From positions 1 through 60,746 of the forward strand of contig CAIVEC010000036.1 of assembly GCA_903904875.1 (NCBI GenBank): 60,746 bases of DNA, read 5' to 3'. The notes under the pieces were generated by a model. It searched no databases, was not told where the DNA came from, and was given only the letters and a program-made list of their open reading frames with translations. The stretch comes from an uncultured bacterium. GTDB taxonomy: Bacteria > Patescibacteriota > Gracilibacteria > Absconditabacterales > Absconditicoccaceae. This document shows positions 1 through 60,746 of the stretch, piece by piece; position 1 is the stretch's first letter, and every line of letters starts with the position of its first letter. A program made the translations under genes and the position numbers.

Positions 1-1550
1 ACCTTACAGAACTTGATACGGAACATATCCTCTATTTTTTCTCGTCATAATCAATTTGGACCTGCAATCATAAAACACGTACAGTCAGAATCACAAAGCG
101 CTTCGTCAGTATAAACGTTTTTTACACAAGCGGCTTTTTGAGCAACAGCAGAAGCAAGACAAGTAGTTTGTTTTGCTGAAGATAACTGTTCACATTGAGT
201 TTGTTTATCCTGATATGTACTAGCACAAGCAGATTGACCTGCTCTGCTGGTATCATTGCAGGTTTGGATACACGAACCAGCACATTTGAATTCACACTGA
301 GCTTGCTGATCCAAAGGTAAACCATTGCAACTGTATTCACAGGTACCAGGAGCCGCCTCACCGAACGCTTGTTCGGCATAACTATTAGCGACAGTAGCAG
401 CATATGATGAATCTGAGGTACTTCATCATGTCGGCAAAGGATGATCCTTATTGAAGATAGCTAATAGATTATTATTGATGACGTCATTAACATTAGCATT
501 ATTGATAAAGTTTGCGATACCGGAAATATATGTTGCTGGATCTTCAAGTACAGGCTGTTCTTCAGCCACAGGAGCAGAAGTATCTCAGGTAAGGCATTGG
601 TTTCATAAGAGCAAAGCAACGCCAGGACTGGTTGATGATGGATTTGTACTGTCAACAAAGTTTTGCACTTCTTGATCATCAGAGAGTGAAGGAGGGTTTG
701 TATTCGTAGTAATTTGAGATTGAGAAAGAGAGCCAAGAACAGGAATTACTCCATTACCAGTTAGAGATCATCAGACAGATGATCAGGTAGTTCCAAGGGA
801 AGATCATCCTCATCCTCATACCTGATATGAACCCTGATCAGATAATGAAGAAAGATCGCCACCGCCTTGAGTCAAAGAGCTTCCTGCTTCGGGTAATCTA
901 TAAAACAAAATTTGTGGGCTATCCGTAAAATCTTCAAATAATATTTTTCCGATCTGATTGATGTCATAGAGAAGATCGAAATCACTATCATCCAAAGTTC
1001 AGTTCCAGAGAAGGTCAGATCAAAAATTATCTTGATTGAGCGTGGAAAGAGTGAAAGCATTGGAGTATCATTCAAGGTATACATTCTGTACTTCATTATC
1101 TACTGAGAGCTTATCGGTAGCGGTGTGAGTTGTTTTGATGCCCTTACATGCATAAAATTTATCATAGCTTGTATTGATTTCACCTGAAGTAGGTCGTTGT
1201 TGGTTGTTGCCAGTAAACAACTGTTCAAACGTTATTTTGAATGAACTGTTTGAATTATACAGCACATTGACGAAATCGCTATTTTTGATGCCATTGCAAT
1301 CGCTATAATATTGCTTGAGCTGATCCAGAGAAGTGGTGGTGGCATTAATCTCACGATCTTTTGAGAGCTTCAAAGCTTTTTGATATAAATTGCTTACCTG
1401 AGCTTTTCATTGGAAAAGCGTTTCTATTCATTGAGATTGTTCTTTGGCCTGAGAAAGCGCTTGAGAAAAATCAATAGCAAAAACCGAGGAACATGTTCCG
1501 ACAAGCAACAATCACACTGCTAGGTATGTCCTATTCAGGTTTCTGAACAT
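1..1550 (-). CDS. Exported Cys-rich protein, 3' end beyond the window
   Basis: Unrecognised exported protein; only about 516 residues are visible because the frame stays open to the left edge. An N-terminal signal peptide is clear (basic MFRNLNR, then a hydrophobic stretch ending SSVFA). The middle is Ser/Gly/Asn-rich, with a glycine run near residue 245 written partly with UGA. From about residue 400 the protein is Cys-rich (CEYSC, CEFKC, CIQTC, CDSDCTC) in a Gln/Ala-rich background, which suggests disulfides or metal sites. The ATG at 1550 overlaps the 3' end of the preceding gene by 20 bases, so the two are probably translationally coupled. It is the last visible gene of a four-gene exported-protein cluster. 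Function unknown; attachment or filament protein is a guess. Confidence 0.75.
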
Positions 1551-2736
1551 TGCTCAGCTTAGGAGATAAAGTACTTATAGGAGTATATATCTTAGCTAAT
1601 AATTTTCAGAATCCATCCAGATCTTCTTGGTACATGAGAAATCCTATATGAAACGGAAAAGCCATATAGGTATCACGCATCATCCTAAAGGTAAGAGAGA
1701 GGGCACTTTTTGATCGGGTATATTGGGAAGAAAACTTTTTCATGATAGCATTGATATCATTATTCTGTGAACTCTTTATCAGAGTGCCTGGATTTTTTTG
1801 GAGCATCAAGAAATAATAGCTCATAAACAGACGATAATAAAAGAGTTCATTGTAGGTAAGATTGACAAACGAAACCATGGAGGTAGAGGTATCGCCATAG
1901 AGCCCGCAAAGCAGAATGTTATAATTTTCATCACGAGTCGTACAAGGCGTGAGATTAGCGGATTTAGTAACAGTAACCATAGGAACTACTCGTAAATTTT
2001 TCGCATTAACTTCTACGATCGGTTTAACCATATCCAAAATTCATCAACCGCTCAAAATATGGACGTCACTCAGAAGATTGCGCGCATTTTTGAGATATCA
2101 TTTCATAGCGCGGCAGGTGCTGGCATAAGAATGATCGGATTTTTCGCAGATATTCATTCAGAAATTCGCTTGAGAGAAAATATTGATCTGTGCTTCCATA
2201 TCTTCGTCAGTTTTAAAATCTCATACTAATCCATAGAAATTAGCTTGTTTCATATTCACATAATCGGTCATGATGTCATCAAAAAGATTAGGGACATTTT
2301 TTGCGAGATTGCATTCATCGCTCATAGGATAACACATATTATGAGTATTTTGATTAGCGTTTATTGAAAAACTTTGGAATCATAACTCCTGAAAGGTCTT
2401 ACGAGCAAAATATTTATCAGCTCCAGTAAAAAATTTGGATGAAGATGCAGAATCTTTTACAACATTACTGCAAAGCAAATAGACAAAAACAGATTGTTTG
2501 GCATCATAGATGAAATTATTTTGGCTGAATCCAGAAGACGCTAACACCATAGTACAGTAATTGGAAATAATAGCTTGTGTGGTCAAAGGAGTCGCTTCAT
2601 TAAAAAGATTTGAAGAAAGCGTATCAAAATATGAAGTAAATGTATCAGCAGCCGATACGTGAGCATGAGAAAAAAATACACCGGCAACAAGTGCGATTAT
2701 ACCTAGCTGTGTACATTTTTTTCTCAAACCGATCAT
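1531..2736 (-). CDS. Exported protein of unknown function (401 aa)
   Basis: A 401-residue protein with a textbook signal peptide: MIGLRKKCTQ, a hydrophobic core, then SHAHVSAAD as a likely signal peptidase site. The mature part is helical and polar, with scattered cysteines (for example CYPMSDEC). I recognise no domain. The frame is open only if several UGA codons are sense, and it closes at a UAG inside the next gene. It lies 24 bases downstream of the 489-aa exported protein and overlaps the Cys-rich gene, so it belongs to one operon with them. No Shine-Dalgarno motif precedes the ATG. Confidence 0.75.
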
Positions 2737-2760
2737 ATTAGAGGTAATAAAATAAAACGA

Positions 2761-4230
2761 TTATCGACATCATTTTCATCACAAATTGCATTGCGCTTCA
2801 CAAGCCTGTCATAAACCTTGGATAAGACTTCCATCAGTGTCTTTGCTACCAATGACTTTAGTTTTTATTTTAAAAATCTGATCTCATAAGATCTTAAAAG
2901 TAGGCGTCACATCTTTGACTTCAGAAAAAGAAGCCAACTCGATATCCGTTGATTGCTGGTCAAACACATCCTGCACATACGACTTGAGATATTCTTTAAA
3001 TGTCGCTTCTCATTGAGCTGGAGTGGTAGTAGCCATGATATTTTGATTTGCTTGGTTGGTGATTATATCAGTTTTTATATCTTGAGCATTTTTCGGAGGA
3101 TTTCGGAATCTGCTTACATCAGATCATAACGTAGAAACATCTGATAATATACCAGACAACGATTGTTTTATACTGCCAGCAAACACTCATCTAACGTTTT
3201 GAGTGGTTCCATACATAGATCTGAGAAGTTCGTCTTTTCTTTCTTGATAGCTTGGATCATCCTTCTGTTTGCTTTTGGAAAATAATTGTCCGAGTCTTGT
3301 GAGTGCGTCATTAAACACTTTTTTGTTATTATAAGAGGAACCTGAAAGACTTGCAGTGAGATTTTTCCGGATAGTCTTGAACGTTGTTTTGTTGGTATCG
3401 CAGGCATCCGCACAGGTGTAATCATCTTGTATGGATTGGATGGCTTGAGTATCAAACGTTATTTTTATGCCATTATTTTCTCATCCTCTGGAAAATTCGG
3501 TGAACTGGTTTACACTATTAAAATACAAAACGCTTTTAGCCGCAGAAAGTATTCTGAGCAAAAGAGAAGTGACGTTATTATAAAGAACGCCATCAGTGAT
3601 TTCTCAGTTTGAAAATAATCATTTTTTTACATATTTCTGGATAATGTCGTTCATGATTGCAACATTTTGGGGAATGATTTTTTCATACCATCATCATCAT
3701 AAACCAAGCTCGTATCTCTTATCATTCACTTGAGACTCCAGCTCCTCCACAATCTTATTGTCTCTGAGAAACACTTTATTTTTGCTCAATAATATTATTC
3801 ATCATACCGCGTCCTTGACTCAGGCAAGATTAATGGGCGAAGAAAATATGGCCGTAGTAGCTAAGCCGAATTTAAGTTTCTGTTCGATGTTTTTTGCAAG
3901 TGTGCCGACTACGGTTTTTTGCGGCGGATCAAATGTATCACCTATAAATCGATTAGGATTAACATACTCACCTACATAATCTCACTGGGTCCCTATAGTC
4001 TGGATAGCATTCATCATTTCAGTGACAAAATCCAACAACGCAGTGAATGCTTCAGGAGCAGTACCGCAAATAGTAGAATCTGCACAATAATCTGCAGCAG
4101 GAGAAGTTGTAGAAGCAGAAGTAGGAGTAGTACCAGCATTTTGTAAAAGTTGTCCATGAACAAAAGAAAAACTCACCACGAACGTGATAATTGTACAAAG
4201 GAGAATATGTCGAGGAAATAATTTCTTCAT
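2761..4230 (-). CDS. Exported protein of unknown function (489 aa)
   Basis: A 489-residue exported protein. I chose the ATG at 4230 (MKKLFP) because the hydrophobic signal segment follows directly and ends near FVHGQ; a GTG nine bases upstream is the alternative. The mature region is polar, with predicted helices and a C-terminal cysteine pair (CEAQCN) just before the end. A Cys pair also occurs near the middle (CADACD). The frame contains many in-frame UGA codons, including three in a row near 3690, and closes with UAA at 2761. It sits 23 bases downstream of the TPR-like gene. No family recognised; co-transcription with three other exported proteins suggests one surface structure or secretion complex. 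Confidence 0.75.
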
Positions 4231-4253
4231 CAAGAACACACGAAATAAAACAG

Positions 4254-5762
4254 TTATTTAGCATCAACAGCCTGAGTAATTTTGCTTTGAAGAATTGTCT
4301 GTTCGGTAGTATTGTCACAGATACTCAATGCTTTGACATAATAGTCTTTGGCAACAGCATATTGTTTGAGAGAAAAATAATAATCACCGAGCAGATGATA
4401 CAGATGGGATTGATGATATTTTTCTGTCAGATATAAGAGTTTTTGTCCTATTCAAGATAAATTTTGTTTCGCTAATTGCAATCAGACGTCTCCGTACATG
4501 CACACATCGGCTTGACTACCGCTGAAAAGAGTGGAACATTTTCCCAGGTACAGGTCAGTCAATTGCGGATTGTCGAAATAGAGTTCAAAAGGTTTTCCTG
4601 TACGGAAAGGGATATAAAACATCTGATCAAAAAACAGCGAAAAATCTGAAATTTCAAGATCGGATTGTCCGAGAATATTCTGCCGGATACGCGTCATATT
4701 GGTGGTATCTTCTCCCTGGATATATCATAACAGCATATATCTGTACACATCGGTCTGAAGTGTAGGATCCGTAACTTGATTAAGATACAGTATAGATTGT
4801 TCATAGTCGCCATATCGGTAATAAGAAATTCCTATGAGGAATTTATAGAGGTTGGTATTGCTGGTATCAAAATCGGCAAGCTTGAGGAAATAGTCCTTAG
4901 CAGCTTCCCGGTTGTGCGTCAGAAAATTGGTGTAGGCAAGCACTTGATATGGAAGAACATAATCTCCGTTTTTGAGCAATGCATGGAGAGCAAGTCTCTT
5001 GGCAAAGATGAAATATCAGTTTTTGAGCAAAGTAAGCGAGACCAAGCCGTCCCTATAATAAAGCGGCGGATTCTTGATTTTTACGAAATTAGATAATGCA
5101 GCTTCATAGGAAGATTTGAAGTCTTTGTAACGAGGATCGGTTATTTTGGAGAACGAAGCTGATGCTCCAGAATAGTCATAAATCCAAAGGGATTTGAGTC
5201 CTCTGTAGAAGAGTTCATCATCATCATTCAGTAGTCATTGAGCTTTATAGTTTGCAGCCAAAGCAAAGACTTCATCCAATGAAGTAGTACTGTCCAGACT
5301 GATACTGGAATCATGGAAACACGTATACAATACCTGACGCGGATCAATCTTCAACTTCATATAATCACCTTCATTCTGAACCAAAAGACTCAGGTACTGA
5401 TTAGCTTTATCGAACTGATAATATTGGAGGAATTTTTCCACTAAAGGCTGGAGGAGATCTGGATTTTTATTTTTAGTATACAGGTATTCTAATACATTAA
5501 GATCCTGAAATATTTCTGAATTTCATAAGGTCTGATGAACCGCTCCGGAAATCATGGTAGTCACATCGGTAATAGGAGCAACCGTATGCATCGGAGCATC
5601 TGCTGGTTCTTGTAATGAAGTAATGGAATTTGGAATAATAGTCTCTTGAGTTTTAAATTGTTGTTGAGAAAAAGTCCCGTCCAAAAAGAGGATTACGAGC
5701 CGGAAACAGAGAATCATGCTTCAGATGATCAGCGTATTGGTTGCTTTATATCAAGAATTCAT
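4254..5762 (-). CDS. Membrane-anchored TPR-like repeat protein
   Basis: First gene of the minus-strand exported-protein cluster, 502 residues. An N-terminal transmembrane segment (about residues 8-28) contains a CGG that would put Arg in the hydrophobic core but gives Trp under the reassigned code. The rest looks like tetratricopeptide repeats: paired helices with small/aromatic spacing such as LIGISYYRYGDYEQSILYLN and LLGDYYFSLKQYAVAKDYY. TPR proteins normally scaffold protein complexes, so this one may organise the three exported proteins downstream. The start at 5762 is the ATG that puts the hydrophobic segment at the N-terminus. A TATAAT box lies about 30 bases upstream on the minus strand (5792-5797). 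Confidence 0.7.
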
Positions 5763-5878
5763 AGAATATACTTATCAGATAAATCAGTTCAATTATACTC
5801 CAAACCAGCCAAAAAGACCAAAAAACAGCCCAAAATCAGCCAATAAAGTTTGACAAAAAATAAAAGATGAACAAGTAA

Positions 5879-5906
5879 TTGACTTTTACAATAAAATAAG
5901 TATAGA
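5879..5906 (+). promoter_or_regulatory. Promoter, TTGACT-N16-TATAGA
   Basis: The -35 box TTGACT and the -10 box TATAGA are separated by 16 bases and lie 24 bases upstream of the ATG at 5930. The same arrangement precedes several other plus-strand genes in this window. Confidence 0.6.
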
Positions 5907-5929
5907 TTTAAAAATAAAAAAACAACGTT

Positions 5930-6187
5930 ATGATACAACAAAAAGAACTAACTCAAGAAGAAAAACGTGCAAAGAAGCATTGGCTTCACTTCTGTACGAT
6001 ATTTATTTCCATGTGTGTCGTAGCAGGATATGCGCTCACGGTTTTCTTGCTTAGACATCCGATTGCATGGTGTCTGAGACCACTACATCTTACCGAAGAT
6101 GTATTAGGAACGGTTTTTGGCTTCTCAATAGTATTGGTATGGGGAGTATCTGCGTGGATAGTCTATGTGAAATTTAAGAAGTGGTAA
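5930..6187 (+). CDS. Small two-helix membrane protein (85 aa)
   Basis: An 85-residue protein with a charged N-terminus (KELTQEEKRAKK) followed by two hydrophobic segments, about residues 20-40 and 57-78, and a short basic tail. It looks like a small integral membrane protein; I do not recognise a family. It has its own promoter and an intrinsic terminator directly after the stop, so it is monocistronic. No Shine-Dalgarno site is visible in the A-rich leader. The divergent neighbour is the TPR-like gene. Confidence 0.7.
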   Translation: MIQQKELTQEEKRAKKHWLHFCTIFISMCVVAGYALTVFLLRHPIAWCLRPLHLTEDVLGTVFGFSIVLVWGVSAWIVYVKFKKW

Positions 6188-6199
6188 AAAAAACAAATG

Positions 6200-6227
6200 A
6201 TCCCTGGGATTCCGGGGATTTTTTTTT
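6200..6227 (+). terminator. Intrinsic terminator
   Basis: ATCCC and GGGAT pair around a ten-base loop and are followed by nine T. It ends the 85-aa membrane protein transcript. Confidence 0.65.
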
Positions 6228-6270
6228 GTTAAAACATAGGAACTAAGTTAACATTAAAGCTATCGACATA

Positions 6271-6342
6271 TTTTGTCCTAACTTTGTCAGTTTTTTTCTT
6301 TTTTTGACGGAATATAAGGATGCCGTTAAATAAAAATATAAA
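6271..6342 (+). repeat. 72-bp direct repeat, copy 1 (promoter/leader)
   Basis: This 72-base block is identical to 6756-6827. It contains TTGACG, a 16-base spacer and TTAAAT, which fits the promoter pattern of this genome, preceded by T-rich tracts. It ends about 20 bases before the ATG of the first zinc-finger gene. The most likely reading is a duplicated promoter plus 5' leader. Confidence 0.75.
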
Positions 6343-6363
6343 TTAAAAAGAAAGGAGTAAATT

Positions 6364-6594
6364 ATGTCTGAATGTTCGCACAAAGTTACAAAAACATGTA
6401 CCGTTTGCCTAGGAGCTGGGTATCACAACTATCTTTATCCAGAAGAAACTAAATGTGGTTGTTGTAATGGCAAAGGTGAAGTTACGTGGGGTGTACATGA
6501 ATATGTACAAGTTGGAAGTAGTAAAATGGGTACTATGGCATATTTCAAATGTAAATATTGTGGAGATAGGCAGGAATACAACCAAGGAAATTAA
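6364..6594 (+). CDS. Small zinc-finger protein, DnaJ-type CxxC motifs
   Basis: A 76-residue cytosolic protein with three CxxC pairs: CTVCLGAG, CGCCNGKG and CKYCGD. The first two match the CxxCxGxG pattern of the DnaJ cysteine-rich zinc domain, so the protein probably binds one or two zinc ions. It has no J domain. It is preceded by one of the few Shine-Dalgarno-like strings in the window (AAAGGAG, 8 bases before the ATG). The gene at 6849 is a paralogue behind an identical 72-bp upstream block, so the pair arose by local duplication and divergence. Function unknown; RNA or protein binding is possible. Confidence 0.7.
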   Translation: MSECSHKVTKTCTVCLGAGYHNYLYPEETKCGCCNGKGEVTWGVHEYVQVGSSKMGTMAYFKCKYCGDRQEYNQGN

Positions 6595-6729
6595 TTAGTC
6601 ATCTTGGATGTAAAACGCGCATGGTATTATTACCAAAATCAAATTCAGTAAAGTGAGGCCGCCCTTAGCCTACTAGGATCACTTGTGATTTTAAATAAGG
6701 AGTACTAGAAACGCTGGTACACTAAGGTA
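6595..6729. other. Non-coding spacer between the zinc-finger paralogues
   Basis: About 135 bases with no plausible reading frame. It holds short inverted repeats (for example ATCAC/GTGAT) and leads into a strong terminator. It could be the 3' UTR of the first zinc-finger gene or a small RNA. I cannot assign it to a known RNA family. Confidence 0.35.
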
Positions 6730-6759
6730 ATGTTCAAGGTACTCCTTGAACATTTTTTT
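6730..6759 (+). terminator. Strong intrinsic terminator
   Basis: A perfect ten-base stem, ATGTTCAAGG with CCTTGAACAT, around the loop TACT and followed by seven T. It separates the two zinc-finger transcripts. Confidence 0.85.
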
Positions 6760-6827
6760 GTCCTAACTTTGTCAGTTTTTTTCTTTTTTTGACGGAATAT
6801 AAGGATGCCGTTAAATAAAAATATAAA
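6756..6827 (+). repeat. 72-bp direct repeat, copy 2 (promoter/leader)
   Basis: Identical over 72 bases to 6271-6342, including TTGACG-N16-TTAAAT. It starts in the T-tract of the preceding terminator and ends about 20 bases before the ATG at 6849. Confidence 0.75.
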
Positions 6828-6848
6828 CCAAAAGAAAGAAATAACATT

Positions 6849-7124
6849 ATGAGTTGTACAAAACAAGTAAGAGTAGAATGTTCCTGCGGTGGAACAGGTA
6901 AGATTACCAAAGATGTCGGTGGAGGAGTTATTAGTAGAGATTCAAGAGGATGGCCATCATATGGTCCTTCACGGTATATCGAAGTATCATGCTCTTGTGG
7001 TGGTAAGGGATACAATTATGAAACCGTAGAAGAACACGATTGGGGACCAACACAGTATGAAATGTCCTATGCATGGCAAACATGCAGAAAATGCGGAAAA
7101 AAAAATGGATGGAACAACAGGTAA
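6849..7124 (+). CDS. Small zinc-finger protein, paralogue of the 6364 gene
   Basis: A 91-residue protein with cysteine motifs CSCGGTG, CSCGGKG and a C-terminal CRKCGKK. It shares the layout of the 76-aa neighbour: two DnaJ-like cysteine-glycine knuckles, a His/Trp/Tyr-rich linker and a final CxxC. Zinc binding is therefore likely. The central loop is longer and Gly/Ser-rich. It has the same promoter block as its paralogue and its own terminator. No J domain and no secretion signal. Function unknown. Confidence 0.7.
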   Translation: MSCTKQVRVECSCGGTGKITKDVGGGVISRDSRGWPSYGPSRYIEVSCSCGGKGYNYETVEEHDWGPTQYEMSYAWQTCRKCGKKNGWNNR

Positions 7125-7129
7125 AGATA

Positions 7130-7159
7130 ACACTCACAGTCTTTCTGTGGGTGTTTTTT
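7130..7159 (+). terminator. Intrinsic terminator
   Basis: ACACTCACAG pairs with CTGTGGGTGT around a five-base loop and is followed by a T-tract. It ends the second zinc-finger transcript. Confidence 0.8.
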
Positions 7160-7160
7160 A

Positions 7161-7187
7161 TAAAAAAACTGAGTTCACACCCAGTCT
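7161..7187 (-). terminator. Terminator of the ribosomal superoperon
   Basis: On the minus strand ACTGGGT pairs with ACTCAGT (one G-T pair) around GTGA and runs into seven T. It lies about 30 bases past the secY stop, facing the plus-strand terminator. Confidence 0.6.
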
Positions 7188-7216
7188 TTTTTTATATCTG
7201 TGATTAATGATTTCTA

Positions 7217-8581
7217 CTAGACGTTAAGTTGACTAAGATTTTTGGAAACGGTATTCAAATCTATCTTATCGTATCTCTGCATAAGCATATCTGTTTTGAC
7301 TTTACTTATGATATCCTGCACCACTCATACGATGATGATGACTCCGGATCCGGTGACGACCACAGGAAGCGATCCGAGCGATTGGACCAGCGTCTGGATG
7401 AATGGGATATAATTGAGAAGATAACTATACACGCCGATAAACGCCAATCCAGCTCCTCACCAGAGGCAAAGATGCATCAGGATTCCGTTGATATATTTTG
7501 CTGTCTCTTTTCACGGTCTGATACCAGGCACGAATCCTCCTCTTTTCTGGATATTATCAGAGATCCTTTCCGGAGAGAATACGATCAAGGTATAGAAGAA
7601 CGTAAACACGATGATCAATATGAAATACAGGACGATAGCAGGGATTCCTGGTTGCTGGGTATAGATATTGAGGTTCGCCTCTATCCGGTTCGCCATACCG
7701 ACTAATCTGGTATTCATAGGCTGGAATTGGGTAATAAGTTTGGATAATAAGTATGGGAATGAGACGAATGCGATAGAGAAGATGATAGGCACCATTCCTA
7801 CGGGATTCATCGGGATAGGGAGTGAAGACGATTCTTCAACTCTTCCTCTTCTCGCATAAATAACTGGTATCTCTTTGATGGATTTAAGGATGAAGATAGA
7901 AAGCAGAACAAGTCCAAGCACGATAATCAGCATAAATAACGTAACTCATATAATACTAGATGATCACGCCATGCTTGAATAGATTTTTTGGGTGATTCCG
8001 GATACGATGGATGCGAAAATCAAAAGAGATATTCCATTGGAGATACCGTGTTCCGTGATCAATTCTCCTATCCGCATCAGCAATACTGATCCCACCGTCA
8101 TCGTAAACGCAGTGACGATAAGGCTCAATGGTGCTGTACTAATCACATGTCCTCAAAGGAGATAATTGATGAAAAACACCATTCCGATAGATTGGAGAAA
8201 TGCTAATGGTACAGAAAGATATCTTGTATATTGTTGGATTTTCTGTTGTCCGGTTTCACCGAGTTCAGTAAGCTCTTCAAGTTTTGGCACTACTGAACCG
8301 AGAAGCTGCATGATGATCGATGCATTGATGAAAGGAGCTAATCCTACAGCGATGATAGCAAATTCTTTCAATGATCCTCACAAAAGCATGACAAAGTATC
8401 ATAATCAAGAATCAGCAGTAGTGCTCATGGTTTTGGACATAAGTGTGGTGATATTTACAAACGGCACAGGAATGAACACCAAAAGCCTATATAACGCAAG
8501 CATTACTAACGTGAAAATGATTTTCTTTTTTATTGTAGGATTTTCTCGTAATTCTTGAACTTTTTTTAAGAATTTTTCCAT
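7217..8581 (-). CDS. secY: Protein translocase subunit SecY
   Basis: SecY is the pore subunit of the Sec translocon in the cytoplasmic membrane. The 454-aa length is normal for the family. Recognisable blocks include ASIIMQLLGSVVPKLEEL, the second-helix region with GISNGISLLIF, and YARRGRVEESSSLPIPMNPV in the C5 loop that contacts ribosome and SecA. Gly residues in TADSGLGYFV and MLLGGSLKEF are encoded by UGA. The ATG at 8581 gives the expected short cytosolic N-terminus. It is the last gene of the tuf-S10-spc superoperon, immediately after rplO, the usual bacterial position. No adk, map, infA or rpmJ follows. Confidence 0.97.
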
Positions 8582-8613
8582 CAAAAGGGGGATAAGAGAC
8601 TTAAAAAGTAGTG

Positions 8614-9435
8614 TTATTTGGTTTTCTTAGTTGCTGGTTTCTTTGCCACAGGTTTCGCTGTGGGCTTTGGCTTTGCAGCTGGCTTCTTTGCTACAGGTTT
8701 TTCTGCTTTAATAGGCTTTACAGTAGGTTTTACAACTGGTTTTACAACTGGCTTTTCAATTTTAGCTGGAGCCTTTTTTAGAGCTTCTACTTTTTCGATT
8801 AATTTGACCTCTTGGATTTTCTTCACCTCTTTTTTTGCTGGTTCGATTTTCTTCACTTCTTTTGGTTGCTCTATTTTTTTCACTTCCTTCACTTCTTTTT
8901 TTACGGGTTCGATTTTTTTGATTTCCTTTTTTACCGGTTTTTCTATTGGAGTCTTGTCCTCTTTAGAGGGCTTTTTTGGCTTAGAATATGCTTTGCCAGG
9001 ATTCTCCATTCTGTCTTTTGCAGAAGCGGAAAAAGCATCCATATCTACGAATTTGAGATGTTTAGTATAATCGCCATTTCATAAAATCTTGACGAAAGCC
9101 GTAGCGGATTTGATATATCATAAATCTTTCAAAAGCTGTTTAGTAATCTCCATAGCATCAGTGATTCTTTTATCAGCATCAAGCTTTCCAAGATTGACGA
9201 TCACCACATCCTTTACGAGTTTGTAATATCTGGTGAATCCTCTAGCTTTAGGCAATCTCTGAACAATAGAGGTCTGTCATCCTTCGAAAAACGGCTTCAT
9301 GGAAAATCAGCTTCTAGATTTCTGTCCTTTGAGTCCTCTTCCAGAATAGTTTCCTGTTCCTGTTCCGTTTCATCTTCCTCTTCTTTTTTGCTTATCCTTG
9401 AGTCATTTGCTTTTTTGTAATTGATGGATTTTCAT
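8614..9435 (-). CDS. rplO: Ribosomal protein uL15 with long Lys/Pro/Ala tail
   Basis: Large-subunit protein L15. The first ~130 residues carry the family signature, including GNYSGRGLKGQKSRSG and FFEGGQTSIVQRLPKARGF, with several glycines encoded by UGA. The protein is 273 residues, against about 145-150 normally. The extra ~140 residues are an almost pure Lys/Pro/Ala/Val/Glu tail (for example EKPVVKPVVKPTVKP), probably disordered and RNA-binding. A similar tail sits on S5 next door. L30 (rpmD), which normally lies between S5 and L15, is absent, as is common in this radiation. The start at 9435 fits the MKIHQL-type N-terminus. Confidence 0.95.
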
Positions 9436-9474
9436 CGTAGATATAATAAGCGGTATAAAAATTACATGGTCCTC

Positions 9475-10182
9475 TTATTTAGAGGATTTATCCTCTTTAG
9501 AAGGCTTTTTAACTGGCTTTTTTTCAACTTTCTTTTCGATTTTTGCTTCAGCTGGCTTGCCTGTTATGGCAGGTTTTTTTTCAATTACAACTTCAGGCAC
9601 AATTCATATTTCCTGTTTTGCTTGTATTTCTTTGACTACTGATGCTGTCTCTTTCTGTTCCTCGGCTTTTTCTTCTATGGTTTCATGTTTTACTTTTTCC
9701 ACAACGCGTTTATTGAAATGTTCAGCATGTTTGTATGCGGACAATGCTTTGATAGTACCTAAAGCGTTATTGAGTTTATTGTTTGATCACATGATTTTTG
9801 ATAATACGTTTTCAAATCCTGCAAGCTCTAGAACAGCTCTCACAGAAGATCAGGCTTTCAAACCTGTACCGGCAGTAGCAGGCAAGAGTTTGATCATACA
9901 TGCTTTGTATTTAGTTACGGTTGGATAAGGAACAGTCTGATTACCAGTGATAGGCACGACGAACATCGTCTTGTACGCCTCACGGGAAGCTTTTTGAACG
10001 GCTGCACTTACATCTGGTCATTTGGAAACACCTATTCCGATTTTTCCTTTTTTGTTTCCCACCAAAACAGTAGCTCTGAAAGACATTTTTCTTCCTCCAG
10101 TCGTCACTCTCGTTACTCTTCTCACCTCGAGAAGAAGTTCGTCGAACTCTTTTTTTACCTTATCTTTGTTTCAAGGTCTCAT
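9475..10182 (-). CDS. rpsE: Ribosomal protein uS5 with Lys/Glu/Pro tail
   Basis: Small-subunit protein S5, involved in decoding accuracy and mRNA entry. The S5 core is plain: RRVTRVTTGGRKMSFRA, GKIGIGVSKGPD and a C-domain with LLPATAGTGLKAG. The protein is 235 residues, about 65 more than usual. The extension is rich in Lys, Glu, Pro and Ala and ends KKPVKKPSKEDKSSK, closely resembling the segment KPKKPSKEDK in the L15 tail. The ATG at 10182 is followed by RPGNKDKVKKEFDE, with Gly from UGA. Neighbours are rplR upstream and rplO downstream, without rpmD between them. Confidence 0.95.
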
Positions 10183-10229
10183 GAACAATAATTGTTAAAG
10201 TAATAAAATTATAATTTGTAATTCGTAAT

Positions 10230-10589
10230 TTATATGGCGATACCTCATGTTCTGATTCAGTCAGCCAATGCCTTAACTCTTCCATGATAGAGTTGTCCGT
10301 TCCTATCAAACGCAGCTTTCTCGATGCCTTGTTTTTTCATGATTGCAGCCAAAGCAACTCCAGCTTTTGTTGCAGTATCAGTTTTAGTTGTTCCCTTGAT
10401 ATCCTTATCACAGATATGACAGATCACCTTACCAGCTGCATCGATAACTTGAGCTTTCATATATTTGTTTGATTTATCTACGATAATCCTAAAATCAGGA
10501 TAACTTGATTTTATCTTCGCGTTGATTCTCTTTTTTCTTCCAAGAAATTTTCTCGTGTGTTCTTTTATACGTTTAGTGATTTTCAACAT
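10230..10589 (-). CDS. rplR: Ribosomal protein uL18
   Basis: Large-subunit 5S-binding protein L18, 119 residues, the normal length. Family features are the basic N-terminus (KRIKEHTRKFLGRKKRINAK) and the C-terminal YHGRVKALADGIRTGG, whose glycines come from UGA and GGT. It follows rplF in the standard spc order. The 47-base spacer to rpsE contains a simple AATTACGAATTAC-type repeat. Confidence 0.95.
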
Positions 10590-10629
10590 TGTAATATAAA
10601 TAAGGTGATAAATAATAATTTTCTAAAGA

Positions 10630-11175
10630 CTATTTTTTAGCTGCTTTACCTGGTTTGAGCTTGATATATTCGTCGAAATATCTGATTCATTTTCCTTTGT
10701 ATGGTTCTGGCTTTTTGAGTGCTTTCACTTTGGCAGCATATTCTCAAAGATATTGTTTGTCGATGCCATTGAGCGTGATGATAAAATTTCCTTTTACATC
10801 TTGTTCTACTTTTGCTTCGATGCTTTGCGGGATATCAAAGTTTATTTTATGAGATAATCCTAATGAGAAGATGAATTTTTTGCCTTCCATCTTGACCACA
10901 TATCCGACTCCCATCACCAAAAGTTTCTTTTCATATCCTTTGGTTACACCTTCGATCATATTTGCAAGCAACGTTCTAGAGAGCCCCCGAAGATTTCGTT
11001 GATCTTCGTTTTCTACAGAAGTGATTGCTTGAGTGCCTTCAACCTTGATAGTAACGCCTTTTACAAACGTATGAGAAAGCTGCCCTTTAGGACCTTTTAC
11101 ATTCACGGTAGAACCATTGATTTGGAGTTCTACTCCAACAGGTATTTCTATGACTTTTTTTCCGATTTTTGACAT
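10630..11175 (-). CDS. rplF: Ribosomal protein uL6
   Basis: Large-subunit protein L6, 181 residues, normal length. The start is placed at the ATG for MSKIGKKVIEIPVGVE, the conserved N-terminus, rather than an upstream in-frame ATG at 11205. The C-terminal L6 signature EPYKGKGIRYFDEYIKLKPG is present, with one glycine from UGA. It lies between rpsH and rplR in canonical order. Confidence 0.96.
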
Positions 11176-11180
11176 AACAC

Positions 11181-11315
11181 TTATAAATAAATGATAAATG
11201 AACAATAAATAATGAATAATGTTGGTAATGTCTTCTGATGGGTTATTGTGAATTACAATAGTTTATAAAGATACAATTCATACATTTTTCATTATTAATT
11301 TTTAATTATTAATTT
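11181..11315. repeat. Nested palindromic spacer repeat, copy A
   Basis: The spacer between rplF and rpsH holds an AT-rich element: an outer arm with AATGAATAATGT, a core TATTGTGAATTACAATA inverted repeat (near 11243-11262) and a closing ATTATTAATT-rich arm. Related copies lie at 27141, 30370 and 47692. Confidence 0.6.
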
Positions 11316-11325
11316 GCGAAGCATG

Positions 11326-11730
11326 TTAGTATATTTCAGCAATAAGTTCTCCTCAGAGTTTCTTTTGTTTGGCTACATGCGTAGGCATGAGTCATTGATT
11401 GGTAGAGATGATTCCGATTCCTTTTCCTCCAGCTACCAACGTAATATTCTTGTAGCTTACATACCATGGTCTGGAAGGTTTGGAAAAGAATTTGATATTC
11501 GGAACATCATCGACCGGATTGACTACTTTTTTGAGCGTTATATTAATATATTTCTTTTTTTCTTCTTCCTTGATCTCAAAATTTTGGATAAATCCGTATT
11601 GTTTGAGAAGGTCCAGAATCTTCACCTTAAAATTAGAAAAAGGTACAGATTCTACTGAAGTCTTTCTCGCCATATATGCATTTTTGATTCTGATAAGCAG
11701 ATCATGGATAGGAGCGTTAACATAGGTCAT
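11326..11730 (-). CDS. rpsH: Ribosomal protein uS8
   Basis: Small-subunit protein S8, 134 residues, which binds the central 16S domain. Signatures are MTYVNAPIHDLLIRIKNAYM at the N-terminus, GGKGIGIISTNQG near the end and the terminal LGGELIAEIY; two of these glycines come from UGA. Start and length agree with the family. Upstream is rpsN, downstream rplF. Confidence 0.96.
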
Positions 11731-11783
11731 TTACGAATGTAATTAATGATAAATGAATTAAATTTTTAAACGTTAAAAGTGGT

Positions 11784-11999
11784 TTACCAGCTAGCTTTTC
11801 TCAGTCACATGATGTTTCCTTCTCTAGCGTATTTTCTCAAACAAACTCTGCAGACACCGAAATCTCTGACATATGATTTTGATCTGCCGCATATTCTACA
11901 TCTATTGTAAAATTTAGTAGGCTGTTTAAGAGCTTTTCACTCCGTGAATCTCTTTTCATACATTTTGGACTGTTTCGCTTTTAATGAAGTTTTTGCCAT
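11784..11999 (-). CDS. rpsN: Ribosomal protein uS14, zinc-binding type
   Basis: Small-subunit protein S14, 71 residues, of the short zinc-ribbon form. The four zinc ligands are in [17 protein letters not shown] and the following CLRKYA. The C-terminus is MGLRKASW, the usual S14 ending, where Gly is UGA. It is slightly longer than the common 61-aa type because of an N-terminal stretch ([18 protein letters not shown]). It lies between rplE and rpsH as expected. Confidence 0.95.
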
Positions 12000-12027
12000 T
12001 GATCTAAGGGTGATAAACAAATAAATG

Positions 12028-12567
12028 TTATTTGAAGATAAATCACAATGCTTCAAGCAGAGCTTTTGCATGTGCGTTATTTTTGGTAGTAGTGACGATA
12101 GTGATCTGGAGTCCCATAGGGGTTACGATATCATCCAATGAAAGTTCAGGGAAGATATTGTAATTAGGGAGTCAGACATTGAAGTTTCCTTGTCCATCAA
12201 AGTTTTTTTCCGTGAAACCGGAGAAGTCTCTCAATCTCGGCATCACCAATTTCATGAATCTATCAAGGAAATCATATGCTCTTTGTTTTCTCAAGGTTGT
12301 CTGAAGCATGACCGGTATCCCTTCTCTGAGCTTGAAGTTTGAGATAGCTTTCTTTGATTTGAGGACACGAGCTTTTTGTCAAGTGATCTTGGTGATTGCT
12401 TTTTCGAATTCATCGAAATCCTTGAGTGATTTTCTCGTAGCCAAAGAACCTATTCCGATAGCGACAATCACTTTATCGATCTTTGGGACAGCATTGATGT
12501 TTTTGATGCCAAGCTGTTTTTGGAGGTTCTTGAGTACCTTGGTATTGAATGCTTCTAATGTATTCAT
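12028..12567 (-). CDS. rplE: Ribosomal protein uL5
   Basis: Large-subunit 5S-associated protein L5, 179 residues, normal length. Family blocks include VPKIDKVIVAIGIG, RKQRAYDFLDRFMKLVMPRL and the C-terminal ITIVTTTKNNAHAKALLEAL, ending in GFIFK with UGA-encoded glycine. The ATG at 12567 lies 30 bases after the rplX stop. Standard spc order. Confidence 0.96.
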
Positions 12568-12597
12568 GAAGTCAAAGATAAAAACAATAAAAGTAAA

Positions 12598-12891
12598 TTA
12601 TTTGATAGCAAGCTTGAGTTTGGTAGCTTCTCTTGTTTTTTTTCATTTTTTGTCAGCCACGATCCTAATCTTAGTGGCTTTCTTTTTGTCTTCCACATAG
12701 TACATGACATTTGATATATGTACAGGATGGATTTTTTTGATGAATCATTTTCCTTTCATGGCTTTTTTCATCTCGTTGATTCCTTTTACGATAACAAGAT
12801 TATCACCTACAAACTTTTGGATCGTAGAGATTTTTCCTTTGTATTTTCCAGCAATCATGATCACAGGATCTCAGGTTCTTAACTTTCTCAT
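12598..12891 (-). CDS. rplX: Ribosomal protein uL24
   Basis: Large-subunit assembly initiator L24, 97 residues. The KOW motif is visible (GDPVIMIAGKYKGKISTIQ), with the first Gly from UGA, followed by the family's KGINEMKKAMKGKGFI segment and a basic tail. The ATG at 12891 gives MRKLRTGDPV, a good L24 N-terminus. Canonical position between rplN and rplE. Confidence 0.94.
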
Positions 12892-12949
12892 GATAGTAAT
12901 AAATAAGAATAAATATTTTTGGATTAGTATTGGTCATTAGTAATTACGT

Positions 12950-13330
12950 TTATACTACTTCTTCTGCCATATTAGTGATAGCCTTATATCACATTTGTCT
13001 AAGTTCTCTTGCTACAGGACCGAAAATTCTTTTTCCCACAGGCTTAATTTCACCTTTTGCATCTTTACTCATAAGGATGACAGCATTATCACCGAATCTT
13101 ACATAGGTACCATCTTTCCTGGTGATCTCTTTTCTGATTCTTACGATCAACGCTTGAGAGATGTCGCCTTTTTTGACCGTACTTGTAGGCAAAGCTTCCT
13201 TGATGGCGATCATAACCCTATCGCCTACTGTTGCAGTCTTTGCGTTGGATCATTTCAAAATCCTGAATATCTGTCACTTTTTCGCTCACGTGTTGTCGGC
13301 TATAATCACGTTTGATTCGTTCTTTAACAT
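12950..13330 (-). CDS. rplN: Ribosomal protein uL14
   Basis: Large-subunit protein L14, 126 residues, at the subunit interface. Signatures are DNTGAKKGQIFRILKG near the N-terminus (three glycines from UGA), [20 protein letters not shown] and [12 protein letters not shown]. Length and start fit the family. It lies between rpsQ and rplX. Confidence 0.96.
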
Positions 13331-13358
13331 GGGAGAATTCTAATTAATATAAATAAAA

Positions 13359-13616
13359 TTATGCTTTAACGATTTCTATGAATTTCCGTTTTTTGGTCTT
13401 GCTTACAGGTCTACATTCCCTGATTTTCACCATATCTCAAAGTTTTGACGCATTAGCTTCATCGTGCATATAATATTTTTTCTTTACGATAAATCTCTTC
13501 TTGTACAATGGGTGCATCTTTACGGTTTTCACCAAAACAGTACGAGACTTGTCTCACTTATCGCTGATAACTTCTCAGATAAGCTCTTTGATACTCTTAT
13601 TTCCTATTACCACCAT
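13359..13616 (-). CDS. rpsQ: Ribosomal protein uS17
   Basis: Small-subunit protein S17, 85 residues, a primary 16S-binding OB-fold protein. The family block KIRECRPVSKTKK is followed by a codon CGG (13386-13388) exactly where S17 has its conserved tryptophan (E. coli RPLSKTKSW). This is one of the clearest sites showing CGG read as Trp. The ATG overlaps the rpmC 3' end by 20 bases, suggesting translational coupling. Confidence 0.95.
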
Positions 13617-13824
13617 TTTGTTCTTTAATTTTATGGGTTAAAACGGTATTTATTCTTGCGATTTTTACTCTGACGTCTCATATCTTATGAGTCTCTTTGA
13701 GTCACTTGATAGCGTTTTTCATCCTATACGAATAGAGCTCTTTCTTGAGCGTTCTTCTCATTTGAATGAGTTCCTTGATGGATTTATCGTGTAAGTCTTT
13801 CATAAAGACGGCTTTTCCTTTCAT
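13597..13824 (-). CDS. rpmC: Ribosomal protein uL29
   Basis: Large-subunit protein L29, a small helical hairpin near the exit tunnel. It is 75 residues from the ATG at 13824, or 68 from the internal ATG at 13803 (MKDLHDKSIKELIQ), which looks more like the usual N-terminus. Helix pattern ELIQMRRTLKKELYSYRMKN and the later ARINTVLTHK match the family. Position between rplP and rpsQ supports the call. Confidence 0.9.
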
Positions 13825-13848
13825 GAGGGATAATAATAAACGGATAAA

Positions 13849-14268
13849 TTATTTTACTTCTCATCTTTCTACGAATTTTGCTTTGACTGATAATTTTTTG
13901 GATGCTTTAATCAATGCTTCCTTAGCAGCTTCTTTCGGTATTCACATAAGTTCGAACATCACTCTTCCTTTCCTTACTGCTGCAGTATAGATATCGACAT
14001 CTCCCTTTCCTGTACCCATGGGCATTTCAAGTCCTTTCTTGGTAAACGGCACATCAGGGAATATCCTAATCCACATTTTACCGGTTTTCTTGATAGCTCT
14101 TACGATAACCTTCCTCGCAGCCTCTATCTCCTTATTAGAGATGTACGAACTCGTAAGCGCTTTGAGTCCATATTGTCAGAATGCAACGGTTGATCCTCTG
14201 TAGCTTTTTCCTTTGAGCTGTCTCACGAGAGGTTTCCTATATTTCCATCTTTTTGGCGTCAATAACAT
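13849..14268 (-). CDS. rplP: Ribosomal protein uL16
   Basis: Large-subunit protein L16, 139 residues, near the A-site tRNA. Signatures: LLTPKRWKYRKP at the N-terminus, TVAFGQYGLKAL, IEAARKVIVRAIKKTGKMW and PMGTGKGDV. Gly residues in AFGQ, LMGIP and ERGEVK are UGA. Normal length and place between rpsC and rpmC. Confidence 0.96.
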
Positions 14269-14310
14269 AGTATTTGATCAAAACAAATAAAATAGTAACA
14301 GTGTGGCAAA

Positions 14311-14979
14311 TTATAAGTGTATTTTCTTATTAACATTGGATTGTGATTTATTGTAGAGGATTCCTTTTTCGATCCATACCTTCACTCCGAGCATTCCGTA
14401 TTTTGTCCTTGCCTGAAGATAATAATAATCGATATCTGATCTGAATGTCTGGAGGGATACTCTTCCTTGAATAAATTTTTCTGTCCTTGCAATATCTGTT
14501 CATCCGAGTCTTCCACCGACTTGAATTTTGATTCCGGAAGCTCATTTTTCCATGACTTTCTGTAAAACATTTTTTGCGACTTTCCTGAATGGCATTCTTG
14601 CTTCGAGTTGTGAAGCGATAAATTCAGCCATGATCTTTGCAGATAATTCAGGAACCTTTACTTCCTTGATAATGACTTTCATATCTTTGCCGAATTTCTT
14701 TTTCAACGCTTCTTCGAATTCCTTGATTTTAGCTCATTGCTTGCCCATCAACACTCCGACCTTTGAAGAGAATATAATAATTTCTCACTCTTTAGCGGTT
14801 TTTCTGATAACCACTTTTGAGATACCTGCTCTAGGAAAAGTTTCGTCGACAAATTTTCTCATTTTGATATCTTCAACGAAAAAATCTGCTCCTGTTCTCT
14901 GTTGTTTAGCGAACCATTCTGCAGGTCGTGATTTCATTATTCCTACTCTCATTCCGATTGGCTGAGCTTTTGATGCCAT
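14311..14979 (-). CDS. rpsC: Ribosomal protein uS3
   Basis: Small-subunit protein S3, 222 residues, part of the mRNA entry site. It begins [15 protein letters not shown], contains the KH-domain stretch [18 protein letters not shown] and the signature [20 protein letters not shown], then [20 protein letters not shown]. Several of these glycines are UGA. It starts 6 bases after the rplV stop. Length is normal. Confidence 0.96.
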
Positions 14980-14985
14980 AATTTT

Positions 14986-15348
14986 TTACTTAACATGTAA
15001 AAAAACTTTTACAAACGATCTATATTTCACATAATGACTGATCCTGGATCTAGAGACAAATCTGACTCTCTGGATTTTTGGACCTCTACCGACTTCTATT
15101 TTATGAACATATAATTTTTTACCGTCATACGTAGCATTGGTTGTAGCGTTCGCATATGCTGATTTGATGACCTTGTAGAGGAATTTTGCAGCTTTTTTTG
15201 GTAAAACTTTCAAAAGCGTCAACGCGTCTTCAACTTTTTTCCCCTTGACCATCTGCGCCATCAATGCCATCTTCTTGTCAGATACCAAAGCATATTTGAG
15301 GGTAGCTGTCAGATTATTATCTATTGGTTTTTTTGTAGCGGTAACCAT
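14986..15348 (-). CDS. rplV: Ribosomal protein uL22
   Basis: Large-subunit protein L22, 120 residues, whose beta hairpin lines the exit tunnel. Recognisable parts are DKKMALMAQMVKGKKVEDAL, KKAAKFLYKVIKSAYANA and the hairpin region EVGRGPKIQRVRFVSRSR. No UGA occurs in this gene. It lies between rpsS and rpsC as in other bacteria. Confidence 0.95.
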   Translation of the reverse strand: MVTATKKPIDNNLTATLKYALVSDKKMALMAQMVKGKKVEDALTLLKVLPKKAAKFLYKVIKSAYANATTNATYDGKKLYVHKIEVGRGPKIQRVRFVSRSRISHYVKYRSFVKVFLHVK

Positions 15349-15398
15349 AATACAAAGTTTTTAAATTATAAATTGTAAATTTTAAATTGTAAATTTAT

Positions 15399-15656
15399 TT
15401 AGAATGGATGTCCTCTGAATGTCCTTGTAGGGACGAATTCTCCTAATCTATGACCGATCATATCTTCTGTCACATAGACACTTATAAATTGTTTTCCATT
15501 GTGGACAGCAAAGGTCAATCATATCATATCAGGAACTATTTGACATGCCCTATCCCGCACTTTGATGACTTTCTTATCTCCGGCTTCATTCATCTTTTTT
15601 ACTTTGATAAGTATTTTTTCGTTCACGTAGAATCATTTTTTTAGTGATCTTGTCAT
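15399..15656 (-). CDS. rpsS: Ribosomal protein uS19
   Basis: Small-subunit protein S19, 85 residues, in the 30S head. The block [18 protein letters not shown] and the end [14 protein letters not shown] are typical. The codon CGG at 15555-15557 falls where the family has the Trp of ...TWSRRS..., giving [13 protein letters not shown], strong support for CGG read as Trp. UGA supplies the glycines in LKKGFYV and MIGLTF. Confidence 0.95.
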
Positions 15657-15715
15657 GGGTAATTAAATTTTAAATGATAAATTTTGACTGAATGAAGGAA
15701 TCCTTGAATAAATTT

Positions 15716-16576
15716 TTAATTTTTATCATATCTCTTCGTTCTCTTAGAAATAATAAATTTCGTTGATGATTTTCTACTTTTTCTAGTTTTGATACCTGGA
15801 GTGACTCTTTTACCAGCAAATGATTTTTGTCATTTCTTGAGACCGATAGGAGAATGTCCTTCTCATCAGCCATGAGGATGATCGACTGGATTCATATTTT
15901 TTCCAAGGACATGTGGTTTCTTTCCAAGCCATCTCTGTCTTCAAGCTTTTCCGATAACAATATTCTGATGTTGATCATTTCCGATTTCTCAGATAGTAGC
16001 GAAACAATTCTCGTTGAATTTTCTTACTTCTCCGGAAGGTAATTTGATGAACACGATCTTGAGCAAGTTATCTTTACCGACAATACCTGCGTGTGATCAT
16101 GCAGTCTTGATGAGTTTTCCAGAAGAGAACGGGGTCACTTCGAGATTGAATACATTTACTCATTCTGGGATATCCTTGAGTTGTTTTCTATTTCCTGGTG
16201 CAATAATCGCTTTATCTCAACAAATCACGGTATCGCCTACTTTGACTGTTTTCCATGCAAGCACATATCTCTTTTCTCCATCAGCGAAGTTGAGTAATGC
16301 GATTCTTGATGTTCTGTACGGATCGTATTCCACGCTAGCGACTTTTGCAGGAATATTCAATTTATCATATCCTTTGAAATCTATCAATCTATAAAGCCTT
16401 TTGTGCCCACCTCACATGGATCTGGATACCGTTTTGCCGGAATTATTCCTTCCTCAGGTCCTACCTAATGTTTTGGTGAGGGATTTTTCCGGTCTCTTTT
16501 TGGTCAATTCAGAAAAATCATATCAGATCATATAACGTCTTGATGGAGTATATGGTTTATATTTCTTGAGTGCCAT
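15716..16576 (-). CDS. rplB: Ribosomal protein uL2
   Basis: Large-subunit protein L2, 286 residues, near the peptidyl transferase centre. It has [20 protein letters not shown], the [13 protein letters not shown] segment and the invariant [12 protein letters not shown] that contains the histidine important for peptidyl transfer. Many glycines in these motifs are UGA. Start and end ([14 protein letters not shown]) match the family. Order rplW-rplB-rpsS is canonical. Confidence 0.97.
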
Positions 16577-16616
16577 TCTTATATAATTTTAAATGTTAAA
16601 TGCTAAGTGTTAAATA

Positions 16617-16676
16617 TTTTATTCTGAATTCTGAATTCTGAATTCTGAATTCTGCATTCTAAATTCTGAATTTAGT
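16617..16676. repeat. Short tandem repeat, TTCTGAAT unit
   Basis: About seven imperfect copies of the 8-base unit TTCTGAAT fill the spacer between rplW and rplB. A related shorter tract lies upstream of rplC at 18331-18373. Confidence 0.75.
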
Positions 16677-17018
16677 TTATGATCCTAATTCTATTTTTTC
16701 TTTCTTGCCGAGCGTGACGATTGCTTTCTTATACGATTTTCTCACAAGCTTTCTGTTGTTTCTTCCTTTGTATACGGAATTTATGATATTGACGCTTTCA
16801 GGATGTACTTTGTACAAAAATTCTATCGCTTGTTTGACATCATTTTTGTTGGCATCCTTATGAACTTTGAACGAATATTTATTTGTCGATTCTTGCTGTT
16901 TATGAGTCTTTTCAGTAACCAACGGTCAAAGAATGACGCCATACGGAGAAACTTTCTTGATTATTTTCGGAGTGGTATTTTTCTTCGCTCTTGCTTGAAG
17001 TATTTGCTTAAAGGTCAT
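16677..17018 (-). CDS. rplW: Ribosomal protein uL23
   Basis: Large-subunit exit-site protein L23, 113 residues, the docking point for trigger factor and SRP. The signature GPLVTEKTHKQ (Gly is UGA) is followed by YSFKVHKDANKNDVKQAIEF and a C-terminal KKAIVTLGKKEKIEL. The start at 17018 adds about 30 basic residues before the core compared with the shortest homologues. Position between rplD and rplB is standard. Confidence 0.94.
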
Positions 17019-17048
17019 AGGAATACAGATAAAGATGGTAAAAAAGAA

Positions 17049-17678
17049 TTATTTCTTGTTAAGAGTTGATAATGCCGATTCCAAAAAGAGAACCGTATGA
17101 TATCACATCAAATCAGCGGGATTGAGATAATCAGCATACAGATATTTCACTTTAGGAAGATTTCTGAATGACTTGAAGATATTCTCATCTTTTTTTGCTA
17201 CGACAAAAAGAACTTTCTTGGTAGCTATTCATATATTTTTAAGAATTTCTTGAGCATCTTTGGTTTTTGGCGCACCTAAGGTAAAGTCTTTGAGACCAAG
17301 AAGTTCACTAGCTTTTGCTTTGAGCGTAATAATACTATTGAGTGCGAGTTTTCTTGATTTCTTGTTCATGGTCTTGGTATAGTTTTGATCTCCTCTAGGA
17401 CCGAACGTGACTCCTCCTCATCTTCTGAGAGGGGAATTTTTATCTCCAGGTCTTGCGCCTCCGGTTCCTTTCTGTTTGTAGAGTTTTCTTCCTGATCATT
17501 GTACTTCTCCTCTTCCTTTCACTTTAGCAAGATTTTTACGAGCATTACTTGTCTGCAACAGGTAATATTCGTGGATAAGATCCTTATTTACCAATGAATC
17601 AGCAAAAAGCGCTTCATCAAGAGCAAATTTGGAAACAACCTTACCGCTTTTATCATATATATCTATACTATACGCCAT
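17049..17678 (-). CDS. rplD: Ribosomal protein uL4
   Basis: Large-subunit protein L4, 209 residues, whose loop reaches the exit tunnel. The loop signature is clear: RKLYKQKGTGGARPGDKNSP followed by LRRGGGVTFGPRGDQNY. UGA gives the glycines in VQGSGRK and RRGGGV. The start at 17678 yields MAYSIDIYDKSGKV, typical for L4. In many bacteria L4 also represses the S10 operon; that cannot be tested here. Confidence 0.96.
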
Positions 17679-17707
17679 TTTCTCGAGAGGTAAAAAAACA
17701 TAAAAGA

Positions 17708-18310
17708 TTATTTTATCGTCAACGTTAATAACGAATTATATGCACCTGGAATTGAACCTTTGAGAACCACCAATGTTTCATGGTCCTTAGTGATCTTATC
17801 GATGACAGAAATGTTTTTGAGCGTAACGCGTTGAGTTCATAGATGTCATGCTCCAGGATGTCCTCTGAGTGTTCTTCTTGGTTTTCTGTTTCCTTTGGAT
17901 CCACCGCTTCTGGTAAATTTATGACCATGAGTAGCTCATCCGCCTTTGACATGGAATATTTTGACCATACCTTGGAATCCTTTTCCTTTAGCAGTACCGG
18001 TCACATCAACCTGAGTCACTCCTTCGAGCAATCCGAGGTCTAATGAAGAACCAGCTTGATGAGCGGAAACGAACGCATCATCAACTTTATATTCTTGCAT
18101 TTTCTTATACGTGATTTTCTGACCTTTATCTTTTTTGAGCTCCTTTTTCTCTACACCGACTACCGCTGACACATATCCATCCTTTTCTTTGGTTTTGTAT
18201 CTGACGATCTCTTGCGGAACAACTTGCACCAAGGTCACAGGCACAAAATTATCTTCAATCCACATCTTGGTCATCTCTTTTTTTGCTACGATAAGTCACC
18301 CTTTGTTCAT
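17708..18310 (-). CDS. rplC: Ribosomal protein uL3
   Basis: Large-subunit protein L3, 200 residues, an early assembly protein. The ATG at 18310 gives MNKGGLIVAKKEMTKMW, corresponding to the family's KG..GKK.GMT. The C-terminal block FTRSGGSKGNRKPRRT then HPGAGHLGTQRVT is diagnostic; the glycines in GAGHLG are UGA. Upstream is rpsJ, downstream rplD. Confidence 0.95.
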
Positions 18311-18330
18311 GATATAATAGTATTAAATTT

Positions 18331-18373
18331 TAAATGTTAATTTCTGAATTATGAATTCTGCATTCTGAATTAT
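18331..18373. repeat. Degenerate TTCTGAAT-type repeat tract
   Basis: Imperfect tandem copies (TTCTGAATTATGAATTC and similar) between rpsJ and rplC, of the same family as 16617-16676. Confidence 0.55.
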
Positions 18374-18700
18374 TTAGAATACTTTAACATCTACAAGCAC
18401 TCAAACGGGTATTGCAAGATTTTGGAGATATTCCATAGTCTTTGAACCGGTTTCTATGACATCAATCATTCTGGAATACGTAATCCTTTCAAACTGTTCC
18501 CTGGAATTTTTGAATTTGAAGTTTGATTTCAAAACGGTATACACCTTTCTTTGCTTTGGAAGCGGAATAGGTCCTTTGATGGTTGCACCAGACTTGATCA
18601 AAAGTCCGACAACTTTGCCTACAGATGATTCCAACATCTTTATGTCATAACTTTTCAACTTGATCCTCAATTTAGTTTTTTGAGTTTTTTTGTCAGCCAT
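18374..18700 (-). CDS. rpsJ: Ribosomal protein uS10
   Basis: Small-subunit protein S10, 108 residues, in the 30S head and also known as an antitermination factor (NusE). Signatures: KLRIKLKSYDIKMLE, GPIPLPKQRKVYTVLKS and SREQFERITYSRMIDV. The C-terminus PVGVLVDVKVF uses UGA for Gly. It is the first ribosomal-protein gene after tuf. Confidence 0.96.
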
Positions 18701-18798
18701 ACTAATAGTATATATAGTAAAACATTTTTCTTACAATTTAGCTCTCCGCACAACTTTGAGCTGTACGGAGCAATAAATAGTGAGAAAGTATTTCTGGA

Positions 18799-19971
18799 CT
18801 ATAAAATCTTAGTTACAACTCCTGCTCCAACTGTTCTTCCTCCTTCCCTGATTGCGAATCTCAATCCGTCTTCCATAGCTACGGGATAGATCAATTCTAC
18901 ATCGATCTTTGCATTGTCTCCAGGCATGATCATCTCGACTCCTGATTTAAGCGTAGCAGTTCCTGTTACGTCAGTTGTTCTCAAAAAGAATTGCGGTCTA
19001 TATCCTGTCATAAACGGAGTATGTCTTCCACCTTCCTCTTTCTTCAATACATATACTTCAGCTTCGAATTTTTTGTGAGCTTTGACAGTACCTGGTTTAC
19101 AGATAACTTGTCCTCTTTCTATTTGATCTTTTTCAATACCTCTAAGAAGTAATCCGACATTCATACCAGCTTCTGCAACATCAAACTGTTTGTGGAACAT
19201 CTCTACTCCAGTGATAACAGTTTTCTTTGGTTCAGCTCCAAGTCAGAGAATTTCAACTTCATCATTCATTTTTACTACTCCTCTTTCAATCCTACCGGTT
19301 GCCACAGTTCCTCTTCCTTTGATAGAGAAGACATCTTCTACTGGCATAAGGAATGGCTTATCTGTATCTCTTACAGGCACAGGGATATATTCATCCAATG
19401 CTTTAAGAAGATCCCAGATACATTTAGCATCTCCATTTTCATCAGATGGATTTTCCATTGCCTTGAGTGCAGATCCTCTAATGATAGGACTATTAGCATC
19501 ATAATGGTTTTTCTTTAATACTTCTCTGATTTCCTCTTCTACAAGATCCAATTCGTCAGGATCTTTTACCATATCGCATTTATTCAAGAAAACGACAATT
19601 TTTGGAACATTAACCTGATGAGCAAGAAGAACATGTTCTCTTGTTTGAGGCATAGGACCATCAGTTGCAGCTACTACAAGAATAGCTCCATCCATCTGAG
19701 CAGCACCAACGATCATGTTTTTGACGTAATCGGCATGTCCTGGACAGTCAATGTGTGCGTAATGTCTTGTTTCAGTTTCGTACTCTACGTGTCTGGTATT
19801 AATAGTAATACCTCTTGCTTTCTCTTCTGGAGCATTGTCAATCTGAGCAAAATCCAGAACTTGTGCAAATCATTTGGTAGCAGCAACCTTTGTGATTGCT
19901 GATGTCAATGTTGTCTTTCCATGATCTACGTGACCGATAGTTCCAACATTAACATGAATTTTGTTAGCCAT
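18799..19971 (-). CDS. tuf: Elongation factor Tu
   Basis: GTPase that delivers aminoacyl-tRNA to the ribosome; 390 residues, normal length. G1 is GHVDHGKT, G2 lies in [16 protein letters not shown]3 is [13 protein letters not shown]4 is LNKCDMV and G5 GSALKAM. UGA encodes Gly in TKGFAQ and in EILGLGAEP. Arg codons in invariant positions are AGA/AGG, never CGA/CGG. No Shine-Dalgarno site precedes the ATG; the leader is A/T-rich. It leads the S10-spc superoperon, while fusA, rpsL and rpsG are not next to it. Confidence 0.98.
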
Positions 19972-20100
19972 GGGTAAATATATTTAAAAGTTAAAATGGA
20001 TATACACGGTTATATTTAAGATAAGACGCTAGTCCAAATTTTTCGTGATAACGTCGTCCTTATAAAGTTTTAACTGGACAAAAAAAACACGTGGACTGAT

Positions 20101-20128
20101 AACATACAAATTCGGATTTCGATTGCAA
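20101..20128 (-). promoter_or_regulatory. Putative tuf/ribosomal superoperon promoter
   Basis: On the minus strand TTGCAA (20123-20128), a 16-base spacer and TATGTT (20101-20106) precede tuf by about 130 bases. The spacer length equals that of the other promoters in this window, and no other gene intervenes. Confidence 0.45.
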
Positions 20129-20204
20129 GAGTTTTTTAAAGAATTTTAAACAAAATACTGATTTCGATCGACATGGTAGTCAATAATTTCAAGGAAATTA
20201 TGCT

Positions 20205-20345
20205 ATCATTCTATTCGAAACCTCGGTGCTGTACATAATTAACTCCCAAGGGAATCATTGTATTTACAGCATAAGATAAGGTCACACGGACCTTCAGGGG
20301 ATGAGTCGCCAATGCGGGGATTGCGGTCTTTGTTTTAGCCATCCA
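20205..20345. other. Unassigned structured non-coding region
   Basis: Lies between tuf and the tRNA cluster with no convincing reading frame. It is GC-richer than other spacers and contains inverted repeats: TGCTGTA/TACAGCA around about 30 bases, AAGGTC/GACCTT around five bases, and CAAT/ATTG. It could be a small stable RNA or an attenuating leader. I compared it by eye with tmRNA, SRP RNA, RNase P RNA and 6S hallmarks and found no match. Confidence 0.35.
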
Positions 20346-20380
20346 CCTAGCCAAAACGCATAATTTTCGAAATCTTCATT

Positions 20381-20454
20381 TCGGGGATGCGGGACTCGAA
20401 CTCGCGGCCTCTTGGTCCCAAACCAAGCGCTCTAGCCATCTGAGCTAATCCCCG
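20381..20454 (-). tRNA. tRNA-Pro (UGG)
   Basis: Full cloverleaf with acceptor CGGGGAT/ATCCCCG, D-stem GCTC/GAGC, anticodon loop TTTGGGA (anticodon UGG). The C1-G72 pair is typical of bacterial tRNA-Pro. The T-stem has one A-C mismatch (GCGAG against CCCGC). CCA is not encoded. Confidence 0.93.
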
Positions 20455-20494
20455 GCTAGACTTGAGTTGACAACGACCAATTGTTTTTTTGTAC

Positions 20495-20569
20495 TGGTGC
20501 CAGGAGGCAGAATTGAACTGCCGACACAAGGCTTTTCAGGCCTCTGCTCTACCACTGAGCTACCCTGGC
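20495..20569 (-). tRNA. tRNA-Phe (GAA)
   Basis: Cloverleaf with acceptor GCCAGGG/TCCTGGC, anticodon loop CTGAAAA (anticodon GAA), T-loop TTCAATT. The 3' CCA is encoded, unlike tRNA-Pro next to it. Confidence 0.95.
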
Positions 20570-20645
20570 TTATCATCTTAATTGCTTCAAAACGCGGACT
20601 GAAACGAAGTGGAACCCCGTACCAGCGGGGCTGGCATACACTGAA

Positions 20646-20722
20646 TGGTGGGCATAGATGGACTCGAACCATCGACCTCGTCCTTATCAGAGACGCGCTC
20701 TAACCAACTGAGCTATATGCCC
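20646..20722 (-). tRNA. tRNA-Ile (GAU)
   Basis: Cloverleaf with acceptor GGGCATA/TATGCCC, anticodon loop CTGATAA (anticodon GAU), T-loop TTCGAGT and encoded CCA. First of three tRNA genes on this strand. It is not in an rRNA spacer, where tRNA-Ile is often found. Confidence 0.95.
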
Positions 20723-20868
20723 TTATCTTAATGTATTTTAGCAATACAAAAAAATAAAGCTGGTTGACTATATAATAATATAATGAGCAATTTCAAGCAA
20801 AAATTGCTTGTTTGAAAAACAGAAATAATTACGATGAGCTAAATCTATCCTTATATAGAGCAATACAT

Positions 20869-22488
20869 ATGAAACAGTTCGGCATCAGCCAAGAGAGAAA
20901 AAAGACCTGGAAAAGTTACCTTAAATACATGAATGGGACATTCGTCATCCTCATTGTTTTCTGTTTCATCTTTTTCACATTTTTTGCCAAGACCAGCAGT
21001 ATACTTTTTGCCAAAAACAAGATAGATGTATTCGAAGAAAATCTCGGTCAGATAGCATTTGACTTCCGGATCTTCGACAAGGATTTGTCTAAATTTCTGA
21101 TGACGCTGGATGATATCGTTCAGAGCTACAATAAGGGAGATAATATCTTTGTCACCAAAGAGAAAGAGATAAATTTCTGCCGGGATTATATAGAACAGAA
21201 TAAGGAATATCTCAAAAAGGTGGGATTTTCCAACTACGACAAACTCATAAATTTTTTCTCTGATCTGAAAAGCTATCAAAAAGAATTTTTTGAACTCTTA
21301 GGCCAAAATCAGTCATTCAACTATCTGGTCATCTTACAGAATACGAACGAAAAAAGGCCGAATGGGTGATTTTTCTGATCATTCGCATTTGTCACCATCA
21401 ACCAATGACATATCAAGAATCTAGAGATCGTGGATTCATATTATCCTGACTTTATCGCATATAAGACCCGTATCATCGCACCTGCACGGACAGCACCGTT
21501 TTTGCCGGATCGCAAGATAGGATTCATCGCAGGGAATAAATTCGGATTCACCGATATCGACGGAAAAAATCTGAAAGATCTCTACGAATTGATGTTCAAT
21601 AAGACGTATGAAATGCGGAAAGTTCAACAGACGATGCAGCCGGATCTGTACAATAAATTATTGAACCAAAACATCAAAGGAGTGATCTTCATCAGATCGG
21701 ATCTTTTGGAAAGTTTCTTCACCAATTTCAAGCAAAAGGTATGGGAACGGCAGTTCCTCAACGCTTCCATCGACTTGATCAGAAAGGAAGTCCGTGGAAA
21801 TAAGAAAGAATTGTACATCAAGGAAATCAAACAGTATTTTGATAGTCAGAAATGAAATATCATAAAGAATGTAGTGAATAGGTTCGACGAAATAGCGAAC
21901 AAGCAATACATCACGATGTATCTCTCGAATGTCTCTACAGGATTTAATGCGGTACTTATGAAAAATAATTTAACGAATATATTTGACCCGAATTACATCT
22001 ATTTCCGGGATACCAACGTCAGTTATAATAAAATCGACGGATTCGTCACGAAACACATCCAAATCGATGACGAACAAGGCATGATCCAGAAAGACAGCAA
22101 AAACGATATCGTAGATATTAGTGATTTGAAAAACGGGAAGTATACCATCAATATCTATTATAAATTCAGCATCCCGGACTATTATCCGACGTTTATCCAA
22201 GAGCTGGAAAAGAAATACGAAATCCAAATCACGGATAGGGAAATGGCAATTTTGGGACTGAAATCAGGAATGTACGACGAGCCGGGACAAGGCAAGGTCA
22301 GAAAATGGCGGGAAACCAAAGCGACCATCTATTTCCCGCAATATATCAAAGTCACGAATGTGACCGGAGATATCTACTATCAAGCGCCATTTTACCCTCC
22401 GTTTGCTAATGGGCTATTTTATCAGATGGGAAGCATAGAAAACAACACCACAAGAGCCATCAGGATCAATATAACCATCAATAAATAA
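20869..22488 (+). CDS. DUF4012-like membrane-anchored protein
   Basis: A 539-residue protein with one N-terminal transmembrane helix (about residues 26-45, GTFVILIVFCFIFFTFFAK) and a large extracytoplasmic domain. The block YLVILQNTNEKRPNGGFFGS and the following segment match the DUF4012 hallmark (LQN..E.RPTGGF.GS), with glycines from UGA; this family is frequent in candidate-phyla and Gram-positive envelopes, function unknown. No in-frame ATG lies further upstream; a TTG at 20812 would add 19 residues. It is separated from the tRNA cluster by a divergent AT-rich region and followed by a spacer repeat and terminator. Confidence 0.75.
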
Positions 22489-22489
22489 G

Positions 22490-22541
22490 ACACAAGGAGC
22501 AAGGAGCAGGAAAATAACTTGTAACTTGGAACTTGTAACCA
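22490..22541. repeat. GTTACAAGTT/GCTCC spacer repeat, copy 1 (inverted)
   Basis: Contains AAGGAGCAAGGAGCAGG followed by AACTTGTAACTTGGAACTTG. Its complement resembles copies at 48639, 49401 and 54817: a 7-base-periodic GTTACAGG part next to repeats of GCTCC. Confidence 0.65.
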
Positions 22542-22586
22542 ATATTATATATAATTTTTAAAAAAAGAGAAGTAAATATACAGGAA

Positions 22587-22613
22587 AAGCCAGGATTTCT
22601 TGGCATTTTTTTT
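22587..22613 (+). terminator. Intrinsic terminator
   Basis: GCCAGG pairs with CTTGGC (one G-T) around ATTT, followed by eight T. Confidence 0.7.
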
Positions 22614-22660
22614 GTTTAGGGGTAAAATTGAAATATACAGTTTTATTTAATGGATGAGCT

Positions 22661-23701
22661 ATGACATCAGTCAAACATTTGGATACTAACTATCAAGAAG
22701 CATCTAAAGAGCAAGCATCAAAAGAGGAAAGGGATTATGTCAAAGAAACTCTCGAAAAAGAATGAGTGACAGCGCTTTTTAAGAAAGAGATAACTAATCT
22801 GAAATCCAAAATCATAAAGAATTTTCATAACGATAATTACCAAGCTTTTGAAATAGATAAGACGTTTGATACAGAAAAACAATCAATGAGAGATATCATC
22901 GACCAAGAACCAACAATCAAAACAAAATACGAAGCAGTGGTAAAAAGAGGGAAAGCAGGTGAAATAAAAGGATTCAGTGAATGAGTATTACTTCTTCAAG
23001 CATTGGCTATCAAATGTATAAAAAAACTCGCCAATGGAGAAAAAATAGAAGAAAAACTCCAAAGCCGGAATGGCTCAACATTCAAATCTGCAGAAATGGA
23101 TGGAATCTTAGGACCAAACACGTTCTATGTCTTGGCATCTATAGCCAAGGATAGAAACATATCATTCAATGGTGTGGTAGATAAACCGCTTTTGGACGCA
23201 ATGATCAATGTCTGTAAAGAAACACCAGTTGTAAAAGTTGATAAATCAGCGGCAATTACAAAGAAACTAATAGTAATACCAGCAATAACTACGGACAAAA
23301 ATCAACAAACAATGACTACCAAAACAAAAGCAGAAAATACAAAAATAGGGACAGACGAAGTGTTTACTATCATAGAAATATCAGATCCTAAAGAAAAACC
23401 AGGATTTTGGGATGATCGAAGAAAATTAGGAGAAACAGACAAAAATACCGTGAAAGAGATATATCAAAAAATAATGGACGCAGACAAAGAAGAAGCCAAA
23501 ATAAAAACCATCATAGATGGATTAGACGAAAAAGTATTATTATGACTCAAAGATATATTGACCAAAAAAATATATTTACTCAAGGAAGCACATAACGATA
23601 AAGATTTGGAATGGTTCAGAACAATGGCACAAATGACAGTCACCAGACGTAATGAATTAATAACACAAAATAAACAGACAGAAGAAGCAACACCCCTTTA
23701 A
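22661..23701 (+). CDS. Lys-rich protein with peptidoglycan-binding-like motif
   Basis: A 346-residue polar protein without signal peptide or membrane segment. The segment MDGILGPNTFYVLASIAKD resembles the DG..G..T pattern of PG_binding_1 domains, which bind cell-wall glycan in other bacteria; similarity is short, so the call is tentative. The rest is rich in Lys, Glu, Asp and Thr, with predicted helices. Four UGA codons are in frame. The gene is followed after 24 bases by a 682-aa protein of similar composition, so they form an operon. Function unknown. Confidence 0.6.
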
Positions 23702-23725
23702 CTTTTACTATCTTACACTACCACC

Positions 23726-25774
23726 ATGGCAACTTTAGAAAAAATCTCTTCACAAGAATCTGCTCTAGAAAACGAAATCAACAAGACGTTGAGCGGTTTT
23801 TCAGCAGAAACAAAAGAATTAAAAAGCAAAGTTCTCAAACCACTATCAAATGCAGAAATGCAAAAAGAAATTGATAGCGGAGAACTCAAAAAAAGGATAG
23901 ATGCATACATCACAATAAACCAAAAACCTATCGAAGGAATCACTCTAGAGATGGATAATGCAAATTCAATGGTAGAGATGACATATGTGTTTTCATTTGA
24001 GGGTGTAGAGAAAAAACTACTTGGATATTTCAAAATCATGGGAGAAGAAGAAAATAACAATTATATCCAATTCCAAAAACCTCCAAAAGCAAAAAGCGAA
24101 ATAAATAACATAGAAGTATATGATACCAATAAACTCAACATAGAAGAATGATATAAGGGCTGAGAAATATATGATGTAAATATCGTAAAAATTCCAAGTA
24201 AAGGGATTGATATCAGAATAGTAAGAAATGAAATGAAAGAAAAAGAAAAAGCCAAGGAGAAAATAAGAAAATATGAACTAAAAGGCGATTTTACAGCAGA
24301 GACATTCAAGGATGCAGAACTAGAAAATACAAATATAGAAACGCTCCAATACACAAAATTCGGAAAAGAAGTAGTGGAGGAAGGTGATGGATATTATAGA
24401 GCGATCTTTATGAAAGAAGGAGAGAAATATAAAGAAATCGGAAAAGTATATTTCAATAAACAAGGTGAAGTGGATACAAAAAACACAAAAGAGTCTCAAG
24501 ACTTCACGCTCCTAGGAGTGCCGATGAAAGTAGCAGTAGATACAGACAAAAACACTTTTACGTTAGAAAATATAGATGATCTCAAAAAAAAGATTAAAGA
24601 CCATAGAGAAGTACTCAAAACCTATATCTGAAATGCTGTATTCGGCGATTATACCAAATACAAAGGATTTAATATCCCTTTAGGTGGAGAACGAAAACAA
24701 ACAAAACTTCTAGGATTGAAACTTATAGATGATATATATACGTTCAAACGAGCAGGAGAAGAAGATAAAGAAAAAAAGAGCATCAATTTCTGATTTACAG
24801 ACACTAATGAATTGTTACTTAAAGATGCTGCAGGAAAAGATACAGATGCTATTACTATTGAAACAAAAAAAGCTAATAGAAAAGAATTACATGACATCAC
24901 TAAGGATGCGCAGAAAGAACAATTGCTTATCAACCAAGCAAGCAAGGAATTGACAACTAATCAAGAGAAACCAGAACTTGAAAATGCGCCTACCTTGTTA
25001 GAAAAAGATTATCTCTATAGCAGTGATGCAGCAAAGATAGAATATCATAACAAACAAGGAAATTTAATCACAAGCATATTAGCAAGCAAAACAGAGACTA
25101 ATGAATGGAAACTTGGAGAACTTTCAGAAACTCCAAAACCAGAAGATCTATTCAAATATCTCAAGACTGGCATGAAAAAAGAATTTCGAGATAGTATCAA
25201 GGACATTAATATTTTTGAAAATGATATGTACACAGCATTTGCTGCCTTACGAACAAACGAAAACAACAAATTAAATGCACCAAGAAAAATAGTAAGAGTC
25301 TTGGATGATGAAAAAAATGGTGTCTACAAATATTATAAAGTAAATCAGAATAAAGATGGAGAAGCTTTTGTCTTCGAGGAAGATGATGAACTCTATGATG
25401 AATCTAAAAGAATCATGGATAAAGTTTTGAAAAATATCGATATCATAAAAAAAATAGAAACAGTAGACATGGAGTATAAAGACAAAAAAGAAAAAAAAGA
25501 AAAAGCATTTACTCAATTCGTAGGAGGAAGCGGACTTTTGCCTATCGATACAAAAGCGAAAATAGCATTTTTACAAGAAAAAAATCCTCTAGTTAGAACA
25601 TTTATTCGAGGAAAAAAGACTGAGAACATCCAAAGTTTTCCTATTACATTTGACATCAAGGAAACTAAAATCACGGCAAACGAAAAAGAACAAACGATTA
25701 ATAATCAAAAATATAAAACAAGACTGGAAGATGATGGTAAAAAACTTACCTTACGATTTGATGATATAAAATAA
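23726..25774 (+). CDS. Large Lys/Glu-rich protein of unknown function (682 aa)
   Basis: A 682-residue, very polar protein (Lys, Glu, Asp, Asn dominate) with no signal peptide, membrane helix or cysteine. It has recurring beta-rich segments such as GYFKIMGEEENNNYIQF and GYYRAIFMKEGEKYKEIG that may be degenerate repeats of one module. I recognise no family. Four in-frame UGA codons join four open stretches. It is co-oriented with and 24 bases after the 346-aa gene, and ends at a good terminator. Structural or cargo protein is possible; nothing firmer can be said. Confidence 0.6.
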
Positions 25775-25795
25775 AAAAATATATAAAATATAATA

Positions 25796-25818
25796 AACCT
25801 CGCCAACGCGGGGTTTTT
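25796..25818 (+). terminator. Intrinsic terminator
   Basis: AACCTCGC pairs with GCGGGGTT (one T-G) around a four-base loop, followed by a T-tract. Confidence 0.75.
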
Positions 25819-25876
25819 GTATATTTGAGATGTAATCGGCAAAAAAGCCAAAAACAAAGCTTTCCCAAAAATTGAC

Positions 25877-25904
25877 TTGACTTTTTATAGTATTTAAGTA
25901 TTTT
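25877..25904 (+). promoter_or_regulatory. Promoter, TTGACT-N16-TATTTT
   Basis: TTGACT, 16-base spacer and TATTTT, 42 bases before the ATG at 25947. A second overlapping TTGACT lies five bases upstream. Confidence 0.5.
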
Positions 25905-25946
25905 TGTTGTAAGAAACATATATAAAAACTAAAATATAATCACACC

Positions 25947-26474
25947 ATGAAAAAAATAATAGCTTTCATAATCAGCATTGTGATTTACGTTGGTCTTGGA
26001 ACCAATGGATTTGCACAAGACACAACAGCAGATAAAAGCACTACGGTATCTGCACTCTGCGCAGCACAGGAAGAAATCGTGCAAGATATGCTTTCAGGCG
26101 TGTATACCATAAATGGTAAAATAGACGTCGTGCAAGAATACAGCAAAGAGATGGGCATAAGAATTGCCGAATGTCTGAAAAATGACATGATCAACACAGG
26201 CAAAAAGATCAGGGATAATGCCCTGAACGGAAAGTTTAAAAAAATAAAGCTGAGGTTTGAACGGCCCAGCGATAAAAAATTTAAAGTGCCCAGAAAGGCA
26301 CGAAGGAAGTACAAGCGAGCATACAAAAGCTTGAAAAAAGAATTTATTAACGTCAGAAAATCAAAAACATTAAACGAAGTGTTAAGCGAAAAAAACCTGA
26401 TTAAAAAAATAGGAAAGGTTGATAAAATCTTAACACACAAGTTTAAAAAAGATGTTAATACAATTTCTAAGTAA
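25947..26474 (+). CDS. Small basic exported protein (175 aa)
   Basis: A 175-residue protein with a signal peptide (MKKIIAFIISIVIYVGLGTN, cleavage near GFAQD). The mature part has two cysteines near its start (ALCAA and AECLK) and then becomes strongly basic (KKIKLRFE, ARRKYKRAYKSLKK). The charge suggests contact with nucleic acid or acidic envelope polymers. It contains no UGA. It has its own promoter and terminator and is therefore monocistronic. No family recognised. Confidence 0.7.
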   Translation: MKKIIAFIISIVIYVGLGTNGFAQDTTADKSTTVSALCAAQEEIVQDMLSGVYTINGKIDVVQEYSKEMGIRIAECLKNDMINTGKKIRDNALNGKFKKIKLRFERPSDKKFKVPRKARRKYKRAYKSLKKEFINVRKSKTLNEVLSEKNLIKKIGKVDKILTHKFKKDVNTISK

Positions 26475-26482
26475 CAATCTAC

Positions 26483-26513
26483 AAGCAGCCGTTATTACGG
26501 TTGCTTTTTTTTG
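26483..26513 (+). terminator. Intrinsic terminator
   Basis: AGCAGCCGT pairs with ACGGTTGCT around TATT, followed by eight T. Confidence 0.8.
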
Positions 26514-26691
26514 GTAAATCGGTATGTAATGAGACGCAATAAAAACTTGAAAATAGTGAAAGTTTTTATGACATCGAAATCATACCGGTGATTTTTGATA
26601 CATAAAGCACAAGTCCGCCACCGCGGAAGAAGTGATTTATGATTTCAAAAACAATCGGTATGTAAGAATCGTTTATTTCAGAGATATAGCC

Positions 26692-27132
26692 ATGAAAGTC
26701 AAAATCCCTATCACCACCAATGCACTCTGCGTAGATGCTTCCTGTACAGGCAATCCCTGAATCATGGAATACAGGGCAGTCGATCTCAAAGCACGGAAAG
26801 AGGTCTTTCGTTCTCCTATCTACAAGAGGGGGACAAATAATCTCGGGGAATTTTTGGCGATTTACGACGCTATCAGATATATCGAAAAACTGGAGAAGAA
26901 AAAAAGCAAAAAAAGATATGAATGCATCTTCAGCGATTCCGAAACGGCGCTCGCACGGATGAGATCGAAAAAAATAAAAACAACACTGGAATATACCAAG
27001 GAAACAAAAGAGCTGCTCACTAAAGTGCAGGATGCACTCACCCGGATCAAGACGCATGATTTCACGATACCGATCCGTAAACGGGAAACAGAGATCCGAG
27101 GAGAGATACCAGCGGATTTCGACAGAAAATAA
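26692..27132 (+). CDS. rnhA: Ribonuclease HI family protein
   Basis: Degrades RNA in RNA-DNA hybrids. The 146-aa protein has the RNase H core: VDASCTGNPG (Asp15), the NNLGEFLAI motif (Glu53), FSDSETAL (Asp82) and the terminal GEIPADFDRK (Asp142), the four metal ligands. Three reassigned codons stand out. CGG at residue 89 lies in the ALAxMRSKK motif where the family has Trp. CGG at 131 and CGA at 136 give KWETEIWGEIPADF, the conserved ending. UGA gives Gly in GNPG. The ATG at 26692 leaves a normal short N-terminus. The gene stands alone, followed by a spacer repeat. Confidence 0.9.
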
Positions 27133-27140
27133 ATAAAACT

Positions 27141-27253
27141 AATTAAGAATGAATAATGTATGAATCATCTTCTCATAAACTATTGTAAATTACAATAGTC
27201 CATTACAAAGCAAATCCGACATTATTCACTATTCATTTTTCATTATTCATTAA
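27141..27253. repeat. Nested palindromic spacer repeat, copy B
   Basis: Outer arms AATGAATAATGT and ACATTATTC, inner perfect palindrome ACTATTGTAA-A-TTACAATAGT (27179-27199), then the tail TTCATTTTTCATTATTCATT. This is the best preserved of four copies in the window. Confidence 0.8.
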
Positions 27254-27275
27254 TTTACTCTTCAACGTTGATATT

Positions 27276-29432
27276 ATGATACTAAATAGCAAATATAGAT
27301 ATATCTGATTAGATTTTGAAACGACCGGACTTGATTACAGCAAGGATGAACCCATCCAGATAGGGATCATAGAGATTGATGAAAGCGGAAAAATCATCGG
27401 TGAATATCAGTCATTGATCAAACCGGATACCAAAACCGATGAACTCAAACATATCGTCGGATTCATCACCGGACTCTCGATAAGCGACCTGGAAACAGCT
27501 CCGACAAGAGAGCAGGTATTGCCGCAGATAGAGAAATTCTTCTGAGAAAATATCATCATCATCTGACACAATATCGGGTTCGATCTCGATTTTATGAACA
27601 AATATTTTCCATCGCTTACCTACCATTCCAAGATAGATACCATGCAATTGGCACAGACGATAGTGCACTACACACCGAGCTATGCATTGGAAGTGCTGAT
27701 AGAGAATCTGAAAGCGGAAAAAATATTCAACAATATCTTCAGTGACGAAGACCATGGCGAAGAGAAATCGCATGACGCGTTTTTTGATACAAAGAACAGT
27801 ATTAAGTTGTTTTTGTATTTCGTAGCATATCTTTATGAGCTCATAGATTCCTATCCTAATCTGGTCCATATCATCAATCAATGAGAAGGCATCCGGAAAG
27901 AGATATTACAACTGAACAAATACAAAGACACACCGAAAATAAAAGTGAATTTTCCGGCACTGGAAAGGATATCGCCGAATCATACCAGCGTACCGAAATC
28001 ATTGGAAGGGATAAACACGGACACGCTAGAAAACCAGAAGAAATATTATATCGGCAATATAGCGATCAAGGATCTCCTTACCGCTTTGGCGGCGAACAAG
28101 AACGTGATCCTGGCATTCCAGAACATCCAGAAGCTGGACATCGCCAAATCAGTCTTGAACGATATAGGAATCAAGAATATAGGTTTCACGAAAGAAGAGC
28201 AGACCATCAATCAGGAGATGTTCCAGAAATTCCTGAACAAAGGGAAATTCATCCAGGAAGAAATATTGTTTATCATCAAGTATCTTTCGCATCTCAAAAG
28301 AGGGCTCGGGGTTTTGAATCTGAACAATCAATCTGATTACAGGATCTATTATTATATCAAGGACACGAGAAACCAGTGTAAATATCCTATCATTCTGACC
28401 ACCCATCACGGATTGTTCTCGGCGATGCAGGACAATGAAGAATTATATAAAGATTACGATATCTGTTTTTTCGACACGGAACAACGGTATAAGACGTATA
28501 ATTTTTTCCTCTCCAGTCCCTGCGATCTGTATTATACCTTGAACATTTTAGAATCATTCATCTATCAGCAAGAAGTGGATAATCAGATTCAGTGAACCAA
28601 AAATGAGTCTGAAGAATTACAGGAATTCGTAAATACGTTTCAAATATTCATAGGAGTGTTATTCAACGAAAGCAAGAAGCTGTTCATCAAAACGGAGAAT
28701 ACGATGATACCGCACGACCCGATCCGGGATCATGGAGATTTTTATCAGACGAATCTGTTGCGGAAACAATTGATCGAAAAGAAAGAGGGGCTCCAGAAAG
28801 TCCTTTCTGAGGATAATTATAAGCTCTTGAACAAACATCTGGATCAGATACAGAAAGTCTTTGACGGAGTCGTGAATATATTCAAGAAGATGTACGGCAA
28901 TGGGGAATTTTATTTCACCTATGGCGAAGCGCAGAAATTCACTGACTGGAAAGAATTCGTTGATGCATTCAAAAATAAGGTCATTTTCTTCACCAATACC
29001 AATAAGCAAGCTACAAAACTTAGTGAAAAAGAAACGATAAATACGCAGAGCATCAAATTAGTGCAACCGAAGGTGGATCAGCTAGTAGAATATATCAGTA
29101 ATGAAATAGAGAAATCACCTGAAGAAATCTCGTATTTCATCTTCTCGCCGAAGAAAGAGGAGTCCAAAAAAATATTTGAAGATTTGTGCAAAAAGAATAT
29201 ACATACCAAAGCATTATTGCTCGTGGAAAATATCACGGGCGGTATCGGAAAAAATATCTTCAAAGCCAAACAGACAAAAAACAAAATAATCATCTGATGA
29301 TATAATTTTATTCTCTATCTCTATGCCAGCAAGATTCCGATCAAAGAGATCATCCTCTTCAACGCAAGAGGACCGAGCGAGCAGAACATCTTGGATGACA
29401 TCAAACGGTACAATATCTCGAACATTTTATAA
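27276..29432 (+). CDS. DnaQ-type 3'-5' exonuclease fused to a helicase-like region
   Basis: A 718-residue protein. Residues 1-200 are a DEDDh exonuclease: motif ExoI GLDFETTGLD, ExoII IIGHNIGFDLDF and ExoIII SHDAFFDTKNSIKLF. The following ~500 residues show helicase-like blocks in DinG-like order, such as NVILAFQN, PIILTTHHGLFSA, ICFFDTEQWYKTYN and a terminal IIIGGYNFILYLYASKIPIK, but no intact Walker A is visible. The architecture recalls Gram-positive DinG (exonuclease plus helicase fold). Two consecutive UGA codons encode IIIGGY, and CGG gives Trp in EQWYKTY. It lies 11 bases upstream of the metallopeptidase gene. Probably DNA repair; ATPase activity doubtful. Confidence 0.75.
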
Positions 29433-29443
29433 ACAGATTATGA

Positions 29444-30370
29444 ATGAAGAAAAGAATCATCGTACTCATCAAATTTATCATTTTAGTGGCTATTTTCTAT
29501 GTGCTCTTAGCATTCAATGTTTTCCGTATAGGAGAAAAGTTGGTGCCGAGTACTAAGGATTATTTACAGATCAATGTACCTCAGGAAAATCAGAACCTTG
29601 AAGAGAATTATATGAATAACGACACCGCCACACAAGCGTCAACAGGGCATTTTGCAGCAGGAAACATGGCAAATTTGGAAAGCTTATGCAATAACATAGC
29701 TATCTGCGATAAAATACATTTCAACGGAACTTTCTCAGAAACAGAAAAATACAATTATACGAAATTTTTCAGCAAAATCGTGCAATTCATAGCTGACAAC
29801 GGAAATCAGAACAAGGATATAAAAGAGGTGATAAACAAAATAGATATCAACAAAGAGAATGGCAATAGAAGAGGATATGCGACACACGACACCATTATTT
29901 TCAATCTCGGATCCGTAAAATCCAATAAAGAATTCATTGAACTCTCAACGCATGAAATGGGACACATCACCGACCTAGGATATATCGAGTGATTATCGTC
30001 GAAGAAAGATAAGAATTACACGGAATTCGGTAAAGTGGTATTCGCCATCGATGATCTTTCATTATCATTTTACAAGCTTTCATGGGATAACGAAACCATC
30101 AGGAAAGCTGAAGCAAAGAAAAAAAATTTCTGCAGCGGATACGGGATGAGCGATCCATTCGAAGATTTCGCGGAATGTTTCAATCTCTATACCAACCACA
30201 ATATCTTCTTTAGGCAAATAGCTAAAACAGATAGCGTGCTCAAAAAGAAATATAACTTCATCGCAGGGATTTTTAATGGACAATACATCAGTTCAAACAG
30301 CCAGGATCTCACCTTAATAAAAACAAATTCCGCTCGAAGACCGCGAGACACCACGAAACTATCAAATTAA
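29444..30370 (+). CDS. Membrane-anchored zinc metallopeptidase-like protein
   Basis: A 308-residue protein with an N-terminal hydrophobic segment (KFIILVAIFYVLLAFNVF), probably a signal anchor or uncleaved signal. The catalytic domain carries HEMGH at residues 170-174, the HExxH zinc-protease motif, and FAE at 242-244, about 70 residues on, which would supply the third zinc ligand as in gluzincins. The active site would face outside the cell. Start chosen at MKKRIIV, which overlaps nothing and gives the membrane segment. It directly follows the exonuclease gene. The specific peptidase family is not identified. Confidence 0.65.
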
Positions 30371-30491
30371 GAATTAATAATTAATGATGAATGATGTATG
30401 AATCATCTTATTAGAAACTGTTGTAGTCTACGATAGTCCACACGAAGAAAAAATCCAACATTATTCATTTTTCATTTTTAATTATTCATTA
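30370..30491. repeat. Nested palindromic spacer repeat, copy C
   Basis: ATGAATGATGTATGAATCATCTT, then a degenerate core ACTGTTGTAGTCTACGATAGT (split here for reading), then AACATTATTCATTTTTC and ATTATTCATT. Same organisation as the copy at 27141. Confidence 0.65.
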
Positions 30492-30498
30492 TGTTTTT

Positions 30499-31635
30499 AT
30501 GCCCATCATCATAGTATGAATTATCTTAACCGTATTCGGAATACTTGCCATCTATAGCGTAAGTATTTACGAATCATTTTCGCTTACCGTATCATTGATA
30601 GCCAAAAACGCAATGAAATGAGATCCTTCCAACTATTTCTATTTTTTCAGACAGATCAGAAATATAGGATTAGCGGTCATTATGGCAGCAATAACCTATG
30701 CGATTCCCATCAAATTCTTTCAAAAAAATAAGAATGTGACTATCATAGCGATTATCCTGATGGCATTGCAGATAGCGGTATTTATCCCAGGAATAGGGGT
30801 TGTGCTCAATGGTTCGAGAGGATGGATCAATATCCCGTTTCTTCCAAGTATCCAGCCGGCAGAGTTCTTTAAGTTGGGATATGTCCTCTTCCTCGGAGCA
30901 TGGCTGATGAGGAAACGCGATAGAGTGAACACCAAGGATTTTTTCATCTCGTTCATCATACTAAATGCACTCCTCTTCTTCATCTTCTTATTGATCCCTG
31001 ATCTCGGAACCGTCATGATTCTCGGTATCGTAGGACTCATCATGTGCCGATATGCAGGAGCAAAAATCAAATATATCTTTCGGATCCTGTTCTGAGGGAT
31101 AGCAGGGGGATTAGTGCTCGGAAGCATTGCAGGTATGGTCAGTAATAGATTCTCATATATCCAGAAGAGATTTACCTACTTCGTAAGTTCAAGCGTAGAT
31201 CCTCAAGCAAAACAGATCGGATGGCAGAATCAGCAGGCATTGCTGGCAATCGGCGGATGAGGATTGCTGGGTAAATGATATGGTAAAGGGTTGCAGAAAT
31301 TCTGATTCATTCCGGAAGCGCAAAGCGACTTCGTTTTTGCAGCATTTTCGGAGGAAATCGGATTCGTGGGAAACATGGTATTGTTGGGACTCTATCTCTA
31401 TATCGCATATTATTTCCTCACGCGTCTCCGTAACATAAAAGACGAGCATGGGAAGATGATAGGGATAGGAATTCTCTCATTGATTCTGATCCAAGCATTC
31501 GTAAATATTTGAGTGAATGTAAAAATACTTCCAAACACGTGACTGACACTCCCCTTCATTAGTTATGGAGGAACAGCGCTGATGGTGAACTTCATGGAAA
31601 TAATCCTGCTCTATAAGATTTTAAAAAAGAAATAA
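30499..31635 (+). CDS. SEDS-family cell-shape/division protein FtsW/RodA
   Basis: Polytopic membrane glycosyltransferase that polymerises lipid II, with a partner PBP. The 378-aa protein has about ten hydrophobic helices. Diagnostic motifs are NGSRGWINIPFLPSIQPAEF and GGGGLLGKGYGKGLQK followed by PEAQSDFVFAAFSEEIGF; the last fits FtsW slightly better than RodA. In the glycine-rich motif three of the Gly are UGA, making this one of the best proofs of the code. The C-terminal PFISYGGTALMVN is typical. The start at 30499 is the first ATG that keeps the first helix. A 286-aa unknown follows after 4 bases. Confidence 0.93.
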
Positions 31636-31639
31636 TCAT

Positions 31640-32500
31640 ATGAGGATTGAAAAAGACAAAAACAATCTACTGACCATCTTCAACGAAAACATCCCGCAGA
31701 CCAAGGAATACACCTACCATGCGAGCGGATACACTTTCTCTGATTTTGACAAATGAATCATCGTAATGCACAAGAAAGAATTGAAGATTATCAATCTCAA
31801 AAATCTCGGCGATACCATGTCGGTGATATATCTGGCGCCAAGAGCTGAAATAAAAGAAGCATTTGATACGGAAGGATTCATTAATGGACTTTGCTTATTC
31901 GACGGTTTCGATGAAACTACAGGGAAAAGATATTATTTCATTCCGAAATTCGTGGAAAAAGATTTAGGAATAGTAAATAAGGAATTACAAGTATTTGGAA
32001 TCAAAGCGGAAATCAAAAAAACAGATAAAGGATTTTTTGTCACAGGAGAGTTGAGTCCGAAATGACATACAGGAAAACAACTATCATTTCTTTTTGCGCT
32101 GGTTCTGCTCTATGGAAAACTCGATATCAAAAATGGAGAACTCATCGCAGTCAAAGTGCATATCCCTCTTTTTGGACAATTTCTGAAATACGAGGAACTG
32201 TTTGATACGATGAAAAAAAAATTAACACAGGAAGGGATATTCATTAGCACAAGCGTCCAGAAAAATAATGATGGGATGATATATCAGATAAGCTGTAATG
32301 ATTACGAAGTCTTGAAGAACTTCGCAGAATATTACAAAACCATTGAAAAGATAAAGAAAATACCTAAATACGACCTAGCTTTGGAAACGAAAGAGAACAT
32401 CATCGATTTCATAGCTACAAATAAGGAAATCCCGCAAGACGGAAAAGCGGAAGTAGTGAAGCAACTCAAAACAGGAACGATAAAATTGTTAACAAAATAG
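31640..32500 (+). CDS. Protein of unknown function, operonic with ftsW/rodA
   Basis: A 286-residue cytosolic protein, no membrane segment. The N-terminal half contains SGYTFSDFDKGIIVMHKKEL and APRAEIKEAFDTEGFINGL; the C-terminal half contains KGHTGKQLSFLFALVLLYGK and LKTGTIKLLTK. The second half faintly resembles LAGLIDADG-type or tRNA-binding folds, but no catalytic motif can be named. The ATG is 4 bases after the preceding stop, so the gene is translated with ftsW/rodA. No function assigned. Confidence 0.6.
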
Positions 32501-32557
32501 AAGGTTTCTAAATTCTAAATTCAACCTTCTAAATTATAAATTCTAAATTTATGTTAT

Positions 32558-32631
32558 GGGGCGTTAGTGTAGTGGTAACACAGCAGTCTTCGGAACTGCC
32601 ATCAGGGGTTCAAATCCCTTACGCCCTGCCA
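32558..32631 (+). tRNA. tRNA with anticodon UCG, probable tRNA-Trp reading CGA/CGG
   Basis: Cloverleaf with acceptor GGGGCGT/ACGCCCT, D-stem GTGT/ACAC, anticodon stem GCAGT/ACTGC, loop CTTCGGA (anticodon UCG), T-loop TTCAAAT and encoded CCA. By anticodon it would be tRNA-Arg. However, discriminator G73, U72 and the acceptor sequence closely match bacterial tRNA-Trp (E. coli AGGGGCG...CGCCCCTG), and D-loop position 20 is U, not the A20 that marks tRNA-Arg. Together with CGA/CGG at conserved Trp sites this fits a Trp-charged tRNA. Charging is inferred, not shown. Confidence 0.75.
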
Positions 32632-32633
32632 TA

Positions 32634-32674
32634 ATAAAGGGCAGGTTTACCCGCCACGGTGGGCCTGAGTTTAG
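32634..32674. other. GC-rich hairpin after the UCG tRNA
   Basis: CAGG, then CCCGC-CACG-GTGGG, then CCTG form a hairpin directly downstream of the tRNA. It may be a remnant of a palindromic element or part of a processed transcript. Confidence 0.35.
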
Positions 32675-32689
32675 ATTATAAAACAAAAT

Positions 32690-33220
32690 ATGATAATTCA
32701 ATTACTGCTCTTTTGTTTGATAGTACTTATTGCTCCTTATATGCCTCGAGTGTTGACTCCTCTATCATATTCCATTGCAAGCGTATCGCTCGTAGAAAAA
32801 ATCAATCCACGACTTATTTCACTTCTATTTGTAGTATTCAGTACATTAGCTATCGTTATATTGCGATATATAGAATGATATATCATAACGAAAGTGCAAA
32901 CATATCAGAAAAAAGTCAATTATACAGATTTTCTTTCTCGTCGATCAGAAAAAATAAAATTATATTTTGAAACCAAAAAAACCAATAGACATTGGTCCAA
33001 TCTCAAAAAACATCTTGCATCTGATAAAGGACAACGCACACTATTTATTTTAGCAGTAATTGGCTTTATGCCGACAATTCCAGATTTTCTAACTGTTGCA
33101 CTCCTGCAAAAAAAACTTAAATTCTGGTATTTGGTATTGGCTGCTATCGTATGAAAAATTCTTCAATTTTTTCCATTCATCTTTTTGGGCAAATGAGTTT
33201 TGACGTATTTTAAATTATAA
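32690..33220 (+). CDS. VTT (SNARE-associated) domain-like membrane protein
   Basis: A 176-residue protein with two N-terminal hydrophobic helices (residues 3-20 and 42-60), a charged middle (KVQTYQKKVNYTDFLSRRSE) and two C-terminal helices. The C-terminal block GFMPTIPDFLTV...GKILQFFPFIFLGKG resembles the small VTT/DedA-like proteins, where P and G residues form the re-entrant loop of a membrane transporter or scramblase. UGA supplies the Gly residues in AAIVGKI and LGKGV. The family call rests on this block only. It follows the tRNA and precedes the ATP-grasp gene by 16 bases. Confidence 0.6.
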
Positions 33221-33236
33221 CATAGAATAAAAAATA

Positions 33237-34193
33237 ATGCATCAAACACAAAAAAATGATTATTTCAGAATATTTTGATATATTCCCAAAGTGCTTTGAT
33301 ACATTCCGATTTTTTGTATATTGATATGGTATTGTATCAGATATAGATCTAGTCCAGCTATTTTGACAAATATAAATCCTTCTTTTCTTCATTGATGATT
33401 GTTTTGTGCCAAATCGGAAATTCTGAAAAAATTTCAAAAAAATTCCGAAGCATATAAAGAATTTTTCGCCAAAACAGCATGTATTAAAAAAAATAAAACC
33501 ATACAAGAAAGGATGATTATAGTACAAGAATTTATCTATAATAATCATATCCAGTATCCTCTCATCATAAAGCCTGATCGAGGTTTAGCTGGAATAGGGG
33601 TTTCACTCATCAAAGATCAAAAGCAAATGTTGGAATACATGCATACCATACATGACGATTATCTTATACAAGAATATATTGATTGGCCAAAGGAGTTATC
33701 AGTTTTCTATATCAAAGATCCTGAAGACAAAAAAGGCAGAATCCGGTCAATAACAGAAAGGACGATTACCGCCAAAGATAAAAAAACACCTGCAATGATC
33801 ATGCCATGAAACAAGGTAGTGAATAAAGACGAAAGCTACCTCATCAATCCAATAGTAGAAAAGACATTCAATGTCATCTCTGATATAGAAGGTTTTTATT
33901 TTGGAAGATATGATATTCGCGTCAAAGATAGAGATGATTTTATAGAGAATGGTAAAGACTTTAAAATTTTGGAAGTAAATCTAGGAGCGCAAACTATGGC
34001 GGTACAGGCGTATGACCGCAAATACAATATTTTTCAGAAATATGCAATTTTCGCTAAGCAACTAAAATTTGCTTTTCACATAGCCAAAGAGAATTTGGAT
34101 AAACATCCAGATCAAAGAAAGCATACTACATCAAAACCCATAAAGGATTTTCTCTATACGTATATGCACATTCTTAGGAAATTTTGAAAATAA
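33237..34193 (+). CDS. ATP-grasp fold ligase-like protein with N-terminal membrane segment
   Basis: A 318-residue protein. A hydrophobic stretch near residues 15-35 (YIPKVLGYIPIFCILIWY) is followed by an ATP-grasp-like domain: YPLIIKPDRGLAGIGVSL (phosphate-binding loop), YLIQEYIDWPKELSVFYI (adenine-binding hinge) and FKILEVNLGAQTMA (metal-binding ExN). ATP-grasp enzymes join carboxylates to amines or thiols; the substrate here is unknown. CGG gives Trp in GRIWSITERT. The frame ends at UAA after a UGA-encoded Gly. A D-Ala-D-Ala-ligase-like role is possible but not demonstrable. Confidence 0.65.
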
Positions 34194-34197
34194 TTTA

Positions 34198-34229
34198 TAC
34201 AAAAAAAACTGAGCGGTTAAGCTCAGTTA
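34198..34229 (-). terminator. Terminator of the SLH/LTxxQ gene
   Basis: AACTGAGC pairs with GCTCAGTT around a six-base loop; read on the minus strand the stem runs into eight T. It lies between two convergent genes and may also stop the plus-strand transcript. Confidence 0.8.
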
Positions 34230-34247
34230 ATCTGTTGATGGAAAATA

Positions 34248-36014
34248 TTATTCAAATAAGAAGTCCGTATTTTCCATGGTCGGCGTAGAAATCTTTTCTG
34301 AATAGACATATACTCAATCACATGAATATCACGTCAAACCTCTTAATTCAACTAATTGTGTTTTCTGTGCCGTAGTCAATGTGCTGCCTACATTAGCAAA
34401 AGCTGTTGCATAGTAATACGAGATCTCTCAGTCCAATGCGCCATACTGTCTAGCTAACGCAATGATAGTATCTTCATTTACCGTACTTGTAGTTCTATAA
34501 CTTCTCAACAATGTGGAGATCGCTCTTCTCTTTTCTACGATGCTGGTGATATCGCTTTTCTGCGTAGTCACAAGGCTGGTGATGATAGGTTTCTGGGTAG
34601 CGGTCAAGTCATTCAAGAATTCTTGTCATTTATCTGCAGTTATGGTTTCGGCGATAGTGTATCATGCATTGCCTACGGCTGGAGCGTCTTTAACATAGAA
34701 TCCTCCGAAATAATCTCACTGTCTTTCAGGACAGAAATACGTATCCGCTTCTACATCATCAGCGTATCGGGATAAGATATCTCATGCATACGTCATCACC
34801 AAGACATCTTCATCGTGCGTGAGCGTCGATTTATCTATCTGGTCAGAAAGCGATGGCCGTGAATAGAATCCTCATGAAAGCATATTGGAAAGGAACGTCT
34901 TCTGTGAAGTAGTCAATGAATTGAAAATGTCTGCATACAATTTAGCTCTCGCAATACTGATCTTAGCATCCAATGCATAAAGGTCTGATGAATACGACAT
35001 GATAGCGGATTTACTCAATGCGGTTGTTCCGCTTGGGATATCTCATTCCAATTGTCTTCTGAATGCTTGCATCAAAGGGAAACGATCTGAAGCATAGGTA
35101 TTCACATCATCAGCTTGAGCTGCCGCTAAAGCGATCAGTTTCGCTTTCTGTGCATCAGTAAGGATAGATAAGACGTTATTCGCAGCATTCGTTACGAAGT
35201 CCGTACTATGTCATTGGCCTGCTTGAGTGATGTCGCGCAGATATTGGAATCAGAAGAAATCAGCCACTTTCCCTGGAGGCAGGAAGGTGTCGGAGCAGAA
35301 GTTACCAGCTAAGAATCATAATCCGTCGAATGATAACGTGCTCAACTGCGCATTGTCGGAAATCGCTTGCGCGATGCTGTAGCTGGATTGATTAGTATTT
35401 CCTGTGTTTTGCGTTCATGTATTCTGGCCAGATGATGTTCCCGTATCAGCCCTCTTCATCATCAACATCGTGTATCATCTCAATTCCGTAGCATTCGGCG
35501 TAGAGATATCTGTCATGATTCCTCGCCTATTCAATGCTTGTAAATGTAACGAATATCGAGGACTTCATCAATTATATTGAGTGCCATAAAGAATTCTGGA
35601 CAATATCGTTCCTACTTGCGCTCTGGTCAATACGCCGTCAGGACTGAATGTACTTGCAGGAGTTCCATCATTATTCAATCACATGAGACCTAATTGGCAG
35701 GCGTCTTTGATGAATTTTTGGAGCTCGCTAGATACGCCGGAGATATCAGAGAAATTACAGACCAAACCGGTATTGGGTTTGACCTTGAAGACTTGTTTGG
35801 CGTAATTGGAGAACATTTTCGCGGCATTGCTTCTCGTGACCTCACCATACATATTGGCTTCGTCGAAAGAGCTCATGGTGGTGATGCCGAGATTGTGCGC
35901 ATACGTATACGCGGATTCAAGTTCCGTATCAGCAGCCTGCGCTTTTGCGATGATGGATACGGTCAAGACTAAAGCGATTCAGAGAGGAACAAGGATTTTT
36001 GTTTTGTTGTTCAT
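34248..36014 (-). CDS. Exported surface protein with SLH module and LTxxQ motifs
   Basis: A 588-residue exported protein. A signal peptide (LGIALVLTVSIIAKAQAAD) leads into an S-layer-homology-like region: AYTYAHNLGITTMSSFDEAN, EVTRSNAAKMFSNYAK and FSPDGVLTRAQVGTILSRILYG. SLH modules bind secondary cell-wall polymers. The C-terminal half contains repeated LTxxQ motifs (LTDAQK, LTTSQK, LTATQK, LTTAQK), the signature of Spy/CpxP-type periplasmic helical proteins. The combination suggests a wall-bound stress or chaperone-like surface protein. It follows a small VKOR-like membrane gene and ends at a strong terminator. The exact number of modules was not resolved. Confidence 0.7.
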
Positions 36015-36084
36015 GAAAAGAGTTTTAGCGTATAAAAAAAATTATTGCCTTACATATACTGACATATCTTAATACAACCTTAAA

Positions 36085-36300
36085 TTATTTTTTCTTGGAA
36101 CAAATTGCGATCAAACTGATGATGAACACGATGGTATACATGGTGAATCCATAGAGACAGACAGGTATGCCAAGCAAGCTTGAACAGCCGCCTATAGGAC
36201 AAGATTTTGCGATGACTTCTCAGAAAGAGAGATACCCGGAAAAAAGCATGCCGGCGATAGCGATGATGAGAATGATCCTGAGTGCGATAATCTTTTTCAT
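36085..36300 (-). CDS. Small VKOR-like membrane protein (71 aa)
   Basis: A 71-residue protein with two hydrophobic helices. Between them is FGEVIAKSCPIGGCSSLLGI followed by PVCLYGF, a cysteine pattern resembling vitamin-K-epoxide-reductase-type membrane oxidoreductases, although it is only a quarter of their length. One Gly is UGA, which explains why the frame is easily missed. It is the first gene of a two-gene unit with the SLH protein, so a role in disulfide formation of exported proteins is conceivable. Confidence in the gene is good, in the function low. Confidence 0.6.
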
Positions 36301-36372
36301 AGTCAGAAAAAAGTGTATAAAAGATGTTTGTTAGTCTACATAATGAGTGGAAAAAAGCAAAAGCAAGAGAGG

Positions 36373-36400
36373 TTGACTTTTTACAGTAAATTTATATAGT
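36373..36400 (+). promoter_or_regulatory. Promoter, TTGACT-N16-TATAGT
   Basis: TTGACT and TATAGT with a 16-base spacer, 39 bases before the ATG at 36439. One of the best matches to the window-wide promoter pattern. Confidence 0.7.
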
Positions 36401-36438
36401 ATAAATATTAATTTTTTTAATAATTTAATGCGATTCCA

Positions 36439-36939
36439 ATGTGAGTTAAAAAAGTTATCTATATAACGCCCTGAATGCATGATGAATATCCATGAGCAAG
36501 TGGAGAGACTGAAAGAGTTGGCGATCTTACCAAAGAGGCAAAAGGACAGCTCAATAAGGTAATATCTGATATTCTCATACCAGAAGTTAAGGATTCACCT
36601 TTAGCATACAGGACGACACATAAACTAAGCCCTTCTTATGATAGTTTGGATTATTTAAGAACCAAGTTCCGCAAGGCTACTGATGAGAAATTTACTTATG
36701 GTAATTTCGTAGAGAATCCCTGAAATATAGAGGATATTGTTTCCTCTACAAAAAACTCAGAAGCAGTAGTATTTGGACTTATACAACAAGACCTACAGAA
36801 TATTTTAGAATCATTGAAAAATAATTGATATGATGTAATTGATAAAAACAATATAAAACACCGTGAAAATGTTTATGTGGTTACAGTAGATTTAAACAAT
36901 AAAAAATCTAATTTTTCTGAATTCCCTTATGGGAAATAA
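36439..36939 (+). CDS. Histidine-phosphatase-like small protein (166 aa)
   Basis: A 166-residue protein starting ATG-UGA (Met-Gly): MGVKKVIYITPGMHDEYPGA then GETERVGDLTKEAKGQLNKV. The order beta strand, GxxxRxxLTxxG-like helix resembles the phosphoglycerate-mutase/histidine-phosphatase superfamily, but the catalytic RHG is not present (TPG instead), so it is either divergent or unrelated. The later segment SEAVVFGLIQQDLQNILESL is a plausible beta-alpha unit. It has its own promoter. The 333-aa gene follows after 34 bases. Function not assigned. Confidence 0.55.
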
Positions 36940-36973
36940 CTAAAGGAGTTTTACATTTTATATAAATTTTTTA

Positions 36974-37975
36974 ATGAATTTCCCGAAAAAGTATTTGAGT
37001 CCAGTGGAAGGCGGGGAAAACAATTGAACAGACCAGCAAAAGAATTTAGCAAGCACGCTTGCCGACAAAACAACTATTTCCGCGCAAGAACAGAAAGAGC
37101 GTTTCGCCACAGCGCCAAAAATATTACAAGATACTTTCATACTCCAAGAGGACGGGAGTTTTTTGGTTCAAACGCCTGAAAACAGCAAAGTCATGGACTG
37201 ACATCTCAAAGATCTTCCTCTCGTTCCAGGAATCGTCTTGAAAAGATTATTTTTCCATCAGGGAAACACGGAAGCCAAATGAATCGTCACCACGCAATTT
37301 CTGTTAGGAGTATTTTCATGACAAATAATCATAGTAAGACGTGATGGGATATACACACCAGCAGGGAAAAAAATAGTTACCATAACGATCGACACCAAAG
37401 AACAAATACAATCACCAGATGCAGATCATCAGATAACATACCAAAAACAGGAACAACCGTTTGATGATTATCTTCTCCAGCAACACGAATTCAGATTTAT
37501 TGATAGCGGAGAAAAAGAATGAGTGATGAAAGATGGAACTCACTTCAGAGGAGAATTCACGATACCGGAAAATTTTAAACGAGCAGAAGACGGAAAAGTA
37601 AGTTCAGAAATGCTCGAAGAGATAGGAGCGAAAATCTGAGTATATGCCACAGGACCTAATCTCAACAAAAACCCTATGATCCAAACCGTAGAAAATAAGA
37701 CACAACTCAATACTGAATCAAAAGTCTTTACCTTCAAATTAGGGAAAAGTCTGGCAACAGATGTTCAGGCACAAGCAGGAGAAACCGTATATATCAAAGG
37801 CAAAGTGATCATCTTCGATCCTAATGGCAAAGAGGCATTTTTTTGTTATACCGTAGAGAACAAGGATAATCAAAAATTGCTTTCCTGAGAGATTAAAGCG
37901 CTTATCGTGCCAGTCAGAATGTTGATCCGCGCATACGGTCAGATCAAGAATTCAGCACAAAAAGAAGCAAAATAG
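36974..37975 (+). CDS. Protein of unknown function, possible double hotdog fold
   Basis: A 333-residue soluble protein. Two segments recall hotdog-fold dehydratases (GHFPG.P..PG): VMDGHLKDLPLVPGIVLKRL near residue 75 and GTHFRGEFTIPENFKWAED near residue 190, the second followed by ETVYIKGKVIIFDPNGKEAF. The similarity is weak and no catalytic His/Glu pair can be asserted. In-frame UGA codons are frequent, and CGA gives Trp in NFKWAED. It follows the phosphatase-like gene and is followed by a DUF378 gene. Treat the fold as a suggestion only. Confidence 0.5.
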
Positions 37976-38057
37976 GTCAGATATAAAATATATTGCATTA
38001 TAACGATGATTTTGTACTATTATGTCGTTATATTTTTTACCTTATAACAAAATTTCA

Positions 38058-38321
38058 ATGAAAGTTCTTTTCTGGATTTTTTTAATCATTTTAGTTATCT
38101 GAGGTCTTAATCGAGCATTAGTCGGTTGGTTTGATCTTAATCTCGTCACTAAGATTTTCCCAGATGTAGTGAAAACCATTCCAGCTGCTGATGCAAATAC
38201 AGTTGCAACAACAGTCACTACGCTCAACAAGTTTGCAATGATGGTATACACCTTAGTAGGATTTTCTGCGCTATGGGTATTCATCTCAAAGATCGTACGA
38301 TGCTGCAAAAAAGTGAAATAA
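38058..38321 (+). CDS. DUF378 family membrane protein
   Basis: An 87-residue protein with two transmembrane helices. The first ends in IGGLNWALVGWFDLNLV, the hallmark of DUF378 (G.LNWGLVG.F..NLV); the Trp of LNW is encoded by CGA (38112-38114) and one Gly by UGA. The second helix is FAMMVYTLVGFSALWVFI. Most DUF378 proteins are 60-75 residues; here the loop between helices is longer. Function of the family is unknown. It ends at a clear terminator. Confidence 0.85.
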
Positions 38322-38339
38322 TCAGTTTCATAGTACTAA

Positions 38340-38368
38340 AAAACTCCTTCTCACGAGGGAGTTTTTTT
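38340..38368 (+). terminator. Intrinsic terminator
   Basis: AAACTCC pairs with GGAGTTT around a loop of about ten bases, with further pairing possible, and is followed by seven T. Confidence 0.8.
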
Positions 38369-38393
38369 ATTCAATGTAAAAAGATTTTAACTC

Positions 38394-38421
38394 TTGACAT
38401 TAAATAGAAAATAATTATAAG
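38394..38421 (+). promoter_or_regulatory. Promoter, TTGACA-N16-TATAAG
   Basis: TTGACA and TATAAG with a 16-base spacer, 24 bases before the ATG at 38446. Confidence 0.6.
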
Positions 38422-38445
38422 ATCGACTCTATTTTATTTTTTTTA

Positions 38446-38724
38446 ATGATTATTATGGGATTTACAGAAAACAGCAACTACGACATGATAGATGATATGG
38501 AATTGGATATAGATACCGATATAGAAAACTGAGGATGAGAAGAGCTTTTAAATTCGTTGGTGAAAGGGAAATGCCATAAAACAATCGATAAAAAACTTCT
38601 TATAAAAAATATACATGAACATCTTCATTTTGAAGAGGGTCCGAAAGAAAAACTGAAAGAATTTATAAAAACAATCAAAAATAAAATCGGAATAGTATTA
38701 CATGAACAGGAATTAGCAGTATAA
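38446..38724 (+). CDS. Small acidic protein (92 aa)
   Basis: A 92-residue soluble protein. The N-terminal third is acidic (MIDDMELDIDTDIENGGGEE, three Gly of which two are UGA), the rest helical and basic (KTIDKKLLIKNIHEHLHFEE). Start may be this ATG or the one at 38455. It has its own promoter and is followed by another small gene in the same direction. No family recognised. Confidence 0.5.
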
Positions 38725-38757
38725 TTTTTCATAGACTAATTTTTTTATAAAATAATC

Positions 38758-39021
38758 ATGATTATGACCTTATGAAGAACGAATCGAGTAGATGATTTTT
38801 TGGGACAGTGAAATCATATATGATTACGTAAAACTCCAAATAAAACTCAAGAAATCACCCAACCCACGAACAATAGAATAATGGAAAGTTTTTTGAGTAA
38901 AGATGATTTGTCTTTGTTTGGACAAGGTCCGATCAGAAAGAATCCAATCACAAAAGAGAAAGAAGCAGGTGAAGAACAATTCTCTCCGGAAATGGAAGCT
39001 CAGATAAAAGAAGTATTCTAA
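38758..39021 (+). CDS. Small protein of unknown function (87 aa)
   Basis: An 87-residue polar protein that is only open if UGA is Gly and reads MIMTLGRTNWVDDFLGQG at its N-terminus, with CGA giving the Trp. The remainder is Lys/Glu/Pro-rich and probably disordered. It lies 33 bases after the 92-aa gene. The coding call depends on codon-code reading and short length, so it is moderate. Confidence 0.45.
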
Positions 39022-39058
39022 GAAAATCCTGATCAAGGTATATATTTCGAGTAAGAAT

Positions 39059-40174
39059 TTATGCGTACAAAATACCAGCATCTTCCAACGCTTTGGGGAT
39101 AATACTGTAGTGATCTCATGGAATAGCGGTTCATCATACAGTCTTGGAATATGCTGCAGTAGGACCTCCAGGAACATAATACACCTTACCTATATTAGAA
39201 GCTTGGGTCGGTCAATACATGCCATCCACGGAAATAGCGGTGAATCTCTTATCGCTTTTTTGTGTTGCCATGATTCCATTTACGACTCTTCCTCATGCGC
39301 TATGGCCTATCAGACATACCTTGGATGGTTGTCATCAGAGAGTATCATTTACCTTGTTCTTAAAGACATCAAAATTATCACGGACTTTTTTGTATCTTAT
39401 TTCTCTTCTGTTAACATCAGTCCAATCCACATAATCTCATTCTACGATACAATATGCTTGTCAGGATTTCAGCTTATTCGTCTTGAAGACTTCTTTTTCC
39501 ATTTTATCCACGGTCACTCACCAACCGCAAAAAAACATATTCAATTGTCAGGTAGCAGGATCAAAAAATTTAGGGACGCAGATACGGACATTGGTAAGTT
39601 TTTTTCCATTATCATCGATAATCTCCCTAGAGATAAATTGTCAGGAAAATTCCACAGCAGCCTCGGGAATCGCAGATTTTGATTCTAACGCTCTGGTTTT
39701 GAGAAGACTATCAGATTTTGTTTTTCTGGGTTTGGGAAGATCAGCGGAAGATTTGAATGATTCGAGCAATGTATTCATTTGCGGACCGAATGACTGTTTT
39801 CCTTTATAAAAATCTATCAGCAATTTACCCTGTTGATAGTCACTTAGATTTTTAGCTATTTTTTTATCTTCACAGATTACGCCGGCCGCCAAAAAGATTT
39901 GAGCGCATTCTTGGGGAGTAAACATATATTTCTCAGTGCCTATGCTGATAGTCGCTGTCTTGGTGAGAGTATCCAAACTGTTTGCAACAGTTTCAGCAAG
40001 CAATTTCAGAGGTTCTTCTGCGATTTTTTTTATTTTTGTGAGATTTTCTGCCTTATCAAGTTCAGCGATAAAGGCATCTGTTTCAGCTTTATCCTCAGTT
40101 CATTTTTTCATGATATCTGCAACATTTTTTTGAGTCAAAGGAGCCTCTTTGCTCGTATCAAACATTTCAGCCAT
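39059..40174 (-). CDS. Alpha/beta-hydrolase fold protein with helical N-terminal region
   Basis: A 371-residue protein. Residues 1-180 are helical and Lys-rich with no known domain (AEMFDTSKEAPLTQKNVADI at the start). The C-terminal half is an alpha/beta hydrolase: the nucleophile elbow VCLIGHSAGGRVVNGIM (GxSxG, second Gly of SAGG is UGA), then AISVDGMYG and a terminal GDHYSIIPKALE carrying the likely catalytic His. No signal peptide. Substrate unknown; esterase or lipase-like. It is the last gene of a minus-strand group starting with tgt. Confidence 0.7.
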
Positions 40175-40201
40175 AAGAAAAGCAATAAATAAACTAAAAA
40201 A

Positions 40202-40492
40202 TTACATGTCTTTTAATTTGTTTTGTAATCGTTCATCAGTAGGTTTTTGTCATGTAGCTTTTTGTTCTTTATGTTTGATTTTTTTTACTGCTTCCAAAGT
40301 TTTCTGTAGCATCAACTGTTCACGTTTGGTCGTAGCGGTATGCCAAGCATTAGTGATCATTTTCTCTATATCAGAAATCTGTTGTTGGTCGAGAAGATTT
40401 GTCTTGATCAGAATCTTTATCACTCAACACAAAGCCCGTTTGTCTTCCAAAAAATCCAGCAAATCAGCGATAGGAGTTTTTTTAGCAGCCAT
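40202..40492 (-). CDS. Small helical protein of unknown function (96 aa)
   Basis: A 96-residue protein, MAAKKTPIADLLDFLEDKW then LCGVIKILIKTNLLDQQQIS, mostly alpha-helical with a basic, probably coiled-coil C-terminal half (TLEAVKKIKHKEQKATGQK). It contains two UGA and CGG/CGA codons. It lies between tgt and the hydrolase gene, 27 bases from the latter, and probably shares their transcript. No family recognised. Confidence 0.55.
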
Positions 40493-40561
40493 AGTATACT
40501 ATAACCAAGTAAATACGATACAGTAGTATGCAAGTGCAGGATAAATGCAATATCAAATAGA

Positions 40562-41701
40562 TTATTTCTTGAGCATTTTCGCTTTCCAATCCTCCACGAT
40601 CTTGTGGAGATACACGATATTATGCAGTGACAGAAGGATGCCTCACAGCATCTCTTTTTCGTTTAACAGATGATGGAGATAGGCTTTGGTGAAATTTTGG
40701 CACGTGTAGCATCAGCAATCTGAAGTAAGTGAAGTGAAATCTTTGCTATATTTCGCGTTGGATAATTTTATATTTCCGTCAGCTGAAAACGCTTCGCCAT
40801 GCCTGCCCAATCTCGTAGGCAGCACGCAGTCGAACATATCGAATCCTTCTTCGATGGCATGCGTGATGTCTTCAGGAGTTCAGACTCACATCAAGTATCT
40901 TGGCACATTTGTTGGCAACTTGGATGCAGTGAATGCCACCACTTCGCGGATAAGCTCTTTGCTTTCTCACACGCTCACACCACCAACAGCGATTCCGTCT
41001 AATGCGTACGTACTAAGGACGTCGATGGATTCTTGCCTTAAATCTAAATAGGTTCATCATTGTACGATAGGGAACAAAACCCCCTTGGATTTTTTATATT
41101 TCGGGGTGAAATGATCAAACGCTCTCTTGGCTCGACGATGGGTTATCTGCATATGTTCGTTTATCGTTTTTCTATCAGCGCCAGCCGGTGAGCAGACATC
41201 GAGCATCATCATGATATCGCTTCACAGATTGCATTGGATATCGACGACGCCTTCAGGAGTGAATTCGTGCTTGGAGCCGTCATACGGCGAACGGAAATTT
41301 ACGCCTTCCTCGGTCAGCTTCATTTTGATTTCATGTTGGTCTTCTGGTCATTCGCGGGAATCTGTTTTTCAAAGTCATAAAGAGAATACCTGGAATCATC
41401 AACTGTCAGTCAGGATAAGTTTATCTCGGTTTTCAAATTTGTGGAGTCCTCATGCCGCTTTAATCAGCTCGTCACCGGGGCGTAAATACAAATGGAAGGT
41501 ATTCGCGAGTATCAATTGGATCTGTGGCAAATCTCAGATATATTTTGAATCTTTGAGCATATCGAGAATCATTCACTTGATGGTCGCCTTGGTGCCGACC
41601 GGCATAAAAACCGGGGTTGTCAAGGTGATTCCGTTGAGGGTGATCTGTCAAACTCTTGCATTTCACTTCTGTTTGAGTATCTTAAAATCAAGTTTAGACA
41701 T
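40562..41701 (-). CDS. tgt: tRNA-guanine transglycosylase
   Basis: Exchanges guanine for preQ1 at the wobble position of tRNAs with GUN anticodons. The 379-aa length is normal. Motifs: [20 protein letters not shown] (catalytic Asp and substrate site; Trp is CGA at 41426-41428, GG is UGA-UGA), [61 protein letters not shown] (nucleophile Asp) and the zinc site CGCYTC with the downstream AYLHHL. All key residues are present. No queuosine synthesis genes lie nearby, so preQ1 may be scavenged; that is inference. Confidence 0.95.
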
Positions 41702-41759
41702 AGCAGTATTGTAGTAGTAAAAAGTGTAGAATATATAGGATTATACGAGAGAATTTCAA

Positions 41760-41870
41760 CATCATTCCCGTATCCACGTCATTCCGGCGTTAAGTATTGC
41801 AGCCGGAATCCACGCTTTAGTGCTTTAGTATGGATTCCCGATCAAGCCGGGAATGACATACGATAGCAGA
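41760..41870. repeat. GC-rich palindromic element (ATTCCCG...CGGGAAT type)
   Basis: Contains CATTCCGGCG/CAGCCGGAATCC and GGATTCCCGATC with AAGCCGGGAATGACA. This is the widespread short palindromic repeat that can be transcribed into large hairpins. Its base composition is far from the AT-rich spacers around it. It fills the gap between tgt and the AMMECR1-like gene. Confidence 0.7.
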
Positions 41871-41904
41871 GCGATTCCTTCTTAGTTTATAATTGTTGTA
41901 AAGT

Positions 41905-42351
41905 ATGTTGGAACAAATCAAAGCAGAACTCGCCAAGCATTGCAAACCCGAAGAGAAGAAAGGGCTGTTTTTCTCGTTGTTCGACACCCAAGGTAAACCG
42001 CTCGCATCCAACGGAACCATAGAGACCGACAAAACCATAAACCAACTCACTGATCTCATCTACAACGGCCTGCTTGCTAAGCACGAACATACGACCAAGA
42101 CCGTAGTGATCGACATCATCGAATCATATTTCCAAGAAACAGACATCAACAAATTGCTTGGTCTGCCGACCAAAGATTACGGAGTATTTCTCGTGAACAA
42201 CGAAACGAAAAAATCATGAGCGATATTGCCCAATACGAAATGAGTGAACGACGTCAAAACGGCACTCGGACTCATCAAGCAGAAATACGGCATCAGCGGC
42301 AACGTCAGCATGTATAGTTTCAGGACAGAAAGAGTTACGATAGGACTGTAA
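41905..42351 (+). CDS. AMMECR1-like protein (148 aa)
   Basis: A 148-residue protein. The C-terminal region SGAILPNTKGVNDVKTALGL followed by KQKYGISGNVSMYSFRTER resembles the last part of AMMECR1/AmmeMemoRadiSam-A-type domains, and the helical N-terminal part (QIKAELAKHCKPEEKKGLFF) is compatible. The characteristic RGCIG loop is not visible, so the assignment is tentative. UGA encodes the Gly in KSGAIL. It may be co-transcribed with the small 91-aa gene that follows. Confidence 0.5.
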
Positions 42352-42401
42352 TTCAAAAAAATATTTGTAGAGGCGATTAGTAATCGCTTTTTATAATATC
42401 T

Positions 42402-42677
42402 ATGCACATGCGCAAACTCACCAAAACAAAGATACTTCTCCTCTGTCTCCTTATCGCCCTCTTCGGCGGATTTTTGCTTTATCAAGGCATCACCACCTAC
42501 CACGCGCACGATACCTTCGATGGCTATTGCAAACGGAGAAGATTGGTAGTTACGAGTACAGGCAGTGAGTACGGCTATTGCAAGGATCTGAGCACGAATA
42601 AAGAATACAAGATAATCCTCTTCAAAGGGAGACGATTCTTGGACGGAGATCTGCCTTGCGGTTTTTTGTGTTTTTAA
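42402..42677 (+). CDS. Small single-helix membrane or exported protein (91 aa)
   Basis: A 91-residue protein with an N-terminal hydrophobic segment (ILLLCLLIALFGGFLLYQGI) and a short extracytoplasmic domain carrying four cysteines (GYCKW, GYCKD, LPCGFLCF), likely two disulfides. CGG and CGA give Trp in YCKWRR and GRWFLDG. No family recognised. Confidence 0.6.
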   Translation: MHMRKLTKTKILLLCLLIALFGGFLLYQGITTYHAHDTFDGYCKRRRLVVTSTGSEYGYCKDLSTNKEYKIILFKGRRFLDGDLPCGFLCF

Positions 42678-42704
42678 GATTTTTCAGCGCGAAAAAACCT
42701 AGCA

Positions 42705-42732
42705 TTGACTTTTGTGAGAATATGTATATATA
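42705..42732 (+). promoter_or_regulatory. Promoter, TTGACT-N16-TATATA
   Basis: TTGACT and TATATA separated by 16 bases, 29 bases before the ATG at 42762. Confidence 0.6.
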
Positions 42733-42761
42733 CAAAAAAATAAAAAAACAAAACAACACAT

Positions 42762-43295
42762 ATGAAAAAATTATTTCTAGTATTCTGGATACTGCTGGGT
42801 ATAAACTTAGCGTATTCACAGTCAAAATTTGATACTGCTTCGACGATTTTGATGCAGCATCTTGACGGCAAAAACGTAAAGAATTTTGGATTCGTTACCA
42901 ACGGCATTGATACGTTGTTCATGAATAACGTGAATTCCATATCTCTGCTTGAAACAAAAGATAAGAAAATAGGGATTTGGCCGTTTGATGCTAAGTTTGC
43001 ATTTACAGGGACAAAAGAGACCGTGGAAGGTCCGCTTATCAGTCTGAGTAAGACGAAAAGTGGAAATTACACGATTGATACAGTAAAATTCTATTACTTG
43101 CTATTTGACAATACTCCATTTGAGACGAAGGTGAAATACACAAAGATCAATAAGACCATCGACAATTTCAAAGAGATATATTTCTCGTTTGAAGATGGTT
43201 CTTCCTTCAGGTTCTTGCCAAACGGAAATAGAGAGTATCTTTTCATTTCCACAGGCACGGGAGTTGCTTTCAAATTCGGAAAGTTCTTCCAATAA
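42762..43295 (+). CDS. Exported beta-rich protein of unknown function (177 aa)
   Basis: A 177-residue protein with a signal peptide (MKKLFLVFWILLGINLAYSQ). The mature part is rich in short beta-strands with aromatic residues (DTVKFYYLLFDNTPFETKVK, GTGVAFKFGKFFQ) and lacks cysteine. It ends in Phe-Gln after an aromatic alternation that resembles outer-membrane-type strands, though such a membrane is not expected here. Own promoter and terminator. No UGA codon. Function unknown. Confidence 0.65.
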   Translation: MKKLFLVFWILLGINLAYSQSKFDTASTILMQHLDGKNVKNFGFVTNGIDTLFMNNVNSISLLETKDKKIGIWPFDAKFAFTGTKETVEGPLISLSKTKSGNYTIDTVKFYYLLFDNTPFETKVKYTKINKTIDNFKEIYFSFEDGSSFRFLPNGNREYLFISTGTGVAFKFGKFFQ

Positions 43296-43314
43296 GGGAT
43301 TCTATTATCTTCTG

Positions 43315-43343
43315 AATGGGTGATTATAATCACTCATTTTTTT
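43315..43343 (+). terminator. Intrinsic terminator
   Basis: GGGTGATT pairs with AATCACTC (one G-T) around a short loop and is followed by seven T. Confidence 0.75.
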
Positions 43344-43379
43344 AAATATAGAATATAGGTCATACGCCAAAAGTTTGTG

Positions 43380-43407
43380 TTGACTTATTATAGGAAATAT
43401 GTATAAG
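43380..43407 (+). promoter_or_regulatory. Promoter, TTGACT-N16-TATAAG
   Basis: TTGACT and TATAAG with a 16-base spacer. The -10 box overlaps an ATG at 43399, so that codon cannot be the translation start of the next gene. Confidence 0.6.
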
Positions 43408-43446
43408 TATTTTCGTAAAATGTTTATTTCTAAATCAACATTCATC

Positions 43447-44520
43447 ATGAATCTAAGTTTACAAATGTGTCAAAAACAGACGCAACAGATAAAACAGATA
43501 CAGAAACAAACACTACAAATACTGCAAAGCCTAAAGCAGACTATGACGATAAGGCAATATCAAAAGCAAGAAGACTTTATAAAATCATTAGTGAATTACG
43601 TCAATGAAAAGAATTCTTGGGTAAAATTTGATAAAGACGGTTTTAATTTTACCTATGGATTGGTGCCGTCTTCCTTGGCCAAACCTATTTCCAAGGATTA
43701 TGGTCCGGCATTTGCTCATTGTTTTTTTAATGGACGGGATTGTCTTTTTGAATGAAGAAAAGTGGCTATTGCAAAAGGGCAATGGGTAATATTTTTAGTA
43801 GAAGATAAGATTCCTTTGGAACTGAGAGACCATCTTGCTTTACACGAAAGATGAGAAGAATTATCTTTGTGAAATCACTATTTTGCCAGCCAATTGGAAT
43901 TTGGCTATGCCAGGAAAATGAAAAAAATCAAGAATTATATGAATCGGATTGATGAAAATCATCCTAGCAAATTTGTCGATCTGCAAGAGAAGATATTGTT
44001 CCCTATCATCCCGGAAGAGCTTATGGTCTATCTGATACAGCAAGGATACGATCCTCAAAAAGAACAGGAATTGGAAACAGCGAATGAAATCATCGAAGAG
44101 AATCCGTTAACCAATGATGTGACCAGAAAGATAAACGAATATACCAGAGATACGGACATTTTCTGTAAAAACATAAACGACTGCATTCCAAAACTTCAAA
44201 AAGATTTGAGTGAAATCTTATCAGAGAAAACGGTTTCAGAATCAAAGACCAAAAAAGTCGCCGAATGCATAAATAGAGAAATTAGGGATGTTTTTAAAAA
44301 CCTCAGAATAAAAAACTTTTCAGCTCTCTCAAAACCAAAGATTTATCAATCGTTGCAATCGCTTGAGGATGTGGCATTCCAGGATATCAGAAAACATCTT
44401 AAATCCATAATAACATTGGAACCCAATACGTTTAAATTGATTCAAAAGGCGAAAAGCGGAACAAGTATTGTAAATATAGAATACAGCGTCGAAGAGCAGG
44501 CAAGAATGAACAAAAAATAA
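43447..44520 (+). CDS. Protein of unknown function (about 357 aa)
   Basis: A soluble, helix-rich protein. The frame is open from 43399, but that ATG overlaps the promoter's -10 box; with a start site near 43414 the ATG at 43447 (MNLSLQMCQKQTQQ) or 43420 is more likely. A Gln-rich N-terminus is followed by a domain with HERGEELSLGNHYFASQLEF, whose His/Glu/His arrangement may bind metal, and a long coiled-coil-like tail (KINEYTRDTDIFCKNINDCI). Three UGA codons in frame. No family recognised. Followed by the OmpA-domain lipoprotein gene. Confidence 0.6.
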
Positions 44521-44581
44521 GATAATCAATTACTTTGATTTCAGTCAGAATTCAAGATATTTATTTCTAAATTATTTTTAC

Positions 44582-45856
44582 ATGAGTCTAAATAAGGCAA
44601 ACTTTCTGAAAACACTATGAGCCGCTTCCTTGATAGTTCTATGAACGCAGTCTTGTAATTTACATAAAAATCTAAGTAGCTGATGGACTGATAGCAAAGA
44701 AAAATCACTAGCAGTAAAAGAAAAGGGGGAAGAACAACAAAATAAGGCATATAGCAGACTTGTACGCAAATTAGCTAAAGAGTATAGCAAATCAACTGAC
44801 GGCTGACACTATCATGGCAAAAAAACAGAAAAATTTGAAAAAATATATAGTCGTAATGAATCATGAGAGAGCGTTCAGGTAAATGGCAAAATGAAAGATT
44901 TTTACACCGAGAGATTTCATTCAAATGGCGAAAAAGGAGATTCAACAATAAATCATACTGAAGGTGAATGAAGTTTTTTTTCAAAAAGAGAACTGTTTTA
45001 TCAACAGATACTTTCGTGATATGGAAATGGGAAATATGGACTCATCATCAAATTTAATTGAGAAAGCGGTGATGAAGCTTACAAGGTTTATGACACCATA
45101 GAAAAAACAGATTTTGACGACAAAATAAAGAAAACAGAAAATTCTCCATTAGTATGATCGCAAGAGAATAGTTGGTTTAATTCATCTGGTTGAAAAATTG
45201 ATTTCAAGACGCATGTATCAATGTTCTGTTCTCAAGAAGAGAAGATGCTTTGGCTGTTGCCGGAACTTTATTACAATCAGATAAAAGGCCATAGATATGA
45301 AACCTATGGGACATTAGTAGATAAACCTTCCGACAAAATACTCAGATTTGCTGATAAACATTGATTTGTTTTGAAACCAAAAATTTTTGTATTGAGGGAT
45401 ATGGATAGTTATCTTAATCCTACGGATCATATTGAATTGCGATGAGTATATATGCGGGTACCAGAGAAGAAAGTACAGACTACATGATGGGAATATCATC
45501 CACCGAAAGATACCATTCCTCAAACCACAACCGAACAGATCAAAGAGACCGAAAAACAGATGAACGAAATTTTTGAATATGGACAAAAAGTTATCTTCCA
45601 CGGCAATTCAAAAGAATTCAAGGATAAGGACGTAGAAAAATGATTGGATAAATTATATGAGATGCTGGAAAAGAATCCTTCATTGAAAATCAAAGTCACG
45701 GGATATTATGGATGAGTGCATCCGACACTGCCGTTGGAAAGAGCGGAAAAAGTCAAACAATACCTGGTAAAGAAATGAATCGCAGCTAATAGGATCCAGA
45801 CGGAATGATGAAAAGAACCGATCGCTAAATCTATCAAGATAGAGATAATCAAATAA
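44582..45856 (+). CDS. Lipoprotein with C-terminal OmpA-like domain
   Basis: A 424-residue lipoprotein: signal segment GAASLIVLGTQSC is a lipobox ending at Cys25. The middle region is polar with no known domain. The last ~110 residues are an OmpA-like peptidoglycan-binding domain: FHGNSKEFKDKDVEKGLDKL, NPSLKIKVTGYYGGVHPTLP, then LERAEKVKQYLVKKGIAANR and IQTEGGKEP. UGA encodes many glycines, including both of the final GG. CGA and CGG give Trp in ELWGVYMW. It would tether the membrane to the cell wall from outside. The frame is invisible under the standard code. Confidence 0.8.
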
Positions 45857-45912
45857 GAAAAGTATATAAATTTTATGAATTGATTCCCTAATTTATTGTA
45901 AAACTTACAAAT

Positions 45913-46590
45913 ATGTGAGAAAAATTTACCTACACCTTTGGTCCAGAGCAATACAAACAATGTTACGCGTCTTTGAAAGCGATAATGAAAGATTTTGATA
46001 TATACCAATATTTGATTGATAATTGCCCCGAATATTTTTTATCACAGAAAGACAAAACGATTTTTCTGGAACTTCTCGTGAATGGTTCATTGAAAATCGA
46101 ATTCTGCAGCAATATATCCTCAGACATCTTCAATACATTGATGTTGGCGGAATCCTGATCATTCGCTGAATGATATGGTTCAGATCGGATGGATATATTA
46201 TTCAATGCAAAGGGGAAAAAGAAACCATGTGAGTACGAGATATTTCTCGATGGAACATATGGGATCCTCATAAAAAATAAAGACAATATACCATTATGTG
46301 TCCTTTGATTCGACGTAAACGAAGATGCATTGATGGTAAGACAGATACAATGAATCAATAATAATATGACCAAGAAAATACATCGTGACATCAATAGATT
46401 CGTACGAAGAAAATTGTTGATACAGGCTATCACCATACTAGCAAAGAAATTATGAAAAAATCGTATATTCTACCAAAAGAGCGAATATAATCATCGAGAT
46501 AAAGCAAAAAACAATATCAAATGATATGATAATGTTTTCAGAGAAATAGGATGCAAAGAAGAAGAAAAATCCTTTATTTCGGATATATAA
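45913..46590 (+). CDS. Protein of unknown function (225 aa)
   Basis: A 225-residue soluble protein starting ATG-UGA (MGEKFTYTFGPEQYKQCYAS). The C-terminal part, NMTKKIHRDINRFVWRKLLI and YQKSEYNHWDKAKNNIKGYD, looks like an N-acyltransferase or nucleotide-binding fold to my eye but I cannot name one. Seven or more UGA codons and several CGA/CGG are in frame. Its UAA directly abuts the UAA of the convergent ASCH gene, with no base between them. Function unknown. Confidence 0.6.
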
Positions 46591-47055
46591 TTATAATCTG
46601 ATCTTATCTATATTCGGTAAGCTTATCCACGCACAAGCATTACCATATCACGACTTATCTATAACGAAGGGCGTGATTTTTTTCGGATGTTTGAGGAAAA
46701 CAAGGATGCAATATTTCTTCGATTTCGCCCACTGATAGACTTGATCCAAAGGATCATAAAAAGCTATACCATCAGCGTAAGTATTGAGAATTTCATGCAA
46801 TTGTTCATTGGTATAATTGTCATATTGAATCACTTTAGCGACTGTCGCCGAAGCAGTTACTTCTTTCCCCGCATCTTTGAAATAGACCGTATCTCAGGCC
46901 TTGATCCTATCCCAGGGCGCGACCTTCATCATATATCGCCTGGATTCTATCGTCTTTTTACCGGTAAGGATTTTGGGGATCAGTTTCCGTTTCGGATTCA
47001 TGATGGCGAGATGATCCATGATTATTTCTTGTATAAAAATATGCTTGGTTTTCAT
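46591..47055 (-). CDS. ASCH-domain protein
   Basis: A 154-residue protein with the ASCH fold, predicted to bind RNA or act on nucleosides. The block LTGKKTIESRWYMMKVAPWD followed by RIKAGDTVYFKDAGKEVTA matches the domain's GKKT.E.R....W..I..GD.I.F. CGA at 46936-46938 gives the Trp in ESRWY and UGA the Gly of AGD. The start at 47055 overlaps the 3' end of the methyltransferase gene by 34 bases, so the two are coupled. Confidence 0.75.
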
Positions 47056-47573
47056 TTAATATTTTTGATTACTTCATACGGTTTGTGGATGACGAATTTG
47101 AATGAGTTGGAGATGATGATGGTATGAGGATTCATATTTTTGAAAATCCGCGATTCGATCTGCGCCATCTGGTTGGGAAGGAGGTAGACGTAGATGTAGT
47201 CGTAACGCATGATATCGGCCTGGAGGAAATTTTTCTTATAGAGTTTCAACTGAGGGTATCATAAGAGCCGATTACACAGCTTACCATAGTGATAAGGAAA
47301 CCGTTGCAGCTCGTAACCATCGCATTGGACACCGAACTGTTCAGTGAAGAATCTCATCGCTTTGCCGTCACCGCATCATAAGTCCACCAGCTTTTTTCAG
47401 CGAGTGAGTTTCAGATGAGCTTTCATCAGGCGGATATGCCTATTGAATGAAGGCACATACATCGCGGTCTTGTCTTTTTTGAACATGAAAACGAGTAACC
47501 CGTAGACCACTCGGAACGAAAAAAAGACAACAGAAATAAGTAAGATTCACAGAATGATTTGTTTAAAAACCAT
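47022..47573 (-). CDS. Membrane-anchored class I SAM methyltransferase
   Basis: A 183-residue protein. An N-terminal transmembrane helix (IILGILLISVVFFSFWVVYG, Trp from CGA) precedes a small Rossmann methyltransferase. Motif I is KKLVDLGCGDGKAMRFF, where the first Gly of GCGDG is UGA; motif II acidic region is GYELQRF; motif IV-like YDYIYVYLLPNQM. Such short methyltransferases act on proteins, lipids or small molecules; substrate unknown. The 3' end overlaps the ASCH gene. Confidence 0.8.
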
Positions 47574-47609
47574 TAAAAAAAATTAATGAAAAATTAAAAA
47601 TTATAGTTT

Positions 47610-47688
47610 GCCAATCGAATATTTATTCGTTTTGGCAACTACATATCCTTCAATCAAAAATAAAAAATATATTTTTAAAGAAGGATAT
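47610..47688. repeat. Two-hairpin element, copy 1
   Basis: First hairpin: GCCAA and TTGGC around ATCGAATATTTATTCGT-like inner pairing. Second: CATATCCTTC with GAAGGATATG around TCAATC..TTTTTAAA. A second copy with the same order lies at 56098-56200. Confidence 0.65.
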
Positions 47689-47691
47689 GAT

Positions 47692-47796
47692 AATGAAAAA
47701 TGATTGAATGGTATCTTTATGAACTATGGTAATATACAATAGTTGATAATATAACAAATCCTACATTATTCACTTTTCATTATTCATTATTCATTA
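47692..47796. repeat. Nested palindromic spacer repeat, copy D
   Basis: AATGAAAAATG.. arm, degenerate core AACTATGGTAATATACAATAGT (22 bases, shown split as AACTATGGTA/ATATACAATAGT), then ACATTATTCAC and repeated TTCATTATTCAT. Same layout as the copies at 11181, 27141 and 30370. Confidence 0.65.
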
Positions 47797-47798
47797 GT

Positions 47799-48611
47799 TT
47801 ATTTATGATGAGGATTAATCACAACTCCTTTTCCCTTGCTTGTTCGTGCTAACCATTCTGCTCTGAGCAATGCTCTATACTGCCGGCCATATTGGAAGAC
47901 GCTGAAGATGGTTGTTGTTGTGATATATAAACCGACTCATGTCTGCATGGTATAGACGAACGAACCGATCATGAAGACGAGGAATATATTCATAAATCAC
48001 ATCATCTTGCCCATATCAGGTGTCTTCTGTCCTGGAACATCTGGAGTCGCAGGTTTGGCAAGCGTAGTGAGTTTAGTCTGTAGGAACGTGAACACTGCAG
48101 CTATGATGGTAAGTGCGATATTTTTGGTAGCCAAAAGATTCATACCGAGGAAATGAGTATTGATCACTCCTGTCTTGAGTGCATCAGATTCGATGAATTT
48201 CGCTCCGAAACTATGGAAGAAACTATAGAGCCGTTCTTGCGGTATCGTAGCGGCGGCCATATGTCTGATCACATAATAGAGTCAGATAAAGACAGGGATC
48301 TGGATGATCATCATGAGACATCACTTGAACGCTCACTTTCCATCAGTCTTGAAAAGCTTCATGGTTTCTGCGGACAATTTTTTTGGATCGTCTTTGTATT
48401 TTTCTTGGATTTCAGCAAGCTTCGGCTGAAGCGCTCCCATACCTTTCTGCATATCATTGCCAGCCAAGGTAGTCTTGATCATAAGTGATCTGACAAGGAC
48501 AGTCAAAAGTACGATAGCGATACCGAGATTGCCACCGAAGATAGTAAGGAATATCACCAAGATATTGAAAGTTGGACGATACAAAATCTCTGTAAACAAC
48601 ATTCACAACAT
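47799..48611 (-). CDS. yidC: Membrane protein insertase YidC
   Basis: YidC/Oxa1 insertase, 270 residues, the short form without a large extracytoplasmic domain. Five hydrophobic helices are seen. Family motifs: FGGNLGIAIVLLTVLVRSLM, MQKGMGALQPKLAEIQEKYK with the following DDPKKL, and IIQIPVFIGLYYVIRHM. The conserved Arg of the hydrophilic groove is in LVRSLM. The start at 48611 reads M-L-Gly-M; the ATG at 48602 is equally possible. UGA gives Gly in KGAFKG and FIGLYY. frr lies just upstream. Confidence 0.94.
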
Positions 48612-48638
48612 AACAAAATTTTATCATATAAAATTTAT

Positions 48639-48708
48639 GGTTACAGGTTGCAGGTTACAAGTCACAGGTTTTATATGTATTCCCTGCTCCCTTTATCCTG
48701 CTCCCAAT
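48639..48708. repeat. GTTACAGG/GCTCC spacer repeat, copy 2
   Basis: GGTTACAGGTTGCAGGTTAC followed by AAGTCACAGG and two CCTGCTCCC units. Located between yidC and frr. Confidence 0.65.
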
Positions 48709-48715
48709 CTTCGAG

Positions 48716-49264
48716 TTATATGGTCATGATTTCATCAGACTTGTTTTTGACGAGTTCATCGACTTTGTCGTTCATGGTTTTGACTAATGCGTCGATTTCT
48801 CTCTCATTTCTTTTGCTTTCGTCTTCACCGATCTCTTTGGCGTCGAATACAGCCTTATTATCTTTCATTGCTTCCTGTCTCGCCATCCTGATACGACCTT
48901 TGACGTCTTCACCCATAGCTTTCACTTGCTTGGTGATTTCCGTTCTTCTGTCTTGGGTCAACGCAGGGATTTTTACGATAACATAACTTCCTTCATTTTG
49001 CGGAGTCAATCCTGCATTAGCATCATAAATAGCTTTTTCTACATGTTTGAGTTCGTTTTTATCTCGTGGTTCTATTTTTATTGTTTGTCCATCCATGATG
49101 GTTACGTGAGCAATCTGAGGGATTTTCATAGGTCCGTATGACGCCTCCACGGTGATGTTTTCAACTAATCACGCTGAAGCTCTTCCTACTTGCAAAGCTT
49201 TGAGTTCTCCCAATAGATGTTGGATAGCTTTGTCCATTTGTTGACTATGTGTATTCAAGTCCAT
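48716..49264 (-). CDS. frr: Ribosome recycling factor
   Basis: RRF splits post-termination ribosomes together with EF-G. The 182-aa length is normal. Motifs: LKALQVGRASAGLVENITVE (canonical ..R.GRAS..LL..I.V, Gly by UGA), TIMDGQTIKIEPRDKNELKH, ALTQDRRTEITKQVKAMGED and the terminal DALVKTMNDKVDELVKNKSD. The start at 49264 gives MDLNTHSQQMDKAIQHL. It precedes yidC in one likely transcript. Confidence 0.95.
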
Positions 49265-49400
49265 TTTTACAAATGTAGAATGTAAAATGTAGAATTCAGA
49301 ATTATTTATTTTATTTTTTTGATTTAATTTAGCTTTCAGCTTTAATCTTTAGGCTAAAGTATAATAGTAAATCAGTTCGAATTTGCAATATAATATATCC
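49265..49400. other. AT-rich intergenic region between frr and the DEAD-box gene
   Basis: Divergent spacer with oligo-T tracts and a CTTTCAGCTTTAATCTTTAG motif; probably promoters for both flanking genes, but no box pair is convincing. Confidence 0.3.
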
Positions 49401-49455
49401 AGTTACAAGTTACAGGTTACAGGTTTAAGTAACTTGCTCCTTGCTCCCTGCTCCT
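49401..49455. repeat. GTTACAGG/GCTCC spacer repeat, copy 3
   Basis: AGTTACAAGTTACAGGTTAC, then AGGTTTAAGTAACTTGCTCC and TTGCTCCCTGCTCC. In the spacer upstream of the DEAD-box helicase. The remaining bases to 49621 hold only an unsupported 39-codon frame. Confidence 0.7.
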
Positions 49456-49621
49456 TTGTTCTTGTAATTAGCAAGGATTTCCTTAGTATATATGAGTTAT
49501 ATAAAGCGTTCTCGCTCTTCATATGTCCTTCCAGCGTGTACAAGGACTAGCCAAGAGTGACCTGGAAGAAATTACAAGGTATGAAGAATCACGAGAGCTT
49601 TTTTTATTTAAAGAAAAAAAA

Positions 49622-51508
<1,887 letters not shown>

Positions 51509-51593
51509 ATACATTGTCTAGGTTTTTTGATTGAAAAATTTTCAAGAATAACTACACTCCAAACACACAAATATTTATTTAGTAGTCGAAAAG

Positions 51594-52610
51594 ATGTCTC
51601 TAGCGAACAAGTATCGTCCACAGACCTTTGATGCTATCATCGGACAGACCCATATCACAGAAATCCTCAAAGCACAGATGAGTACGCATAAGCAGATTCA
51701 TCACAATTACCTATTATTCGGACCGAGAGGAACAGGAAAGACGACCGCTGCGAGAATCTTGGCGAAAGCGATAAATTGTCTGGATCCAAAAGACGGAAAT
51801 CCATGCAACAAATGCTTCAACTGCCAGACCATCAACGAAGGCAAGACATTGGACTACGTGGAAATAGATGCCGCTTCGCATACCGGAGTGGATAACATCA
51901 GAGAAGAGATATTGGACAAAGCGGCGTATCCGCCAGCAAACTTGAAGAAAAAGATATATGTGATAGATGAAGTCCACATGCTGAGCAAATGAGCGTTCAA
52001 CGCACTGTTGAAGACCATCGAAGAACCGAGGGATAACGTCTGTTTCATCCTTGCGACGACAGATATCCAGAAAGTTCCTGACACTATCATCTCGCGTTGT
52101 CAGGTCTTCAATTTCAAGAAGATAGACAAGAAAGAGATAGGAAAACGGCTCAAGATGATCTGCGAAAAAGAAGAGCTCACGGCTACCGATGAAGCGATAG
52201 AACTGATTGCTAAGATATCGGAATGATGCGCTCGTGACGCGGTGAAATATATGGACCAAGTGAGCGTTTTAGGTAATATCGACGAAGCGCATATCACGAA
52301 ATTCCTCGGTGTCGCATCAGAGACCTTGATCAAAGATTTCTTGGGATTGATTCAAGCCGGTGATGCAAAAACGATTTTCGAGAAAGTGGACGACATACAT
52401 AATCAAGGCATAGACCTGCATAATTTTGCTAAACAGACGTTGATGTATATCGATCAGATTTTCCTTGAAGACATAAATTTTTCTACCAGGATATCTGAAA
52501 CATTCACGGACATTATCGGAAACATCAGATATTATCCCTACCCTGCGATCGTCTACAAAGTCGCGATAAATAAACATTTGGAAAGAAATTTAGCTGCTCC
52601 ACAGAAATAA
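51594..52610 (+). CDS. dnaX: DNA polymerase III subunit gamma/tau (clamp-loader ATPase)
   Basis: Clamp-loader motor subunit, 338 residues, only slightly longer than the gamma AAA+ core. Walker A GPRGTGKTT (43-51), the zinc module with CLDPKDGNPCNKCFNC, Walker B KIYVIDEVHMLSKGA (sensor Gly by UGA), SRC motif TIISRCQVFNF and sensor 2 GCARDAVKYMDQVS. The tau-type C-terminal extension is missing; a separate 98-aa protein that resembles the DnaX C-terminal domain follows after 2 bases. recR, often downstream, is not here. Confidence 0.94.
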
Positions 52611-52612
52611 CG

Positions 52613-52909
52613 ATGGAAGAGAACGGCAAGCTTAACGAACGCACCTTTGAGGATATTGTTGTCCAGCTTATAGAAAAGATCAATAAACCTTCAATAAAAA
52701 ATTCACTTAAAGACAGCATCATCATAGATAAAATCACCAGCGAAGTTGTATATATCATCACCATCAGCAAAGTGGCGCAGCTCATTTTCAGCAACAAAGA
52801 AAACATGAGATATATCGAAGACAAACTCAGCGAGGTTCTGGGCAATCAAATAAACATCAATGTAACATTTGAAAATAAAGAAAATTATTTTATGAGAAAA
52901 TTAGGATAA
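52613..52909 (+). CDS. Small protein resembling the DnaX C-terminal domain
   Basis: A 98-residue protein starting 2 bases after dnaX. The segment FSNKENMRYIEDKLSEVLGN and QININVTFENKENYF resembles the C-terminal module found on gamma/tau subunits of many bacteria (L..F.......ie..l.e.lG..i.i.i). It may be a detached tau domain that tethers the clamp loader to other replisome parts. Small size makes homology uncertain. No UGA in frame. Confidence 0.6.
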   Translation: MEENGKLNERTFEDIVVQLIEKINKPSIKNSLKDSIIIDKITSEVVYIITISKVAQLIFSNKENMRYIEDKLSEVLGNQININVTFENKENYFMRKLG

Positions 52910-52913
52910 AATT

Positions 52914-53711
52914 ATGCAGCTACAGCTCAATCATCTCTACAAACATCGGGAAAGACTCCAGCAAAAGCACGGAGAGCAATCACTTTTTGCTATTCATGGA
53001 GCTGGATGTATAGAGCAACCGAATATCTGTTTTGTCTTTATGAATCCTACCGGAAAAAATATTTCTGCAGTCAAACAGCGAAAGTGAATCCGTGCGCCGC
53101 GATTAGGAACCAAGAATGTATGGAAGATATTTTTTGCAAGCAACATCATCAGCAAAGCGACCTTCGAAAAAATCCAGAGTATGAAATCAGATGAATGGTC
53201 GGAAGAGTTTTCAGAAAAATTATATAAAGAGATAGCAGCTAAGAAGGTCTATATCACCAACCTCGCCAAATGCACACAGATAGATGCGAGACCGCTGTCG
53301 GATAAAGTGTTCAAGGAATATCTCGCACTCACACAGGAAGAATTAGCGATCGTCCAGCCTAAGCACATCATCACTCTTGGCAATCAAGTCAGCTCGATTT
53401 TGCTTGGCAGACCCATCAAAGTTTCCGAATATATATTCGACCGCCAAAAAAACCAGTCTGCCTGTCAGGTAGGCAGGTGAAACGAAGTTTTTTTGGATGC
53501 GAGAGTTATACCGACGACTTGAGAAGCTGTAAGTACGAACGGAGTGAAGAAATTACAGGTTTCGAAAGCGGGTAGGTATAAAAAAAATGAGTACGAAACA
53601 CTCATCATAAAAGGCAAAGAATATAAAGTATATCCAACTTTCTATCCGGTTGGACAGGGCACGAGAAATATGCCGCTTGCTATACAAAGAATACACACAA
53701 TATATTCGTAA
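52914..53711 (+). CDS. Uracil-DNA glycosylase family protein with in-frame insertion
   Basis: Base-excision repair enzyme removing uracil from DNA. Family motifs: FVFMNPTGKNIS (motif 1), QWKGIRAPWLGTKNVWKIF with two Trp encoded by CGA (53079-53081 and 53100-53102), YITNLAKCTQ, HIITLGNQVSSILLG, and YPTFYPVGQGTRNMP near the C-terminus. Between residues ~182 and 225 lies a segment absent from typical members (KNQSACQVGRGNEVFLDARV onward) whose DNA contains two inverted repeats. The start at 52914 follows the DnaX-tail gene by 4 bases. Exact UDG subfamily (4/5-like) not resolved. Confidence 0.8.
53458..53558. repeat. Palindromic insertion inside the UDG gene
   Basis: CTGCCT...AGGCAG (53458-53476) and CTGTAA...TTACAG (53527-53558) are inverted repeats within coding DNA that differs in composition from the rest of the gene. 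The frame is kept. Confidence 0.6.
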
Positions 53712-53726
53712 TTGATTTTAATATTC

Positions 53727-54218
53727 CTATTCCTCTAAATAAATTTCTTTTTCAATACCCCAGAGCAACTCTTCCAATCTCTGATAACGATCATCATATT
53801 TATTCACATAAGCTTCTTTTGCTTTTTTGGGTAATAACGCCCAAAAGAGACGAGCAGGAAGTTTTATTTCATGTTTTCCAAGTTCCAGAATAAGAAGAGT
53901 ATCCTCATCAATGCTAGGGTGTGTTATATCTTTTACCCTGATCACAATATCTTTTATCTGGTCAAATTCCTTAAAAAAAAGTTGAATATGTTTAGAACTA
54001 ATTTTACTTGAAAGTTCCTTGATACAAATATATCAAAAAATTTCTGAATAAAAATTCAAATCATATTCGGAAACAGCATTATATGTATGTGTAATCTGCT
54101 TAGAAGTATCATAAATGATTTTTGTAATGTCTTCATCCAATTTTTCTCTGATTCACATATGATCAACATCACGATTGATTTTTATGAATCTGTTTTTTAA
54201 TTCTCATTTTCATCACAT
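53727..54218 (-). CDS. Protein of unknown function (163 aa)
   Basis: A 163-residue soluble, helix-rich protein. It starts ATG-UGA-UGA (Met-Gly-Gly), reads GKGELKNRFIKINRDVDHMG, and ends with YQRLEELLWGIEKEIYLEE. The C-terminal part (KLPARLFWALLPKKAKEAYV) is the most ordered-looking. Gly in EIFGYICIKE is UGA. It lies head-on to the UDG gene and upstream of nothing recognisable. No family recognised. Confidence 0.6.
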
Positions 54219-54282
54219 ATCCAAAAAATCTACCAAATAAATGGAAATTAGGATAATTATTTTATATAAAAAGTCAAGACAG

Positions 54283-55188
54283 CTATTTCAGGTAAGCTTT
54301 GACTATTCTGATGTTGAAATGGAAGGTTTTCACTTCTTCGAAAATAAATTTTTCACCATACAGCTGACGTAAAATATCTACTTGCCAGGTCATCATCTCC
54401 AAGAACATCACGAGATTTTTTGGTTTCAAAGTAAGTAATTGATCGAACATTCTTTTATAATAATCGAGTCCGTCATCACCACCGACGAAAGCAGGTTTCG
54501 GTTCTCGGTTTTTGACATTGTCCGCTACATTCTCGTTAAACGTTTTTTCTGGGATATATGGTAGATTAGCTACGAGAACTGTGTTTTTATCAAGTAGTTC
54601 ACTCTTTCCGTGAATGAGGAAATCCAGCAGATCCGAATGTAAAAACTGTACTTTTCAAGAATATGTTTTGATGAGATTATGGTAATTTTTCTTCGCGACT
54701 TCCAAAGCATTCTCGTAAAAATCCGTGAATATCGCCTCAGAGAAATAGTCAGGATTTTGCAGCAATGTAGAAATTCAAAGCACTCAGCAACCTGTTCAAA
54801 TATCCAATAAAACATTGGTTACAGGTTTCAGGTCTCAAGTTACAGGTTCTCTTTGCTCCCTGCGACTTGCTCCCTGCTCCTGAATGTATTCCGTCGTCGC
54901 AGTAATCATATATTCAGTCTCCGGTCTTGGAATAAGCGTAGCATCACTAACGATAAACTTGGTTCAGAAAAATTCTACATAGCCGAGAAGGTATTCCAGT
55001 GGCTTCTTGTGAAGTACATACATGTCGTACGCATCAATCATCTTTTTAGTCAAATCGGCGTCCATCTCATCGTCCATCTTGCTCCGGAGATCTTCCCTCG
55101 AAAAGGAAGTATATGCGCAAAAAAGTTTCTGAAGAATAAGTTTCTCAGGATATTTCGGATCAGCCAAAAGGGCTCCTATACTTACCAT
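54283..55188 (-). CDS. prmC: Release factor glutamine methyltransferase PrmC
   Basis: Methylates the GGQ glutamine of class-1 release factors. The 301-aa protein has the PrmC N-domain (YVLHKKPLEYLLGYVEFFGT), RPETEY, motif I VLLDIGTGCGVLGIST (three Gly from UGA), the catalytic NLPYIPE (NPPY-type) and NWEPKPAFVGGDDGLDYYKR, where Trp is CGA. Between RPETEY and motif I about 22 extra residues (EQGASRREQREPV then TGDLKPVT) are encoded by a copy of the GTTACAGG/GCTCC spacer repeat inserted in frame. The ATG at 55188 is preferred over a TTG nine bases upstream. With UGA sense, only RF1 would be its substrate. Confidence 0.92.
54817..54881. repeat. GTTACAGG/GCTCC repeat, copy 4, inside prmC
   Basis: TGGTTACAGGTTTCAGGTC, then AAGTTACAGG and TTTGCTCCCTGCGACTTGC plus TCCCTGCTCC. 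The element is translated as part of PrmC and lies in the linker before methyltransferase motif I. Confidence 0.8.
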
Positions 55189-55256
55189 AATTTGCAATTC
55201 AAGGATAAATAGTTAAATAGTAATCATTAAAATCATTTTATCACTCATCATTAGTC

Positions 55257-56111
55257 GTGAAATTAATTCGACCAATCATTACAAGCATCTTGCTCATATA
55301 TGTACGAATCCGAATCATAAATACAATTTTTTCGCAAAAAAAAATCAAGATCTGAATAACCCTCAAAGTGTTCGGACTCGCCATCATCATCGTCGGATCG
55401 CTCTTCGCCTACACCTATCTGCTCTGATATTTCGGGCAGCAGAACTTAGCTCTGACGAATGTAATCAACACAAAAAGCTTACTAATGTTCGTAGGATATT
55501 GCACCATATTTGTCGTACTCGTAACGATTTTCTTTAGGAATCGATATAAAAGAATCGCACAAATACTTCTTATCTGATCAATATTTTTCGTAGCGCTCGC
55601 TTACGGAGGATTTCTTGCATGAATAAATACATTAATTCTCTATTACTTGGTTTCCGCGTATGCAGAAGAGTATATGAAATATTCTGCAGGAAATAATATG
55701 TTTCTGGCAAACAAGGAACCGAACGAAAGTAATCTGATCTTCTTCTGTATCCTGGTCGGATTGTGATTCAGCGCAGTAGAAAATATCCTGTATATCGGCA
55801 ATAATCTGCTGAATCACCAAAGCGTGAATATCGTCAACCTGCTTATCGGCAGAGGATTAGTGAGTACGTTGATCCATATTGTTTCAACATCACTGATCGC
55901 ATTTATTATGATCAAAACCAAAAAAACCAATACTATTATCATACCTGTTATCTTAGGTATCATCTGAGGTTTCTGACTTCATAGTATCTACAATATCAGC
56001 CTGCAATACAGTCTCAGTTATATCACAATACCGATGGTCATCCTCGCATTTTTCTTGATGACGTACTTAACTTTTCAATCTGACATCATCTATAGATCGC
56101 CAACCAATTAA
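55257..56111 (+). CDS. PrsW-like intramembrane metalloprotease
   Basis: A 284-residue polytopic membrane protein with about eight helices. PrsW-type motifs are EEYMKYSAGNN (EExxK), GLGFSAVENILYIG and LVSTLIHIVSTSLIAF (HxxxT), which hold the predicted zinc ligands. PrsW proteases cut anti-sigma factors or are CAAX-protease relatives; substrate unknown. No ATG is available before residue 77, so GTG at 55257 is used. Three CGA near the start would put Arg in the first helix but give Trp (VWIWIINTIF). The stop lies in the first arm of a two-hairpin repeat, so the last residues derive from that element. Confidence 0.75.
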
Positions 56112-56200
56112 GTCCGAAATATTTTAATGAGGAATTAATGTGTTGGCGACTATATATTCTTCAATCAAAAATAGAAAATATTTTTGAAGGAGAATATATA
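56098..56200. repeat. Two-hairpin element, copy 2
   Basis: First hairpin: CGCCAAC and GTTGGCG around about 38 bases. Second: TATATTCTTC and GAAGGAGAATATA around an AT-rich loop. Same order as the copy at 47610; it overlaps the stop of the PrsW-like gene. Confidence 0.7.
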
Positions 56201-56236
56201 AACAACAGCAATAGTTTTTTTATATTCTCTCGGATA

Positions 56237-56797
56237 ATGAAAATCATCGCATTCTCATGATCTTCCAGAACAGGCAAAAGTACAGCCATTCAGACGTTGA
56301 AAGCGTTATTTGAACAGCAAGGCAAGAAAGTAAAAGTGTTCGATGAAACTGCACAAATCTATATAAATAATCATCCGGGACCAATCGAAGACAGATATAT
56401 ATTCGAAAAATTTATCATGGAAGAAGAGACCAAAAGACTCTACGAAATGCAAGAGATAAAGAAAACGCAGCAATATGATATCGTGCTTGCGGATAGGACA
56501 TTCATGGATGCTTTCGTATACATCTATCGAGCGATCATCCATGGGCATATCACGAATCCGGATATTCTCGCACACACGAAAGAGATTGAACTAAGCAAGG
56601 AAGTCTATGATGTAGTCGTGTGTTTCGATACCATGATCCATCTGGACAAGAATTTCGCGGATTACAACGAGACAGATATCAATGCGATATTCAGGCATAG
56701 CATGCATAGCGTATTCGGCGATAAACTACTATATTATCCGAACAATAGGGAATTCGAAAAAGATATAGATAAGTTTTTAAGCACATATATACAATAA
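56237..56797 (+). CDS. P-loop NTPase / kinase-like protein
   Basis: A 186-residue ATPase of the AAA_28 or nucleoside-kinase-like type. Walker A is FSGSSRTGKSTAIQTL (residues 7-22), with the first Gly from UGA; Walker B-like IVLADRTFMDAFVYIYR and an Arg/Lys-containing lid near HTKEIELSKEVYDVVVCF. Proteins of this type include nicotinamide-riboside kinases and small anti-phage or regulatory ATPases; the substrate cannot be told. It follows the two-hairpin repeat and precedes the rRNA terminator. Confidence 0.75.
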
Positions 56798-56811
56798 TTT
56801 TTTTATAACAG

Positions 56812-56841
56812 AAAAAACTGCCCAAGAAGAGCAGTTTTTTA
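56812..56841. terminator. Bidirectional terminator between the ATPase gene and 16S rRNA
   Basis: AAAACTGC and GCAGTTTT pair around a nine-base loop, with T-tracts in both directions. On the minus strand it lies just after the 16S processing stem, so 16S is the last gene of the rRNA transcript. Confidence 0.8.
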
Positions 56842-56871
56842 TAATAGCATTAAAAAGAGACAAAGACATGG
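56842..56871 (-). other. 16S rRNA processing stem, 3' arm
   Basis: About 30 bases complementary to 58430-58458 with one mismatch and one bulge; together they bracket 16S as an RNase III-type processing stem. Confidence 0.8.
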
Positions 56872-56898
56872 TCGGGTATAGGTATTAAGTTCATTATA

Positions 56899-58429
<1,531 letters not shown>

Positions 58430-58458
58430 CCATGCTTTATCTCTTTTTAATGCTATTA
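58430..58458 (-). other. 16S rRNA processing stem, 5' arm
   Basis: Complement of 56842-56871. Forms the base of the pre-16S loop with the 3' arm. Confidence 0.8.
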
Positions 58459-58544
58459 ATGATCACACGCGTAGCTGAATCGATCGATAAGCGAAATATT
58501 AGGATAGTTGAGATGGGATAATTGGGGTGAAGAGTTTAATCTCA

Positions 58545-58572
58545 TCTATCACAACGAAATCGCGTATTGCAA
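58545..58572 (-). promoter_or_regulatory. Possible separate 16S promoter
   Basis: On the minus strand TTGCAA (58567-58572), 16-base spacer, GATAGA (58545-58550), between 5S and the 16S leader. The spacing matches other promoters here, the -10 box is weak. Confidence 0.35.
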
Positions 58573-58593
58573 TTTGACCTATTCATCTACTGT

Positions 58594-58714
<121 letters not shown>

Positions 58715-58789
58715 TAGAGTAAATGAAAATCCTACTATAATGAAGAGGTTATTTAGTACAATAGTATGATATATTACGTTCAAAAAAAA

Positions 58790-60746
<1,957 letters not shown>

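What the first reader, a model, noticed from the sequence alone, without database searches (positions are those of the whole stretch)
32558..32631. UCG-anticodon tRNA that looks like a tryptophan tRNA
The anticodon reads CGA (and by wobble CGG), nominally arginine. Discriminator G73, U72 and the GGGGCG/CGCCC acceptor resemble bacterial tRNA-Trp, and position 20 is U rather than the A20 of tRNA-Arg. It is a direct candidate for the adaptor behind the CGA/CGG change. Such a tRNA could have arisen from tRNA-Trp by anticodon mutation, with TrpRS having to accept a changed anticodon.
Basis: partly seen in the sequence, partly recalled or inferred. Interest (0 to 1): 0.85.

Follow-up and report, generated by a model that had tools for sequence, protein, structure and literature searches.

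The report
Tryptophan-like tRNA reading arginine codons
This bacterium, a member of the Absconditabacteria, reads two codons that normally mean arginine as tryptophan; the tRNA in this window is very probably one of the two adaptors that do it, as already described for this group, and the enzyme that loads it appears to have altered its anticodon-reading pocket to match.

Summary
The tRNA is real: 32558-32631 (+), anticodon UCG, G1:U72, G73, U20. The window lies in an Absconditabacterales/SR1-type genome that reads UGA as Gly. I tested what CGA and CGG mean by aligning about 0.8 Mb of this genome to two outgroups with those codons masked. CGA aligns with Trp 44 times and Arg 7 times, CGG with Trp 62 and Arg 3; the control UGG gives Trp 61 and Arg 2, and CGU gives Arg 95 and Trp 0. 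Both codons therefore mean Trp, each about as common as UGG. All 24 family relatives of the tRNA that I read have R1, G73 and no A20. An anticodon-masked tree puts them with tRNA-Trp, apart from tRNA-Arg. Shulgina & Eddy (2021) already reported CGA/CGG=Trp with Trp-type tRNAs for this clade, so this is a new member of a known kind. One addition I did not find published: the single TrpRS keeps the residues that read G73 and C35, but has lost the Ser227 contact to A36 (kept in 2/18 versus 28/30 outgroups) and has Lys for Gly271 at the position-34 site (17/18). This fits an enzyme accepting CCA, CCG and UCG anticodons. Charging itself is untested.

The parts
32558..32631 (+). tRNA gene, anticodon UCG, predicted tryptophan acceptor (tRNA-Trp-type, reads CGA and by wobble CGG); 3' CCA encoded
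   Evidence: ARAGORN; Rfam 64.9 bits; family alignment and tree
32590..32592 (+). anticodon U34 C35 G36 (followed by G37 at 32593)
   Evidence: sequence; ARAGORN
32627..32628 (+). U72 and discriminator G73 (partner G1 at 32558): tryptophan-type acceptor end
   Evidence: sequence; identity elements as in PMC8629427 and PMC9976931
32576..32576 (+). position 20 is U, not the A20 of bacterial tRNA-Arg
   Evidence: sequence; own tRNA-Arg(GCG) and (CCU) carry A20
32642..32667 (+). terminator-like hairpin with T-rich tail just after the tRNA
   Evidence: pattern scan, 4 found versus 0.4 expected in the region
15555..15557 (-). CGG codon in the uS19 gene (15399-15656) at a position that is Trp in both outgroups (IKTW motif)
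   Evidence: Pfam S19 score rises from 114.8 to 118.7 bits when CGA/CGG are read as Trp
14926..14928 (-). CGA codon in the uS3 gene (14311-14979) at a position that is Trp in both outgroups
   Evidence: gene identity
8072..8074 (-). CGG codon in secY (7217-8584) at a position that is Trp in both outgroups
   Evidence: SecY 265.2 to 271.9 bits when read as Trp
41132..41134 (-). CGA codon in tgt (40562-41701) aligned with Trp; a second one at 41426-41428
   Evidence: TGT 426.8 to 436.8 bits when read as Trp
49064..49066 (-). CGA codon in the ribosome recycling factor gene (48716-49264) aligned with Trp
   Evidence: RRF 155.1 to 161.8 bits when read as Trp

Best explanation
The gene encodes a tryptophan-accepting tRNA with anticodon UCG. 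The genome's single TrpRS charges it with Trp, and it inserts tryptophan at CGA and, by wobble, CGG. A second Trp-type tRNA (CCG) also reads CGG, and the ordinary tRNA-Trp(CCA) reads UGG. Arginine is left to CGU/CGC (tRNA-Arg GCG) and AGA/AGG. The tRNA descends from a tRNA-Trp whose anticodon changed before this family diversified. TrpRS adapted by keeping G73 and C35 recognition and relaxing its contacts to positions 36 and 34. Shown: the tRNA, its identity elements, the Trp meaning of both codons, the grouping with tRNA-Trp, and the TrpRS substitutions. Inferred: the charging, the wobble, and that the TrpRS changes are what permit charging.
For: Codon meaning: CGA W 44/R 7 of 122, CGG W 62/R 3 of 139, UGG W 61/R 2 of 136, CGU R 95/W 0 of 162. 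Where both outgroups agree: CGA W 7/R 1, CGG W 12/R 0. Window genes show it too, and Pfam scores rise when the codons are read as Trp. tRNA: G73, G1:U72, no A20; all 24 relatives keep R1 and G73. Tree: UCG+CCG+Trp group 100/90, Arg apart 99/99; the closest tRNAs from other families are tRNA-Trp(CCA), 70%. TrpRS: one gene; Gln152, Glu155, Thr225 and Lys274 kept, Ser227 lost in 16/18, Gly271 replaced by Lys in 17/18, and outgroup-conserved anticodon-site columns changed more often than others (5/9 versus 11/85, P 0.006). Published for this clade: PMC8629427.
Against: No charging data. The anticodon holds C35 and G36, which are arginine identity elements, and G73 is tolerated by ArgRS, so only the lack of A20 argues against mischarging. 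CGA shows slightly more Arg than UGG does (7/122 versus 2/136). Of the 12 Arg-aligned CGA positions before the identity filter, 3 come from an antisense-rRNA artefact. The UCG+Arg tree is not formally rejected (p 0.12). Ser227 is retained in two of 18 family members, one of which (G158) has a Trp-like CCG tRNA.
Confidence: 0.88

Rival explanations
1. Ambiguous decoding: TrpRS is the main charger, but ArgRS also charges this tRNA to a useful extent through C35, G36 and G73, so CGA in particular is read as a mixture of Trp and some Arg.
For: The arginine anticodon elements are present. CGA has a little more Arg than UGG (7/122 versus 2/136), and one uL6 CGA is Arg in both outgroups (10996-10998).
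Against: Arg is not the second-ranked residue at CGA or CGG (Phe and Tyr rank higher at both, as at UGG). CGG shows no Arg excess (3/139). A20 is missing, while the genome's own tRNA-Arg(GCG) and (CCU) have it.
Confidence: 0.08
2. It is an ordinary tRNA-Arg(UCG) that merely resembles tRNA-Trp, and CGA/CGG still mean arginine.
For: The anticodon is that of arginine, ARAGORN labels it Arg, and the AU test does not exclude grouping with tRNA-Arg (p 0.12).
Against: CGA and CGG align with Trp, not Arg. No A20. The tRNA is only 39-58% identical to the tRNA-Arg in the set but up to 70% identical to tRNA-Trp.
Confidence: 0.02
3. The CCG tRNA does the decoding and the UCG tRNA is a marginal or decaying gene.
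For: Some genera of the family lack a detectable Trp-like UCG tRNA but have CCG, or lack both.
Against: CCG cannot pair with CGA by normal rules, yet CGA is used 28 times per 10,000 codons as Trp. The UCG gene is structurally intact, encodes CCA and is conserved in most of the family.
Confidence: 0.02

Closest known systems
CGA/CGG to Trp reassignment with UGA to Gly in Absconditabacteria (Shulgina & Eddy 2021, PMC8629427)
   Same: Same clade, same codons, same amino acid, same tRNA type (G73, not A20, A/G1:U72), UGA=Gly as well.
   Different: Here CGA (28), CGG (31) and UGG (30 per 10,000) are about equal, an advanced stage that the paper reports for one genome only. The TrpRS pocket change is not mentioned in the parts read.
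CGG to Trp in Anaerococcus and in Bacilli of order RFN20
   Same: An arginine codon read as Trp by a tRNA with Trp identity elements.
   Different: Those involve CGG only, via tRNA CCG, with tRNA UCG absent; here both codons and both tRNAs are involved.
Bacterial tRNA-Trp(CCA)
   Same: G73, R1:U72, C35, fold, and closest sequence outside the UCG set.
   Different: U34 and G36 instead of C34 and A36; G37 instead of A37.
E. coli TrpRS-tRNA-Trp complex (PMC12135181)
   Same: G73 contacts (Gln152, Glu155) and C35 contacts (Thr225, Lys274) are conserved in this family.
   Different: The A36 contact Ser227 and the position-34 neighbour Gly271 are replaced.

Membership tests
Absconditabacterales genetic code (UGA=Gly, CGA=Trp, CGG=Trp) | UGA read as glycine in frame | tested here: met
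   UGA aligns with Gly 545 of 857; TrpRS gene has 5 in-frame TGA
Absconditabacterales genetic code (UGA=Gly, CGA=Trp, CGG=Trp) | CGA and CGG read as tryptophan | tested here: met
   with UGG, CGU, CGC and AGA as controls
Absconditabacterales genetic code (UGA=Gly, CGA=Trp, CGG=Trp) | Belongs to Absconditabacteria/SR1 by relationship | tested here: met
   The nearest titled TGT relatives include SR1 bacterium LacPavin (80%) and Absconditabacterales SKYG23 (60%); one close hit (81%) is titled Gracilibacteria
Absconditabacterales genetic code (UGA=Gly, CGA=Trp, CGG=Trp) | tRNA-Gly(UCA) gene | tested here: inconclusive
   Not found among 35 tRNAs; the assembly is 87% complete and also lacks tRNA-Ala, tRNA-Tyr and tRNA-Arg(UCU)
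bacterial tRNA-Trp (tryptophan acceptor) | Discriminator G73 and A/G1:U72 | tested here: met
   sequence; G73 and R1 conserved in all 24 relatives read, U72 in most
bacterial tRNA-Trp (tryptophan acceptor) | Anticodon C34 C35 A36 | tested here: not met
   U34 C35 G36: only C35 is kept, so this is a Trp-type tRNA with a changed anticodon, not a canonical tRNA-Trp
bacterial tRNA-Trp (tryptophan acceptor) | Common descent with tRNA-Trp | tested here: met
   starred group of UCG, CCG and Trp, 100/90; resolution limited by 73 columns
bacterial tRNA-Trp (tryptophan acceptor) | Charged with Trp by TrpRS | not testable with these tools
   needs aminoacylation assays
bacterial tRNA-Arg | A20 | tested here: not met
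   U20; own tRNA-Arg(GCG) and (CCU) have A20
bacterial tRNA-Arg | C35 and G/U36 | tested here: met
   anticodon UCG
bacterial tRNA-Gln | U35 and a weak 1:72 pair of U1:A72 type | tested here: not met
   C35; G1:U72; CGA/CGG align with Gln only 4/122 and 3/139

The most novel reading that the evidence does not exclude
In this family one TrpRS has been re-tuned in its anticodon pocket (Ser227 lost, Gly271 replaced by Lys, Asp226 often replaced) so that it charges three tRNAs with anticodons CCA, CCG and UCG while still rejecting tRNA-Gly(UCA). This would be the synthetase-side step of a natural sense-codon reassignment.
Probability: 0.55. Interest if true: 0.6.

Novelty: new member of a known kind. 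Interest (0 to 1): 0.45.

Why it matters
Sense-codon reassignments in bacteria are few and recently found. This genome has both adaptors, and its reassigned codons are as frequent as UGG. The synthetase carries defined substitutions at the sites that would be expected to change. That makes the charging step directly testable with one recombinant enzyme and three transcripts. It also means the window's proteins must be translated with CGA/CGG as Trp; by the usual code-25 translation about two thirds of their tryptophans appear as arginine.

Tried and rejected
A first count gave CGG 14% Arg; removing overlapping wrong-frame matches brought this to about 2%, so that signal was an artefact. Contamination as the source of Arg at CGA: the hits are scattered over many contigs, and three of them come from one antisense-23S reading frame. 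Glutamine as the meaning: Gln is rare at both codons and U35 is absent. A recent duplication of the genome's own tRNA-Trp(CCA): only 63% identical. A single-strand RNA fold does not give the cloverleaf D-arm at minimum energy, which is common for unmodified tRNA and was not weighed. No structure prediction of the TrpRS was run; the pocket comparison rests on sequence alignment.

Full report
OBSERVATION. ARAGORN and Rfam both call a tRNA at 32558-32631 (+) with anticodon UCG. From the sequence: G1:U72, G73, encoded CCA, a D-arm GUGU/ACAC with G18 G19 U20, anticodon loop CU-UCG-GA, 5-bp anticodon stem, T-arm normal. A terminator-like hairpin follows at 32642-32667.

WHERE IT IS. The window is the whole of contig C36 in a 0.97 Mb assembly, 87% complete. 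Its TGT protein is 75-81% identical to genomes that include SR1 bacterium LacPavin, and 54-62% identical to several titled Absconditabacterales or SR1. UGA is used as glycine (UGA aligns with Gly 545/857; 5 in-frame TGA in TrpRS).

WHAT CGA AND CGG MEAN HERE. I translated about 803 kb of this genome with UGA, CGA and CGG masked. I aligned it to proteins of two outgroup genomes of the same class whose TrpRS genes have no in-frame TGA (G046, G103), dropped overlapping wrong-frame matches, and counted the outgroup residue opposite each codon. At 35% identity or more: CGA W 44, R 7 of 122; CGG W 62, R 3 of 139; control UGG W 61, R 2 of 136; CGU R 95, W 0 of 162; CGC R 55, W 2 of 90; AGA R 778, W 1 of 1241. 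Where both outgroups agree: CGA W 7, R 1; CGG W 12, R 0; UGG W 12. In the window itself, Trp positions of uS19, uS3, SecY, TGT and RRF are written CGG or CGA. Pfam bit scores rise when these codons are read as Trp: S19 +3.9, SecY +6.7, TGT +10.0, RRF +6.7; the two main uS3 domains, which do not cover the site, do not change. Usage per 10,000 codons is CGA 28, CGG 31, UGG 30, so about two thirds of tryptophans use the reassigned codons.

THE tRNA SET. The genome has tRNA-Trp(CCA) (AGGGCCG..CGGUCCU-G), a CCG tRNA with A1:U72, G73 and no A20, the UCG tRNA of the window, and tRNA-Arg(GCG) and (CCU) with A20 and A73. In a sample of the same family, relatives of the UCG tRNA were read in 24 genomes. 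All carry R1 and G73, most have U72, and none has A20. The CCG tRNAs of the family also carry A1:U72-type ends and G73. When the UCG tRNA is used as a query outside the family, the best hits (families f21 and f18) are tRNA-Trp(CCA) with the same D-arm type (L063, L064), followed by tRNA-Cys.

ORIGIN. With the anticodon masked, 141 tRNAs give a tree in which a well-supported branch (100/90) holds UCG 23, CCG 23, Trp 16 and two others. The 11 other tRNA-Arg form their own group (99/99) (FastTree version). Forcing UCG with Arg costs 45.9 log-likelihood units, but the AU test on 73 columns gives p 0.12, so this is strong but not formal exclusion. Identity to this genome's own tRNA-Trp(CCA) is only 63%, against 70% to tRNA-Trp of two other families. 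The conversion therefore probably predates the family.

THE SYNTHETASE. There is one TrpRS (C17:3653-4615, -). The E. coli TrpRS-tRNA structure assigns Gln152/Glu155 to the discriminator end (Glu155 to G73), Thr225/Asp226/Lys274 to C35, Ser227 (with the Thr225 backbone) to A36, and the Tyr270/Gly271 backbone to C34 (PMC12135181). Across 18 TrpRS of this family and 30 outgroup TrpRS: Gln152 17/18, Glu155 18/18, Thr225 18/18 and Lys274 18/18 are kept. Ser227 is kept in 2/18 versus 28/30, Asp226 in 6/18 versus 27/30, and Gly271 in 1/18 versus 27/30 (Lys in 17/18). Of 94 columns conserved in the outgroups, 16 are changed in most of the family; 5 of these fall among the 9 conserved columns of the two anticodon segments (P 0.006). 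The loop alignment agrees with that to the solved TrpRS 3m5w (VTDS opposite PTST). The family is one lineage, so these counts are not independent events, and this TrpRS has diverged elsewhere too (for example residues 11-14 and 82-83). The two members that keep Ser227 (G071, G158) are among the four of the 18 in which I found no Trp-like UCG tRNA, which is suggestive only.

MECHANISM. Best reading: TrpRS charges UCG, CCG and CCA tRNAs because it relies on G73 and C35 and has relaxed positions 36 and 34. The UCG tRNA inserts Trp at CGA and, by wobble, CGG. G36-G37 in this tRNA is also the sequence that TrmD methylates (general knowledge), which would help to hold the frame. Because tRNA-Gly(UCA) of this clade would share U34 and C35, its different discriminator (U73, as classified in PMC8629427) would be needed to keep TrpRS off it. 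These last points are inference.

COMPARISON. Shulgina & Eddy (PMC8629427) predicted CGA and CGG to Trp in Absconditabacteria and found tRNAs consistent with Trp identity. A 2026 paper treats it as established for Absconditabacterales (PMC13092985). NCBI is understood to list it as translation table 37 (from memory; not found in the library). The present finding is thus a new member of a known kind, at the advanced stage that the 2021 paper saw in one genome (CGA 30, CGG 24, UGG 35). Two literature searches returned no paper on TrpRS adaptation in this clade; the library is open-access only.

Noticed in passing
window 56902-60746 (-): The rRNA genes lie in the order 23S (cut by the contig end), 5S, 16S in the direction of transcription, which differs from the usual 16S-23S-5S order.
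   Followed up: no
contig C26:27980-28050 (-), L013: A second Trp-like tRNA with anticodon CCG (A1:U72, G73, no A20); in other genera of the family it shares the D-arm type of outgroup tRNA-Trp.
   Followed up: partly
genome G000: No tRNA-Gly(UCA), tRNA-Arg(UCU), tRNA-Ala or tRNA-Tyr was found among 35 tRNAs; probably assembly gaps at 87% completeness.
   Followed up: partly
G071 (single contig, 100% complete, same family): No tRNA matching the UCG or CCG patterns, and its TrpRS keeps Ser227; it may treat CGA/CGG differently or leave them unassigned.
   Followed up: no
family f14 (also in-frame UGA): Only 4 of 25 genomes show a UCG or CCG tRNA by pattern, two of them of tRNA-Arg type with A73: the other UGA=Gly group differs in its use of CGA/CGG.
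   Followed up: no
G165:C15:55901-55932 and G032:C1:259892-259923: A second, divergent CCA-anticodon-loop match in two genomes of the family, not called as a tRNA by ARAGORN; possibly a degenerate or unusual tRNA-Trp.
   Followed up: no
window 10987-10998 (-), uL6: A CGA that is Arg in both outgroups and a CGG that is His in both lie three codons apart in a normally conserved motif; candidate sites for residual or tolerated substitution.
   Followed up: no
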